This document shows, piece by piece, positions 1-44,401 of a stretch of 44,401 nt of DNA (position 1 is the stretch's first letter; each line of letters opens with the position of its first letter). The DNA lies in IMG/VR virus record IMGVR_UViG_3300046516_000558, positions 1 to 44,401 of that record. One strand, written 5' to 3'. The notes beneath the pieces were generated by a model. That model searched no databases, had not been told where the DNA came from, and saw only the letters and a list, made by a program, of their open reading frames with translations. The DNA comes from a virus. The translations under genes were made by a program, and so were the position numbers.

Positions 1-223
1 CATTCGTCAGCGGGTCCATCGCGCCCGTACCCGGGACCACGCTGGGCGACACAGTCGGCAGAAACTCAGTCTGCCAGTCGAACAGCCGATTCTTCACGTT
101 CCGCCGGCGAATGGCGCTCATCACCGGCGTATCAAACGGATCGATGTTGTAGATTACATTTGACAAGTCTTCTCTGTTCCCCACCGCATTGTACGTGGTG
201 AAGGCGTTAGTAACCTTGGGCAT
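1..223 (-). CDS. Major capsid protein, N-terminal fragment (cut by window edge)
   Basis: This is the first 74 codons of a major capsid gene, cut by the window edge; its full-length counterpart is at 43284-44306. The ten substitutions at 85-191 relative to that copy leave the protein unchanged, and the one at 28 gives Thr instead of Ser at codon 66. A strong Shine-Dalgarno GGGAG (235-231) lies 7 nt before the ATG (223-221), inside the perfect palindrome GGGAGCTCCC (226-235). The gene follows the scaffold gene by 14 nt, the usual scaffold-capsid order. Whether this is the same gene seen twice (circular genome) or a second allele cannot be settled from sequence alone. Confidence 0.9.
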   Translation of the reverse strand, partial: MPKVTNAFTTYNAVGNREDLSNVIYNIDPFDTPVMSAIRRRNVKNRLFDWQTEFLPTVSPSVVPGTGAMDPLTN

Positions 224-225
224 TG

Positions 226-235
226 GGGAGCTCCC
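226..235 (-). promoter_or_regulatory. Palindromic ribosome-binding site of the capsid gene
   Basis: The perfect palindrome GGGAGCTCCC contains the capsid Shine-Dalgarno (GGGAG, 7 nt before ATG). The identical site recurs at 44309-44318. Base pairing between or within transcripts could modulate capsid translation; that function is inference. Confidence 0.5.
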
Positions 236-237
236 AG

Positions 238-1356
238 TTAGAGGATCCTACGGAACACTTCTGCGGCGTCGTCGAGACGTCCGCTGCTCGCCAAACGGCG
301 TTGTGCTTCGTCGAGTCCTCTTCGGGGCGCATTCCCTAAGGGTGTAGCCGCACCGGGAGTTAACGTTCGACCTTTGCCCGGAACCTCGGCGCGTGGTTTC
401 GCCGCTGCCATCATCCGGTCGTACTTGCTCGCCTTGCGCAGGATGGCCAGCATCCTGGGGTCATAAACCGTGGCGACTTCTTGCTCACTAAATCCCGCCG
501 AAAACGCCGTTCGACGCATCGACGAAATCTCTTTTTCGAGAGCCTGCTTATCAGCGATCTTGCTGTCAAACACGAACCTCGAGAACCCATCTACCGCATA
601 TTTCTCCAGCCGTCTATCCGCTTCCTGCGCATGGATCTGCGCCATCTGCTCGCGCTCGCGCTGACTTTGCGCCAACTTCGCATATAAACCCTGGTAAATC
701 TTCTGCTGCCTGTGCGCCTCTTGCGGATTGACCAGGAACTCCTGATCCCAGTTGGGCTCAGGCGGCATCATCGTCCGGACGTCGTTCTCGTATGCCTCCT
801 TGGCCTGTATCATCAGTTGCCAATTGGCCTGCTGACGCTGATGGTCTTCCTCGAGCGCATTGCGCAACGCCGTCAGCTCGGTCAGACGTCGGTGGAAAGT
901 CTCCTGGCGGATGTAGCCATTGAGCGCCTCGCCCAGCGTGACTTCCTGCGGCCGGCCGTCGACGACTACTTCATATTTTTCGTCGTCGTCGTCCCGCGGC
1001 TTCCGCTCGGAAACTTCGACGTCGCCGGCCTCTGCAACGGCGCGCTCCTCATCGGTGAGCTCGGCGTCGTCGTCATCGTGAGCCCCAATCCTTGTTGGAC
1101 TCTCGGGCTTGGCCCCGTGTACCTCGTCCCGATCGGTTTCCCTGCCACGGCGAACCTCCACTTCCTTCGATCGCCGCCGACCGTCGTCGCCAGCGTCCGA
1201 ACCGCCTTCAATCTCACGCGGCGAAAACATCTCCTCTGGCTCGCCGCGCGTTTCGACAAACTTCCCCGCCTGATCGCGCGGCCGCGTCGGCGGCGGAACG
1301 TCGGTCATAAGCTCCGCTTTGAAGACCTCCGCGGCCTCGTCGGTGCCTTCAGCCAT
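238..1356 (-). CDS. Scaffolding protein (capsid assembly)
   Basis: A 372-residue protein in the classic scaffold position between portal and capsid genes. The N-terminal third is low-complexity, charged and rich in Asp, Glu and Arg; around residues 130-160 comes the segment VVVDGRPQEVTLGEALNGYI, which resembles the 'D-G-x-E-V-T-L-x-E-x-L-x-G-Y' signature common in phage scaffolds. A long Gln/Arg/Glu-rich helical region (about 160-260) looks like a coiled coil. It would template procapsid assembly and then leave the head. The ATG overlaps the stop of the upstream 88-residue gene (TAATG), so the two are translationally coupled. Its 3' end is repeated at the right edge of the window (44321-44401). 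Assignment rests on position, composition and the motif. Confidence 0.75.
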   Translation of the reverse strand: MAEGTDEAAEVFKAELMTDVPPPTRPRDQAGKFVETRGEPEEMFSPREIEGGSDAGDDGRRRSKEVEVRRGRETDRDEVHGAKPESPTRIGAHDDDDAELTDEERAVAEAGDVEVSERKPRDDDDEKYEVVVDGRPQEVTLGEALNGYIRQETFHRRLTELTALRNALEEDHQRQQANWQLMIQAKEAYENDVRTMMPPEPNWDQEFLVNPQEAHRQQKIYQGLYAKLAQSQREREQMAQIHAQEADRRLEKYAVDGFSRFVFDSKIADKQALEKEISSMRRTAFSAGFSEQEVATVYDPRMLAILRKASKYDRMMAAAKPRAEVPGKGRTLTPGAATPLGNAPRRGLDEAQRRLASSGRLDDAAEVFRRIL

Positions 1357-1622
1357 TATTTCTTTCTCGCTTCGTGCATCTTTTGATTGTTGATCAGGAT
1401 CTGCAATTCCTGCGGGATCATCTCAAGCGCCCTGATCTGCGCCTTCAATATCCGATCGCGCCCCTCGTCGTTCGAGTCCATCATATCGGCAAACCACCGC
1501 TTGCGCAGTTCGAGGATCGCCGTCGTGAACGCCTTGTTGTTGAGGAGCTCATGCGCCTCATCCGCCAGCTGCCGCCGCTGAATGCTCTCGTCGACCGGCT
1601 TGAATGGGATCGGATCGGTCAT
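1356..1622 (-). CDS. Small conserved phage protein between portal and scaffold
   Basis: An 88-residue, helix-rich, charged protein. The ATG overlaps the portal stop (ATGA) and its stop overlaps the scaffold start (TAATG), so it is part of a tightly coupled head-morphogenesis block. The segment ELRKRWFADMM and the Leu/Glu/Gln-rich C-terminus suggest a small helical protein. I have seen similar small proteins beside podovirus portals but know no function; a portal or scaffold accessory role is inference from position only. Confidence 0.75.
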   Translation of the reverse strand: MTDPIPFKPVDESIQRRQLADEAHELLNNKAFTTAILELRKRWFADMMDSNDEGRDRILKAQIRALEMIPQELQILINNQKMHEARKK

Positions 1623-4315
1623 TTCGCCGGACCTTTCGGTTTCATCTTCGCGATCGTCTGCGCGTTCTGCAGCGTGGCGTCTGTCGTAGCCGATTGATGC
1701 TGGCGATCCAGCCGCGCCTGCTCCTCTTCATGCAGCCGATCCGCATCGGCTTGCTGTTCGGCGGAGATCGTCTTCACCCCGGTCAGCGCGTGCCCGGTCA
1801 TCGCCGCATGATGATCCGCCGCCATCTTCGTCATCGCCTGGACGTGGCCGGAATTGATCTTCGCCATGTTCTGCGCGTGCGCCTGTTCCTGCGCCTGGGC
1901 CTGCAAGATCGCCTGCCGCTCCTTGTCCTGGCCGTCTTGCGCAGTTTGGTCCTGCTGCGCTTGCGACTCAGCCATGTCTTGCTGCGACTGCTGATCCTGC
2001 GACTCGCTGTCCTGCTGGTTCTTCATCAGCTGAGCCGCCAACTGCGCCAGCGCGACATGATGGTCGACGCCAGCCTGCTGACCCTGCAAATCGAGCTTCT
2101 GCAAATCGATCTGCGTCTTCGCCTCGAGCTGCCGATGCTTGAAGGCGTCCTCCTGCTGCATCTTGGCGCGATCGATCGTCTGCTGCCCAACCGCCTTCGC
2201 CGTCTCGGCGCGAACCTTCTCCATCATCGCCTGCGCCGCCATCGCCTGCGGATCGGGCGGCTTCGGAGCCGACAGCATCATCTGCATCTGCTGCGGCGTC
2301 GGCGTCTTGAAATAGCGACCAACGTTTTTCACGTTCGCCAATGCGAGCATGTCGGTCATCGTGTTGAGCATCTCCTGCGGCCCGCAAATCGGGTTGCCCA
2401 ACCCCATCTGCGCAATCAGCGCAGTCTGGTCGTTCTTGATCCCCGACAGCGCAACCACCCGCACCATGTCGTTGCCCTTGCCGAGGTTCGGATTGACCTC
2501 GACTGACATGCTCTGATCAAACGTCGACGTGTCGAACGGGACAAACTTGCCGTTGACCCTTAGCGTACGCGGCGGGTTCGGGTTCTCGCAGATTTCGTTG
2601 TAGAGGCCCGTAAACAGATCCCTAAAGCCAGTTTCGCAAAGCACACGCGCGACCAGCTCGACCCGTTCCTGCGCACCGTTGATAACCGCCTCGACGCCAA
2701 TTTGAGTGGAACTCTGAATTGCTTTGGGGTCCAAGCCTTTCGCCGCATCGGTCAATCCCGTCCGTCGCGCCAGCATGTCGTTCATCAATGTGACGACCGG
2801 CAGCGCGGCCTGACCGACGAACGGCGTCTGCGTATACATCACCGACGCGTTCGGATCGCCGCGCGTTCGGATCACCGCGCCGAGGTCGTCGTTGAGCGCG
2901 TCGTCGAGGTTCACCATCAATTCATTGACGACGGTCTTCGGGTTGATCGACTCGGCCAGCGAGTCGAGGATCCCGCGCATCATGTTGGTCTTAATTTTCT
3001 GGATGTCTTCGGTGTAGTCGGTGATCGAGTCGCCCACGATGGTGTGGCTGATCGGATCGCAACTGAATAGCGCGAACTTGACCCGGTTCGCCTCCTCGTC
3101 GGAGACGATCTTATGGTCGTCGCCCATCGTGCAGATATAACGGAGCTCGGGCTGTCCGTCGGCGTTCTTGTCCGCCTTGATGTACCACTCGCCGTAGAGC
3201 ACGCCGTCGCCAACCCGCGTCGACATGAAACGCCCAGCGTTGCGCAGCTGGGCTTCCATCGTGAATTCGTTGATCTGCTGCGACTGGATATGGTCCATGC
3301 ACAGTTCGCGCGGATAACCCATCGCAATCATCTGATCGATCGGCACCACTCGCTCATGGCCGACGAGTCGGCTGTCGCGAAATGACCGCGCATAGCGATC
3401 GAGCCGCATCTCTTCCGGAGGAACGCCGGCGATCTTGATCAGCGGCTTGTCGATCTCATACTGGACGATCACCTCGTCGAACGTCGGCGGGGGCGGTCCA
3501 GGCGGCGGCATCAGCGCATTCGGAGGCATAGACAACCCACCCGGCCCAGGCGGCGGAGTCGCGGCCGGCCCAGGCGTCGGCATAGGAGGCGCTGATGGCG
3601 GCAAGGGCGACGGCGCGGGCATGGAGGGCGGCGACGGCATCCCGCTCGGGATCGGCCGGCCAACATGCACCAGCTTCGCGCTCGGGTTCTCGAGCAGGAT
3701 CTGCTGAACCTGGTCCGCGGTGATCTTGGTGAACCGCTTTCGTGACGTCTCCTTGTTCTCGTCGCACCACCATTTCACAAACCCCGTTCGAACCGTCAAC
3801 GCATCTTTCAACGCGCCATAAAGGGTCAGAAAACCCGGATTGTCGCACCAGAACACGTAGTTGACGTAGTCGGTCGCTTCCTGCGCCTTGTCGACCTCGT
3901 CCTGGCTGCGCGGCACCAGAAACACCGGGTTCTCGCTCGCCGCAAACAGCCGAATGAGAGAGGGCAGCATCAACATGATCGCGTCGCGCACGTCGGTCGA
4001 AACGTAAGTGCTGCGGTTCGCCGTCTCTTTGTCGTAGCCGAGGATCTGCGCGTAAGTGGCGTTGGGATCCTCGATGATCGTGGTGTCGGACCCAGCCATC
4101 TGACCGCTCGAGTCGAGCCGCGGCAGAAGCCCGTAATAATATTCCTGCGCCTGGTTGCGGTCGCCGGCGAGAAACGAACCCTCGTAGTCGCGAGAGTCGG
4201 TGATCATCGCCTGAATGTACTCGTTGTAGGAGTCCGGATCGGTCGGATCATAGGCGGCCGTGCTTCCGCCGCCCTTGTCTTCCTTGAACGACGCGAAAAT
4301 CCGTTCCATCGCCAT
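1619..4315 (-). CDS. Portal protein
   Basis: An 898-residue protein matching podovirus portals of the P22 type: the segment at about 108-150 (STDVRDAIMLMLPSLIRLFA...) and the region around ILDSLAESINPKTV are characteristic. It would form the dodecameric ring at the capsid vertex through which DNA is packaged and ejected. Two features are unusual: a proline-rich stretch of nearly 60 residues at about 221-278 interrupts the core, and the last 200 residues are Gln/Ala-rich and strongly coiled-coil, consistent with an extended barrel. Large size compared with P22 portal (about 725 residues) is explained by these additions. The start at 4315 has an alternative ATG two codons later. It follows the endolysin gene by 6 nt. 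Confidence 0.88.
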   Translation of the reverse strand: MAMERIFASFKEDKGGGSTAAYDPTDPDSYNEYIQAMITDSRDYEGSFLAGDRNQAQEYYYGLLPRLDSSGQMAGSDTTIIEDPNATYAQILGYDKETANRSTYVSTDVRDAIMLMLPSLIRLFAASENPVFLVPRSQDEVDKAQEATDYVNYVFWCDNPGFLTLYGALKDALTVRTGFVKWWCDENKETSRKRFTKITADQVQQILLENPSAKLVHVGRPIPSGMPSPPSMPAPSPLPPSAPPMPTPGPAATPPPGPGGLSMPPNALMPPPGPPPPTFDEVIVQYEIDKPLIKIAGVPPEEMRLDRYARSFRDSRLVGHERVVPIDQMIAMGYPRELCMDHIQSQQINEFTMEAQLRNAGRFMSTRVGDGVLYGEWYIKADKNADGQPELRYICTMGDDHKIVSDEEANRVKFALFSCDPISHTIVGDSITDYTEDIQKIKTNMMRGILDSLAESINPKTVVNELMVNLDDALNDDLGAVIRTRGDPNASVMYTQTPFVGQAALPVVTLMNDMLARRTGLTDAAKGLDPKAIQSSTQIGVEAVINGAQERVELVARVLCETGFRDLFTGLYNEICENPNPPRTLRVNGKFVPFDTSTFDQSMSVEVNPNLGKGNDMVRVVALSGIKNDQTALIAQMGLGNPICGPQEMLNTMTDMLALANVKNVGRYFKTPTPQQMQMMLSAPKPPDPQAMAAQAMMEKVRAETAKAVGQQTIDRAKMQQEDAFKHRQLEAKTQIDLQKLDLQGQQAGVDHHVALAQLAAQLMKNQQDSESQDQQSQQDMAESQAQQDQTAQDGQDKERQAILQAQAQEQAHAQNMAKINSGHVQAMTKMAADHHAAMTGHALTGVKTISAEQQADADRLHEEEQARLDRQHQSATTDATLQNAQTIAKMKPKGPAK

Positions 4316-4321
4316 GACGGG

Positions 4322-4888
4322 TTAGCCCAAAGCTTCTTTGAACGAAGCGTAGTATCCAGCAATCAGGTCGGCCTTGTCGAGGCCGTTGACGATCTTGCGC
4401 GCGTTGACCGGGTCTTCGGTGTCGGCGTCGAAATATTTCGGCAGGCCGACCCCAGTGAACCAGCCGTCGATCATCCCGTCATAAAGCACCAGCGCCGCCG
4501 GCTCGTGCTCGAGCATCCGATGCGGATATTGATGCATCGGGCAAACCACGCCGTAATTATCGGCCAGGGATTGCTCGCCCTTTTTGTAGTTGTCCTCCCA
4601 GGTCAGCTGGACGTAGCCCCGGCCATAGTAGCAGTTGCCATAAGGACCGGCGGGCTGGGCGTAGCTCGAGCCGCCGCCCTTGCCGTACTCCTCGATCGGC
4701 TCCATCGTCGCCGCGCTCTCGTGATAGGCGGTCGCCAACGCGTAAGCGAGCCAACGCATATCCTTGCTCGGGAAATGCATCTCCCAGACGTCGAGGAGAT
4801 AATTGAGCCCGTCGACCTGACTTTGCGAGAGAACGCCATTGAAGACGCTCTCCCGCACGCTCGCGAAGAATTTGTCCCGGTCGATCAC
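4322..4888 (-). CDS. Endolysin, glycoside hydrolase family 19-like
   Basis: A 188-residue lysozyme-like muralytic enzyme. The segment LAYALATAYHESAAT places a probable catalytic Glu at residue 57 (HES), and YYGRGYVQLTWEDNY (about 87-101) is the GH19 chitinase/endolysin signature. It should cleave the glycan strands of peptidoglycan at the end of infection. No signal peptide or transmembrane segment is visible, so release probably needs a holin; candidates are the membrane proteins at 5610-5855 and 42308-42598. The start is GTG and overlaps the previous stop (GTGA). Placement between terminase and portal, far from the holin candidates, is somewhat unusual. Confidence 0.85.
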   Translation of the reverse strand: MIDRDKFFASVRESVFNGVLSQSQVDGLNYLLDVWEMHFPSKDMRWLAYALATAYHESAATMEPIEEYGKGGGSSYAQPAGPYGNCYYGRGYVQLTWEDNYKKGEQSLADNYGVVCPMHQYPHRMLEHEPAALVLYDGMIDGWFTGVGLPKYFDADTEDPVNARKIVNGLDKADLIAGYYASFKEALG

Positions 4889-5358
4889 TTGGGTTCTGGC
4901 GCGGGCGGCAGCGTATTGTCGATGCCCGAATTGGGATCATACGCCTTCACCGTCCACTCTTGATTGGGACGCTTGATCGCAACTACAACCTTGTCCTCGT
5001 ACTCGGAGGGCACCTCCGGGAGCTCGTTGCTGATCTCGACGTCCTCGCCCTCGGGAAGCGAATTGTCGATCCGGTCACGCCCCCACCAACTGCCCGGCGG
5101 ACGATTGCCAGGATGCGGCTGGCCCCCGACCTGGCCATAACCGGGATCAACCGGCCCGCCATGACTCGGCAGACCATGGTCAGGGTGCCCCGGATGGTAA
5201 ATCGGGCCACCGCCGACGTGGCCATGTGAGGGGAGTCCGTGGCTCGGATGACCGGGATGATAAATCGGGCCGCCGCCGACATGGCCGGGCGGTCCGCCGG
5301 GGAGTTCGTTGCCGGCATGGCCGGGCTCGAGCGGGACGATCCAATAAAGTTGCGGCAT
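4885..5358 (-). CDS. Gly/His/Pro-rich tandem-repeat protein, unknown function
   Basis: A 157-residue protein. Residues about 20-67 consist of two near-perfect tandem units of roughly 21 residues built on HVGGGPIYHPGHP followed by HGLPSHG, with a third degenerate unit after them. The composition (His, Gly, Pro, Tyr) suggests an extended, possibly metal-binding linker. The C-terminal half is different: acidic, ending in a globular-looking segment (EDKVVVAIKRPNQEWTVKAY). A GGAG Shine-Dalgarno lies 6 nt before the ATG. It sits between a small protein and the endolysin. I know no function; structural or host-surface interaction is conceivable but unproven. Confidence 0.7.
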   Translation of the reverse strand: MPQLYWIVPLEPGHAGNELPGGPPGHVGGGPIYHPGHPSHGLPSHGHVGGGPIYHPGHPDHGLPSHGGPVDPGYGQVGGQPHPGNRPPGSWWGRDRIDNSLPEGEDVEISNELPEVPSEYEDKVVVAIKRPNQEWTVKAYDPNSGIDNTLPPAPEPK

Positions 5359-5367
5359 GAGAAGCTC

Positions 5368-5613
5368 CTACGCTGTCGGCGTATCCTCTGTAGTCGGCGC
5401 ATCCTCTGTAGCAGCTTTCGGCGACGGCTGGTTCGCGTCCGCTAATTTCTTTTCAATCTCCAGCAACGCTTCGTGGACAATCCGCCAGCGCGGATTGCCC
5501 GACGTCGCCTGAACCGCCGCCCCTACAAACTGCTCGGGCTCATCCATCTCGATTAAGAGGTCAAGGTTCTTGCTCACCTTCTCCGCTCCCTTCGGCATGT
5601 CGTCCTCCGTCAT
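5368..5613 (-). CDS. Small acidic protein, unknown function
   Basis: An 81-residue protein beginning MTEDDMPKGAEK. I chose the ATG at 5613 because it overlaps the stop of the upstream membrane-protein gene (ATGA, 5613-5610); a longer reading in the same frame runs across that gene and is a shadow. The middle is helical (FVGAAVQATSG, IVHEALLEIEKKLADA) and the tail is Thr/Pro/Glu-rich and probably disordered. It lies in the packaging-lysis part of the late operon. No family recognised. Confidence 0.65.
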   Translation of the reverse strand: MTEDDMPKGAEKVSKNLDLLIEMDEPEQFVGAAVQATSGNPRWRIVHEALLEIEKKLADANQPSPKAATEDAPTTEDTPTA

Positions 5614-5855
5614 ACCAATCCCCTCGCCCGTCTGCGCCGCATCAACCGCGCCTGGTTCATCTTGCGCACAAACTCTTCGTCGGTCAAAGGCGGCGGCGGC
5701 GTAGGTGGACCAGGATCGATATAAGGCGGCTCGACGTAAGGCTTGGGCCCAAATAAACGTCGCCAAAGCGCGTAAATGAGAAACAGCGGGAATAAAAATA
5801 ACGGGGCGAGCATCCAACCGGCAAGTAGACAAAAAATCGCCCAACCAGCGCTCAT
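5610..5855 (-). CDS. Small membrane protein, holin candidate
   Basis: An 81-residue protein with a long hydrophobic N-terminal half (about residues 3-32, enough for one long or two short membrane helices), followed by a Pro-rich segment and a basic C-terminus (MRRRRARGLV). Its start overlaps the large terminase stop (ATGA) and its stop overlaps the next start. Size, hydrophobicity, basic tail and proximity to the endolysin gene (two genes downstream) fit a holin or spanin-like role, but no family is recognised and the call is inference. Confidence 0.65.
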   Translation of the reverse strand: MSAGWAIFCLLAGWMLAPLFLFPLFLIYALWRRLFGPKPYVEPPYIDPGPPTPPPPLTDEEFVRKMNQARLMRRRRARGLV

Positions 5856-7174
5856 ATCAAACCCCGCAACCGCCGCCGCAACCGCCCGCCCGCGCCGCTA
5901 CTGGACATAAAGCCGCCACTGATCATCGGCAAGCCGACACACCCAGTCCGAAACGCATCCGCAGCGTCCTCCGCCTCGTCCGCCACCGCGACCCCGCTCT
6001 TGCCCCGGCGATAACTGCGCAACCGCGCCAGCCCCTTGCGCGTGCTTTCCGCGTCAAACCAGCTCACCCCCAGGCAACCCCGCGTCGCGGTGATCCCGTC
6101 CTCGGTGCTATGATTGGGAACGGTGATCACCGGCTCCCTGAGCAAAGTGTTGAGCTCATGCCGCCGAGAGTGACCCGTCGCTAGCTCCTTCACCTCGACG
6201 TCATGCGGCAGCAAATGCGCCCGGTACTCGTAACCGCCAACCTTGGCCTTGATTGCAAGCAGATCAGCATAATGGCTCAGGCTTTTGCCCCGCCCCTCGA
6301 TGTAGTCGATCCAGTGCAGCTCCCGCCCGCAGACCTGAAATAACCAAATGCACTGCAAATGCCGGATGCCCAAATCCCACGCCGTGATGACGCTGGCGTT
6401 GAGGTCCGGGGCGACCTTGGTCACCCGGTTCTGGCTCTGCAAGCTGTTGATCGCCTCCTGGTAGTAAGCCCCCTCAACCGGAGCCTGGAACGAGCACAAC
6501 ATCTCTCTGGCAAACTCGTCCGGAGACATGTCAGCCCGCATCTCCTCAACCTCGTCCGGATTGAGCGCGCTGGTCCCGGTGTCGGTCACCGGAATATCGA
6601 ACACATCCCAGCCGGGATCGTCGTCAGCGCGCAGTTTCAGAGCGTGGAAATGATCCTCCCCCGCCGCCGTTCCCGATACAATCGCAAAACCCCGGTAATC
6701 AGCCAGGCAAGGGCGCACCACAGAGGTGAAAGCGTTGGGATGGAGAAGAGGGTACTCGTCAAGAACAGCGCCGTCGAGATAAATGCCGCGCATCCGCTCG
6801 TAAGCAAGAGCGCCGCCGTAAAGCCGAATTTGGGCTTGGTTTGGAAGCGTGACACTGAGCTCGCCTTCCATATACCGGACGCCGGGGATCGCTTGGGTGT
6901 AGTGCTTGAGATAACCCCATACCAAATCCTTCGCCGCGTCAAAGGAAGGACCAATGTACGCGTAACGAGGCGGAGGAGTGGAACGATCGTTGATGTTGGC
7001 AGCCCGTATAAGCTGGTTGACCAACGCCACCGTCTTCCCCGCCCGACGATGCGCAACAACAAATAACCAGCGCTTGGAAGAGGCATGCAAAGGAACGAAA
7101 TGGGGCCGAGGTCGATACGGCACACGTACACGAGTGGCGTCGGTATCGGAAAGTGCATCATCGACGTCAGTCAA
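5852..7174 (-). CDS. terL: Terminase large subunit
   Basis: The ATPase-nuclease motor that packages DNA through the portal. From the start chosen here (440 residues), Walker A is AHRRAGKT at 41-48, Walker B is VLDE at about 137-140, and the RNase H-like nuclease shows DLG near 257-259 and a late acidic motif near EAEDAADAFRTG. I start at TTG 7174: it has GGAG 7 nt upstream, overlaps the stop of the preceding small gene, and places the conserved 'P-Y-x-P-R-P-x-F' N-terminus where the family usually has it. An in-frame reading from 7336 would add 54 residues unlike any terminase, over another gene's frame. Confidence 0.92.
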   Translation of the reverse strand: MTDVDDALSDTDATRVRVPYRPRPHFVPLHASSKRWLFVVAHRRAGKTVALVNQLIRAANINDRSTPPPRYAYIGPSFDAAKDLVWGYLKHYTQAIPGVRYMEGELSVTLPNQAQIRLYGGALAYERMRGIYLDGAVLDEYPLLHPNAFTSVVRPCLADYRGFAIVSGTAAGEDHFHALKLRADDDPGWDVFDIPVTDTGTSALNPDEVEEMRADMSPDEFAREMLCSFQAPVEGAYYQEAINSLQSQNRVTKVAPDLNASVITAWDLGIRHLQCIWLFQVCGRELHWIDYIEGRGKSLSHYADLLAIKAKVGGYEYRAHLLPHDVEVKELATGHSRRHELNTLLREPVITVPNHSTEDGITATRGCLGVSWFDAESTRKGLARLRSYRRGKSGVAVADEAEDAADAFRTGCVGLPMISGGFMSSSGAGGRLRRRLRGLI

Positions 7175-7340
7175 TAGGGCTCCAAACGAGAACGCGGCCG
7201 TCAATGCGCGGATCGCCAGTGACCTTGCGCCAATAAGCAAAACGATCGGCGTGCTTGGGCAACGCAAGACACTCGTCAATCGCAGCCTGGGCGACCCGAT
7301 GAACAATCCGGTTCGAACCCCCAAGCCAAAACTCAACCAT
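7167..7340 (-). CDS. Small protein between the two terminase genes
   Basis: A 57-residue protein (66 if the ATG at 7367 is used) starting MVEFWLGGSNRIV, squeezed between and overlapping both terminase genes by a few bases. The ATG at 7340 overlaps the small-terminase stop. The C-terminal half (YWRKVTGDPRIDGRVLVW) looks like a folded small domain. It explains why the large-terminase frame must start later. No function recognised; a packaging accessory role is inference from position. Confidence 0.6.
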   Translation of the reverse strand: MVEFWLGGSNRIVHRVAQAAIDECLALPKHADRFAYWRKVTGDPRIDGRVLVWSPID

Positions 7341-7776
7341 CCGCGTCGTGCTCAATGAGAGGTCCATCGTCCCAGCTTATGATGATTTTGGTCGGGCCGC
7401 CAAGCGCAAGCGTCGGTGGGGAGGATTGAGTGGATGGGGCAAGCGGATGATCCTGGAATTGACGGGTCTGACTGACCTTCGACGCAGCCCACTCCCGGCG
7501 ACGGTCGTCGTCGTCCTTGAAGGCTCTCGCATACTCGTGATGAACCTTGTCGTTCAGAAGAGAGACAAGCTCCTGGTGAAGCCGGGTGAGACGCGGGCTG
7601 CGCCGGATTACGCGAACGAGACGGAGCGGCTCAACCTTCAGGGTTTGGGAGGCGAGCGCAATCTCCCCCTCGGCAAGGTAAAGCGCGGTCGCCGCCTCCT
7701 CGACGTCAATAGGGGTGGTCGAAGGACGCTGGTCGTACGAGTAATAGGGGAGGGGAAGAAACTCATCCTCGATCAT
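7333..7776 (-). CDS. Terminase small subunit (putative)
   Basis: A 147-residue protein, first gene of the late arm and immediately before the large terminase, as expected for the DNA-recognition subunit. Residues about 24-70 (VEEAATALYLAEGEIALASQ, then VEPLRLVRVIRRSP) form a helix-turn-helix-like segment as in other small terminases; the C-terminal third is Pro/Ser/Thr-rich. The ATG lies only about 25 nt from the AT-rich divergent promoter region. Identification rests on position and the HTH-like pattern; sequence conservation in this family is low. Confidence 0.7.
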   Translation of the reverse strand: MIEDEFLPLPYYSYDQRPSTTPIDVEEAATALYLAEGEIALASQTLKVEPLRLVRVIRRSPRLTRLHQELVSLLNDKVHHEYARAFKDDDDRRREWAASKVSQTRQFQDHPLAPSTQSSPPTLALGGPTKIIISWDDGPLIEHDADG

Positions 7777-7779
7777 GTG

Positions 7780-7815
7780 GATTGCCCGATTTTTGATGTA
7801 TTATATTTTAGCCCA
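7780..7815. promoter_or_regulatory. AT-rich divergent promoter region
   Basis: An AT-rich island between the two arms, conspicuous in GC-rich surroundings. On the minus strand it holds a perfect TATAAT (7805-7800) placing a start site about 17 nt before the late-arm ATG, but no good -35 box at 16-18 bp, so late transcription may need an activator. On the plus strand TTGCCC (7782-7787), 16 bp and TATTTT (7804-7809) form a possible promoter. Between here and 8075 I see GGGGCCCC (7908-7915) and the tandem element below, but no convincing gene. Confidence 0.4.
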
Positions 7816-7974
7816 ATTGCTCGGTCGCTACCATCCCCAGTACCGGAACTAGAAGTGACCGGGCGGAGGGGGGCTTCAAGGATCTCGCCCACCCACGACA
7901 CGACGAGGGGCCCCGCTCATCCATTGCATGAACGCCGCAGCGTCGAGCTCGTGCGTCACATTAACTCTCACGCA

Positions 7975-8031
7975 TTAACAAGGACTGCGACAAGGACTGG
8001 CATTGACAAGGACTGCGACTAGGACTATGTG
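7975..8031 (+). promoter_or_regulatory. Tandem promoter-like element ahead of the early arm
   Basis: Two copies with a 28-bp period. The second is TTGACA (8003-8008), the 17-bp spacer AGGACTGCGACTAGGAC and TATGTG (8026-8031). The first is TTAACA (7975-7980) with almost the same 17-bp spacer. Closely related elements occur at 9811 and 11245. Perfect -35 boxes and fixed 17-bp spacing indicate sigma-70-type promoters; conservation of the spacer suggests an additional regulator. Confidence 0.6.
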
Positions 8032-8063
8032 TTGGACGCGCGCCCATCATGCGCGCCAACATA

Positions 8064-8075
8064 GGAAAGCATGCC
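8064..8075 (+). promoter_or_regulatory. Recurrent GGAAAGCATGCC ribosome-binding module
   Basis: A Shine-Dalgarno followed directly by GCATGCC and the start codon. The same module precedes 8371, 9867, 10192, 11302 and 14115. Here it identifies GTG 8076 as the start rather than the in-frame ATG at 8049. Confidence 0.65.
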
Positions 8076-8303
8076 GTGACAACTCAGACCCTATTGCTCA
8101 ACGCCTATCGCGCGCGCCTCATTGCGGATCATGCATGGGCCAAGGATGAAGCACGACTGGCGCGCTACATGATTAGCGTCCAGCGCACATTGCAAGGCGA
8201 AAACACAATCGATCGAACCGGCGAAAGCTTTCGCGCCGCGTGCCACGATGTCGGACTATCGCCGCGCATAACACTCAAGGCGCTTCACGCGCTTCCGCGC
8301 TGA
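8076..8303 (+). CDS. First early-arm gene, unknown function
   Basis: A 75-residue basic protein (VTTQTLLLNAYRARLIADHA...). The GTG start is chosen because the recurrent GGA-x3-GCATGCC ribosome-binding module ends directly in front of it; an in-frame ATG 27 nt upstream lacks any such site. The C-terminal part (ACHDVGLSPRITLKALHALP) could be a short helix-turn-helix. As the first gene behind the tandem early promoter, it may act early in host takeover; that is inference. Confidence 0.6.
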   Translation: MTTQTLLLNAYRARLIADHAWAKDEARLARYMISVQRTLQGENTIDRTGESFRAACHDVGLSPRITLKALHALPR

Positions 8304-8314
8304 TCGCGAGCTAC

Positions 8315-8336
8315 TGCCAGCGCTGCGGCGCTGGCA
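8315..8336 (+). terminator. Hairpin (attenuator- or terminator-like)
   Basis: A perfect 9-bp stem TGCCAGCGC / GCGCTGGCA with a TGCG loop, 12 nt after the 8303 stop. There is no T-run after it, so it may act as an RNA-stability or attenuation element rather than an intrinsic terminator. Confidence 0.45.
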
Positions 8337-8359
8337 TTGGCGCGCAATCACGCGCGATC

Positions 8360-8370
8360 GAGAGCATGCC
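8360..8370 (+). promoter_or_regulatory. GCATGCC ribosome-binding module
   Basis: GAGAGCATGCC ends directly before ATG 8371; same module as at 8064 and four other early genes. Confidence 0.55.
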
Positions 8371-8832
8371 ATGCCTATGACAGCCGAAGATGAACACGAG
8401 CTCACCCAATGGCTCGAAGCACGCCCATTCTCATTCGATGACCTCGAAGGCAACCCGGAGCCCGAGAAATGGGGGTCGATCTATGACATCAAACGCCAAC
8501 GCGGCAAAACCATCAGCGAAGTGGTCCGCGCCAAGCAACTGTCTGAACTCCACGCGTTCGCCAGCCGTGGCAAATGCCACGTCAACATCAAAGCCGATCT
8601 TAAATACAAATATAGCTCCGCCAAAGCCAACGCAGCTGCGAGAGCCGCGTTTCACGCTCAAGCCGCCGCCGACCGCCGCGCATGGGCAGCCGGAACGCTC
8701 ACGATCGACCGTCCCGGCTTCAGCGGCAATATCGTCGCGGCTTATGAGCAAGCGATGGCCGCGAAGCGCGCCCGCCTCGCGCGCAAGCCTCATTACCTGC
8801 TCCGTGACGGCCAATGGCGGTTAGCGGCATGA
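8371..8832 (+). CDS. Early protein, unknown function
   Basis: A 153-residue protein, acidic at the N-terminus (TAEDEHELTQWLEARPFSFD) and basic, Ala/Lys/Arg-rich in the second half, which is mostly predicted helix. It has the GCATGCC ribosome-binding module and its stop overlaps a tiny hydrophobic ORF (ATGA at 8829). No family recognised. An opposite-frame reading over the same span lacks a ribosome-binding site and is a shadow. Confidence 0.7.
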   Translation: MPMTAEDEHELTQWLEARPFSFDDLEGNPEPEKWGSIYDIKRQRGKTISEVVRAKQLSELHAFASRGKCHVNIKADLKYKYSSAKANAAARAAFHAQAAADRRAWAAGTLTIDRPGFSGNIVAAYEQAMAAKRARLARKPHYLLRDGQWRLAA

Positions 8833-8888
8833 TGCTCGCCGCCGCGCTCGCCTTCGCGGTCTGGGCAATTGCCGCAGGCTACGTATAA
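8829..8888 (+). CDS. Possible 19-residue hydrophobic peptide
   Basis: ATG overlaps the stop of the preceding gene (ATGA) and reads 19 codons, MMLAAALAFAVWAIAAGYV, a single hydrophobic stretch able to span a membrane. The overlap matches the coupling used throughout this genome, and two other tiny coupled membrane ORFs occur at 24543 and 25884. At this length it could be chance. Confidence 0.3.
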   Translation: MMLAAALAFAVWAIAAGYV

Positions 8889-9101
8889 ATCAGAAAGGCG
8901 GTCGGCCGCGCCACACGCCGCCGCCGCCGCCGCTTGGAGATCAGATTTGGGCCTCCGGGCCGTCTCAACTTTCACTCGCTTAAGGCCTCTACATTTGAAC
9001 TTTTTGCAGTCCCACAACTATTCAACCGGCAAAAGCGGCATACCCGTTCTAAGTGTATCGCCTAGGCTTACCTCCTTCTCTTCTCAGGCGCGTAATGTCT
9101 C
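8889..9101. other. Non-coding stretch before the HTH gene
   Basis: I see no supportable gene here. It starts with a run of GCC triplets, becomes AT-richer towards 9000-9170, and leads into the promoter at 9102-9130. Reading frames crossing it have no ribosome-binding site. Confidence 0.5.
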
Positions 9102-9130
9102 TTGACTCTGCAAAGGAGTGAATTTAATTT
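9102..9130 (+). promoter_or_regulatory. Promoter for the HTH-protein gene
   Basis: TTGACT (9102-9107), a 17-bp spacer and TAATTT (9125-9130). The predicted start site is about 40 nt before ATG 9177. The sequence AGTCAA near 9136-9141 is the reverse complement of the -35 box, giving an inverted repeat TTGACT...AGTCAA that could be an operator. Confidence 0.5.
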
Positions 9131-9176
9131 GATGAAGTCAACTTAAAACCTACGAAACGCTTTCAGGAGTTTTAAC

Positions 9177-9830
9177 ATGGAAAACCCGGAACATAATCCC
9201 AATGAGGAGTTGTGGAGGCTGGCGCGCGACGATGCGCACCTTGGCGGGCGAAAACTGAAGTTTAGCACGCAATGTGCGGCTTTTGCGGCGGCCTATGCGG
9301 GCGTCCAATCAAACGTAATCGGCCTCGCCTTCGGAATATCGCCTCAGACCGTTTCCTACATTTCAGGTTGCCTTGAGCGTGATCCTGAACCGTATCGCTA
9401 TCCCATCGCCAAGGAAAACGACGACGACGCCACTCGGCCCTCGCGGCCTGAGCCGCACGACCACAATGCGCGGCGCAATCCCAATCGCTATCGGCGCTAC
9501 GAAGCCGTCGCGCGCGAATTCGAAGCGCTTGGCAGCGTCGAATTCACCAATCGGTATATGACCCCGCACAATCTGGAAAAGATCAAATCAGCGCGCCGGC
9601 GGCTAGCGGACATGAAGAGGCTAGGGACATGGGGTAATAAGCGCGCCCATAAGGACGGCTTCCCTGTCAAAGATGGGCTTCCCGATTTCGAGCGCATGAG
9701 CAACGAGCAAACGCTAGCGTGGCGTCACGCCAACCCGCAAAAATATCGCGCCATGTTTCCTGAACACTTCGAAAACGGAAACAATGGGTTTTATGGAGAT
9801 AATCGCCCCATTGACAAGGACCGCAACTAG
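9177..9830 (+). CDS. HTH-domain protein, putative regulator
   Basis: A 217-residue protein. Residues about 30-66 (CAAFAAAYAGVQSNVIGLAF, then GISPQTVSYISG) fit a helix-turn-helix: a helical lead, a 'V-x-x-L-A-x-x-F-G-I-S-x-x-T-V' turn and a recognition helix. The rest is charged, with acidic and Arg/Asn-rich linkers. It has its own promoter and an AGGAG Shine-Dalgarno. The protein at 12308 has a similar arrangement (HTH followed by a YRY motif), so the two may be distant paralogs. A regulatory role in the early arm is inferred. The last codons overlap the next promoter element. Confidence 0.7.
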   Translation: MENPEHNPNEELWRLARDDAHLGGRKLKFSTQCAAFAAAYAGVQSNVIGLAFGISPQTVSYISGCLERDPEPYRYPIAKENDDDATRPSRPEPHDHNARRNPNRYRRYEAVAREFEALGSVEFTNRYMTPHNLEKIKSARRRLADMKRLGTWGNKRAHKDGFPVKDGLPDFERMSNEQTLAWRHANPQKYRAMFPEHFENGNNGFYGDNRPIDKDRN

Positions 9831-9839
9831 GACTAGGTT
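9811..9839 (+). promoter_or_regulatory. Promoter-like element, second copy
   Basis: TTGACA (9811-9816), the 17-bp spacer AGGACCGCAACTAGGAC and TAGGTT (9834-9839). The spacer matches that at 8009-8025 at 15 of 17 positions. It overlaps the 3' end of the HTH gene and precedes the 9867 gene. Confidence 0.55.
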
Positions 9840-9854
9840 CATGTCATCGAAACC

Positions 9855-9866
9855 AAGGAGCATGCC
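9855..9866 (+). promoter_or_regulatory. AAGGAGCATGCC ribosome-binding module
   Basis: Canonical form of the recurrent module, directly before ATG 9867. Confidence 0.65.
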
Positions 9867-10133
9867 ATGTCCGCTGAACAGCGATATATAAACCGTCTCA
9901 ATCGACAGGCTGACGAGCACAATAAAACGCTTGGCCGCACCATGACCCGCCGTTTCACCATCCGTTTCAATAACGGTTCGGACCATGCCGAGCATGATTG
10001 GCTTGTGCTCGAAAATGGTCATTTCGTCACCGGCTTTGCCGGCAGCAACGCCGCCGAGCGGTTTGTTCAGGACGCCGAGGCTGAGTCGCGCATCGAGGCC
10101 TGCGTCTCGCGCGCCGCCGTCTCAACCGGCTGA
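9867..10133 (+). CDS. Small early protein, unknown function
   Basis: An 88-residue protein starting MSAEQRYINRLNRQADEH. The middle (TRRFTIRFNNGSDHAEHDWL) looks like paired beta strands, followed by a helical segment. It is preceded by the promoter at 9811 and the AAGGAGCATGCC module, which fixes the start. No family recognised. Confidence 0.7.
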   Translation: MSAEQRYINRLNRQADEHNKTLGRTMTRRFTIRFNNGSDHAEHDWLVLENGHFVTGFAGSNAAERFVQDAEAESRIEACVSRAAVSTG

Positions 10134-10178
10134 TCCCCCCTGCCATCGATTGAGGCTCGAAATGACCCCCTCGAACCA

Positions 10179-10191
10179 AAGGAAGCATGCC
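10179..10191 (+). promoter_or_regulatory. AAGGAAGCATGCC ribosome-binding module
   Basis: Directly precedes ATG 10192 and shows that the short reading, not the longer in-frame one from 9985, is the gene. Confidence 0.6.
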
Positions 10192-10353
10192 ATGTCCTAT
10201 CTAGACACCGTCGCCGCCGCGCAGCGCGCTGTTCTTTTGAGGCCGATGAACTGGAGGGACGCAGCGGCGAAACTGCAGCGCAATCTCGCGGCTGCGCCGC
10301 CAAAATACCGACCCGGCATCGCAACCATGCTCCGGATCGCGAGGGCCCCATGA
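10192..10353 (+). CDS. 53-residue early protein, unknown function
   Basis: Starts MSYLDTVAAAQRAVLLRPMN; basic and helical, with a Pro-containing C-terminus. The GCATGCC module fixes the start, and the stop overlaps the next ATG (ATGA, 10350-10353). The in-frame extension upstream overlaps the previous gene and is rejected. Confidence 0.6.
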   Translation: MSYLDTVAAAQRAVLLRPMNWRDAAAKLQRNLAAAPPKYRPGIATMLRIARAP

Positions 10354-10571
10354 CCGTTTCAGAATTGATCGAAGACCTAAAGCGCTTCGAAGGAACCGAT
10401 CTCATCGTCATCGAAAACGACGCTGGCGATTACATGCCGATGGCGGATTGCATCGTTCGCGTCCGCATCGGGGCCGACGGCGAGCATTATCACTGCGCCG
10501 CCTTTGGCTTCGAAGACCGCTGGCCGAACAAGAGCGGCGGCGTCGATTACGCTCTGCCTGAAGAGGACTGA
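10350..10571 (+). CDS. Small acidic protein of the 'MTVxELIExL' type
   Basis: A 73-residue acidic protein beginning MTVSELIEDLKRFEGTDLIV. The N-terminal pattern 'M-T-V-x-E-L-I-E-x-L', a strand, then 'G-D-Y-x-P' recurs in the 48-residue protein at 13379, so the two are paralogs. Similar short proteins are common in phages; function unknown. Coupled by ATGA to the gene before. Confidence 0.7.
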   Translation: MTVSELIEDLKRFEGTDLIVIENDAGDYMPMADCIVRVRIGADGEHYHCAAFGFEDRWPNKSGGVDYALPEED

Positions 10572-10576
10572 CCGCC

Positions 10577-10750
10577 ATGACCGTCTATCTCGTGGCCTAC
10601 AGCGACGAATTCGGGCTTTACGCTCAAGCCTTTTCGTCGCGCGCCGCCGCCGAGGCGTTCGTCGCCTCATTTTCGCAGCCGGATGATTTCGTGATCATCG
10701 AAACCGTCGTCGATCGATCGCTCGTCTTGACCAAGGAGCCAACGCTATGA
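10577..10750 (+). CDS. 57-residue early protein, unknown function
   Basis: Begins MTVYLVAYSDEFGLYAQAFS and looks like a small alpha/beta domain (strand, helix AAAEAFVASF, strand DFVIIETVV). It starts 5 nt after the previous stop and its stop overlaps ATG 10747 (ATGA). The reading frame fills an otherwise unexplained 175-bp gap in a gap-free operon. Confidence 0.6.
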   Translation: MTVYLVAYSDEFGLYAQAFSSRAAAEAFVASFSQPDDFVIIETVVDRSLVLTKEPTL

Positions 10751-10986
10751 TCGCTATCCTCAAACGCAAATTTATCTCCGGTCACGATTATCAAATCGGC
10801 TATCTGGACAGCATTCGCGGCCAGGCGGTGTTTCTTCCTGTCCTTCGTATCCCGACCATTCGAAACAGGGTCGCGGCTGAACGCGAGGCCAAGCATCAAG
10901 CCAAAATGGCGGGCCTCGACTTCAGTCCGGCCTTGTTGATCCAGGACTTGACGCGTCCTTGCCCTGTCACCGTGAAAGCAGCGTGA
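10747..10986 (+). CDS. 79-residue early protein, unknown function
   Basis: Begins MIAILKRKFISGHDYQIGYL; mixed alpha/beta with a charged helical middle (RNRVAAEREAKHQAKMAGLD). Start overlaps the previous stop, and a GGAG lies upstream (AAGGAGCCAACGCT then ATG). No family recognised. Confidence 0.65.
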   Translation: MIAILKRKFISGHDYQIGYLDSIRGQAVFLPVLRIPTIRNRVAAEREAKHQAKMAGLDFSPALLIQDLTRPCPVTVKAA

Positions 10987-10991
10987 ACGCC

Positions 10992-11264
10992 ATGAGCAAC
11001 GCACAAGACCGCTGGGACGCCGCCGAGCGCGACTACAAGGCCGAGCGCGACACGCCCGATTTCGACCTGATCAACCACGGCTCGATTTGCCTGCTGACCC
11101 CGCGCACGCCGGCCGGTCATGATTGGGCCGCCGTGCATCTGCCCGCGAACGTTCAGTTGTGGGGCCTCTCGAACGTGGTCGAGCCGCGCTATGTCCCGGC
11201 GATCATCGAAGCCGTCGAGGCCGACGGTCTGACCGTGGAGAGCCTTGACACGAACCGCGAGTAG
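10992..11264 (+). CDS. 90-residue early protein, unknown function
   Basis: Begins MSNAQDRWDAAERDYKAERD. A helical N-terminus is followed by an alternating beta-rich region (GSICLLTPRTPAGHDWAAVH). The ATG 6 nt after the previous stop is preferred to an in-frame start 33 nt upstream that overlaps the previous gene. The third promoter-like element overlaps its last codons. Confidence 0.65.
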   Translation: MSNAQDRWDAAERDYKAERDTPDFDLINHGSICLLTPRTPAGHDWAAVHLPANVQLWGLSNVVEPRYVPAIIEAVEADGLTVESLDTNRE

Positions 11265-11273
11265 GACCATATC
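11245..11273 (+). promoter_or_regulatory. Promoter-like element, third copy
   Basis: TTGACA (11245-11250), the 17-bp spacer CGAACCGCGAGTAGGAC and CATATC (11268-11273). Thirteen of 17 spacer positions match the 9811 copy. It precedes the Rmf-like gene. The -10 box is weak. Confidence 0.5.
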
Positions 11274-11287
11274 AATATCGCTGAAAC

Positions 11288-11299
11288 AAGGAGCATGCC
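11288..11299 (+). promoter_or_regulatory. AAGGAGCATGCC ribosome-binding module
   Basis: Same module, two bases (AA) before ATG 11302; it rules out the longer in-frame reading from 11245. Confidence 0.6.
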
Positions 11300-11301
11300 A
11301 A

Positions 11302-11523
11302 ATGAAAATCTCTGACGCCTGCCAAGCCGGCCATGACGCCCATGAGGCGGGCAAGCCGCTCGCCTGCAATCCTTACAACACTCTGCAGCCTGAATACGCC
11401 GAGTGGAACAGCGGCTGGCGCGCGGCCGACAATTACGAACCGTCCGACTATGGGCGTTTCGAGGACAGCCCTCGCTATCGCGCCGACATGATCGACGCCG
11501 GGCGCGGGAGGTTGCTGCGATGA
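11302..11523 (+). CDS. Rmf/CrpP-like small protein
   Basis: A 73-residue protein. The first 42 residues (ACQAGHDAHEAGKPLACNPY, then EYAEWNSGWRAA) follow the pattern of ribosome modulation factor and the related Rmf/CrpP fold: 'A-x2-A-G-x2-A-x3-G-x5-C/N-P-Y', a spacer, then 'W-x2-G-W-x-x-A'. Bacterial RMF dimerises and silences 70S ribosomes in stationary phase; the function of phage members is not established. The C-terminal 30 residues are an acidic, Tyr/Arg-containing extension. It has its own promoter-like element and the GCATGCC-type ribosome-binding module, which fixes the start. Family assignment is by motif only. Confidence 0.65.
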   Translation: MKISDACQAGHDAHEAGKPLACNPYNTLQPEYAEWNSGWRAADNYEPSDYGRFEDSPRYRADMIDAGRGRLLR

Positions 11524-11819
11524 AGGCCGGGATTGAGATCGCCGGTGCGCCGTTCGTGGTCGAATTCTCCTATCGGATCATCTCGCGCGCCACGCCCCCC
11601 AGCCGCGACGACCCGGGCTCGCCGCTGGAATTCGAGGTCACCCACCTGGCGCTCTATGCCGACAAGCCGAAAGCCGTCGCGCTCGACTTCCCGCCTTGGC
11701 TCGCCGCCGTGATCGTCGAGAACCTTCAGGAAAGCTACGACATCATCGACGACATCGAAGCGGCCGACGGCCCTGATCCCGACGACGCGCGCGACGCGCG
11801 CATGGAGCGCGACCGATGA
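11520..11819 (+). CDS. 99-residue early protein, unknown function
   Basis: Begins MKAGIEIAGAPFVVEFSYRI; a beta-rich N-terminal two-thirds (alternating hydrophobic strands) and an acidic helical tail with many Asp. The ATG overlaps the previous stop (ATGA) and its stop overlaps the next ATG. The same operon slot suggests co-regulation with the Rmf-like protein. No family recognised. Confidence 0.65.
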   Translation: MKAGIEIAGAPFVVEFSYRIISRATPPSRDDPGSPLEFEVTHLALYADKPKAVALDFPPWLAAVIVENLQESYDIIDDIEAADGPDPDDARDARMERDR

Positions 11820-12052
11820 CCCACTTTCCCAACGAGAAGACGGTCATCACGGTCCACGATCATGCGCCGCGCGGCATCACTGTTCGCGCTTCGAAGAGCG
11901 ACAATCATCTGCACTTGCTGCTGCACAACGGCTGCGGCCGGGGCAACATGCGATCGATCTTGACCAACGAGGAGGCGATCGAGGTCGCGCTCGCCCTGAT
12001 CAAGGTGGCGGTCCGGCCGAAGTCGGCGCTGCGCCCAAAGGTGGCTCCGTGA
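11816..12052 (+). CDS. 78-residue early protein, unknown function
   Basis: Begins MTHFPNEKTVITVHDHAPRG and is basic, with several His residues (SDNHLHLLLHNG). A C-terminal helix (TNEEAIEVALALIKVAV) follows. Coupled at both ends: ATGA with the gene before and GTGA with the gene after. No function recognised. Confidence 0.65.
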   Translation: MTHFPNEKTVITVHDHAPRGITVRASKSDNHLHLLLHNGCGRGNMRSILTNEEAIEVALALIKVAVRPKSALRPKVAP

Positions 12053-12255
12053 ACCGCTGGCAAAAGATGTTTGGCTCTCGCCGCGCCGCGATCGATCGCG
12101 CGCTTCTCGCTTCGATGGAGCGCGAGATCACCCAAGCCGAAAAGGCCTCAACAAAGGCCAAGGACCGGCCCTGGAACCCCGACACGGCTCCGGTGCATCA
12201 GATCACCGAGGAGGAACGTCTCCGCATCGCTCGCGCCTTCGGCCGGCCGCTTTGA
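12049..12255 (+). CDS. 68-residue basic early protein, unknown function
   Basis: GTG start overlapping the previous stop. The protein (MNRWQKMFGSRRAAIDRALL...) is largely helical and highly charged, with a Glu/Arg-rich C-terminus (ITEEERLRIARAFGRPL). The next promoter overlaps its last codons, so it probably ends a transcription unit. Confidence 0.6.
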   Translation: MNRWQKMFGSRRAAIDRALLASMEREITQAEKASTKAKDRPWNPDTAPVHQITEEERLRIARAFGRPL

Positions 12256-12280
12256 CCTGTTTGCCCCTCAGTCCTAAATA
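12252..12280 (+). promoter_or_regulatory. Promoter for the second HTH gene
   Basis: TTGACC (12252-12257), 17 bp and TAAATA (12275-12280). The spacer ends CAGTCC, and CAGTCCTA is the reverse complement of the TAGGACTG-like motif in the other elements. Start site near 12287, about 20 nt before ATG 12308. Confidence 0.6.
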
Positions 12281-12307
12281 CAGGCTCACAGTTCAATGGA
12301 GAGCAAA

Positions 12308-12646
12308 ATGACCCCTCAACTAAATCCGGCCCTGTTGGCCAAGGCGCGGCGCGCTCCGCGCCGTGACGGGCTCACCTTCGAAGAGCGCATGGCCCTCAAT
12401 CTGTTCTGGCGCAAGGATGTCCGCGTTCCGGTCCTCGTCCGGGTCTTCCAGTGCAGCAAAAACACCATTTACTCCAACTGCCTGACCGGCGACGCGCCGT
12501 CCTATCGCTATGGCCGCGCGCAGGAGATCAACGACATCATCGATGCGATGGGCGAGCAAAAGGCGTGGGACAAATACGTCACTGCGGGGATGGTCCATGC
12601 TGTTGACGCCGCCAACAAAGAGTTCATCGAGAGTCGCGCGGCGTAA
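12308..12646 (+). CDS. HTH-domain protein, putative regulator
   Basis: A 112-residue protein beginning MTPQLNPALLAKARRAPRRD. Residues about 30-58 (MALNLFWRKDVRVPVLVRVF, then QCSKNTIYSNC) form a helix-turn-helix, followed by a YRY-containing segment also found after the HTH of the 9177 protein. I prefer ATG 12308 because GGAG lies 6 nt upstream; ATG 12296 would sit nearly on the predicted transcription start. Having its own promoter supports a regulatory role, which remains inference. Confidence 0.65.
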   Translation: MTPQLNPALLAKARRAPRRDGLTFEERMALNLFWRKDVRVPVLVRVFQCSKNTIYSNCLTGDAPSYRYGRAQEINDIIDAMGEQKAWDKYVTAGMVHAVDAANKEFIESRAA

Positions 12647-12647
12647 C

Positions 12648-13382
12648 ATGCCCCCTCCTTGGCGCATCCGCGATTACGCCTGGAATATCCGCGACCGTCA
12701 GTGGGAATACGAGATCGTCGAGCGCATCCGACAAACCGGGGCGATCGACGCCTCGTCCTTTAGCGATATGATCGCTGGCGAATATCCGATCGCCCCCGCC
12801 GGCTGGGAGGCGGTCGAAAAGCACGCCGCCAAGGCGAACCGCCTGCATTCCGCCTACCTTGACGACGCTTCGATCGCCAAGCGGGCAGCGAAGCGCCAAC
12901 TGCTCAAACAGCAGATGGAGGAGGTCAAGGCGGAGTGGCGGGCGTACGAGGAGGGCAAGGGGCCGCGTCCGACCTGGGGCGATCCCCACGTCGAAGAGAA
13001 ACGCCAGGCTCAGCGTAAGGCGGACGAAGAGGCCGCAATTCGACGGCAAGTCGCGCGCGCCGAGCGCGAGGCCAAGGCTCGCGCCGAACACGAAGCTTGG
13101 GAGAGAGAGCTTCAACAACGCGCGCTCGCGCGCGCGGAGCGGCAGGGCAAGGAGAAGGACGAGCTCGACCGCATGCTCGCAACCATGCGCGGCCGCGCGC
13201 CGGACATGGAGGGATTTCTGGCCGAGGAGAGGCGCATCTTGAACAGCAAATGGACGTGCACCGTCTGCGGCGGCAAGTCCTATATCGAGCGCAAGAGCCC
13301 AGGTTATCAACTCACTTGCCTGTCGTGCGGCAAGACGGCGTGGGGGTCGCACAAGGCGCTATGGGAGGTTTTGTCGAAATGA
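12648..13382 (+). CDS. Coiled-coil protein with C-terminal zinc ribbon
   Basis: A 244-residue protein. The N-terminus (WRIRDYAWNIRDRQWEYEIV) is aromatic-rich, residues about 75-180 form a long highly charged helical coiled coil dominated by Glu, Arg, Ala and Gln, and the C-terminus carries four cysteines as CTVC (204, 207) and CLSC (224, 227), a zinc-ribbon pattern. It could bind nucleic acid or protein. The ATG lies 1 nt after the previous stop; a longer in-frame reading from 12510 overlaps the HTH gene and is rejected. Function unknown. Stop overlaps the next ATG. Confidence 0.65.
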   Translation: MPPPWRIRDYAWNIRDRQWEYEIVERIRQTGAIDASSFSDMIAGEYPIAPAGWEAVEKHAAKANRLHSAYLDDASIAKRAAKRQLLKQQMEEVKAEWRAYEEGKGPRPTWGDPHVEEKRQAQRKADEEAAIRRQVARAEREAKARAEHEAWERELQQRALARAERQGKEKDELDRMLATMRGRAPDMEGFLAEERRILNSKWTCTVCGGKSYIERKSPGYQLTCLSCGKTAWGSHKALWEVLSK

Positions 13383-13525
13383 CGGTCGCTGAATTAATCG
13401 AAGAACTGCAGAAAGAAGATCCCTCGATGGAGGTCCGCGCTTGGGATGGCGATTACCAGCATCCCATTCCAATCATCAAGGTTCATAGCGAGAACGACTG
13501 GGTTTGGCTGGAAACGGAAGCATGA
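13379..13525 (+). CDS. 48-residue 'MTVxELIExL' protein
   Basis: Begins MTVAELIEELQKEDPSMEVR. It is a short paralog of the protein at 10350 and shares the opening motif, the central strand and the 'G-D-Y-x-x-P' segment. It overlaps the previous stop and the next start (ATGA at both ends). Function unknown. Confidence 0.6.
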   Translation: MTVAELIEELQKEDPSMEVRAWDGDYQHPIPIIKVHSENDWVWLETEA

Positions 13526-13974
13526 GCCCCGCTGAAGCGGCCGAGTCGCTCGACGAGCCCAACTGGCCCGAGCTCTGGAGCCATCTTCAGGCCGCGGACG
13601 ACGGGTTCGAAACTCTACTGCGCCGATGGCGCGAGCACCATTTCACGCCGATCGAGATCAACGGCGTCCTGAAGAAGAAAATGGCTCCGTCAGTTGATGG
13701 GGTGATCGCGCTCGCCCGCCTTGGCCTGATGCCCCTCACAAGGGTCACAGAGCGGCCGCCAGGCGCGTTCGAGGAGCAAGTCGATGCTCACTGCTGGTTT
13801 CTCAGTCAAGGCCGCGCATGGCGCGTTCTGGGGATCGAGGACCGCATGCTCTGCCTCAACAGCTTTGGCGAGGAGAAGCAAATCGATCTCACGCGCGCCA
13901 AATGGGACAAATACTGCGAGGCGGCGGCGGCGGCGCTGGAGGCGCAAAGAAAAGCCCCCGGCGCGCATGCCTGA
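13522..13974 (+). CDS. 150-residue early protein, unknown function
   Basis: Begins MSPAEAAESLDEPNWPELWS; acidic, mostly helical first half, then a mixed domain containing WFLSQGRAWRVLGIEDRMLC. The ATG overlaps the previous stop; an in-frame start at 13504 lies inside the previous gene. The 3' end of the gene carries the left arm of a strong hairpin. It is the last gene before the helicase transcription unit. Confidence 0.65.
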   Translation: MSPAEAAESLDEPNWPELWSHLQAADDGFETLLRRWREHHFTPIEINGVLKKKMAPSVDGVIALARLGLMPLTRVTERPPGAFEEQVDAHCWFLSQGRAWRVLGIEDRMLCLNSFGEEKQIDLTRAKWDKYCEAAAAALEAQRKAPGAHA

Positions 13975-13986
13975 ACGCCGAGGGCT
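13953..13986 (+). terminator. Hairpin at the end of an early transcription unit
   Basis: AGCCCCCGGCG (13953-13963) pairs with CGCCGAGGGCT (13976-13986), 10 of 11 positions, across a 12-nt loop; it spans the 13974 stop codon. The AAAA before it and absence of a T-run after it make it a weak intrinsic terminator on the plus strand. Confidence 0.45.
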
Positions 13987-14064
13987 GAGAGGGGAAGCGC
14001 CGCTGTGAAGCGCTCCCAGACTCGGACTTAGGGCGTCTCGATTGAGTTGTCCACCCCCTCCGAT

Positions 14065-14093
14065 TTGACTGCCGGTCGGTACCGGATCAGACC
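14065..14093 (+). promoter_or_regulatory. Possible promoter for the helicase gene
   Basis: TTGACT (14065-14070), 17 bp and CAGACC. The -10 box is poor, but the -35 box and fixed spacing match the other elements. The spacer contains the inverted repeat CCGGT-CGGT-ACCGG (14072-14085), a possible operator. Confidence 0.35.
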
Positions 14094-14102
14094 AGACGTT
14101 TT

Positions 14103-14114
14103 CGAAAGCATGCC
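14103..14114 (+). promoter_or_regulatory. GCATGCC ribosome-binding module of the helicase gene
   Basis: CGAAAGCATGCC directly before ATG 14115. The Shine-Dalgarno part is degenerate here, but GCATGCC is intact. Confidence 0.5.
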
Positions 14115-16610
14115 ATGTCCGCGGGAACCGCCCAGACTCAACGCGCCATAACGATCGATTTCATCACCCGCCGCAGGCTCACCGCCCATGCGGTTTTCTT
14201 TCGTCCGAACACCGGCGATCCGGACGCCAAGGACGCGCTCGCAGACGAGCTTACGACGGATCTGGGCGCATGGGACGGGCCTGAGCACAATGTCGGCATT
14301 CGCCTTGACAGCGGTCACCTCGAACTCGGCGTCCGCGCCGGCAGCGACGCCTTCGTCCACGCCTTCTTTCTAGCAGCCGAGCATCTCCGCCTCGACGCCC
14401 GCGCCGCCTTTGGCGTTCATCAAATCTCATCAATCATCATCAAGGTCGAGGACCAGGAGCTCATCGAGCCATGGGCTCCGCGCTGGCCCAAGGGGTTCAA
14501 AGACAAGCACGGCCACTGGACCGAGACGACGGTCAAAACCTCGTCGATGAAGACCAAGTCCGCCAACGCGATCTATCGCTATTCGAAGCCCCTGCCGGGT
14601 TCGATCGTCCCCGAAGGCGTGGTTGTCTGGCGGCCCAAAGGCAAGCCCGCGGCGCTCGATCCCGAAATTGGCGTCGAGGACATGGAGCACCGCGCGCTTG
14701 AGCCTACAGGCATGGACACGCTCATCCGCGCGCTCGCCTATGCAACGCTGGTCTATTGGATCCGGACCTACCTCGACGGCTTGAAGGACTGGGACGCGAT
14801 TTTGACCGGCCGGCTGGGCGGTTGGATCGCGCGCTGCGAGGTCGAGGGCCGCGCCATCAACGCCCAAGGCAAGAGCCTCGAAGGCATTTGCTGGTGCCCG
14901 ATCGACACCCGCGAGCAGGCTCTCGACCTGGTCGCTTTTCTCAAGAAGGTAGGCGCGGATGACGATCTCAAGGTCGCCTATCTGCAGGCCGAGGCGCAGC
15001 TGATCCGCAATCCGCGCGCCCCGGTGGCTGGCTGGCCGGCGCTTGCCGGCCTATTCGGCAACGATGGCATGCAGGGTATTCGCAAGGCCTTCCACGCCGG
15101 CCTCGATCTCCAGGTCATTGAGAGATTGAGCGAGCGGTGGGTCCTCGATCTATCGACCAACTCGTATCTGGACAGGGAGAGCATCTCGACGGGATTGCCG
15201 TTCGAAAAGACCTTCGATCAGCTGGTTCACAATTATGGCAACGAACTGGTTTTCGTCGGCAAAAAGGCGATGAACCCATTTCGTCTCTATGCCGCTTCGT
15301 CGATGCGCACCGACGTGCAGAGGGCGGGAATGTTCCCAGGCGAGGAGCCGGGTTCTCTTCTGCGTTATTCTCAGGTCGACGGCATTATAAAGGAGGAGGA
15401 TTGGCGGGTTGGGGAATACAGGGTTTTAAACACCTATCGAGGATTTACCATCAAGCCGATCGGGGTGATCGATCCGGTTTTGATGCGCAAGATCGTCACG
15501 GCGCTCGACATCATGCTTGGACTTCTGACCCGCGATAATCAGGCGCAGATGGATTGGCTCAAGAAGTTTATTGCCTGGACTATTAAGTTTCCCGATAAAA
15601 AACAGCAGGTTGCGCCAGTCATCGTTGGCGGGCAAGGCATAGGCAAATCGGTATTCGGCGAGAACCTGATGCAGGCTGTGTTCGGCAATCTCTGCGGCAC
15701 GGCGTCGGCGGCCCTGCTGACCGACAACGCTTTTTTGATCACTCCATTTATTGGAAAGCTGATGACCTTCGTCGACGAGGTCAGGCTCGAAACTGCGGGC
15801 GCGATCAACGAGATCAAAAAGATCGTGCGGCAGAAACGGATATCGGGGCAGCTGAAATTCAAGGACCAGCAGGACCATGAGATTTACAGCCGGCTCATCC
15901 TCGCGTCCAACCATGCGGATATCGGACTGACCTCCCAGGACGCCGCCGATCGCGCTTTGTTTTTCATCGTGTCGTGGACTGCGCGGAACAAGGACATGAA
16001 CGACGCGGAATTCCAAACCTGGACATGGGGCTACAAGCCTTTCTATTCCGAGCTCACGGCGATGCTGGAAGTACCCGTCGTTCGCCAGCATCTGATGCGC
16101 TATTTTCGCGATATCGAGTGCACCCAGGCCGAGCTCGAGGATCTGACCCACTCGTCGCGGTTCGACGAGAATGTCGTCAAGGCGACAATGTCCAAGACGC
16201 GCATGATCGCGCGCCAGATCGCTGCTTCGGCTCGCGTCGTCGCCGGCAACGACCTGACCGCTTGGTTCAACATTTATGATTTACGCACCGCGGTTACCCG
16301 CGAGGATGGGCAACGCAGCCGCCTCGACGCCAACGACGTTCTGAGAGAATTCGAGATTGCGGGTGTCATCGAGACGATGAGCGGAGGTCATTATCGGTTC
16401 AAGTACGGCTACGGCAAAACTCTGCTCGAACTCGGCAAGTCCCATAATCTTGAGCTTGTCCCAACCCATCCAGTCGGACCGGGAGATTTCGATGACAACC
16501 CTGTTATGTCGAACGTCAATCCGCCGCCGTGGCGCGGCAACAAGAAAGGCGGCGACGGCCGCCGTCGTCCTTTCAACGTTGGCGACTCTGACTATGTCGA
16601 CGACGAGTGA
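14115..16610 (+). CDS. Superfamily 3 helicase (DUF5906-like replication protein)
   Basis: An 831-residue protein and the only clear replication helicase in the genome. The SF3 core is visible: Walker A GGQGIGKS at about 505-512, Walker B FVDE at about 551-554 and motif C ASNHAD near 597-602, as in DUF5906/D5-like phage proteins. It should unwind DNA at the phage origin and may work with a primase domain in its N-terminal 400 residues, although I cannot see recognisable primase motifs there. The start is fixed by the GCATGCC module. Its last 119 nt are read in another frame by the secreted-protein gene at 16492. No phage DNA polymerase is visible, so the host enzyme is probably recruited. Confidence 0.85.
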   Translation: MSAGTAQTQRAITIDFITRRRLTAHAVFFRPNTGDPDAKDALADELTTDLGAWDGPEHNVGIRLDSGHLELGVRAGSDAFVHAFFLAAEHLRLDARAAFGVHQISSIIIKVEDQELIEPWAPRWPKGFKDKHGHWTETTVKTSSMKTKSANAIYRYSKPLPGSIVPEGVVVWRPKGKPAALDPEIGVEDMEHRALEPTGMDTLIRALAYATLVYWIRTYLDGLKDWDAILTGRLGGWIARCEVEGRAINAQGKSLEGICWCPIDTREQALDLVAFLKKVGADDDLKVAYLQAEAQLIRNPRAPVAGWPALAGLFGNDGMQGIRKAFHAGLDLQVIERLSERWVLDLSTNSYLDRESISTGLPFEKTFDQLVHNYGNELVFVGKKAMNPFRLYAASSMRTDVQRAGMFPGEEPGSLLRYSQVDGIIKEEDWRVGEYRVLNTYRGFTIKPIGVIDPVLMRKIVTALDIMLGLLTRDNQAQMDWLKKFIAWTIKFPDKKQQVAPVIVGGQGIGKSVFGENLMQAVFGNLCGTASAALLTDNAFLITPFIGKLMTFVDEVRLETAGAINEIKKIVRQKRISGQLKFKDQQDHEIYSRLILASNHADIGLTSQDAADRALFFIVSWTARNKDMNDAEFQTWTWGYKPFYSELTAMLEVPVVRQHLMRYFRDIECTQAELEDLTHSSRFDENVVKATMSKTRMIARQIAASARVVAGNDLTAWFNIYDLRTAVTREDGQRSRLDANDVLREFEIAGVIETMSGGHYRFKYGYGKTLLELGKSHNLELVPTHPVGPGDFDDNPVMSNVNPPPWRGNKKGGDGRRRPFNVGDSDYVDDE

Positions 16611-16893
16611 AGCGCATTGCTACAGCCGCTGGCATTATCCTTGGCCACAACGATGTCATGGCCAATTTCACGCCAGCTTCCGCCGGTTTCACGCCAGCTT
16701 CCGCCAAAGTCCGCCAACCGGAAAAGTCAAAAATTCAATTTCAAATCAGGAACGCGCCGAGAACAAATCGAAGCCGGCATTCATCCTGCCCGACTTGACG
16801 GTGATCGATTGGGGCATCGTCGATTATTATGGTATGCCGGTCGAGCGTATCCGGGCCGTTGCATTTTTGCGGGCCTCGAGTAATGTCCCGTAG
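16492..16893 (+). CDS. Small secreted protein, start nested in the helicase gene
   Basis: A 133-residue protein with an apparent signal peptide: positive n-region (RTSIRRRGAATRK), hydrophobic core (AAVVLSTLATLTM) and a cleavage site near SEA-HCYS after residue 41. The mature part starts with a Cys/aromatic motif (HCYSRWHYPWPQRC), has a 7-residue tandem repeat (HASFRRF/HASFRQS) and ends in a folded-looking region containing DLTVIDWGIVDYYGMP. GGGAG lies 6 nt before ATG 16492. It overlaps the helicase in the +1 frame for 119 nt. A GTG at 16607 opens a rival 63-residue frame, which I consider weaker. Export to the periplasm suggests an envelope function such as superinfection exclusion; that is inference. 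Confidence 0.6.
   Translation: MTTLLCRTSIRRRGAATRKAATAAVVLSTLATLTMSTTSEAHCYSRWHYPWPQRCHGQFHASFRRFHASFRQSPPTGKVKNSISNQERAENKSKPAFILPDLTVIDWGIVDYYGMPVERIRAVAFLRASSNVP
16666..16705 (+). repeat. Short tandem repeat, period 21
   Basis: TTTCACGCCAGCTTCCGCC occurs at 16666-16684 and again at 16687-16705. It encodes the duplicated HASFR segments of the secreted protein. Confidence 0.8.
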
Positions 16894-16910
16894 GTTTTTA
16901 GGAGGACGCG

Positions 16911-17252
16911 ATGGCAACCGCTCCCGTCAAGCATGAGCCCCCGAAGCACGAACCCCCGAAGCAGGAGCCGGCCAAAAAGGTCGTGGGCGAGCCGGGTTCG
17001 CTGGTGATGCCGCTCGCGGATCCCGCGCTTGGCGAGCCGCTCGTCGGCGCAACGAGCGTGAAGGGCGAGCATATCGAAGACGGCGAGCGCGATCCCGGTA
17101 CGATCGCAGAAGAGCAGCGGCGCCGCTCCGAGGACTACGAGGACGCGCTCATCAGCGGCGATCCGCTGAGACTGTCGCCCAATGACCGGACCAACGAGCA
17201 GCAGGACGCCCTACAGCACGATCCGCGCCGTCCAGCCCCGCCAAAGAAGTAG
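16911..17252 (+). CDS. Proline/lysine/glutamate-rich protein, unknown function
   Basis: A 113-residue protein. The N-terminus carries three short 'K-x-E-P-P' type repeats (VKHEPPKHEPPKQEPAKK), the rest is acidic and probably disordered with one helical segment. AGGAGG stands 4-9 nt before the ATG, the strongest Shine-Dalgarno in the early arm, so high expression is likely. It begins a group of three genes (to 18661) whose products look more like structural proteins than enzymes. No family recognised. Confidence 0.7.
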   Translation: MATAPVKHEPPKHEPPKQEPAKKVVGEPGSLVMPLADPALGEPLVGATSVKGEHIEDGERDPGTIAEEQRRRSEDYEDALISGDPLRLSPNDRTNEQQDALQHDPRRPAPPKK

Positions 17253-17255
17253 GCC

Positions 17256-18074
17256 ATGGCGACTCGTCCTCTCGGAACCGGCTACGATCCCAATAGCGGT
17301 TGGCCGCCCGACGACTCGACGAATGTCGGCTGGTACGACACCGATCTCTATGGCAATTTCGGGCCAGGCGGCTTCGCTCCCAATCCCAAGATGACTGGCC
17401 CGGTGACGGGGACGCCGCCCGGACTGTCGTTATCCGGACCAGGCGGCAACGGCGCAGCCATCAATCCGGATCAGGTAATCCCGCCCGAAAACTCGACCAT
17501 CCCCAATATGAAATCCGTCGGCCCGTTCACCGGCGGCAGCGCAACCGACGCGATCGTCCGCGGGGCCTCTAAATATGGCCTACGTCGGGTCCCGGGCGTC
17601 GGCACAGCGATGGACCTCGTTTCTCCGACCGACGAACTTGCTGGTCCGACAGGCGTCGAACTGCCGCGCACCCTGGGTCGATCGCCAAGCGGCCCTGCAC
17701 GTTATGGACCTCCGTCGGCAAGCACTCCTCCTTTAACGCCGTTCACCCAGCCGGCTCACCCCTCGACGATGCGTTATCCCATGTGGTCGACGCCGCCGGC
17801 TCCCGCTCCCTCCGCTGGAGGAGGCATTGGATCGGACGCTCGTTTCCCTGTCGGACCTCCGATAACCGCGCCCGCCATGCCCCCGGTGCGCCCGCGCGTC
17901 GCGCCGGCTGGCCCAGCTGCAGCGCAACAGCAGCCCAACCTCGGCAACTACGCGCCCATCTATCAGCCCAACATCGCCCGCACCGGCAACGTCCGCGGCG
18001 GCAGGAGCGGCGACGACAATGCGCCGTTGATGGGCGCGCCGGATTGGTCGAGGCTGTTTGGAAGGCAACCATGA
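17256..18074 (+). CDS. Pro/Gly-rich protein, unknown function
   Basis: A 272-residue low-complexity protein rich in Pro, Gly, Ala and Ser, with a short helical segment near 95-115 (ATDAIVRGASKYGLRRVPGV). Long disordered proteins of this sort are common among virion and internal proteins, yet this one is on the early strand. It follows the previous gene by 3 nt, and its stop overlaps the next ATG. Function unknown. Confidence 0.65.
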   Translation: MATRPLGTGYDPNSGWPPDDSTNVGWYDTDLYGNFGPGGFAPNPKMTGPVTGTPPGLSLSGPGGNGAAINPDQVIPPENSTIPNMKSVGPFTGGSATDAIVRGASKYGLRRVPGVGTAMDLVSPTDELAGPTGVELPRTLGRSPSGPARYGPPSASTPPLTPFTQPAHPSTMRYPMWSTPPAPAPSAGGGIGSDARFPVGPPITAPAMPPVRPRVAPAGPAAAQQQPNLGNYAPIYQPNIARTGNVRGGRSGDDNAPLMGAPDWSRLFGRQP

Positions 18075-18661
18075 TAAGAGAGCCTGATCTCGCCGCTGAG
18101 GTAGCGCTCTGCCAGGCGATCCATTCTTGGAAAGCCTCGGCCGAGGTGACGGCGGAAGTCACCGACCTCGTTGCGGCGTTGGGCGCTGATACGGCCACGC
18201 ATGACCGAACGATCGACGCGCCATCGGACGCCCGCTTAGCGCTGGGCGCGGTCAACGGCATTGTGGCCCCCGCCGCCGGCTGGAAGACCCGTTTCGGCAA
18301 CGACATGATCTTGCTCATCAACGCAGGCCGAGCCGGCGGATTAAGCAAGAGCCAGATCATCTCCGCTATCGACGACACATTCGGGATCGCGCACGCGCCC
18401 GCGGTCGTCAATACGCCCTACGTCTCTTCGAACGGTGTGATTGTCGGTTCGGTATGCAGCTGCACGCAAGGGCAATGGACCGGATCCCCGACCGGCTATA
18501 CCTACCAGTGGAAACGTGACGGGACGACCAATCTCGGCACCGCTGCGACCTACACGCTCGTCTCCGCCGATGTCGGCGGACATGCGATCACCTGCGTGGT
18601 CACCGCGACCAACGCCACCGGCTCGCAGGCCGCCCCGCCGTCCAATCCGATTGTGACTTGA
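18071..18661 (+). CDS. Protein with C-terminal Ig-like domain
   Basis: A 196-residue protein. The first 110 residues are helical. Residues about 120-196 (QWTGSPTGYTYQWKRDGTTN, then a second half with ITCVVTATNATGSQ) have the alternating-strand, Trp-Lys-x-D-G and 'C-x-V-T-A-T-N-x-x-G' pattern of bacterial and phage Ig-like domains. Such domains usually decorate virions and bind surface carbohydrate. The ATG overlaps the previous stop; a longer in-frame reading from 17783 lies over the previous gene. It is unusual to find it in the early arm. Confidence 0.65.
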   Translation: MIREPDLAAEVALCQAIHSWKASAEVTAEVTDLVAALGADTATHDRTIDAPSDARLALGAVNGIVAPAAGWKTRFGNDMILLINAGRAGGLSKSQIISAIDDTFGIAHAPAVVNTPYVSSNGVIVGSVCSCTQGQWTGSPTGYTYQWKRDGTTNLGTAATYTLVSADVGGHAITCVVTATNATGSQAAPPSNPIVT

Positions 18662-18686
18662 CAACGCCGTAGTCCTTCAGTATCTC
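18658..18686 (+). promoter_or_regulatory. Promoter for the recombination/replication operon
   Basis: TTGACA (18658-18663), 17 bp, TATCTC (18681-18686), start site near 18693. The 5' leader holds a hairpin GAGCCT (18697-18702) / AGGCTC (18712-18717). CAGTCCTA, also seen at 12269, follows the -10 box. Confidence 0.6.
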
Positions 18687-18734
18687 AGTCCTACTCGAGC
18701 CTCAACCCAATAGGCTCCACCATGAGGACTGACG

Positions 18735-19250
18735 ATGAAACAGGAAACTCGGGTCATTGGCGACTGCGCCGTGACCAGGCTGGACAAACTGCTCCACGAC
18801 ATCGAGCAGGAAACCCAAGCGGTTATCCAGCAGAACGACATTCAAACCGCCATCACCCACTACGCCGCGTTCAGGGATCTTCTTGACTCGCTGAAGGAGC
18901 GCACAAGCGCGCTGGAGAAGCACGCCCAGTCGCTTTCCTATCAGACGCTGCCGACGATGTTCACCAACCAGAACGTCAAGACGATCAATGTCGTCGGCGT
19001 CGGCCGAGTGACCATCAACGTGCGCTGGAACGCTACGATGCCCAACAAGGAAAAGGGCATGGAATGGCTGCGCGCGACCGGCAACGGCGGCTTGATCATC
19101 GAAACCGTCAATGCGGGCACGTTGACCTCATTTGCCAAGGTCGAAGCTCTCTCGGGTCATCCGCTGCCCGAAACGATCTTTAAAGTCGGCACCGCACAGT
19201 TCACCAGCATCACCAAGAGCGGAGTGTCCGATGACGAACGCGTGGAATAA
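18735..19250 (+). CDS. Conserved phage protein in replication operon
   Basis: A 171-residue protein. The first 70 residues are a helical coiled coil (LDKLLHDIEQETQAVIQQND). The rest is a compact alpha/beta domain (TINVVGVGRVTINVRWNAT...KVEALSGHPLPETIFKVGTA). Proteins with this kind of ending occur beside single-strand binding and annealing genes in other phages as far as I recall, but I know no function. GAGG upstream and a good promoter support expression as the head of the 18735-24201 operon. Its last 20 nt overlap the next gene. Confidence 0.65.
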   Translation: MKQETRVIGDCAVTRLDKLLHDIEQETQAVIQQNDIQTAITHYAAFRDLLDSLKERTSALEKHAQSLSYQTLPTMFTNQNVKTINVVGVGRVTINVRWNATMPNKEKGMEWLRATGNGGLIIETVNAGTLTSFAKVEALSGHPLPETIFKVGTAQFTSITKSGVSDDERVE

Positions 19251-19458
19251 GGTCAATCGCGACGAGCGCGTTCACGAACTCAACATCGCCAAGCACGAGG
19301 CTCTCGGAACGCTTCTCGGCATGGTCGACATCGTCCTCTTGGCGCAGGCGCACCCCACCGTGTTCAGCCTGCCGCGAAAGATGGACGAACTGCGCGAAGC
19401 TCGTGAGGCTTACCGCGTCGCGGAGGCCGCCTACATCGACGCGCGGTTCCGCAAATGA
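19231..19458 (+). CDS. 75-residue helical protein, unknown function
   Basis: Begins MTNAWNKVNRDERVHELNIA; almost entirely helical with a Glu/Arg/Ala-rich C-terminus. It overlaps the gene before by 20 nt. The longer in-frame reading from 19132 has no ribosome-binding site and lies over the previous gene. Function unknown. Confidence 0.6.
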   Translation: MTNAWNKVNRDERVHELNIAKHEALGTLLGMVDIVLLAQAHPTVFSLPRKMDELREAREAYRVAEAAYIDARFRK

Positions 19459-19500
19459 CCATAACCTTTGTCTCTCCGATCAAGCCGCATCTCTCTCACA

Positions 19501-19513
19501 GGGAAGCCTTCCC
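19501..19513 (+). promoter_or_regulatory. Ribosome-binding site inside an inverted repeat
   Basis: GGGAAG-C-CTTCCC, with the GGGAAG serving as Shine-Dalgarno 8 nt before ATG 19515. It resembles the palindromic site of the capsid gene. Confidence 0.45.
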
Positions 19514-19514
19514 A

Positions 19515-20372
19515 ATGGCAAACGAACTGACTGAACCGCGCTCGACCAACGTCTCGGAATTTCTTCGCAAGCAGTCCACCGGCGCGTCCTTCGGCAACAT
19601 CGACGCCTCCGATCTCAAACCGCCGCGGCTCAAGGTCCTGGCCGGCCAATCGCCCGAGGTCCTCGACGGCGTTCCCGGCGCGCTCCCGGGTAATTTCTGG
19701 CTGACGATCCTCAACCAGCCCCTAGGGCAGGCGGTTGTCGGCTCGCCTATCCTGCTGCGCAAGACCTACATGGTCTGGGCTCCGAAGACCACTGGCAGCG
19801 AACAGAAAGGCCCGCTCGCGACCGCCAGCGATGGCCTGAACTGGGATGTTCCGAACCAGTCGTTTGAGGTCAAAATCGCCAATCGTATGTACACTTGGAA
19901 GCTGGGCCGCACCGTTGCCGAGACGGGTGCGCACAAGTTCGGCTCGAGCCAGGATGATGATCCGAAATCGAAGCCGATCGCCACGTTGACCTACGACATC
20001 CTGTTCCTGCTCGATCTGCCCAACGGTCAGAAGCAGCTCGCGGTGTTCACCGCGGCGCGCACGGGCGTCAAGCCGGTGCAGAACTTCATCTCGACCGTGA
20101 AGGCGCTGGGCATCGATCAGTTCTACCAGCGGCACCGGATCGTCATTCAGAAGAAGCAGGGGCCCACCGGAGATCCGTATTTTTCGTTCGACTTCCAGTA
20201 CGTGGGCGAGGTCGAAAGCATGGAGGAGGCCAAGATGCTGCGCGGCCTCTACGACAGCTATGCCAAGTCGGGCTTTGTCACCGACGTCGGGGATGCCGAT
20301 GATCGTCCGGCCGGCAAGGTCAGCGACTTCGTTCCTGATAACAAAGACGACGTCGACGAGGTCCCGTTCTGA
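19515..20372 (+). CDS. Putative single-stranded DNA-binding protein (acidic-tail)
   Basis: A 285-residue protein beginning MANELTEPRSTNVSEFLRKQ. The core (LKVLAGQSPEVLDGVPGALP...TYDILFLLDLPNGQKQLAVF) is beta-rich, as expected of an OB-fold-like binding protein, and it ends in an acidic tail closing DDVDEVPF, strikingly like the 'DDDIPF' tail by which SSB proteins recruit partners. It sits with a nuclease and a helicase operon. I prefer ATG 19515 because of the upstream GGGAAG; an ATG at 19455 overlapping the previous stop would add 20 residues and has no Shine-Dalgarno. I cannot confirm an OB fold, so this is a motif-based inference. Confidence 0.5.
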   Translation: MANELTEPRSTNVSEFLRKQSTGASFGNIDASDLKPPRLKVLAGQSPEVLDGVPGALPGNFWLTILNQPLGQAVVGSPILLRKTYMVWAPKTTGSEQKGPLATASDGLNWDVPNQSFEVKIANRMYTWKLGRTVAETGAHKFGSSQDDDPKSKPIATLTYDILFLLDLPNGQKQLAVFTAARTGVKPVQNFISTVKALGIDQFYQRHRIVIQKKQGPTGDPYFSFDFQYVGEVESMEEAKMLRGLYDSYAKSGFVTDVGDADDRPAGKVSDFVPDNKDDVDEVPF

Positions 20373-20391
20373 TGCAGAGGAGGGGAGTTCG

Positions 20392-20763
20392 ATGACTGTG
20401 ATCAAGTTTCGTAAACATACGACTGAGGGCGAATTAGAAGCGGCAGCTAGAGAGTTTCACGCTAAGAATAAACTTATCTGGAAACTGTATGTCGAAAGAG
20501 CGAAAGAAGTCATTAAACATGGCCATAGGCGGTACGGGTCAGCCGCTATATGGGAATGGCTTCGATGGGAGGTAAGGCTCCAGACGAAGGATGACAATTT
20601 TAAACTGCCCAACAATCATCGCCCGTCATATGCGCGTTGGTGGAATAGCAAACATCCGGAATTTTCGCCTCAGTTTTTTCTGGAGAAGCCACGACGCGGT
20701 AGCCTGGGTCGCGTCGACAAATACGGCCGTTCCATAGACGAAGACGGCGACGACGACGAATGA
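20392..20763 (+). CDS. Conserved phage protein, unknown function
   Basis: A 123-residue protein: helical, aromatic and basic (FHAKNKLIWKLYVERAKEVI, then WEWLRWEVRLQTKDDNFKLP), ending in an acidic Asp/Glu run. The signature 'F-H-x2-N-x-x-I/V...R-R-Y-G-x3-I-W-E-x-L-R-W-E' recurs in phages of many hosts as far as I recall, with no known function. GGGGAG is 5 nt before the ATG. Its stop overlaps the next ATG. Confidence 0.7.
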   Translation: MTVIKFRKHTTEGELEAAAREFHAKNKLIWKLYVERAKEVIKHGHRRYGSAAIWEWLRWEVRLQTKDDNFKLPNNHRPSYARWWNSKHPEFSPQFFLEKPRRGSLGRVDKYGRSIDEDGDDDE

Positions 20764-20972
20764 CCCCTGGCCGCTACGCCAAGATCAAAGCCGTCGCCAC
20801 GGACGAACGCGGCGATCCGGCGACGCGCGCCGCGGCTCAGAAGCAGGTCGAGAAGTGGCGCGTCAAAATGGAAGGCCCGGAGAAGAAGCTGCATCCCGGC
20901 ATGGTTCAGTCGGACGAATATAAACAGTGGGCCAAAACTATGGAAGCGGGATATCGCCGTGGCCGAAAGTGA
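20760..20972 (+). CDS. 70-residue basic protein, unknown function
   Basis: Begins MTPGRYAKIKAVATDERGDP and is Lys/Arg-rich and helical (ATRAAAQKQVEKWRVKMEGP). Start overlaps the previous stop (ATGA), and the next gene overlaps its last 14 nt. Function unknown. Confidence 0.6.
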   Translation: MTPGRYAKIKAVATDERGDPATRAAAQKQVEKWRVKMEGPEKKLHPGMVQSDEYKQWAKTMEAGYRRGRK

Positions 20973-21192
20973 CATCGCCTATCTGGACACGATGAACGAG
21001 GTTCTGGCGATGACGCTCGAATTCCTTGAGGAGGCCCGCAACTCGCATGACGACGTGCGTATGGGAGCCTATCTCAAGATGGCGTCGCGCTCGCTGCGCT
21101 GCGCTATGGAAATCTATGGAGATCATCTGGCGCAAAACCGCGTCGAGATGAAACGAGGAGAGAACTTAAATGGCGACTATCTATCTGATTGA
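20959..21192 (+). CDS. 77-residue helical protein, unknown function
   Basis: GTG start within the previous gene's 3' end. The product (MAESDIAYLDTMNEVLAMTL...) looks like two or three amphipathic helices. The following gene overlaps by 23 nt. No family recognised. Confidence 0.6.
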   Translation: MAESDIAYLDTMNEVLAMTLEFLEEARNSHDDVRMGAYLKMASRSLRCAMEIYGDHLAQNRVEMKRGENLNGDYLSD

Positions 21193-21409
21193 ATTGAGGT
21201 TGGGGCAAAAGGAAATGCTGCTGTTCCTCGATCAAAACCCGAATTTTTCGCATTCGATTACGGCTGTCACCGATGACGCCGAGACGGGCAAGAGGTGGCC
21301 CGCTCCCGCAGAGACGGCTTACACGCCCTCGCGCGTCGTCCAACGTCGCAAGCGGCGCACCAAGGCGCAGATCGAGGCCGACAACGCAACGCCGAAAGCC
21401 GCGGAGTGA
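21170..21409 (+). CDS. 79-residue protein, unknown function
   Basis: Begins MATIYLIELRLGQKEMLLFL, a strand-helix start, then a disordered basic segment (RVVQRRKRRTKAQIEADNAT). GAGAG lies 7 nt before the ATG. The nuclease gene's GTG overlaps its stop. The basic tail suggests nucleic-acid contact; function unknown. Confidence 0.6.
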   Translation: MATIYLIELRLGQKEMLLFLDQNPNFSHSITAVTDDAETGKRWPAPAETAYTPSRVVQRRKRRTKAQIEADNATPKAAE

Positions 21410-21837
21410 AAACTCCGCTTCATCTCGAGGATCTGAAAGCGGCTCTCGAGTCGAAGCCTCGACACGGGGGGACGGAATTGAGCGAGGCGGATTACAAGCG
21501 TCAGCTTGTGGCTGATATCAACCGTCTCCCCGAGGCGCGTGCGCGCCGGATCGAGGACAAATACGGCGTCGGCATTCCAGACCTGATCATCAAACTGCCT
21601 GACGTCCCGACGTTCTGGGCCGAGGGCAAGGTGGTCAAGCACAACGTCTTCGGCCCGACGCCCATTCAGTTCGAGGAAGGCCAGAGATGGATTGCCGCCG
21701 GCATGCGCGTCATCCTGATCGGCTGGCACCACGGCGCGATCTACCTGTCTCCGTGGAAGCAAGAGGTCGATCGGCGCGACTGCTTTGAGGCTGTTGGCGT
21801 CGATCACGTCAAGACCCTGATGGAGTTCGTGCGGTGA
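21406..21837 (+). CDS. VRR-NUC (PD-(D/E)XK) nuclease
   Basis: A 143-residue single-domain nuclease. Motifs in order: a helical Glu at about 50 (RIEDKYG), GIPDL with the catalytic Asp at about 59, and AEGKVV with Glu 73 and Lys 75, then a Gln at about 88 (PTPIQFE), the VRR-NUC arrangement. Stand-alone VRR-NUC enzymes in phages are structure-selective endonucleases that may resolve replication or recombination intermediates. It starts with GTG overlapping the previous stop; a longer reading in frame lacks support. It lies in one operon with an SNF2 helicase, a recurring phage pairing. Confidence 0.8.
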   Translation: MKTPLHLEDLKAALESKPRHGGTELSEADYKRQLVADINRLPEARARRIEDKYGVGIPDLIIKLPDVPTFWAEGKVVKHNVFGPTPIQFEEGQRWIAAGMRVILIGWHHGAIYLSPWKQEVDRRDCFEAVGVDHVKTLMEFVR

Positions 21838-22037
21838 AACTCTGCATGGACTGCATGCATTATGGCGGCGTCGCGATGGCGACCGGCAAATACATCTGCA
21901 ATCACCCGCTCAATAATTTCGAGCATCCGGTCGATGGGCTTCGTCACGGTTACGACGCCAGCTGGCTGCGCATGGCCCCGGAACTTCAGATCATTGGATG
22001 CGGCATAGCAGCGCGATGGTGGGAGAAAAAAGAATGA
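21834..22037 (+). CDS. Small zinc-finger-like protein
   Basis: A 67-residue protein with GTG start overlapping the nuclease stop. Cys4, Cys7 (MKLCMDCMHYGG), Cys22 and His24 (YICNHP) form a short zinc-knuckle pattern, followed by aromatic residues and a second Cys (IIGCGIAARWW). It could bind nucleic acid or act as an adaptor; function unknown. Confidence 0.65.
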   Translation: MKLCMDCMHYGGVAMATGKYICNHPLNNFEHPVDGLRHGYDASWLRMAPELQIIGCGIAARWWEKKE

Positions 22038-22387
22038 GCTTGGACGAATATCTGCGCGACAAGGAAACGAGCCACGGGACGTTTGAGGACACGGCCACCC
22101 TCGCCCAGACGCTTAAGGAAGTGATGCGGCGCGGCCGCAACTGGCAGGCGTTGCCGAACCCGAGCAAGGAGGCGCTGGACGGCGTGGCGACGATTGTCGC
22201 CCGCATTCTCAACGGCGACGCCTCCGACCCTAAGCACTGGAATGGAGCCGCCGGCTATCTTCGGCTGCGTTCCAACAAGATCGTCATGACGCGACAGCTC
22301 GACGTCGAGAGCGGGATCTCGCAGATCGCCCGGCGTCTGCGGCCCGCGCCGCCGCCGCGAGTCAACGACGAGGGCGGGGCGGCGTGA
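22034..22387 (+). CDS. DUF6378-like phage protein
   Basis: A 117-residue protein. The pattern 'T-x-H-G-x-F-E-D-x-A-x-x-A-Q-x-L', then ALDGVATIVARILNGD and 'D-P-K-H-W-N-G-A-A-G-Y' fits the DUF6378 family found near replication genes in many phages; function unknown, though the helical, Asp-rich make-up resembles MazG-like all-alpha NTP pyrophosphatases. I chose ATG 22034 (overlapping the previous stop) rather than an in-frame start at 21998. Confidence 0.65.
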   Translation: MSLDEYLRDKETSHGTFEDTATLAQTLKEVMRRGRNWQALPNPSKEALDGVATIVARILNGDASDPKHWNGAAGYLRLRSNKIVMTRQLDVESGISQIARRLRPAPPPRVNDEGGAA

Positions 22388-22752
22388 GCGAGGTCGCTCG
22401 AGTCCGCGCGGAAATTCTCGCTTTCGTTGAGGGCGCTAATTGCCCCGACGATCCAAGGCTTAAGAGGAGGCTCCGTGATTGGGCCAGTGGCCTCAAACGT
22501 AAGGGCCCGGTGCAAAAGGTTGTCGGCGTTAAACGCCCGCCTGAGCAGATCATGCGCGACAACATGCGGATCTTGGAAACCAAGATCGGTTATCCGCACC
22601 TGAAGCTGCAGGAGATCTCCGATCGAGCGCGGATGAACAATATCGGGCGCGTCTCGGAATGCCTCAATTGGGCTAAGACGAACTTCGCCTCCAACGAGGA
22701 GGCGTTGCAGCATCTGCGCGAGCGTGTCGGTAAGAGGTATCGCGATGAGTGA
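22384..22752 (+). CDS. 122-residue basic protein, unknown function
   Basis: GTG start overlapping the previous stop. The product is basic and helical; the middle (KLQEISDRARMNNIGRVSEC) resembles a helix-turn-helix. It lies between the DUF6378-like protein and the SNF2 helicase (7 nt gap). Possibly a DNA-binding partner of the helicase; unproven. Confidence 0.6.
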   Translation: MSEVARVRAEILAFVEGANCPDDPRLKRRLRDWASGLKRKGPVQKVVGVKRPPEQIMRDNMRILETKIGYPHLKLQEISDRARMNNIGRVSECLNWAKTNFASNEEALQHLRERVGKRYRDE

Positions 22753-22758
22753 GGTCAT

Positions 22759-24201
22759 ATGAGCCAGCTTGATCCGGTCCAGATCGCCGCGCTGCAATTT
22801 GCCGAGGGAAAGCCAGGCGTCGGTTTCTTTCTGGAGCAAGGGCTCGGCAAGAGCCTCGTCGCCCTGACCGAATTCTCGTTCCTCTACGACGCCGGCAAGG
22901 TCGACCGAATGATCGTTGTTGCCCCGAACACATTCAAGCGGGGCTGGCTCGACGAGATCGAGAAGCACGGGTTCCGACTCGATGTCCACATTTGGCAGTC
23001 GAGCAAGAAGGTCGCCGCAGCCGACTGGCTGAACGCCGACCATAAACTGCCCCCGGTTTTGATTTTGAACTACGAGGCGGCCCGCAGGCCTGGCGTCACC
23101 CGCGCGATGGAGATCTGGGCGGCGCGCGGCGCTGCCTATCTCGCGATCGACGAGTCGATCCAGATCAAGGGCCACAAGAGCGCGCAGACCAAGGCTATGC
23201 ATAAGCTGGCGCAATGGTCGCCCTACACCGGCGAGCCGATCCTGTGCCGCTATGTGCGTCTCCTGACCGGCCGGCCGCAGACCCAGGGCCCGCACGATCT
23301 CTGGGGACAGCTGCGGGCGATCGGGCTGTTCAGGAATACCAATTTCTACGCCTTCCGCGGCGACTATTGCGTCATGGGCGGCTGGGAAAACAAAGAGGTT
23401 TTGCGCGCCAAGAACACCGACGCCCTCGCTGCCCTGATGGCCCCAGTGATCTTTCAGGCCAAGAAGGCCGATTGGTTGCCCGCGCTCCCGCGTAAGGACT
23501 CGACCATCCGCGACTACAAGATGAGCATGCTCCAACAGGTCCAGTACAATCAGATGGAGAAGGAATTCCTGCTCGAGATCGAGGAGGGCGTGATCACGGT
23601 CGAGGTCGCGATCGCGAAATACGCCAAATTGGCGCAAATCCAAGTTGGCTTCATCTACGACGGGGAGCGCGTCGTCCACGAGCTCGTCCGGCCGGAAGAC
23701 AACCCGCGGCTGAAGCTCCTCTTGCAGATCCTGGAGGAGGAAGTTTCGGGGAAGGCGGCCGTCGTTTATCGGCACCGGGCCACGCTGCCCCTGCTTCAGG
23801 ATGCGCTTTGGCGACTTAACCCGGCCTGGATCAAGGGCGGCATGAAGCCCGACGAGATCTCCGACCAGAAGTTGCGCTTCAACGACGATCCGCGCTGCCG
23901 CATCATCCTGCTGCAGTGCGACGCGTCCAAATATGGCCATACCCTCTGCCTGCAGCCGGACGAGGACAAGTGCCGGACGATGATCTTCTTCGAGAACAGC
24001 TATTCGGCCGACGTCCGCGATCAGATCGAGGACCGCATCCATCGCCGTGGACAGACGGGGGAAGCCGTGTTGTACATCGATCTGTCGGGCTCCGATTTGG
24101 ATCGCCGCATTGTCAAAGCGTTGCAGCGCAAAGACGAGCTTTACCGAAGCGTTTTCAGAAATCTCCGAACGACGACGCCTGCGGGCGAACAGGTTGCGTA
24201 A
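22759..24201 (+). CDS. SNF2-family DEAD/DEAH-box helicase
   Basis: A 480-residue superfamily 2 ATPase. Motif I is EQGLGKS at 26-32, motif II is DESI at about 131-134, motif III-like LTGRP lies near 170, and motif VI is DRIHRRGQ at about 425-432, all diagnostic of SNF2 proteins. Such phage enzymes translocate on double-stranded DNA and may remodel host nucleoprotein or assist replication and recombination. The operon also contains the VRR-NUC nuclease and SSB-like protein. GAGG stands upstream of the ATG. A long open frame on the opposite strand over this gene is a GC-driven shadow. Confidence 0.88.
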   Translation: MSQLDPVQIAALQFAEGKPGVGFFLEQGLGKSLVALTEFSFLYDAGKVDRMIVVAPNTFKRGWLDEIEKHGFRLDVHIWQSSKKVAAADWLNADHKLPPVLILNYEAARRPGVTRAMEIWAARGAAYLAIDESIQIKGHKSAQTKAMHKLAQWSPYTGEPILCRYVRLLTGRPQTQGPHDLWGQLRAIGLFRNTNFYAFRGDYCVMGGWENKEVLRAKNTDALAALMAPVIFQAKKADWLPALPRKDSTIRDYKMSMLQQVQYNQMEKEFLLEIEEGVITVEVAIAKYAKLAQIQVGFIYDGERVVHELVRPEDNPRLKLLLQILEEEVSGKAAVVYRHRATLPLLQDALWRLNPAWIKGGMKPDEISDQKLRFNDDPRCRIILLQCDASKYGHTLCLQPDEDKCRTMIFFENSYSADVRDQIEDRIHRRGQTGEAVLYIDLSGSDLDRRIVKALQRKDELYRSVFRNLRTTTPAGEQVA

Positions 24202-24256
24202 GCGTCGTGTTCCGCGTTTCGCTGTCCTCAAATCCCCTTTAGGACGGCGGAAGAAA

Positions 24257-24292
24257 GGGGAGGGCGGCCCCGCCTGTTGGTTGGCCCTCCCC
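24257..24292 (+). terminator. Strong GC hairpin after the SNF2 gene
   Basis: GGGGAGGGC (24257-24265) pairs perfectly with GCCCTCCCC (24284-24292) over an 18-nt loop, in the 108-bp gap between the helicase and the coiled-coil array. It lacks a T-run, so it may attenuate rather than fully terminate. Confidence 0.5.
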
Positions 24293-24309
24293 CGACATTT
24301 GGTGACGTC

Positions 24310-24546
24310 ATGGTCTTGTCAGTCGAAGAATGGACCGCCGGCATGGATGCGAGCCAGCTCCGCGCCTGCCTTGCCCGGTTCCAGGAGGACATCCATTCCC
24401 TCCGCAATGAGAACGCCGAGCTTATGGCGGCGCTGAGAGAATTAAGGATTTCGACCGGGATGAACCCCACTGGGAAAAAGGGCGATGCGGCGCGCGAGCG
24501 GGCTGACGCCATCCTCGCAGGGCAACCGCAAGGGAGCGGGAAATGA
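24310..24546 (+). CDS. Coiled-coil array protein 1
   Basis: A 78-residue protein, first of four tandem paralogs. It has a variable N-terminus, then a short coiled coil (SLRNENAELMAALRELR) and a C-terminus ending 'A-x-A-I-L-A-G-Q-P-Q-G-S-G-K'. The last 24 bp (CAACCGCAAGGGAGCGGG and AAATGA) recur at the ends of the next paralogs. The ATG at 24310 follows a weak GGTGA. Function unknown. Confidence 0.6.
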   Translation: MVLSVEEWTAGMDASQLRACLARFQEDIHSLRNENAELMAALRELRISTGMNPTGKKGDAARERADAILAGQPQGSGK

Positions 24547-24644
24547 GCGACTGGCGCGCGTGGTTGATGATTATCACGCTTATTTTGTTCGCAATAGTAA
24601 TGGACGGACCACCTATTTATTTATTGATATGGGGCGGGAAATGA
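24543..24644 (+). CDS. 33-residue single-pass membrane peptide
   Basis: ATG overlaps the previous stop (ATGA) and reads 33 codons; residues 7-19 (WLMIITLILFAIV) are a strong membrane segment, followed by a second hydrophobic stretch. Its stop overlaps the ATG of the next paralog, so it is coupled on both sides. Coupling and composition argue that it is expressed; function unknown. Confidence 0.5.
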   Translation: MSDWRAWLMIITLILFAIVMDGPPIYLLIWGGK

Positions 24645-24907
24645 GCGTCAACGAACTGGACGACGATCAACCAGACGTGGAGGATGTCATTGAGCGCCTC
24701 CGCGCCAGTCTCGCAGACATGATGGAGGCCAACAAAGGCATGGCTGCGGAGCATGACGCCTCTCGCGCCCAGAACGCCGAACTTGTGGCGGCGCTGGAGG
24801 AGTTCGTCGCCGCTGCCGAGTGGAACAGATCGCAGCTTAATCGGGCGTGTCTCAAGGCTCGCATCGCCCTTCACGCCGCACGGCAACCGCAAGGGAGCGG
24901 GGAATGA
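24641..24907 (+). CDS. Coiled-coil array protein 2
   Basis: An 88-residue acidic protein. Variable N-terminus with VEDVIERLRASLADMM, then the shared module SRAQNAELVAALEEFVAAAE and the shared ending ARQPQGSGE. The DNA over the module (24767-24802) is close to that of paralogs 1, 3 and 4, indicating recent duplication. ATG overlaps the stop of the membrane peptide. Confidence 0.65.
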   Translation: MSVNELDDDQPDVEDVIERLRASLADMMEANKGMAAEHDASRAQNAELVAALEEFVAAAEWNRSQLNRACLKARIALHAARQPQGSGE

Positions 24908-25260
24908 GCAGCACAGTCAACCTCGATCTCCCCATGAAGCCGGGGAAAGCTCCCCCGACATTTCGGCAACTCGCTGGGAAGGTTGCGAAAGATAGCATCG
25001 TCACCCAAGCTTTGGAGCGGCTGATTGAGCAGATTGTTCAGATCTGCGCCGAGCACGAGACAGCTTCAGTCGCCGCCCTCCGCGCCCAGAACACCGAACT
25101 TGCGGCGGCGCTGGAGGAGGCGCGCGGTTGGGTGCAGGACGAGGTTAACGCAGACCCGCGTCATCGCGGCGGTGACGTACTTGCGCGTATCGACGCCGCC
25201 CTCGCCGCCGCACGGCAACCGCAAGAGAGAGGGGAATGGTGCAATGTCGCACGGGGATAA
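24904..25260 (+). CDS. Coiled-coil array protein 3
   Basis: A 118-residue protein. Unique N-terminus (MSSTVNLDLPMKPGKAPPTF), a helix ending in the shared module ALRAQNTELAAALEEARGWV, then 'I-D-A-A-L-A-A-A-R-Q-P-Q-E-R-G'. At its end the junction repeat is mutated (GGGAATGG instead of GGGAATGA), so it reads 7 residues further than its relatives and overlaps the next gene by 17 nt. Confidence 0.65.
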   Translation: MSSTVNLDLPMKPGKAPPTFRQLAGKVAKDSIVTQALERLIEQIVQICAEHETASVAALRAQNTELAAALEEARGWVQDEVNADPRHRGGDVLARIDAALAAARQPQERGEWCNVARG

Positions 25261-25666
25261 ATGGCGGGCCGACATTATCCGAGGTGATCGCGATCGCCTT
25301 GGCAGAAAAATACGAAGGCGTCCGAGGACAAGCATTGAGGAAGAGAACCGGGCCGTCGAGGCTGCGCTAGAAACGTGGTTTAGAAACGACATGAACAACG
25401 ATGAAACGCGGATGCGGGATGCCATAGCCGCCTATCGTTTCGCTCTCGCTAGCGGGGAGGCGACGGACGAGATCAATCATCTGAAATACGAACGACAAGA
25501 AATCATCGACAATGCGTTGGAGGAACGGACCGCCCTTGAGGCCCAGACCGCCGAGCTCGCAGCGGCGCTGGAGGAGGCGGTAGAGACGATTACGCCGCCG
25601 TGGAATGAACAGAAAGAAGCCGCCGTCAAACGCGCCCGCGCTGCCCTCGCACGGAGCCGGACATGA
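25244..25666 (+). CDS. Coiled-coil array protein 4
   Basis: A 140-residue protein. Basic N-terminus (MSHGDKWRADIIRGDRDRLG...), a helical middle, the shared module AQTAELAAALEEAVETITPP and a shared Ala/Arg-rich ending (VKRARAALARSRT). A rival 44-residue frame from 25236 exists but lacks the module. Its stop overlaps the next start (ATGA). Confidence 0.65.
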   Translation: MSHGDKWRADIIRGDRDRLGRKIRRRPRTSIEEENRAVEAALETWFRNDMNNDETRMRDAIAAYRFALASGEATDEINHLKYERQEIIDNALEERTALEAQTAELAAALEEAVETITPPWNEQKEAAVKRARAALARSRT

Positions 25667-25872
25667 CCATCGATGAGATCGCCAAGCGCGTGGACGAGGC
25701 CATCGAGCTGCTCTCGCCCATGCGCGGAAACATGGAAGGCGACACCTCAGACGAGACGACGATCGCGCTCGGCCACGCGCTTGGCTCGCTGGTGAAGGCG
25801 CGGGGCTTGCTCCTGGTCGATCTCGCCGTCATCAAACGACGGATGAACCGCGCGCGAGCAGGCGACGAATAA
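25663..25872 (+). CDS. 69-residue helical protein, unknown function
   Basis: Begins MTIDEIAKRVDEAIELLSPM, all-helical with acidic then basic halves. Its ATG overlaps the previous stop. It lacks the coiled-coil array module. Function unknown. Confidence 0.65.
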   Translation: MTIDEIAKRVDEAIELLSPMRGNMEGDTSDETTIALGHALGSLVKARGLLLVDLAVIKRRMNRARAGDE

Positions 25873-25883
25873 AGGGATCCGTG

Positions 25884-25979
25884 ATGGACACAATCATTAA
25901 CTTCATTCCTGCCGCGTTAATCATTATTCCCTTGGTTTTTGCGATGTGTGTAGTCTGGGATTTGCTAGAACGCTCCTGA
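25884..25979 (+). CDS. 31-residue single-pass membrane peptide at the arm junction
   Basis: ATG 25884 with GGGA about 8 nt upstream opens a 31-codon frame whose residues 4-24 (IINFIPAALIIIPLVFAMCV) form a strong transmembrane helix with an acidic/basic tail (WDLLERS). It is the last gene of the early arm and overlaps the convergent stop of the 25965 gene by 15 nt, leaving no space for a separate bidirectional terminator. Function unknown. Confidence 0.5.
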   Translation: MDTIINFIPAALIIIPLVFAMCVVWDLLERS

Positions 25980-27353
25980 TGCTCCCATCCCATACCCAGC
26001 TTGACGCGACATCACACCAAGCCCTTGGAGCCATCGTGGCGTGTAAACGCCAGGATTGACCGGGATCCCCGTCGCATTCAAGTGCTGCGCCGCAAGCAAA
26101 GCATTGCGAGTCGGAATACTCGCTACTCGACTGGCTATGCGGCCAGCCGCTGACGGAACCGCTGCCCCAAGTGCAAGGCCGGCGATATCGCCCGGAAGCC
26201 CTTGTCCTGTCATATAGCCAACGCCACCCCCGATGGCTGCCCCCAGCAAGTGCTTGCCAATCGCGCTCGCCGCCGCCTTGCCTGCCGCAGAAGCGATGGA
26301 CTCATCCGAAGGAGCCTTCGCCCCAATCTCTCTCAGCGCGTTCCCCACGTCTCCTTGATAGAACTGCGGTTTTTTGTCTAGACGACTCGCAATCGCGCTT
26401 GGCGCGCTGGCTAGATCGGTCCCCCACTTGTCGATCTCCCGGCTGATTTTGAATTTATTCGCCAGCGTGTTGGCGTCGGCCACCGCTGGCGCATGCGGGC
26501 CAAGGCTGATGTTGAGCGCGTCGACATAATTTCTCGCGGTGTTCCTGTCTATGTCATTGCGCGCCGCGCCGCCAAGCACTCTCTGGTATCGAGCAATGGT
26601 GTCCGCGGACAAGACCCCGCTGCTGTCTCCGATCTCCTTGGCGATCTCGTCGACCTTGCTGTTGAAATTGGAACTGAGATCGGTGCGCGTCGGAAGCGAC
26701 GACGTCACCTTGTTGAAGTTCTGTCCCGTATTGCGCGCGTTGACCCAGGTGTTCTCGAGGGGCTGGAAGGCGTTCTGCATATTCGTCTTGAGCTCGCTCG
26801 TCGGCGGCGTCACGGGCCGCGCTCCTCTGCCGCCCGGCAACGCGCCTGTAACGCCTCCAATCAAACCGCCAACCGTCGCAGCTGTGCCGGCGTCCTGTAG
26901 GCTTCCGCCGTGTCCCAGCGTGCCGACGCCGCTTGCTAACGCTCCCTCTGCGGCTGATCCGCCCATGCGAGCCAGCAATTTACCGCCCGCCAAACTGGCG
27001 AGCTTCTCTCCGACCGCAAGCTTGCCAGGACCGATCGCATAGCCAGCGATATCAGCCGCGCCGCTCGCCAGCGGTCCAATGTCCTGACCGGCCGACTCGA
27101 CTTGCTTGGCGACGGTTTGGCCGCCTGGTCCTTGCCCGATCCCGAGCGCATCAAGGGCCGTCGCTCCAAGACCTCCGGTGGCGGAGTCAGCCATTTTGCC
27201 GACGAACTCGCCAATCTTGTCAGGGCCCGACCCCGCACTGAACCACGGCGCTTCGGGTGCGGCAGGGGCCGGCGGCGCGTCAAGCGGGATCGCCGCCGCG
27301 CGCCCCGTCGGTTGGATCCCGTCGTCCAGCGGAATGGCGTCGGAGCGCGGCAT
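25965..27353 (-). CDS. Internal virion / DNA-ejection protein candidate
   Basis: A 462-residue protein, last in the late arm. Gly/Ala-rich hydrophobic stretches around 125-170 and 370-410 (HLLGAAIGGGVGYMTGQGLP) are typical of podovirus proteins that insert into the host envelope during ejection. Between them is a helical region. No enzymatic motif is seen. It and the two preceding genes resemble, in position and composition, the three large ejection proteins of P22- and T7-like phages, but sequence similarity is not visible. Confidence 0.6.
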   Translation of the reverse strand: MPRSDAIPLDDGIQPTGRAAAIPLDAPPAPAAPEAPWFSAGSGPDKIGEFVGKMADSATGGLGATALDALGIGQGPGGQTVAKQVESAGQDIGPLASGAADIAGYAIGPGKLAVGEKLASLAGGKLLARMGGSAAEGALASGVGTLGHGGSLQDAGTAATVGGLIGGVTGALPGGRGARPVTPPTSELKTNMQNAFQPLENTWVNARNTGQNFNKVTSSLPTRTDLSSNFNSKVDEIAKEIGDSSGVLSADTIARYQRVLGGAARNDIDRNTARNYVDALNISLGPHAPAVADANTLANKFKISREIDKWGTDLASAPSAIASRLDKKPQFYQGDVGNALREIGAKAPSDESIASAAGKAAASAIGKHLLGAAIGGGVGYMTGQGLPGDIAGLALGAAVPSAAGRIASRVASIPTRNALLAAQHLNATGIPVNPGVYTPRWLQGLGVMSRQAGYGMGASGAF

Positions 27354-28798
27354 CAGGGCTTCCTCTTCCGCTTGCCATCCGTATCGGTGAAAGTCGCGCC
27401 AGGTGGCAAAGCTTCGTAAGCCTTGTCGGCGTCGCCCGTGCTCATTTTACTGAAGTCATCCTTGGCAGCCTCCTCGGGCGGCAACCCGGCCTGTTCTCTC
27501 GCGATCGCCCGCGTGCCTGCAAATCTATCCTGAAGCCCCTCAAGCGTCGATCGAATGCCCGCCGCGGTATTGCCCGGCTTCAATCCTGCGCTCAATGCGC
27601 CTGCAAGAGCATTAAATTCCCTGACATTGCGAACATTCTTGACGGTTTTTAATCCCTCGCCAGCAAGAGCGTTATTCAATTGGTCGAGAACCGCGGCCTG
27701 CGCCTTGACGTCGTCGGAAGCCGTCAGAAGAGAAGGAGCGTTCGCCGCCCATAGCCCCGTCTTCATAAACTCTGGCGTCTGGATAGCCTTTATGGTCGCC
27801 GGCAGGTTGGCGAGTAGCTTCTTGATTGCGTCTTGGCTTCGCGTTAGGCTTTGGTCAATCTGAGGATAATCTAACACTGCTTGGTCTTTAGACTCTGTCG
27901 TGTCCTTTGCGCGCGTCTCCTGAGTCACGGCCGAAACCTTGTTCTGTTCAGCCCATGCAGTCGGACCGATCGGGACGCGCCCCGCCGCCCGTTCCGCCGC
28001 CGCGTACTGCTGATATTCTTGATCCGATAGGTTCCCGAGTCCGTGTAGCATCAGCGACGGGGGAACCTGACGATTAACCTCCGCTTGAATTTGTGCTTGG
28101 CTCCAATCTGGATGATCCGCCTTAACCTGTTCGGCGGTTGCAGTCTGTGCCGCCTTAAAGTCCTTGCTCCCCTCCGTTGGCGTCAGGCCCGATCCCATCG
28201 CTTGGGTGGCCGCCTGCATCGTGTCTTTATTGTTCATCCATTCCGTGGCTTCTGCGATCGACACCGGGCGGCCGATGGCTTGCGATAAAGACTGAGCGAA
28301 GACTGCCGCATTGGCCATGAACCGGGCGTGCTCGTTGTCCTGAATGGTCTTGTCCTGCAACGCTTGGATGCCGGCGAGATCGCCCAGGCCGCCCCCAACG
28401 GTGCCGTCTCCGCCCCGCAGCGCGGCCTGCTTCGATGCTTGCTGCTGTGCAGTGCCGAACCCCGCCGCGATGCCGTAGATGCTGTGGTTGAGGCTGTCCG
28501 ACAGCTGGCCCATGCGCTGATAGCGCATGTAGTCCAAGGCGGCGGACGAGTCGGGCGGATTAGCGAGCCTGGCCACGTTGGCGGCGTTCGCAGGATCGGG
28601 CTGGGTGACCGCTGGCTGGGCAAGATTGGGCCGGGTGGGGTTGCCCAGGGTGTCGACCGTCCCGTCCCCTGGCTGGCCTTGCTGGGTCAAGGGATTGGGG
28701 TTCGGCGTGATATGCTGCGCCACGCTGCTCGCGAGGCCCGGATTGAACAGGGACGCGATCATCCCGCCCGCGCCGACGCCAATCCCGGGATCGGCCAT
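27353..28798 (-). CDS. Internal virion protein candidate
   Basis: A 481-residue protein, Gln/Ala-rich and predominantly helical, with long segments such as AAGFGTAQQQASKQAALRGG and VLDQLNNALAGEGLKTVKNV. The N-terminal 80 residues are Pro/Asn-rich and disordered; the C-terminus is basic (GKRKRKP). It is coupled to the genes on both sides by start-stop overlaps. Position among the last late genes suggests a structural or ejected protein. Function unproven. Confidence 0.6.
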   Translation of the reverse strand: MADPGIGVGAGGMIASLFNPGLASSVAQHITPNPNPLTQQGQPGDGTVDTLGNPTRPNLAQPAVTQPDPANAANVARLANPPDSSAALDYMRYQRMGQLSDSLNHSIYGIAAGFGTAQQQASKQAALRGGDGTVGGGLGDLAGIQALQDKTIQDNEHARFMANAAVFAQSLSQAIGRPVSIAEATEWMNNKDTMQAATQAMGSGLTPTEGSKDFKAAQTATAEQVKADHPDWSQAQIQAEVNRQVPPSLMLHGLGNLSDQEYQQYAAAERAAGRVPIGPTAWAEQNKVSAVTQETRAKDTTESKDQAVLDYPQIDQSLTRSQDAIKKLLANLPATIKAIQTPEFMKTGLWAANAPSLLTASDDVKAQAAVLDQLNNALAGEGLKTVKNVRNVREFNALAGALSAGLKPGNTAAGIRSTLEGLQDRFAGTRAIAREQAGLPPEEAAKDDFSKMSTGDADKAYEALPPGATFTDTDGKRKRKP

Positions 28799-29607
28799 TA
28801 CGCGCTCCTCAGATTGCTCAAGGTATTGAAGAACCCACTGTTATCATACCCGCCCGCGCCCTTCGTCCCGCCGCTGGGATGCGCCGCCATGAAGGCGTTC
28901 ATCACGCTTGGAACGCCGAGCGGCTGACTCGCCGGCACCGCGGCCCCGACCTTCATCGGCGGCCCAGGGTTCGACAGCGCGTCGAGATAATCCTGGCGCG
29001 TATCGGGCGGCGACGGCGGCGTCGGAGCCTGCTGCGGAGCGCCGCCCTGCGCCTGCAGCCGCTGGATCGTCAGGGCGTTATTGGTCATCTGGTCGCGCTG
29101 GGCCGCGCTCAGAGGACCGCTGTTGCCGGATCCGAACCCGCTCGAACCCCCTTGCGGGTAGGCTTGGATGTTCTGGTCCTGCGACTGAATGTAATCTATC
29201 AGAGGGGCATTGGGATTGTTGGCCATAGCTTGGCCGGCGGGCGAGGCTTGGTAGTTGGCCGTGAGCTCGCTGATCGCCGGTCCCCATTGCCCCAAGGCGC
29301 TTTGTTGCGCTTGTGGCAACCCGGTCGAGTTCAACGTCGTCGTCCCTGGCGGCGGCGTCTGGTTGGGATTGAAGGACGCGAGCTGGGTCTGATAGGCCGC
29401 CTGCTTCGCGGCGTTGGCGTCGACAAAGCTTTGGATCGGCTTGCCGTAGGCGTCCGTGGGCGGCATGTTCCCGCCCGACTGCCCGGTATAAAAGCCCGGA
29501 AGCTTCAGCGGCTTACCCGCATAGGCGGGATTGATGTAGGGGTTCGGCTGCATCATGCCGAGCAGCCCCATGTCGAGGATCGGGTTGTCGCTGCCGCTGT
29601 CAGCCAT
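28798..29607 (-). CDS. Virion protein candidate, Pro/Gln-rich
   Basis: A 269-residue protein rich in Pro, Gln, Asn and Gly, with a short helical region around 105-180 (SALGQWGPAISELTANYQAS). No motif is recognised. It starts within the last codons of the hydrolase gene and ends at the next start. Composition and position indicate an internal or tail-associated protein. Confidence 0.6.
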   Translation of the reverse strand: MADSGSDNPILDMGLLGMMQPNPYINPAYAGKPLKLPGFYTGQSGGNMPPTDAYGKPIQSFVDANAAKQAAYQTQLASFNPNQTPPPGTTTLNSTGLPQAQQSALGQWGPAISELTANYQASPAGQAMANNPNAPLIDYIQSQDQNIQAYPQGGSSGFGSGNSGPLSAAQRDQMTNNALTIQRLQAQGGAPQQAPTPPSPPDTRQDYLDALSNPGPPMKVGAAVPASQPLGVPSVMNAFMAAHPSGGTKGAGGYDNSGFFNTLSNLRSA

Positions 29608-30907
29608 AATAGCCGCCTATCGAATTTAGAGTGGTCCCTCGTCCGGGATATTGCTGCCCCGCCACCGAGCCGTAAGGCGTCGAAGTCCACGACAGCGGCC
29701 GCGCCGCCGCCTGCGACACCGCCTGGAACATCTGGCTCGACGGCCCCGCCATGCCCGCCATCGGGTCTTGGACCGGAGCAAAGGTGGCCGGCTGGGGCGC
29801 AGCGGCTTGTTGCTGTCCCCCCGGAGGCTTAAAGCTGTTCGCCAGGTTCTCGAGCGGAGATTTGGCTTGCACTTCGTTGCCGTTGGCATCCTTCGTCGGC
29901 GGCGGACGGGTGAAGAGCTTCTTGAACAAGTCGCCGGCGTTCTGCGGCGGCGCGGCGGCGGTCGCGTCAGGCGGCTGTGGGTTGACCGTCGAGCCGCGCG
30001 CCTGGGCTGATGGGTCCATCACACCCGGGGCGGCCGTGATCGGCTGGCCGCTCTTAATCCAGTTGGCGGCATAGGCGTCGCCCTTCCACGGCGAAACGCC
30101 GCCGGTCTTCATCTGGTCGAGCGCGAACCGATCGGCCGCCTGCCATTGGTTTGGATCGCGCGGATCGACGCCGGCCTTGAGCGCGTCGACGCCCATGCCG
30201 TTGCGGGTGTTCAGCTGGAAGTCGCCAAACGACCACGGCACGCCCGCGGTGCGATCGACGTAGGAGGCCGCGTTCGGGTTCTGAGCGGACCAGGCGCGCA
30301 AGCCCTCGGCGTTGGCGATCCCCACGGCCAGATCGGGATTGACCCCTATCTTTTGCGCGTAGTCGCGGATGAACTGTTCGTGCGTCTCGTTACCGGACTG
30401 CCGGGCGGCGATCGAAGCCCGCGAGCCGGTGCCGCGGTTGAGGAGGTTCGCTGGCTGATGGGAGACTGGGGCGTCGGCCTCCATGTTCATCGCATACTCG
30501 CTGGGAACGTTCGGAACTTGGCTCCACGGCGTCCCCGCCGGCTCCGCGGCCGCTTCCTGCTGCCAGTTCGCCAGCTCGACATGATTGGGATCGCCGTGGA
30601 TCGCCCGCAACCCAACTTCCGGGGCGAGCCGCTCGAGTTCGGATTGCGGGATGCCCGTGACATCGCTGGCGACGCCGTATTGATGCGGAGAATAACCCGG
30701 GGCCGCCGCCGCGCGCGGGCCGCCTGGCTTGCCGAGCTGGCTGTAAAGATCGGCCTGCGATTGGCCCTTCATCCCCGGCCAGCCGTAAGCGCTGCGCACG
30801 CCTGAGATGAGGTTGGGAGCGTACCCCTCCGCCTTGGCGCGGGCCAGCAGCTTATCCAGCCGGTCCTGAAATGCGGGATCGAACCCAGTGTAGACGACGT
30901 TAGCCAC
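29600..30907 (-). CDS. Two-domain peptidoglycan hydrolase (M15 peptidase plus lysozyme-like)
   Basis: A 435-residue virion-type hydrolase. Residues 10-115 form an M15-type D-Ala-D-Ala carboxypeptidase/endopeptidase: SPHQYGVASD supplies the zinc ligands His75 and Asp82, and His109 lies in GDPNHVEL, the usual third ligand. Residues about 160-290 (QFIRDYAQKIGVNPDLAVGI...GDFQLN) resemble a transglycosylase/lysozyme-like fold with a candidate Glu in IANAEGL. The rest is Pro-rich and disordered. Together the two domains would cut both the peptide and the glycan of peptidoglycan during DNA entry. Two activities in one internal virion protein is an efficient arrangement; activities are inferred. Confidence 0.75.
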   Translation of the reverse strand: MANVVYTGFDPAFQDRLDKLLARAKAEGYAPNLISGVRSAYGWPGMKGQSQADLYSQLGKPGGPRAAAAPGYSPHQYGVASDVTGIPQSELERLAPEVGLRAIHGDPNHVELANWQQEAAAEPAGTPWSQVPNVPSEYAMNMEADAPVSHQPANLLNRGTGSRASIAARQSGNETHEQFIRDYAQKIGVNPDLAVGIANAEGLRAWSAQNPNAASYVDRTAGVPWSFGDFQLNTRNGMGVDALKAGVDPRDPNQWQAADRFALDQMKTGGVSPWKGDAYAANWIKSGQPITAAPGVMDPSAQARGSTVNPQPPDATAAAPPQNAGDLFKKLFTRPPPTKDANGNEVQAKSPLENLANSFKPPGGQQQAAAPQPATFAPVQDPMAGMAGPSSQMFQAVSQAAARPLSWTSTPYGSVAGQQYPGRGTTLNSIGGYYG

Positions 30908-32669
30908 TGAGCCCCCCGGCGATCTTCGGCCGTCGCTTGGTGTTGGCGAGCGCGCCCGCTAGGCCCCGGGCCCCAGCGCGCGGCATCGCCGTCGCCTGGC
31001 CCACCGGGGGCAGCATGGCGTTGAGGGCCGCGATGTTGCTGCGGCCGAAATGCTGCGCGGCGCGCGGCGTGAGCACCGCCTCGCCGGGACTCAGCATCGC
31101 CGGGACAGTGTCGGTGACGCCGGGCGTGCCGCGGGCATAACCTGTGCTGAAGTACCCCATGCTGGGTGCGCCCCAGCCGCCAGGGATCATCGGAGATGGC
31201 TGTCCCTTACCTGTCGGCTGCGCGCCGCCGCCCGACTTAGAGGCCGGCGGAGGCGGCTGGCGCGGGGCGAACGTGTCGCCGCCCATGATCTGATCCCCGA
31301 GCGCGACGTCGTTCATGTCCGGGACCTGGACGTCGGCCGACCCGAAGGCGAACCGCTGCATCCTCGGCATCCCCGCGCCGCGCGGCATCCGCACCGGCGG
31401 CCGGAACGCCGACATGGCGGCGATCCCCTTGGCCACGCCCGGGCCCGAGGGCGGGACGAAGCCGGCGAGCGACGGCGGCGCAACAAAGCCAGTCCCGGCG
31501 GCATAGCCGCGCGCCTTGTTGAGCGTCGGCATGTGGATGCCGAGCTTGCCGCCGGAACCGGGCAGCTCCCCGACCGCTTCGGGCGCGACCTTCTGTACGT
31601 CCTGCGCCATCGGCCCGACGACCTTCGGGGACTTCGGATCGGCCCCCTTGTAGCGGAAGGCGTAGGACGGGACGCCCACCGGGTCTTTGCCCACCTTCTC
31701 GACGTCCTTCTTCAGTCGGCGATCGGACGGCATCATGCCGTAGATGCTGCCGGCCGCGCTCGCGGTGTTGGCCATGATCGAGGCCCAGTCGGTGGGCGTG
31801 GTCGTCGTGGTGTTCGATTGGCCCGAGGTCGAGGTGTCGTGCGGGGTCATGCCGAGCGAGGACTCGAGCGTGCCGAGCTGCTGCTGCGGATAGTTGAACG
31901 CCTGATTGAACTTCGCCATCTGGGCATTGATCTGGTTCTGCTGCTGCATCTCCTGCGCTGCGCCGGCGGATTGCAGCATGTCGTAGTTGGCGACGTTCGA
32001 CTTGTTCATCGAGTCGCCAGTGTTTGTCAGCCCCTGCGAGGCGATGATGTCGGAGTTGATCTTCTGCTGCTGAGCGTTCTGGTTCGAGGTGTCCGCGGTG
32101 AGAGTGCGGTTGATGTCCCCGGTCGCCGCCGCCTGAGCCTGATTGAAGTTGGCCGCGTTCAACTGCGCGACCATCTGGCCGATGTTCATCGCGCCCTGAG
32201 CCTGGGCGACGCCCTGCTGGATCCCCTGGCGCGAACCGCCGAAAGCATTTGCCGAATTGGCCTGGTTGGCCTGCTGGTTCTGCGCCAGCGCGTTCTGCTG
32301 CTCCATGATCGGCAGCGTCGCGTTGATCACGTCCTTCGTGTACGGGTCCATGTAGGGCTGAAGATTGGTTCCCGCGATCTGCCCCGCCTTCACGCTGGTG
32401 GGGGTCTGGCCGAGCGCGCCGAGATAGCCGGCGGTCGCCGCGTTGAACTGGTCCGAACCGACGTTGCCGCTGTTCGCCGCGACGTCCCACCCCTGCTGCA
32501 TCTGCGGCGAGACGTCGGCAATCATCTGCCCCTGATATTGCTGGAGCGGCTGCTGCGCGACGTTCTGGGCGTAAGCGTAGTTTTGCTGACCCGCCTGCGT
32601 CATCCATGCCGGGATCTGATTGATCTGGTTCGACGTGGTGTCGTTGGTGGTGGTGCTGCCGCCGCTCAT
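30900..32669 (-). CDS. Virion protein with internal S74 chaperone-like domain
   Basis: A 589-residue protein in three parts. Residues 1-300 are Gln/Asn/Ala-rich and helical (repeated NQQANQANSAN-like text). Residues about 313-375 begin SDRRLKKDVEKVG, the hallmark of the S74 intramolecular chaperone domain, and continue with VVGPMAQDVQKVAPEAV. The C-terminus ends with 'G-T-P-G-V-T-D-T-V-P-A-M-L-S-P-G-E-A-V-L', a segment seen in phage tail and tape-measure proteins. S74 domains are normally C-terminal and cleave themselves off; here more than 200 residues follow. It starts by ATGA overlap with the gene before. Confidence 0.65.
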   Translation of the reverse strand: MSGGSTTTNDTTSNQINQIPAWMTQAGQQNYAYAQNVAQQPLQQYQGQMIADVSPQMQQGWDVAANSGNVGSDQFNAATAGYLGALGQTPTSVKAGQIAGTNLQPYMDPYTKDVINATLPIMEQQNALAQNQQANQANSANAFGGSRQGIQQGVAQAQGAMNIGQMVAQLNAANFNQAQAAATGDINRTLTADTSNQNAQQQKINSDIIASQGLTNTGDSMNKSNVANYDMLQSAGAAQEMQQQNQINAQMAKFNQAFNYPQQQLGTLESSLGMTPHDTSTSGQSNTTTTTPTDWASIMANTASAAGSIYGMMPSDRRLKKDVEKVGKDPVGVPSYAFRYKGADPKSPKVVGPMAQDVQKVAPEAVGELPGSGGKLGIHMPTLNKARGYAAGTGFVAPPSLAGFVPPSGPGVAKGIAAMSAFRPPVRMPRGAGMPRMQRFAFGSADVQVPDMNDVALGDQIMGGDTFAPRQPPPPASKSGGGAQPTGKGQPSPMIPGGWGAPSMGYFSTGYARGTPGVTDTVPAMLSPGEAVLTPRAAQHFGRSNIAALNAMLPPVGQATAMPRAGARGLAGALANTKRRPKIAGGLSG

Positions 32670-33037
32670 GGGACATCCCGCTGGAAGACGTAGTTTCGCG
32701 CTTTGACTTTCCAGCCGCGGCGACGCGCGTCGTCGGCCCAGCCGGGGCGGCCATAAGCAATGACGGTGGTCGCGCCTTCGCGCGCGGCGAACTCGAGCAC
32801 CCGATCGTGCAGAACGCGCGCATCGTCGATGTTGCCGACGACCGCGAGCACCTCGACCGCCTTGGCGCGCGGATAGGAGGCAATGCGGGTGATCGCAACC
32901 GACTCACCCTCGACGAACGATTGCATCCGGCGCGCGGCGAGCGCCTCGAGAATGTCGCTGACCCGGTAAAGATCACCCATGCGATCGAGCACGCGCTCGA
33001 GCTTGGCGAGATAAGGGTGAGGAACGTGCGCGGTCAT
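32666..33037 (-). CDS. Internal virion protein, T7 gp13-like / acetyltransferase-fold
   Basis: A 123-residue protein. The order 'F-x-E-G-E-S-V-A-I-T-R-I-x-x-Y-P-R-x-K-A-V-E-V-L-x-V-V-G' then a helix, 'G-A-T-T-V-I-A-Y-G-R-P-G-W-x-D-x-x-R-R-R-G-W' follows the GNAT-like fold used by gp13-type internal proteins of podophages. No acetyl-CoA site is obvious. It probably guides virion assembly rather than acetylates. ATGA overlaps on both sides. Confidence 0.6.
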   Translation of the reverse strand: MTAHVPHPYLAKLERVLDRMGDLYRVSDILEALAARRMQSFVEGESVAITRIASYPRAKAVEVLAVVGNIDDARVLHDRVLEFAAREGATTVIAYGRPGWADDARRRGWKVKARNYVFQRDVP

Positions 33038-33321
33038 GCCATCCTCCTCCTGGCTGCGAGCGCAATCGGGACCGCCACCAGCGTCCCGTCGCTCTTCACC
33101 TCGAGCGAGAACACCGCCGGCGTCGTTCCCGCCGGCGCGTCATTGGCGTGCAGGAGAAGTCCCGGCTGCGCCGTTCGCGTGTCGAGCTTGTTCGACAGAT
33201 CGTTCTTCGCCCACAGCGCCAGCGTGCGCAGATGGCGACTGAGCGCCGGCCCAATCTCTGGCGAATGCGGCAGTTCGGGCGGCGGCTGCGGAGTGACCGG
33301 AGTATGACCCAAGGATGACAT
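33034..33321 (-). CDS. Small virion-region protein, unknown function
   Basis: A 95-residue protein beginning MSSLGHTPVTPQPPPELPHS, Pro-rich then helical (RHLRTLALWAKNDLSNKL), ending in a beta-rich part. I chose ATG 33321, which overlaps the nozzle stop (TGATG); an in-frame start 51 nt upstream lies inside the nozzle gene. It is part of the tail block. Function unknown. Confidence 0.65.
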   Translation of the reverse strand: MSSLGHTPVTPQPPPELPHSPEIGPALSRHLRTLALWAKNDLSNKLDTRTAQPGLLLHANDAPAGTTPAVFSLEVKSDGTLVAVPIALAARRRMA

Positions 33322-35117
33322 CAGCGGTCGCCTCTCACAACTGAGTCGACCAGATGCTGGCCAACAGTCCACGGCAGAACCGGCGAGGCCGTCACCTCAA
33401 TCTTGAGCCGGATGTCGCGCCCCGTGGTCCGGAAGTCGACGAAACCGTCGTCGCGTACCGGGCGCGGCGCTGTCTGCAGTTCGGGCGCGCCCGTCGAGCG
33501 GCTGTTCCGATAAAACAGCGAGTAGCGCAGATTATCGACGCCGCCCTCGACATCGGGCATCATCTGCTTGACGGTGATCAGCCGCGCGCCGTTGGTCAGG
33601 TTGAGGTCGAACGTCTCGGCAAACGGCAGCTGCGCCCCGTTGTAGAACTGACCGAGCTCGTGCTCATACGCGACCACGCCGTCGGCCATGATCGTCTGCG
33701 CGGTGAAAGAGGCGGTGATGCCGGCCGAGCGCGACATCCTCCCTTGCGACCACCATCCCTCTTTGTAGCAGTAGATTACGCAGCGGGTGTTGTAGGGCTG
33801 GCCGAGCTGCGGAAAGAACCACCAAATCTCATTGAAATTGCCGACATGCACCATGCATGCCTGCTCGCGCACGTTGACGAGGTCGATGTCGTCGTCGATC
33901 CAGGCTCGCACCTTGCAAGCGACCGGCAGCATTGAAGTGCCGTCGTATGAAAACAGCCCCTGCTGCGAGAACCAAACCACCATCTCTGACGTCGTGATGA
34001 TGCTCTCGGGCGACCACGGCGTACAGTTCGCGCCCAGTTCGACGTAATTGTAAACGTAAGGGATGCCTAAGAAATTAGAGACGTAGGCTTTGTGAGCCGT
34101 GAAAAAAACCGTTCCGTTCCTGGTGGCGATCGCCGCAACGATCGGGCTCGCCGGCTCGATGTCGAGGAAGCCAGCTTGCGAAGTGACGTTGGAAAAATCC
34201 CAGGCATGGTAATTTTCCTGATCGCACCAGCCGAACCTCCGGAAGCTGCCTTGGCCCAGCGTCCCGTCGTCGACCATGCCGAAGATGACGACGAACCGTT
34301 CCTGGGTGACGACAAACAATCTCCCACGCGGAGCGACGCCCGTGCCGGTGTCGTCGCTGGTGACCTCGGTCATCGCCGCGGGCGCAACGCCGGTGCCGCC
34401 GCCGCTGGGATCCCACTCGAGCAGCCGCCCGTCGGGGCTGGTCATCGCCAGCAGAACCTGGCCGAAGTTGGCGAGCGACCAGGCGTTCGGCAGACGATCG
34501 ATCGGGATCAGGCTCGAGGGCCGCGGCTCGCTGTAGGCGCTGAACATCAGCGCATCGCCTGCCCCGGCGCTATCGATCGCCGCGCCGGCGGCTAGAGTGA
34601 CCGTCGTGCCGTCAAAGGCCGCAACCATCCCCACCAAGGGAGGATCGTCGGCCGGCCCGATGGTCATATCGAACACGCTCATGCCGGGCCAAATTAGGCC
34701 CAGATCGGTCGTCACCGGAATGTCGACGGATCCCGCGGCAAACCCCGCCGTCGCGGCGAATATGGCCCCCGCGCTGTAGACGCCGTCGCTATAGCCGCCT
34801 TCGCCCACCGGCAGCGGCGCGATCATGCCGTCGACCGGCGTGATGTCGGTCAGAACGCCGCCGATGTCGACGTAGATGTTGGTTTCGCACAGGTAGGCGA
34901 TGTAGTGGATGCCGTCGAGTCCATACCAGCCGTGGACCTTGCGACAGCGCGAGGCGAACGCCGGATAGGCGTACTGAGCTTGGCCGCCGACCGGAGCGAG
35001 TTGCCCCTCGACCCAGCGACACAAATTGACCTCGGCCCAGTTCGAGCTCCTCATCTTCTTCGTCGCCGTGGCGACCACGCCAGGCGGTATTTCGAGAGGA
35101 CGAAATTGCGTGGACAT
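33321..35117 (-). CDS. Tail nozzle / P22 gp10-like tail protein (putative)
   Basis: A 598-residue beta-rich protein. The opening (PLEIPPGVVATATKKMRSSN...NLCRWVEGQLAPVGG) and repeating aromatic strands fit the propeller-like tail nozzle proteins of short-tailed phages (P22 gp10, 'packaged DNA stabilization'). It would close the tail channel below the adaptor. The start has AAAAGGT about 9 nt upstream, part of a palindrome shared with the divergent HNH gene. Assignment rests on fold pattern, size and position. Confidence 0.6.
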   Translation of the reverse strand: MSTQFRPLEIPPGVVATATKKMRSSNWAEVNLCRWVEGQLAPVGGQAQYAYPAFASRCRKVHGWYGLDGIHYIAYLCETNIYVDIGGVLTDITPVDGMIAPLPVGEGGYSDGVYSAGAIFAATAGFAAGSVDIPVTTDLGLIWPGMSVFDMTIGPADDPPLVGMVAAFDGTTVTLAAGAAIDSAGAGDALMFSAYSEPRPSSLIPIDRLPNAWSLANFGQVLLAMTSPDGRLLEWDPSGGGTGVAPAAMTEVTSDDTGTGVAPRGRLFVVTQERFVVIFGMVDDGTLGQGSFRRFGWCDQENYHAWDFSNVTSQAGFLDIEPASPIVAAIATRNGTVFFTAHKAYVSNFLGIPYVYNYVELGANCTPWSPESIITTSEMVVWFSQQGLFSYDGTSMLPVACKVRAWIDDDIDLVNVREQACMVHVGNFNEIWWFFPQLGQPYNTRCVIYCYKEGWWSQGRMSRSAGITASFTAQTIMADGVVAYEHELGQFYNGAQLPFAETFDLNLTNGARLITVKQMMPDVEGGVDNLRYSLFYRNSRSTGAPELQTAPRPVRDDGFVDFRTTGRDIRLKIEVTASPVLPWTVGQHLVDSVVRGDR

Positions 35118-35125
35118 TATCCGAT

Positions 35126-35141
35126 ACCTTTTCTAAAAGGT
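35126..35141. promoter_or_regulatory. Palindrome supplying Shine-Dalgarno sequences to two divergent genes
   Basis: ACCTTTT-CT-AAAAGGT is a perfect inverted repeat in the 29-bp gap between the divergent starts at 35117 (minus) and 35147 (plus). Read on either strand it offers AAAAGGT at a workable distance from the start codon. Confidence 0.55.
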
Positions 35142-35146
35142 CGAGT

Positions 35147-35506
35147 ATGCCCTTCCAGCCCGGCGTTAAAACTCGTCTCAAACACGGCCACACCAACGCC
35201 CGTGAGAATACCGCAACCTACTGGAGTTGGCGGGCTATGAAGCTCAGGTGTCTCAACCCGAACTATCATGCCTTCCACCGCTACGGTGGACGCGGGATTA
35301 AAATCTGCGACCGTTGGCTCCACTCGTTTGAAAACTTCCTTGCCGATATGGGTGAACGCCCCGTTGGCCTGACCATCGACCGCGAAGACAAGGACGGCAA
35401 CTACGGCCCCGAAAACTGCCGCTGGGCAACCCGTAAGGAACAAGCGAACAATCGAAGCGATAGAAGGTGGACGCATCGCAATTCACCTACTGGTAACGAA
35501 TTATGA
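35147..35506 (+). CDS. HNH-type homing endonuclease-like protein
   Basis: A 119-residue protein on the strand opposite to all neighbours. It has the hallmark sequence of a common phage mobile-endonuclease family: 'T-Y-W-S-W-R-A-M-K-x-R-C-x-N-P-N', 'Y-G-G-R-G-I-K-I-C-D-R-W', 'D-M-G-x-R-P', 'L/T-I-D-R-E-D-x-D-G-N-Y-x-P-E-N-C-R-W-A-T'. It starts 29 nt from the divergent nozzle gene and overlaps the 3' end of the collar fibre gene by 20 nt. It appears to be a free-standing mobile gene inserted between two tail genes. Whether it cleaves sister genomes is unknown. Confidence 0.8.
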   Translation: MPFQPGVKTRLKHGHTNARENTATYWSWRAMKLRCLNPNYHAFHRYGGRGIKICDRWLHSFENFLADMGERPVGLTIDREDKDGNYGPENCRWATRKEQANNRSDRRWTHRNSPTGNEL

Positions 35507-36224
35507 AGTTGATCCCGATCCAGGGCGGCATGTTGTTGTGGCCGTCGCCGTCGCCGGCAGGATTAGTAGAGGCGAATGCGGTGATGCCGGTGCCGTTGTA
35601 CTGGATATCCGCGTTTCCGTTTGCGATGCTTATGCCGGTTTGGTTGCTCCCGGTGAATTGGCCTCCATCGCCAAGGGCCGTCCCTGTTGCGCCCGCAGTT
35701 GGAGAGGCGTTTTGGCGGAAAACATCAGGATGGTTGTGGCCCGGGTCGTTGACGAAGTGACTATGACCGGCATCCGAATGGTTATGGCCGGGATCGCTGA
35801 TGCTGACGAACGCGTCATGATCGTGCGTCGCGAGCTCCCCCCAGGTGAGGCTATGGTTCACCTCGCCGCCCGTGTCTCCCGCGCCGAAGCCAACTCCGCC
35901 GCCGACGTCGCCCGTTCCGATCGGAAATCTTCCCCGCATATCCGGCACGGCGTTCGATATGCCCGGGACCCCGCCGTAGGCATTGTTGAGGATCGGCGCG
36001 AGCAACGGAATATAGCTATTTGGATAAACCGTCCCATCGCAGAGCACCCAATTATCTGGCGGCGTACCCCCGGCGAACATGGTGATCTCGCCAATGACTA
36101 TGGCGTCGAAAACCTTGCTGTCGATCAGGTCGAGATCGGCGTTGAGCTTCACGCCCCAAGTCGTCGGCGAGCCGCTGATGTCGGGCTTAACCCAGTGGTA
36201 GTTGGTGGTGATCGTGTCGGCCAT
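35487..36224 (-). CDS. Tail-collar fibre protein, His-rich
   Basis: A 245-residue protein. Residues 42-68 (IGEITMFAGGTPPDNWVLCD...) form the phage tail-collar domain signature, continued by NAVPDMRGRFPIGTGD. The second half has repeated HNH/HxH motifs (DPGHNHSDAGHSHFVNDPGH), similar to the iron-coordinating histidines in the needle of T4 gp37. It probably forms a trimeric receptor-binding tip. The last 20 nt overlap the HNH gene. The N-terminus (TNYHWVKPDISGSPTTWGVK) is a common attachment segment in tail fibres. Confidence 0.78.
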   Translation of the reverse strand: MADTITTNYHWVKPDISGSPTTWGVKLNADLDLIDSKVFDAIVIGEITMFAGGTPPDNWVLCDGTVYPNSYIPLLAPILNNAYGGVPGISNAVPDMRGRFPIGTGDVGGGVGFGAGDTGGEVNHSLTWGELATHDHDAFVSISDPGHNHSDAGHSHFVNDPGHNHPDVFRQNASPTAGATGTALGDGGQFTGSNQTGISIANGNADIQYNGTGITAFASTNPAGDGDGHNNMPPWIGINFIIRYQ

Positions 36225-36237
36225 CAGCAGCGCTCCA

Positions 36238-38949
36238 TCACAACGTAGTACAGTTAATTGTGATCACGCTATTCGGCGCAAAATTAACCGCTGCCGGGGT
36301 CGCCCCCACCGAATAATGGGCTATATCAATGAACCCATAATATATGTTGCCTGCGACGCCCAACATCACCGTGCGGGCATCAGGTCCATCACTCAAATCA
36401 TTGGCGTAACACGCCCAACCGTTGATCCCGTACGGCGGGCTCATGGTCACCCGAACTTGCGAAGTACATGCTCCAGTGCCGGTATTGACGGTGAAGCCAT
36501 TCCCGCCATGGGTGAGCAACCCTAGGGTAGCCCCGCAACCCCCAGAAACAGCGGTTGGCGGATCCGTTTCAATATTTCCAAACGCCTTATAATGTCCCGC
36601 GCCATCGGCGGTGTTTATCCACCCAGCAGTACCTCCCGGCACGGGGCCTTGGTTGAAATGAACGTCGCCCTGCTTGTGCCAACTCTCTGTCGGAATGCCA
36701 AACCCTTCATCAAATAGGCGCTCTGTGCCAATGCCACCGCCGCCAAGCGCGTGGTCATTCAGCAGAAACCCCTGCGGGAAATTAACCATCGCCAAGCCGG
36801 TTTGATATCCGGCGTACTTGTCGTACTCAGTGAGCCACATCGGATGGCCGCCAGCGACGCCGAAATAGAGATAAGCCCACGCCCCAAGGTCGCCGCGCCA
36901 TTGAAGATCCCACACGTTGCCGCCGCCACCGCAGCCAGCACTGTCATGCGACCACTTGAACACGTCACCCGGCTGGTTCAGGCACAGGTCAACCCCGTCA
37001 GAACCAGAGAAACTCCAGTCATTAAAAAACTTGCCATTAAACGACGTAGGCGCGCCAGTAGGAACGCCAGCAATCGGGTTCCAAAACACAACATTGCCTC
37101 CCGGCGAAGTCGCTACGCCGATCCCGTTGGCGCAATATCCTCCGCTGCTGGGGGCGTAACCGCCATAGAAACTGCTCGAATTAGAATTGACGCAGAAACC
37201 AATGATCCCATAAATTGAAGTGCTGTCCTCCTGACTATTGGCATTCTCCGCGAGATAGTTTGACCCGACCGACCCAAGCTCGGCAACGTCGGCAATAGTG
37301 CTGTACGCATACACATTCATGATCGACATGCTCGCGCCAGAATTATCGCCCAGCACAAGACGCCCAATCATATTCCTGTAAAATACGTTCTCCTGCGCCA
37401 GCGATCCATTGCAGCCGGCGATCGGCGTCCCCCACGCCGAACACTCCATCTCCAAGCCCCACGCAAACCCTGAAAAATAGTTTGTGTGCAAGCTGGTTTG
37501 AACGAACGTCTTTAGCGCGGCGGGGAGTATCCACATCTTGCCGCCGGTTTCCGATTTGGTCGCGGGCGTCTCGTTGTTGTAGTCCATATGCCATGGACCC
37601 GTAACGACGGTTTGAGCGCCAAGCGTACCACTCACGTTAATGATCGGAGTTCCGAACGGGAAAGCATCAGACCAGATGTAATCTCCCGGCCTCAACAGAC
37701 TTGGGCCACCCGTCACAGTGATCGTACCGCTGCCGTTTGTTGTGTTGACTGTGAAAGCCTTCTCTACTGGAAGCCTCAATACAAACGAAGCATTGCCCGT
37801 ATAAGTAGACACAACGGGAGTGCTAAGAGTTATTGTCTGCGCCCCCGAGTTGACAGCGGTAATGGTGGAACCGGCGGGGACGGCTGGCGTGCTATTAGCC
37901 GGGCCATACAAATAGACAATAACGCCATCCCCAACCTCGAAATCCCAAACACCAGGGTTCCAGAGAGGGTCACCTACGTGAATAGTGGGGTTAGAACCAG
38001 TCGTTACGGGAAAATCCCCATGCACTCCCTTGCTGTAGACGCCGCAGCTCGTCATTCCGCCGCCGCCCATGCCGCTGCCATCGGGCGACGTGCCGTAGTT
38101 GTCGAAGACGACGCCATGCACGCCGGCAGGGAACATCAACCGGGTCGAGGTGTCGCCGCCGCCGTTCGGCACCCCTTCGCATCGGAGGTTCATGAGGCGG
38201 TAGATGTGAAACGGCTGCGAGAAATAATAGTCGGTGTATCGCCGTCCTATTTTGGCCGGGAACCACACGTCGGATTGACTGCCCTGGGTGTTCGCCGGGT
38301 TAACCAAAGTCATCAACGTGGCGTTCAGCGTGGAGTTATCGAACACGCCATCGCCAACCATGCCGATTTGCCGAACGTCGATGCCATGGTCGAGTTGCAA
38401 AAGGTACCGGCCCGGCGTGCCCGGGTCTTGGCCGATTGGCAAAACGCAAGCGATGCCGTCAGCCGGGATCGGGCTTCCGCTATCGCCAATCTGGCAAAGA
38501 GAAGTCAGGCTCCACTGGTAGGTTGCCGCGCCGCCGTCGCCGGGAGCATAGAAGCCCTGCTGCTGAACCGTCCACGCCTCAGTTGGCGTCGTGACGTTGT
38601 TCACCAAGCCAGAATGCGAAGTGTAGATCGTGAGCTGACTGGAGCCGCCGCCGCCGCCGCCGCCGCCGCCACTTCCGCACGCCGCCCCGGCGCTGGTAAT
38701 GCCCGGGCCCCATTTCAGGCAATCGTTAGGCGCGATCGAGCCATTGGTGCCGGGGGCAAAAATGTGGGTCGAGGGATCGACCGAACCGAATGGCGTCCAG
38801 GCGTTGTCGTGGCCCTTGAGCTTGAAGACGTCAGGCGTTCCCTTGGAGATGCCGACATCGGCAGGCGACGGCGCGGTCTGGGCGTGAGCGCAGATCGCCG
38901 CCAGTCCGAGAGCAAGGCTTAACAGAACCCTTCGCAGCATCACTCTCAC
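36238..38949 (-). CDS. Tailspike / large tail fibre with signal peptide
   Basis: A 903-residue protein. It opens with an apparent Sec signal peptide (VMLRRVLLSLALGLAAICAH, AQ next), continues with a nine-Gly run near 93-101, and then a tailspike segment ('D-V-R-Q-I-G-M-V-G-D-G-V-F-D-N-S') typical of the start of a right-handed beta-helix (pectate-lyase-type) domain. It probably recognises or degrades host surface polysaccharide. The GTG at 38949 overlaps the previous stop (GTGA); ATG 38940 is an alternative. A signal peptide on a virion spike is surprising because assembly happens in the cytoplasm. Confidence 0.7.
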   Translation of the reverse strand: MRVMLRRVLLSLALGLAAICAHAQTAPSPADVGISKGTPDVFKLKGHDNAWTPFGSVDPSTHIFAPGTNGSIAPNDCLKWGPGITSAGAACGSGGGGGGGGGSSQLTIYTSHSGLVNNVTTPTEAWTVQQQGFYAPGDGGAATYQWSLTSLCQIGDSGSPIPADGIACVLPIGQDPGTPGRYLLQLDHGIDVRQIGMVGDGVFDNSTLNATLMTLVNPANTQGSQSDVWFPAKIGRRYTDYYFSQPFHIYRLMNLRCEGVPNGGGDTSTRLMFPAGVHGVVFDNYGTSPDGSGMGGGGMTSCGVYSKGVHGDFPVTTGSNPTIHVGDPLWNPGVWDFEVGDGVIVYLYGPANSTPAVPAGSTITAVNSGAQTITLSTPVVSTYTGNASFVLRLPVEKAFTVNTTNGSGTITVTGGPSLLRPGDYIWSDAFPFGTPIINVSGTLGAQTVVTGPWHMDYNNETPATKSETGGKMWILPAALKTFVQTSLHTNYFSGFAWGLEMECSAWGTPIAGCNGSLAQENVFYRNMIGRLVLGDNSGASMSIMNVYAYSTIADVAELGSVGSNYLAENANSQEDSTSIYGIIGFCVNSNSSSFYGGYAPSSGGYCANGIGVATSPGGNVVFWNPIAGVPTGAPTSFNGKFFNDWSFSGSDGVDLCLNQPGDVFKWSHDSAGCGGGGNVWDLQWRGDLGAWAYLYFGVAGGHPMWLTEYDKYAGYQTGLAMVNFPQGFLLNDHALGGGGIGTERLFDEGFGIPTESWHKQGDVHFNQGPVPGGTAGWINTADGAGHYKAFGNIETDPPTAVSGGCGATLGLLTHGGNGFTVNTGTGACTSQVRVTMSPPYGINGWACYANDLSDGPDARTVMLGVAGNIYYGFIDIAHYSVGATPAAVNFAPNSVITINCTTL

Positions 38950-39245
38950 CCGACGTAATAGTAGATTGCGACCACGTCGTCGCCCGGCGAAACCGAATAT
39001 TCCGTACTGAGCCAGGTGATCGCGTTGCCCGACACCGAGAAGTCCGGCGGCGACCCAACGTTATTGAAACCTCGCCCATTGACCATCAGCGTGATCGGAT
39101 TGGGCCACGGCGTCTGCGACAGCGGCGCGAGCAAATTGACGCTCGTCACCGAAAGGGGTTCAGAGAAGGGCAGCAAGAAATCTCCTCCCGCTCCAGAGCA
39201 CCCGGCGACCGGCGTCCATTGGTTGAAGATGACAAGCTCAGTCAT
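38946..39245 (-). CDS. Small beta-rich protein, unknown function
   Basis: A 99-residue protein beginning MTELVIFNQWTPVAGCSGAG; alternating strands and few charges, like a small virion or adaptor domain. Both ends overlap neighbours (ATGA and GTGA). It lies between a secreted small protein and the spike, so it may be a fibre accessory. Function unknown. Confidence 0.6.
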   Translation of the reverse strand: MTELVIFNQWTPVAGCSGAGGDFLLPFSEPLSVTSVNLLAPLSQTPWPNPITLMVNGRGFNNVGSPPDFSVSGNAITWLSTEYSVSPGDDVVAIYYYVG

Positions 39246-39586
39246 TTCTTCTTCGTCGCGCCTACATCAAAGCCAACCGGCGTCGTAGCGTTGATCGCTG
39301 CTGTCGCGGCTACCGTGTTCTGGAAGCTAGTGACGTTGTTGGCGGTGCCTTGCAGCATCGCCTTGGCCCACGCGGCTTCGGCCTCAACGAGAACCGTCGT
39401 GCATGTCGTCGCAGGAGGGACGGGCGTGCATTTGTAGGCCGTCTGCAGCCACGCCTCGAATTTCTGCTGGTCAGTGTCCGAGAGCGTCCACGTTTCGGAC
39501 GTCGTCCCGACGCTGACGGTGATCGTCGTCCCAGCAAGCGCCGGAAGCGGAACCAGAAAGAGAGCGGCGACAAGCAGATTTTTCAT
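39242..39586 (-). CDS. Small secreted protein in fibre region
   Basis: A 114-residue protein with a clean signal peptide: MKNLLVAALFLVPLPALAG, cleaving after ALA. The mature part (TITVSVGTTSETWTLSDTDQ...) is small, with two Cys and a KKK end. The ATG is 2 nt after the previous stop. A longer in-frame reading from 39997 is a shadow over the fibre gene. Export is predicted from the sequence; role unknown. Confidence 0.65.
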   Translation of the reverse strand: MKNLLVAALFLVPLPALAGTTITVSVGTTSETWTLSDTDQQKFEAWLQTAYKCTPVPPATTCTTVLVEAEAAWAKAMLQGTANNVTSFQNTVAATAAINATTPVGFDVGATKKK

Positions 39587-39588
39587 CT

Positions 39589-41127
39589 TCAATACCCCAT
39601 GCATTTCCACGAGATTACATTGCTCGCAGCGGTTGAAGTGCCTGCAACGGTGAACGTCGCCCCCGTCGTCGTAGATGCCGTTTGCTGGATAAGCGCCGCC
39701 GGAAGAGTTCGATCCGTAGCGTCGCAAGCGTAGCCGGTCGCCGTCGCGGGCATTCCGGTGAGAGCTATGGTGTTGCCGGCGGCGCAGACCGCCGAGGTTT
39801 GGAAAGTGCCCGCGAGCGCGCCGCCTACTGTCGTGCCAGCAGCGCAAGTACCGCCAGACCCAGTAACGGTCGGCTTGGTTCCAACCGAAGTGAGGGAAGG
39901 TACCTGAAAATTGGAGCCGCTGATTTGCACCGGGCGCAACGTGCCAGTCCCATTTTTGACTGACCCGATAGTCAGAACATTGGCCGTCGTTCGCCAATCA
40001 AGCGCACCCCATTCGCCGTTGGAAATATCGGTAAAAGTGTTGTAGACGCGAAAAGCAGACGCTGTAGTGGGAGCACCATAACTAGCAACTGAAACGGTCC
40101 ACGGCGATGCTGCGGGCATAATGTCCCACGAGCCATCCCCTAGAAATCCTCCGGTAACTTGCTGGCCGCCTGTAATAAAAGTATTGCCGTTAAATGAACT
40201 TGCGTAAAGATTATTAGCGACTGACGCATTATTTGCACTTTGTACGAGCGACCCGTCACTCATCAACAAATAGCCGGCAGATATTCCGCTCGTCGGCGTG
40301 GACCCGGCAGTAATAGTCCCTCCGCCACTCCCCGCCCCGCCATCCACCAGGCCGCCCGCAGCCCACTTCACATAGTTGCCCGCCGTCGGCACCGCGCTGA
40401 CCAGCGCCACACCGCCGGCCGCGTTGGCGTTCAAAGCGACGGCAGCTTGCACCCCCGCCCCGAACGCCTGATATGCCGGGTTGGTGTTCACGCCGCCGGA
40501 TTTCAGGTACGAGCCCGTCGCAACATCGGCCAGGCCAGTCGGAGCTACGCCGCTGCCACTGCCTATCTCGATGGAACCCGCGACAAGAGAGGCTGTCGTC
40601 GCTGTGCCGATACCGCCATTGGTGTTGGGCGCGACGCCCAAGACAGCGTTAACGCCCGCGCCGGTCGTGATGGTGCTTGGGGCAACGCCCGCGCCGCCGC
40701 CAACCATGAGCGCATTGGCCGCCAGGAGCGCGCTCGAGGACATCTGAGTGGTGGAGTTGAAATAAGCGACGCCGCCGCTGTTCACCGTTCCAGACACGGT
40801 CTGCGGCAGGACAATCGACGTGCTCGAGGCCGAGCAGCCGAGCACACCCGCGTTGTTGTAGAGGAACTGCCCACTGGGACAGGTTCCGGTGACCGGCGTC
40901 GTTCCGCCAACGAGTGAGCCGCCCCCGCCGCCGCCCGACAGGCAAAGCTTGCCGGTGGTGTCGATCGTCGGAAAGGCCACGCCACCAACGGCGTCGGGCC
41001 CAAATGGCGCAAGCGAGCCGCACGCCGTGACAACGCGCGCCTGCTGCGCCTGCGCCGGCAGCTCATCGAAGGCCGGCAGCGCAGAAAGGGCGAGGCCGAA
41101 GAAGGCCGCGAGAAGACGACGTCTCAT
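39589..41127 (-). CDS. Tail-fibre-like Gly/Ala/Ser/Thr-rich protein with signal peptide
   Basis: A 512-residue protein. After a signal peptide (MRRRLLAAFFGLALSALPAF...AQAQ) comes a short Cys-containing motif ('V-V-T-A-C-G' and 'T-T-G-K-L-C-L'), a run of Gly, then long low-complexity Gly/Ala/Thr/Val text (GGGAGVAPSTITTGAGVNAV) typical of trimeric fibre shafts, and a C-terminal part containing two Cys pairs. I start at ATG 41127 because GAGGG stands about 6 nt upstream; ATG 41139, overlapping the previous stop, would add 4 residues. Fibre identity is by composition and position. Confidence 0.6.
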   Translation of the reverse strand: MRRRLLAAFFGLALSALPAFDELPAQAQQARVVTACGSLAPFGPDAVGGVAFPTIDTTGKLCLSGGGGGGSLVGGTTPVTGTCPSGQFLYNNAGVLGCSASSTSIVLPQTVSGTVNSGGVAYFNSTTQMSSSALLAANALMVGGGAGVAPSTITTGAGVNAVLGVAPNTNGGIGTATTASLVAGSIEIGSGSGVAPTGLADVATGSYLKSGGVNTNPAYQAFGAGVQAAVALNANAAGGVALVSAVPTAGNYVKWAAGGLVDGGAGSGGGTITAGSTPTSGISAGYLLMSDGSLVQSANNASVANNLYASSFNGNTFITGGQQVTGGFLGDGSWDIMPAASPWTVSVASYGAPTTASAFRVYNTFTDISNGEWGALDWRTTANVLTIGSVKNGTGTLRPVQISGSNFQVPSLTSVGTKPTVTGSGGTCAAGTTVGGALAGTFQTSAVCAAGNTIALTGMPATATGYACDATDRTLPAALIQQTASTTTGATFTVAGTSTAASNVISWKCMGY

Positions 41128-41135
41128 TTCAACCC

Positions 41136-41282
41136 TCATGAACAAGTCTGCCCATTGGCGTTCTGCGTTTCATTCGCCGTCGATCCGGCCGGGTAGGACG
41201 CCGTGCCGCACGTCGCGACGACCGTGTTGCTCCAGGCCGGCCAAGCGAGAACTGCCAAAACTGCCAAAACAAGCCATCTCAT
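41136..41282 (-). CDS. 48-residue secreted peptide
   Basis: ATG overlaps the adaptor stop (ATGA) and reads MRWLVLAVLAVLAWPAWSNT, an apparent signal peptide, then a short mature part with two Cys (TCGTASYPAGSTANETQNAN). The mature part shares the 'V-V-x-x-C-G...T-x2-(D/N)-x2-G-x-x-C' pattern with the N-terminus of the fibre protein at 39589. It is coupled at both ends. Function unknown. Confidence 0.55.
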   Translation of the reverse strand: MRWLVLAVLAVLAWPAWSNTVVATCGTASYPAGSTANETQNANGQTCS

Positions 41283-41905
41283 CCGAATGACCTCACTCTT
41301 GAGCGCACCACCCGCGAACCGCTGGCGCGCGACGTCAGATGCAGCGCGTTCAGCTTGTTGATTGTGTCCTCGGTCAGCTGCTTCGCGCCCATCGCCTTGT
41401 CCTCTTCGCCAACCGCGTGCAGGAAGGCGTGCATCATCGCCGCCGAGAGATAGAGGGACGGGTATTTCGTATAGACCCAGCTGTCTTGAATGTCGGAGAA
41501 GACCGGGACTTCGCCGTAATAGGTGATCAGCGTATTCTGCCCGTTAATTGAGTCGGGCGCGCCGCCGATGAACAGTTCTCGCCCCTGGATGGTGTAAAAT
41601 CCGTACATCCAATTGTCGGTGGTGGTGTAGAACTCGTCCCGGCTCTTGTAGCGGATCGGCAGAAATCCACTCGGAACGTTCGGGTTGGCGATCCGAACCA
41701 GTTCCATCGCCAGCCAATCATCCGGCAGCACAATGCATCGTCCGTTGATCAGAGCCTGACTGAACTTGATCATCCGGTCGACGCGCAACTCCGCATTCAG
41801 CTTCTGCTCCGCCTGGCGGACGAAGCCGACGACGATCGCATCCGCCCAATCTTGCCGATTGGAGTACTCCGCGATTTGCGCTTTAAAGTCAGCGAAGTCG
41901 GTCAC
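41279..41905 (-). CDS. Head-tail adaptor protein (SU10-type)
   Basis: A 208-residue protein. The beginning (DFADFKAQIAEYSNRQDWAD...FVRQAEQKLNAELRVDRMIK) matches the helical start of podovirus adaptor proteins ('I-x-x-x-x-N-R-x-D-x-A-D-x-I-x-x-F-x-x-x-A-E-x-x-x-N-x-E-L-R'). The middle has 'L-P-D-D-W-L-A-M-E', another family hallmark. It forms the ring between portal and tail. GTG start overlaps the previous stop. Confidence 0.78.
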   Translation of the reverse strand: MTDFADFKAQIAEYSNRQDWADAIVVGFVRQAEQKLNAELRVDRMIKFSQALINGRCIVLPDDWLAMELVRIANPNVPSGFLPIRYKSRDEFYTTTDNWMYGFYTIQGRELFIGGAPDSINGQNTLITYYGEVPVFSDIQDSWVYTKYPSLYLSAAMMHAFLHAVGEEDKAMGAKQLTEDTINKLNALHLTSRASGSRVVRSRVRSFG

Positions 41906-42129
41906 CCTATTCTTCCGCCCTGTCCGCTCTTATGGACTCCCTTATTCCGGCCCTTGCTCATCGACAGCCCTCGACCACGCGGCTCCTGGGTGTCTTTCGT
42001 CGGCGGCGGACTCATCGCGCTGCGCGCGGGCGGGGCCCAGACGTCGTTCGCCACTCGACCCTTGAGCTTCGCCGGCCGCTTGGCGGGGTTGCCGTCCGGC
42101 TTGAACGTGTTTCCGCGCGTGAACTTCAT
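41902..42129 (-). CDS. 75-residue basic protein, unknown function
   Basis: Begins MKFTRGNTFKPDGNPAKRPA; Lys/Arg/Gly/Pro-rich and probably disordered, with an internal Met (MSKGRNKGVHKSGQGGRIG) that could be a separate start. ATG overlaps the previous stop (TGATG); a longer frame from 42357 is a shadow. A minor head protein is possible. Confidence 0.6.
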   Translation of the reverse strand: MKFTRGNTFKPDGNPAKRPAKLKGRVANDVWAPPARSAMSPPPTKDTQEPRGRGLSMSKGRNKGVHKSGQGGRIG

Positions 42130-42311
42130 CAGAGCCTCCCCATGAGCGCCAAAATCAGGATGACAATCAGAATGATGCCGATGATCCCGACGCCGCCGTG
42201 GCCGAGGCCGTAGCCATAGGGCCACGATGCGCCGGGATAGATCGACGGCCCGACGCCGCCGAGCAGGATCAGGATCAGAATGATGACGAGGACGAGCCCG
42301 AGCATGCTCAT
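42129..42311 (-). CDS. DUF3309-like membrane protein
   Basis: A 60-residue protein: two hydrophobic stretches (LGLVLVIILILILLGGV and IIGIILIVILILALMG) around a Gly/Trp/Tyr-rich middle (WPYGYGLGHGG). This matches the small DUF3309 family of alphaproteobacterial membrane proteins. A copy in a phage late operon may serve as a holin-like or envelope protein; function unknown. ATGA overlap with the gene before. Confidence 0.72.
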   Translation of the reverse strand: MSMLGLVLVIILILILLGGVGPSIYPGASWPYGYGLGHGGVGIIGIILIVILILALMGRL

Positions 42312-42598
42312 GAGTTTCCCTTCCCGCGACCAAGCCAGAACGCCACGATCGCGCCAAACGCCGCCGTCATTCCGCCAACCACCGCGGCATTCGTCTCGCC
42401 CGCAGGGATCGCGAACAGCATGCTGAACATCACGACTCCGATGAACGAGATCACGACCAGGATGGAAAGTGTAAGCACGCCGTTCGTCGGGTCGAAGCGG
42501 CCCGAAACGACCAAGAGGATGGCAGTGAAGAAAACGCCGAGCGCCACCCCGACTGCGGCCGGATAGTCAGTCAGAGCCGGGGCGTCGCCAACGGTCAT
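42308..42598 (-). CDS. Three-helix membrane protein, holin candidate
   Basis: A 96-residue protein with three predicted membrane segments (about 13-33, 41-64 and 70-90) and a charged C-terminus (GRGKGNS). Class I holins have three such helices and a similar size. It is coupled to the proline-rich microprotein before it and to the DUF3309-like gene after it. The endolysin is some distance upstream (4322), so the pairing is inferred. Confidence 0.6.
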   Translation of the reverse strand: MTVGDAPALTDYPAAVGVALGVFFTAILLVVSGRFDPTNGVLTLSILVVISFIGVVMFSMLFAIPAGETNAAVVGGMTAAFGAIVAFWLGRGKGNS

Positions 42599-42669
42599 CT
42601 CCGCGGCGGCTTCGGGTTCGGCGGCGGCGGCGGTTGCGGGTTCGGCGGTTCTTGCGGTTGTCCAGGCAT
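42595..42669 (-). CDS. 24-residue proline-rich microprotein
   Basis: ATG 42669 with AGAGGAAAA about 6 nt upstream (in the 3' end of the previous gene) reads MPGQPQEPPNPQ, five consecutive Pro, and an Asn/Lys/Arg end. The stop overlaps the ATG of the membrane protein (ATGA). A polyproline tract may slow translation and tune expression of the next gene. Expression is inferred from coupling and Shine-Dalgarno. Confidence 0.45.
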   Translation of the reverse strand: MPGQPQEPPNPQPPPPPNPKPPRR

Positions 42670-42671
42670 GA

Positions 42672-42842
42672 TCATTTTCCTCTTCGCTTGCCGTGGTAGT
42701 TCTTCTGCCCCGGCGCGGCCTGCGCCTTGCGCGCGAGTTCGCCTATGACCCCGCCTGGCACGCCCTGCGCTTTCAGCTGCGCCGCGCGGCCGCCGTGACC
42801 GAGCTTGTTCGAACGCCCATGAAACGTGCCGGTCTTCTTCAT
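42672..42842 (-). CDS. 56-residue basic phage protein
   Basis: MKKTGTFHGRSNKLGHGGRA and on, Lys/Gly/Arg/His-rich. I start at ATG 42842, which overlaps the previous stop (TGATG); an in-frame reading from 42869 lies in the previous gene. Very similar small proteins recur beside capsid genes of podophages as far as I recall. Perhaps a minor head protein; function unknown. Confidence 0.65.
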   Translation of the reverse strand: MKKTGTFHGRSNKLGHGGRAAQLKAQGVPGGVIGELARKAQAAPGQKNYHGKRRGK

Positions 42843-43147
42843 CACAAACGGCCCTGCCAAATCCGCCACGGATCGGCTTCGCTCGAGTTCAGCCAGACTT
42901 TGAAAAGATCAGGATCGTCCGCAATCCCGATCCGCTGGAGTTCTTCGTAGATGATCGTCGGAATACGATGGGTCAGCTTGTTGTCGCCGTCGTTGCGCAT
43001 CAGCTCGCGATCGCGCGCGATCGAGTCGAGGATCGGCTCGACGTCCTGGCTGTGCTTCACGTGAAACACGCTCGACGCATCGTCGAGAATAAGCGTTCTT
43101 TCGATGCCATCCCTGGCGTCGTACCGCCGCCTCGCCTCACCCATCAT
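42842..43147 (-). CDS. Conserved head-region protein, unknown function
   Basis: About 101 residues. The segment VFHVKHSQDVEPILDSIARD and the end WLNSSEADPWRIWQGRL are typical of a small protein found just downstream of podovirus capsid genes. Start uncertain: ATG 43147, the ATG next to it, or TTG 43156. It follows the capsid hairpin, so it may be expressed at lower level than capsid. Function unknown; possibly a capsid stabiliser or connector. Confidence 0.65.
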   Translation of the reverse strand: MMGEARRRYDARDGIERTLILDDASSVFHVKHSQDVEPILDSIARDRELMRNDGDNKLTHRIPTIIYEELQRIGIADDPDLFKVWLNSSEADPWRIWQGRL

Positions 43148-43247
43148 CCCACCCAATTTGCGGAACTCTAAGTATTCCTGATAGTTTCTCCGCCGCCCGT
43201 CGGGACCAACCGTTGAAAGTAACTCTTCACGGACGACGGAGAACCCA

Positions 43248-43280
43248 AGAGGCGGCCGCCTTGCAGGGCGAGCCGCCTCT
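43248..43280 (-). terminator. Hairpin directly after the capsid gene
   Basis: On the minus strand AGAGGCGGC pairs perfectly with GCCGCCTCT over a 15-nt loop, 3 nt after the capsid stop. It is followed by TTGGGTTCTCC, only partly T-rich. Partial termination or mRNA stabilisation would raise capsid relative to downstream genes. Confidence 0.55.
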
Positions 43281-43283
43281 CAC

Positions 43284-44306
43284 TTATTTCTGGATGCCGT
43301 TGAAAAGAATGTGCGCGAGCGCGTTGCGGACTTCGACGCCCCACTCGACCACAATCATCCGCGTCTCGGCGTCGCCCGTCCGCGCCATCAGATACTGACG
43401 GAAGCTCCGGAAAAACGCCACCGCCAGATAATCCGGATCAATCAGCAGCCCAACGTCAGGCGGAACCCAGCGCGATGGGATCACCTTGATCCTGCCGAAG
43501 TCGGTCGCGATCACGTCGACAGTCGAGACGACTTCCGTCTTCCCAACAAGGACTTGAGTGGTCGATCTTCCGACAAAGGTTGACACCGTGCGCTTCGGGC
43601 CCGGGGCGACAACCCACAGCGTCGGGCTCGCGCCGTTGCTGTACGCCTTCTGCATCGCGTCGCCCAACATCGCCTCGGTGATCGACACCGCAGCCGGCGC
43701 GGGGAAGAGATCGGTCGACAGCGTCGGCAGACCAGTGACCGCCGTTCCAGGCGCAACCGCTCCGCCAACGCCACCGCCCAGGCGCGGCGGGAGGACCGTG
43801 CGGCCGAGCCAGTGAGAGATGCCCTCAGTCACGCGAGCCGCGGGCCCGCTGTCGTTGCCGTCGATGCGCGGCTGACGGCTGCACATCGCGGTTTCCATGT
43901 CGGATTTCAAAACCTTCGACGCCATCGCCATCTGATGGCTCATCTCGGAGCCTTTTCCCGCAGCGTCCGACTCCTCTTGCGATCCCGAGATCGTCGCGTC
44001 GCGCTCGCTGATCTGAGTCACATTGTTCTGGCGGATCGTCGGCTGGGCGGAATGCGGAGCGAGCGCAAAGCCTTCGAACTGCGCATTCGTCAGCGGGTCC
44101 ATCGCGCCCGAACCCGGGACCACGCTGGGCGACACAGTCGGCAGAAACTCAGTCTGCCAGTCGAACAACCTGTTCTTCACGTTGCGCCGGCGAATGGCGC
44201 TCATCACCGGCGTGTCAAACGGATCAATATTGTAGATCACATTTGACAAGTCTTCTCTGTTCCCCACCGCGTTATACGTGGTGAAGGCGTTAGTAACCTT
44301 GGGCAT
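43284..44306 (-). CDS. Major capsid protein (SU10/DUF5309 type)
   Basis: A 340-residue protein. The N-terminus (NAVGNREDLSNVIYNIDPFD...TPVMSAIRRRNVKNRLFDWQ) is the signature of the DUF5309/SU10 major capsid family with HK97-like fold. It has palindromic GGGAG ribosome binding 7 nt before the ATG. The first 74 codons also occur at 1-223 with ten synonymous changes and one Ser/Thr exchange. It follows scaffold and is followed by a hairpin, in keeping with strong expression. Confidence 0.9.
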   Translation of the reverse strand: MPKVTNAFTTYNAVGNREDLSNVIYNIDPFDTPVMSAIRRRNVKNRLFDWQTEFLPTVSPSVVPGSGAMDPLTNAQFEGFALAPHSAQPTIRQNNVTQISERDATISGSQEESDAAGKGSEMSHQMAMASKVLKSDMETAMCSRQPRIDGNDSGPAARVTEGISHWLGRTVLPPRLGGGVGGAVAPGTAVTGLPTLSTDLFPAPAAVSITEAMLGDAMQKAYSNGASPTLWVVAPGPKRTVSTFVGRSTTQVLVGKTEVVSTVDVIATDFGRIKVIPSRWVPPDVGLLIDPDYLAVAFFRSFRQYLMARTGDAETRMIVVEWGVEVRNALAHILFNGIQK

Positions 44307-44401
44307 TGGGGAGCTCCCAGTTAGAGGATCCTACGGAACACTTCTGCGGCGTCGTCGAGACGTCCGCTGCTCGCCAAACGGCGTTGTGCTTCGTCGAGTC
44401 C
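44084..44401. repeat. Right copy of 318-bp terminal direct repeat
   Basis: Pairs with 1-318. It contains the first 223 nt of the full-length capsid gene, the intergenic ribosome-binding palindrome and the end of the scaffold gene. All 11 differences fall in capsid codons 11-66. Confidence 0.93.
44321..44401 (-). CDS. Scaffolding protein, C-terminal fragment (cut by window edge)
   Basis: The last 26 codons and stop of the scaffold gene, identical to 238-318 and cut by the right edge. It confirms that capsid is preceded by scaffold when the ends are joined. Confidence 0.85.
   Translation of the reverse strand, partial: GLDEAQRRLASSGRLDDAAEVFRRIL

Follow-up and report, generated by a model that had tools for sequence, protein, structure and literature searches.

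Predicted export signals on fibre-slot proteins of a soil podophage and its relatives: candidate receptor-binding proteins, probably completed outside the cytoplasm

Tailed phages are taken to assemble wholly in the cytoplasm of the host. Fibres usually attach to the particle by their N-terminus, and tailspikes or fibres can be added in vitro to finished particles, as established for P22 among other phages. Phage proteins that leave the cytoplasm are known: the exported morons of phage lambda lie near tail or other late genes, and of these Lom forms a barrel in the outer membrane and Bor is a lipoprotein. The spikes and fibres of podophages, such as the collar-domain type and those of epsilon15 and phiV10, are large mosaic proteins encoded in or near the tail genes; the tail fibre of phiV10, a cultured phage of the epsilon15 type, has no leader. 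In the literature searched, the nearest precedent for the system described here is a set of genes in Porphyromonas gingivalis phages (Nixviridae), whose Sec leaders expose a glutamine at +1 and are proposed to use host secretion (PMC10367356). Searches of the open literature found no account of a system in which tail fibres carry signal peptides.

We analysed a complete-looking 44.4-kb record of a soil bacterial virus (hereafter the window, meaning the whole stretch), a podophage whose capsid and adaptor proteins are of the SU10 type. Its gene order wraps round the ends of the record, with the scaffold gene at the left end and the capsid gene at the right. On the minus strand, five genes (sp4, sp3, sp2, nsp, and sp1) run from the adaptor (41905-41279) to a collar-domain fibre (36224-35487), with short or overlapping junctions; the sp4 ATG overlaps the adaptor stop codon. 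A predicted Sec-type signal peptide begins four of the five products, nsp being the exception. The features are as follows.

41279..41905, minus strand: leaderless SU10-type adaptor/tail protein, bordering the variable block upstream
41136..41282, minus strand: sp4, 48 aa, predicted exported; signal peptide and short two-cysteine (VVxxCG...G..C) domain
41229..41282, minus strand: predicted sp4 signal peptide, MRWLVLAVLAVLAWPAWS, then N; start ATG 41282
39589..41127, minus strand: sp3, 512 aa, predicted exported, fibre-like; start ATG 41127
41047..41127, minus strand: predicted sp3 signal peptide, MRRRLLAAFFGLALSALPAFDELPAQA, then QQ
40930..41046, minus strand: sp3 two-cysteine "VVCG" domain, QQARVVTACGSLAPFGPDAVGGVAFPTIDTTGKLCLS
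39242..39586, minus strand: sp2, 114 aa, predicted exported, 2 Cys in the mature part; start ATG 39586
39533..39586, minus strand: predicted sp2 signal peptide, MKNLLVAALFLVPLPALA, then G
38946..39245, minus strand: nsp, 99 aa, without leader, FNQWTPVxxC motif
36238..38940, minus strand: sp1, 900 aa, predicted exported, spike-like, 16 Cys in the mature part; start ATG 38940 or GTG 38949
38881..38940, minus strand: predicted sp1 signal peptide, MLRRVLLSLALGLAAICAHA, then QT
35487..36224, minus strand: leaderless collar-domain tail fibre protein, bordering the block downstream

These genes share features with each of the described systems and depart from each of them. Like ordinary Sec/signal peptidase I peptides, the leaders have a K/R n-region, a hydrophobic core of 9-14 residues, an AxA-type site, and conservative drift; unlike the usual ones, they belong to proteins encoded in the tail locus of a tailed phage and are mostly followed by glutamine at +1. 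The glutamine recalls the Q-rule of Bacteroidetes (PMC5837995), though the hosts look alphaproteobacterial. Sec leaders with +1 glutamine on phage genes are shared with the Porphyromonas phages, in which five genes are proposed to modify the host outer membrane (PMC10367356); here, in contrast, the genes stand in tandem in the receptor-binding slot and have leaderless counterparts in sister phages. Location in the tail genes, large mosaic products, and carbohydrate-active domains in relatives ally them with podophage spikes and fibres, but the export signal and a cysteine content of the exported type set them apart from the phiV10 tail fibre and from the tail genes of Ochrobactrum phage OH. 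Finally, they resemble Lom and Bor in being phage-encoded, of Sec-export type, and near tail or other late genes, and differ in being mosaic, in lying in the fibre slot itself, and, for the four window proteins, in lacking both a lipobox and a mature membrane segment.

The original prediction was that four products of this block begin with Sec-type signal peptides. All four N-termini were found, on the minus strand: the positions first given (36238, 39242, 39589, and 41136) are the low ends, where the genes have their 3' termini. Two of the starts needed correction. For sp3, the upstream TTG at 41145 gave way to ATG 41127; for sp2, the start was placed at ATG 39586 because the listed ORF, extending to 39997, runs out of frame into sp3. 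With these corrections the four leaders are textbook predicted peptides of the Sec/signal peptidase I type: each has a basic n-region, a hydrophobic core within the 7-15-residue range, and small residues at -3 and -1. Leaders were called with a heuristic, rule-based scorer that weighs n-region charge, hydrophobic core, the -3/-1 residues, and a non-hydrophobic mature start. Its background rate was 0.3% over 2,019 internal methionines and 0.6% for N-termini with shuffled residues, and in 2,000 shuffling trials per leader the observed score was matched once for sp4, 35 times for sp3, never for sp2, and twice for sp1. Against such a background, four positives in five adjacent genes are not due to chance. 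One further ORF of the window, 35117-35476, was positive too but is probably spurious and was set aside, since it lies opposite ORF 35147-35506, which looks endonuclease-like by eye and has no Pfam match.

A scan with the adaptor yielded 47 viral loci for analysis. The slot between adaptor and collar gene is hypervariable among related loci: 15 of the 47, the window among them, carry one to four signal-peptide genes there, and most of the others have large fibre genes without a leader, mostly a single leaderless protein of 500-1100 aa. Leader positives make up 29 of 172 slot genes and 10 of 393 genes elsewhere (Fisher 6e-9), the 29 including the probably spurious ORF 35117-35476; most of the 10 outside the slot, not all, resemble small membrane proteins or wrong-frame ORFs. 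The slot proteins belong to a tail locus and are hypervariable between close relatives. Their relatives have mosaic, hypervariable C-termini with carbohydrate-active domains: a SASA esterase and a chitobiase-type domain in locus L027, and weak matches to an arabinofuranosidase-like domain in L067 and a pectate lyase in L064. The adaptor has distant cultured relatives only, the best being Ochrobactrum phage OH, in whose annotated late and tail genes no good leader was found, and tblastn against 50,697 phage records gave no match to sp1, sp2, or sp3.

Two modules recur in association with the leaders. The first is a domain of 30-40 residues with two conserved cysteines (xVVxSCG...G..LTMD..G.LC), which stands directly behind an export signal in all 17 of its occurrences in the first locus set. 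It is present in sp3, where it is followed by a Gly-rich linker, a repetitive fibre region shared with L010, and a 4-Cys C-terminal domain. Scans of a genome collection for the two-cysteine module and for the arabinofuranosidase-like domain returned no relatives, hence no prophage, and a plasmid search returned none either. In L027, one family member with the shared combination of two-cysteine and SPRY-like domains has a Tat-like leader instead, MRRRDILGGIAALIPARALG, with the motif RRRDIL; read by eye, this leader has the RRx-hydrophobic-hydrophobic pattern, a moderate h-region, and an AxA-type site. The second module is the N-terminal domain of sp1 (QTxPSPxxxGxxx...WxPxGSxDPSTHxF); a leader precedes it in the window, L005, L009, L010, L012, L013, L016, L053, and L058, and it also occurs in leaderless relatives. 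Fibre-like proteins without a leader contain it internally in L004 and L008. In L026 the slot holds nsp, a leaderless 878-aa protein, and the collar protein, and the 878-aa protein starts with MQNPSPGALG at the predicted mature glutamine; upstream, the in-frame codons meet a stop. This protein may have lost its leader recently, because it has 16 Cys and is as cysteine-rich as its exported relatives. The nsp gene is conserved in L005 and L026, where the spike gene follows it directly.

The pattern extends beyond this phage type. Scans with the two-cysteine module reached a second type of contig, of 42-98 kb, in which runs of 2-5 leader-bearing genes follow the late genes, with or without leaderless genes between them. 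A third setting is a single 20-kb contig (L086) where epsilon15-type capsid and connector genes are followed by five leader-bearing genes. The two-cysteine module thus occurs in unrelated virion types, which would be odd for a module docking to one virion part. Relatives in at least three virus lineages carry predicted leaders together with a cysteine pattern typical of proteins that fold outside the cytoplasm. The early impression of a consistent pattern rather than an isolated case is borne out, as leaders recur in 15 of the 47 loci analysed and in two further virus types.

Several features of the sequences argue that the four slot proteins are, with high probability, exported by the host. 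When four sp1 relatives are compared, identity is 55-70% over the 20 residues of the leader and 83-90% over the 42 residues that follow. Substitutions in the leader exchange R for K, replace hydrophobic or small residues with hydrophobic or small ones, or fall at the free -2 position (H, V, Y, and V), while Ala is fixed at -3 and -1. Summed over the six pairs, the leaders differ by 44 nonsynonymous and 22 synonymous codon differences, and the mature N-domain by 31 and 59. The sp1 leaders, as read from these comparisons, evolve under a signal-peptide grammar and not as a fixed sequence. Of 51 distinct leaders, 44 have an AxA/Q-type site (the slash marking the cut) close to the cleavage point, and glutamine makes up 3.5% of the mature parts. 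The mature parts also have the cysteine composition of exported proteins. Even cysteine counts, which are preferred by exported proteins of Gram-negative bacteria (PMC7678975), were found in 46 of 50 exported mature proteins, compared with 29 of 79 leaderless proteins of the block and 50 of 111 elsewhere, and none of the exported 50 has a single cysteine. In the window, the mature parts of sp1, sp2, sp3, and sp4 have 16, 2, 8, and 2 cysteines. With one vote per full-length family the figures are 26 of 29 exported, 10 of 25 leaderless in the block, and 16 of 35 outside; under the loosest clustering, by any shared domain, 8 of 10 clusters are even and significance is lost (p = 0.11). In addition, copies of a LamG-like domain contain 2-5 Cys each when they follow a leader, versus 0-1 in leaderless homologues of cultured phages. 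These counts support mature parts adapted to an oxidising compartment, less strongly under the loosest clustering.

We propose that sp1 and sp3 would be receptor-binding spike or fibre proteins, with sp2 and sp4 as small companions. After late translation, Sec would carry all four into the periplasm, where signal peptidase I would remove the leader and expose the glutamine, and host Dsb enzymes would form the disulfides. Spike-less heads and tails would meanwhile assemble in the cytoplasm with the leaderless adaptor, nsp, and collar proteins; spikes would meet and attach to particles as the envelope breaks at lysis, or stay on the cell surface until then. Such post-lysis attachment is feasible because spike addition in vitro is established elsewhere, as in P22.

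That the slot proteins are receptor-binding proteins that join the virion is, in our judgement, an evenly balanced proposition. It draws on position in the fibre slot, on mosaicism, and on size complementarity: apart from the leader-bearing genes, this locus offers no large spike candidate in the window, L005, or L016. The L026 protein adds a leaderless counterpart of an sp1-type protein in the same nsp-spike-collar order. The AlphaFold models of sp1 and sp3 have a mean pLDDT of 31, too low for use; sequence and profile searches of the PDB gave no match of note; and the sole family hint for sp1 is PHROG 23059 (tail fibre) at E = 0.06. The original prediction offered, as one option, proteins that are exported and attach on release. 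Its export half is well supported by leader grammar, AxA/Q sites, and even cysteines; the putative attachment to the virion fits the evidence. The broader proposal is more tentative, and we hold it a little below an even balance: several tailed-phage lineages, probably of Alphaproteobacteria, may make spikes in the periplasm with host-formed disulfide bonds and complete their virions only at lysis, a portable leader and two-cysteine module recruiting new binding domains.

The main rival to the spike reading is that the proteins are exported but never enter the virion, acting instead within the periplasm, at the cell surface, or out in the medium. They might mask receptors, thereby excluding superinfection or keeping progeny off debris, or degrade exopolysaccharide and so free progeny. 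The export evidence is identical for both readings. Carbohydrate-active domains in the cassettes (L027, and weakly L067 and L064), a two-cysteine leader module that crosses virion types, a leader-gene run placed after the capsid genes in the epsilon15-type contig, and the precedent of phage-encoded exported proteins such as those of Porphyromonas phages (PMC10367356) all suit secretion. However, the genes occupy the hypervariable fibre slot in place of large leaderless fibres, the sp1 N-domain also occurs in leaderless proteins of the same slot, and secretion alone would leave the window, L005, and L016 without a large spike candidate at the locus. We regard this reading as doubtful on balance, yet substantial.

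The two other options raised at the outset, membrane tethering and hydrophobic peptides re-used for attachment, are both disfavoured. Membrane retention, whether by an uncleaved anchor or in lipoprotein form, would find some encouragement in the Ser or Gly that precedes a conserved Cys17 in the sp1 relatives of L005, L016, and L013, which approaches a weak lipobox. In the window that residue is Ile, none of the four leaders contains a lipobox ([LVI][ASTVI][GAS]C), the cores span 9-14 residues, no segment of membrane length is present in the mature parts of sp1-sp4, and AxA/Q-type sites are near universal, so that tethering is unlikely. Docking of fibres to the virion in the cytoplasm by uncleaved leaders is very unlikely. 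The leaders do lie at the N-terminus, the usual attachment end of fibres, but they are less conserved than the mature domain, vary within signal-peptide grammar, and follow cleavage rules with AxA/Q sites. A Tat-like leader has been swapped in once (L027), the even-cysteine signature lies downstream of the leaders, leaders of this kind are shared by unrelated virion types, and the L026 relative lacks a leader and starts at the cut. The reading that is barely credible, of chance hydrophobic N-termini or wrong start codons, could point to the two of four ORFs that as first listed begin too far upstream, but sits poorly with a scorer background of only 0.3-0.6% and with short or overlapping gene junctions, and is refuted by the recurrence of leaders across many related loci.

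If the spike reading is true, virion assembly in these phages would take place in two compartments, with the last step at lysis. Such spikes may misfold when expressed in a reducing cytoplasm, which bears on how receptor-binding proteins are studied and how they are assigned in metagenomes. Should they turn out to be secreted and absent from the virion, they would make up a class of surface proteins secreted by phages that is widespread yet unrecorded. Under either reading, the leaders provide a simple marker.

The hosts are probably alphaproteobacterial, on the basis of GcrA genes in one lineage: all three sampled contigs of the second (42-98 kb) type encode GcrA, which we take to be a cell-cycle regulator confined to Alphaproteobacteria. 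GANTC sites number 56 in the window and 156 in mononucleotide shuffles, a deficit that would weakly fit a host of this class.

In the relatives of sp1, the 900-residue exported spike-like protein of the window, at loci L005, L016 and L013, leader residue 17 is a conserved cysteine that follows serine or glycine, a pairing that, on sequence, resembles a weak lipobox; in the sp1 leader itself, isoleucine precedes residue 17, so this resemblance is absent. The sp1 relative encoded at L026:3616-6252 has no leader and carries 16 cysteines, a number equal to that of exported ones; it may have lost the leader recently. The product of L027:8128-8928 has a two-Cys plus SPRY-like architecture, as in Sec-exported relatives, and its leader is of the twin-arginine type (MRRRDILGG), unlike their Sec leaders. 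The epsilon15-type contig L086 (3972-10118) has a run of five genes with leaders, in which some of the last genes show BNR-like repeats, seen by eye; the contig ends in an ORF with a GH5 cellulase domain and no leader.

Within the window, ORF 35117-35476 also has a leader-like start, which is probably spurious, because an endonuclease-like ORF lies opposite it, on the plus strand inside the minus-strand late region:
35147-35506, plus strand, ORF resembling a small HNH/AP2-type endonuclease (read by eye)
A Pfam search of this plus-strand ORF gave no match.

At many loci (for example L020, L024, L035, L040 and L048), the first gene after the adaptor gene encodes a leaderless protein with an N-terminal W-x-P...C motif, possibly an adaptor-binding peptide; the leaderless window protein nsp (38946-39245) is similar to these proteins. 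A marginal match lies in the internal virion protein region:
29600-30907, minus strand, protein with a marginal N-terminal match to VanY-type peptidases

Three contigs of the second virus lineage, reached through the two-Cys module, encode GcrA cell-cycle regulators:
L087:14769-15251, phage-encoded GcrA
L088:15162-15569, phage-encoded GcrA
L090:12842-13261, phage-encoded GcrA
The whole window has 56 GANTC sites versus 156 in mononucleotide shuffles, about one third of the shuffled number.

The two ends of the record are occupied as follows:
1-1356, scaffold gene, left end
43284-44401, capsid gene, right end
No end repeat was found in the record. Even so, these genes are consecutive in reading order despite lying at opposite ends, which gives the record the appearance of a circularly permuted genome that is complete.
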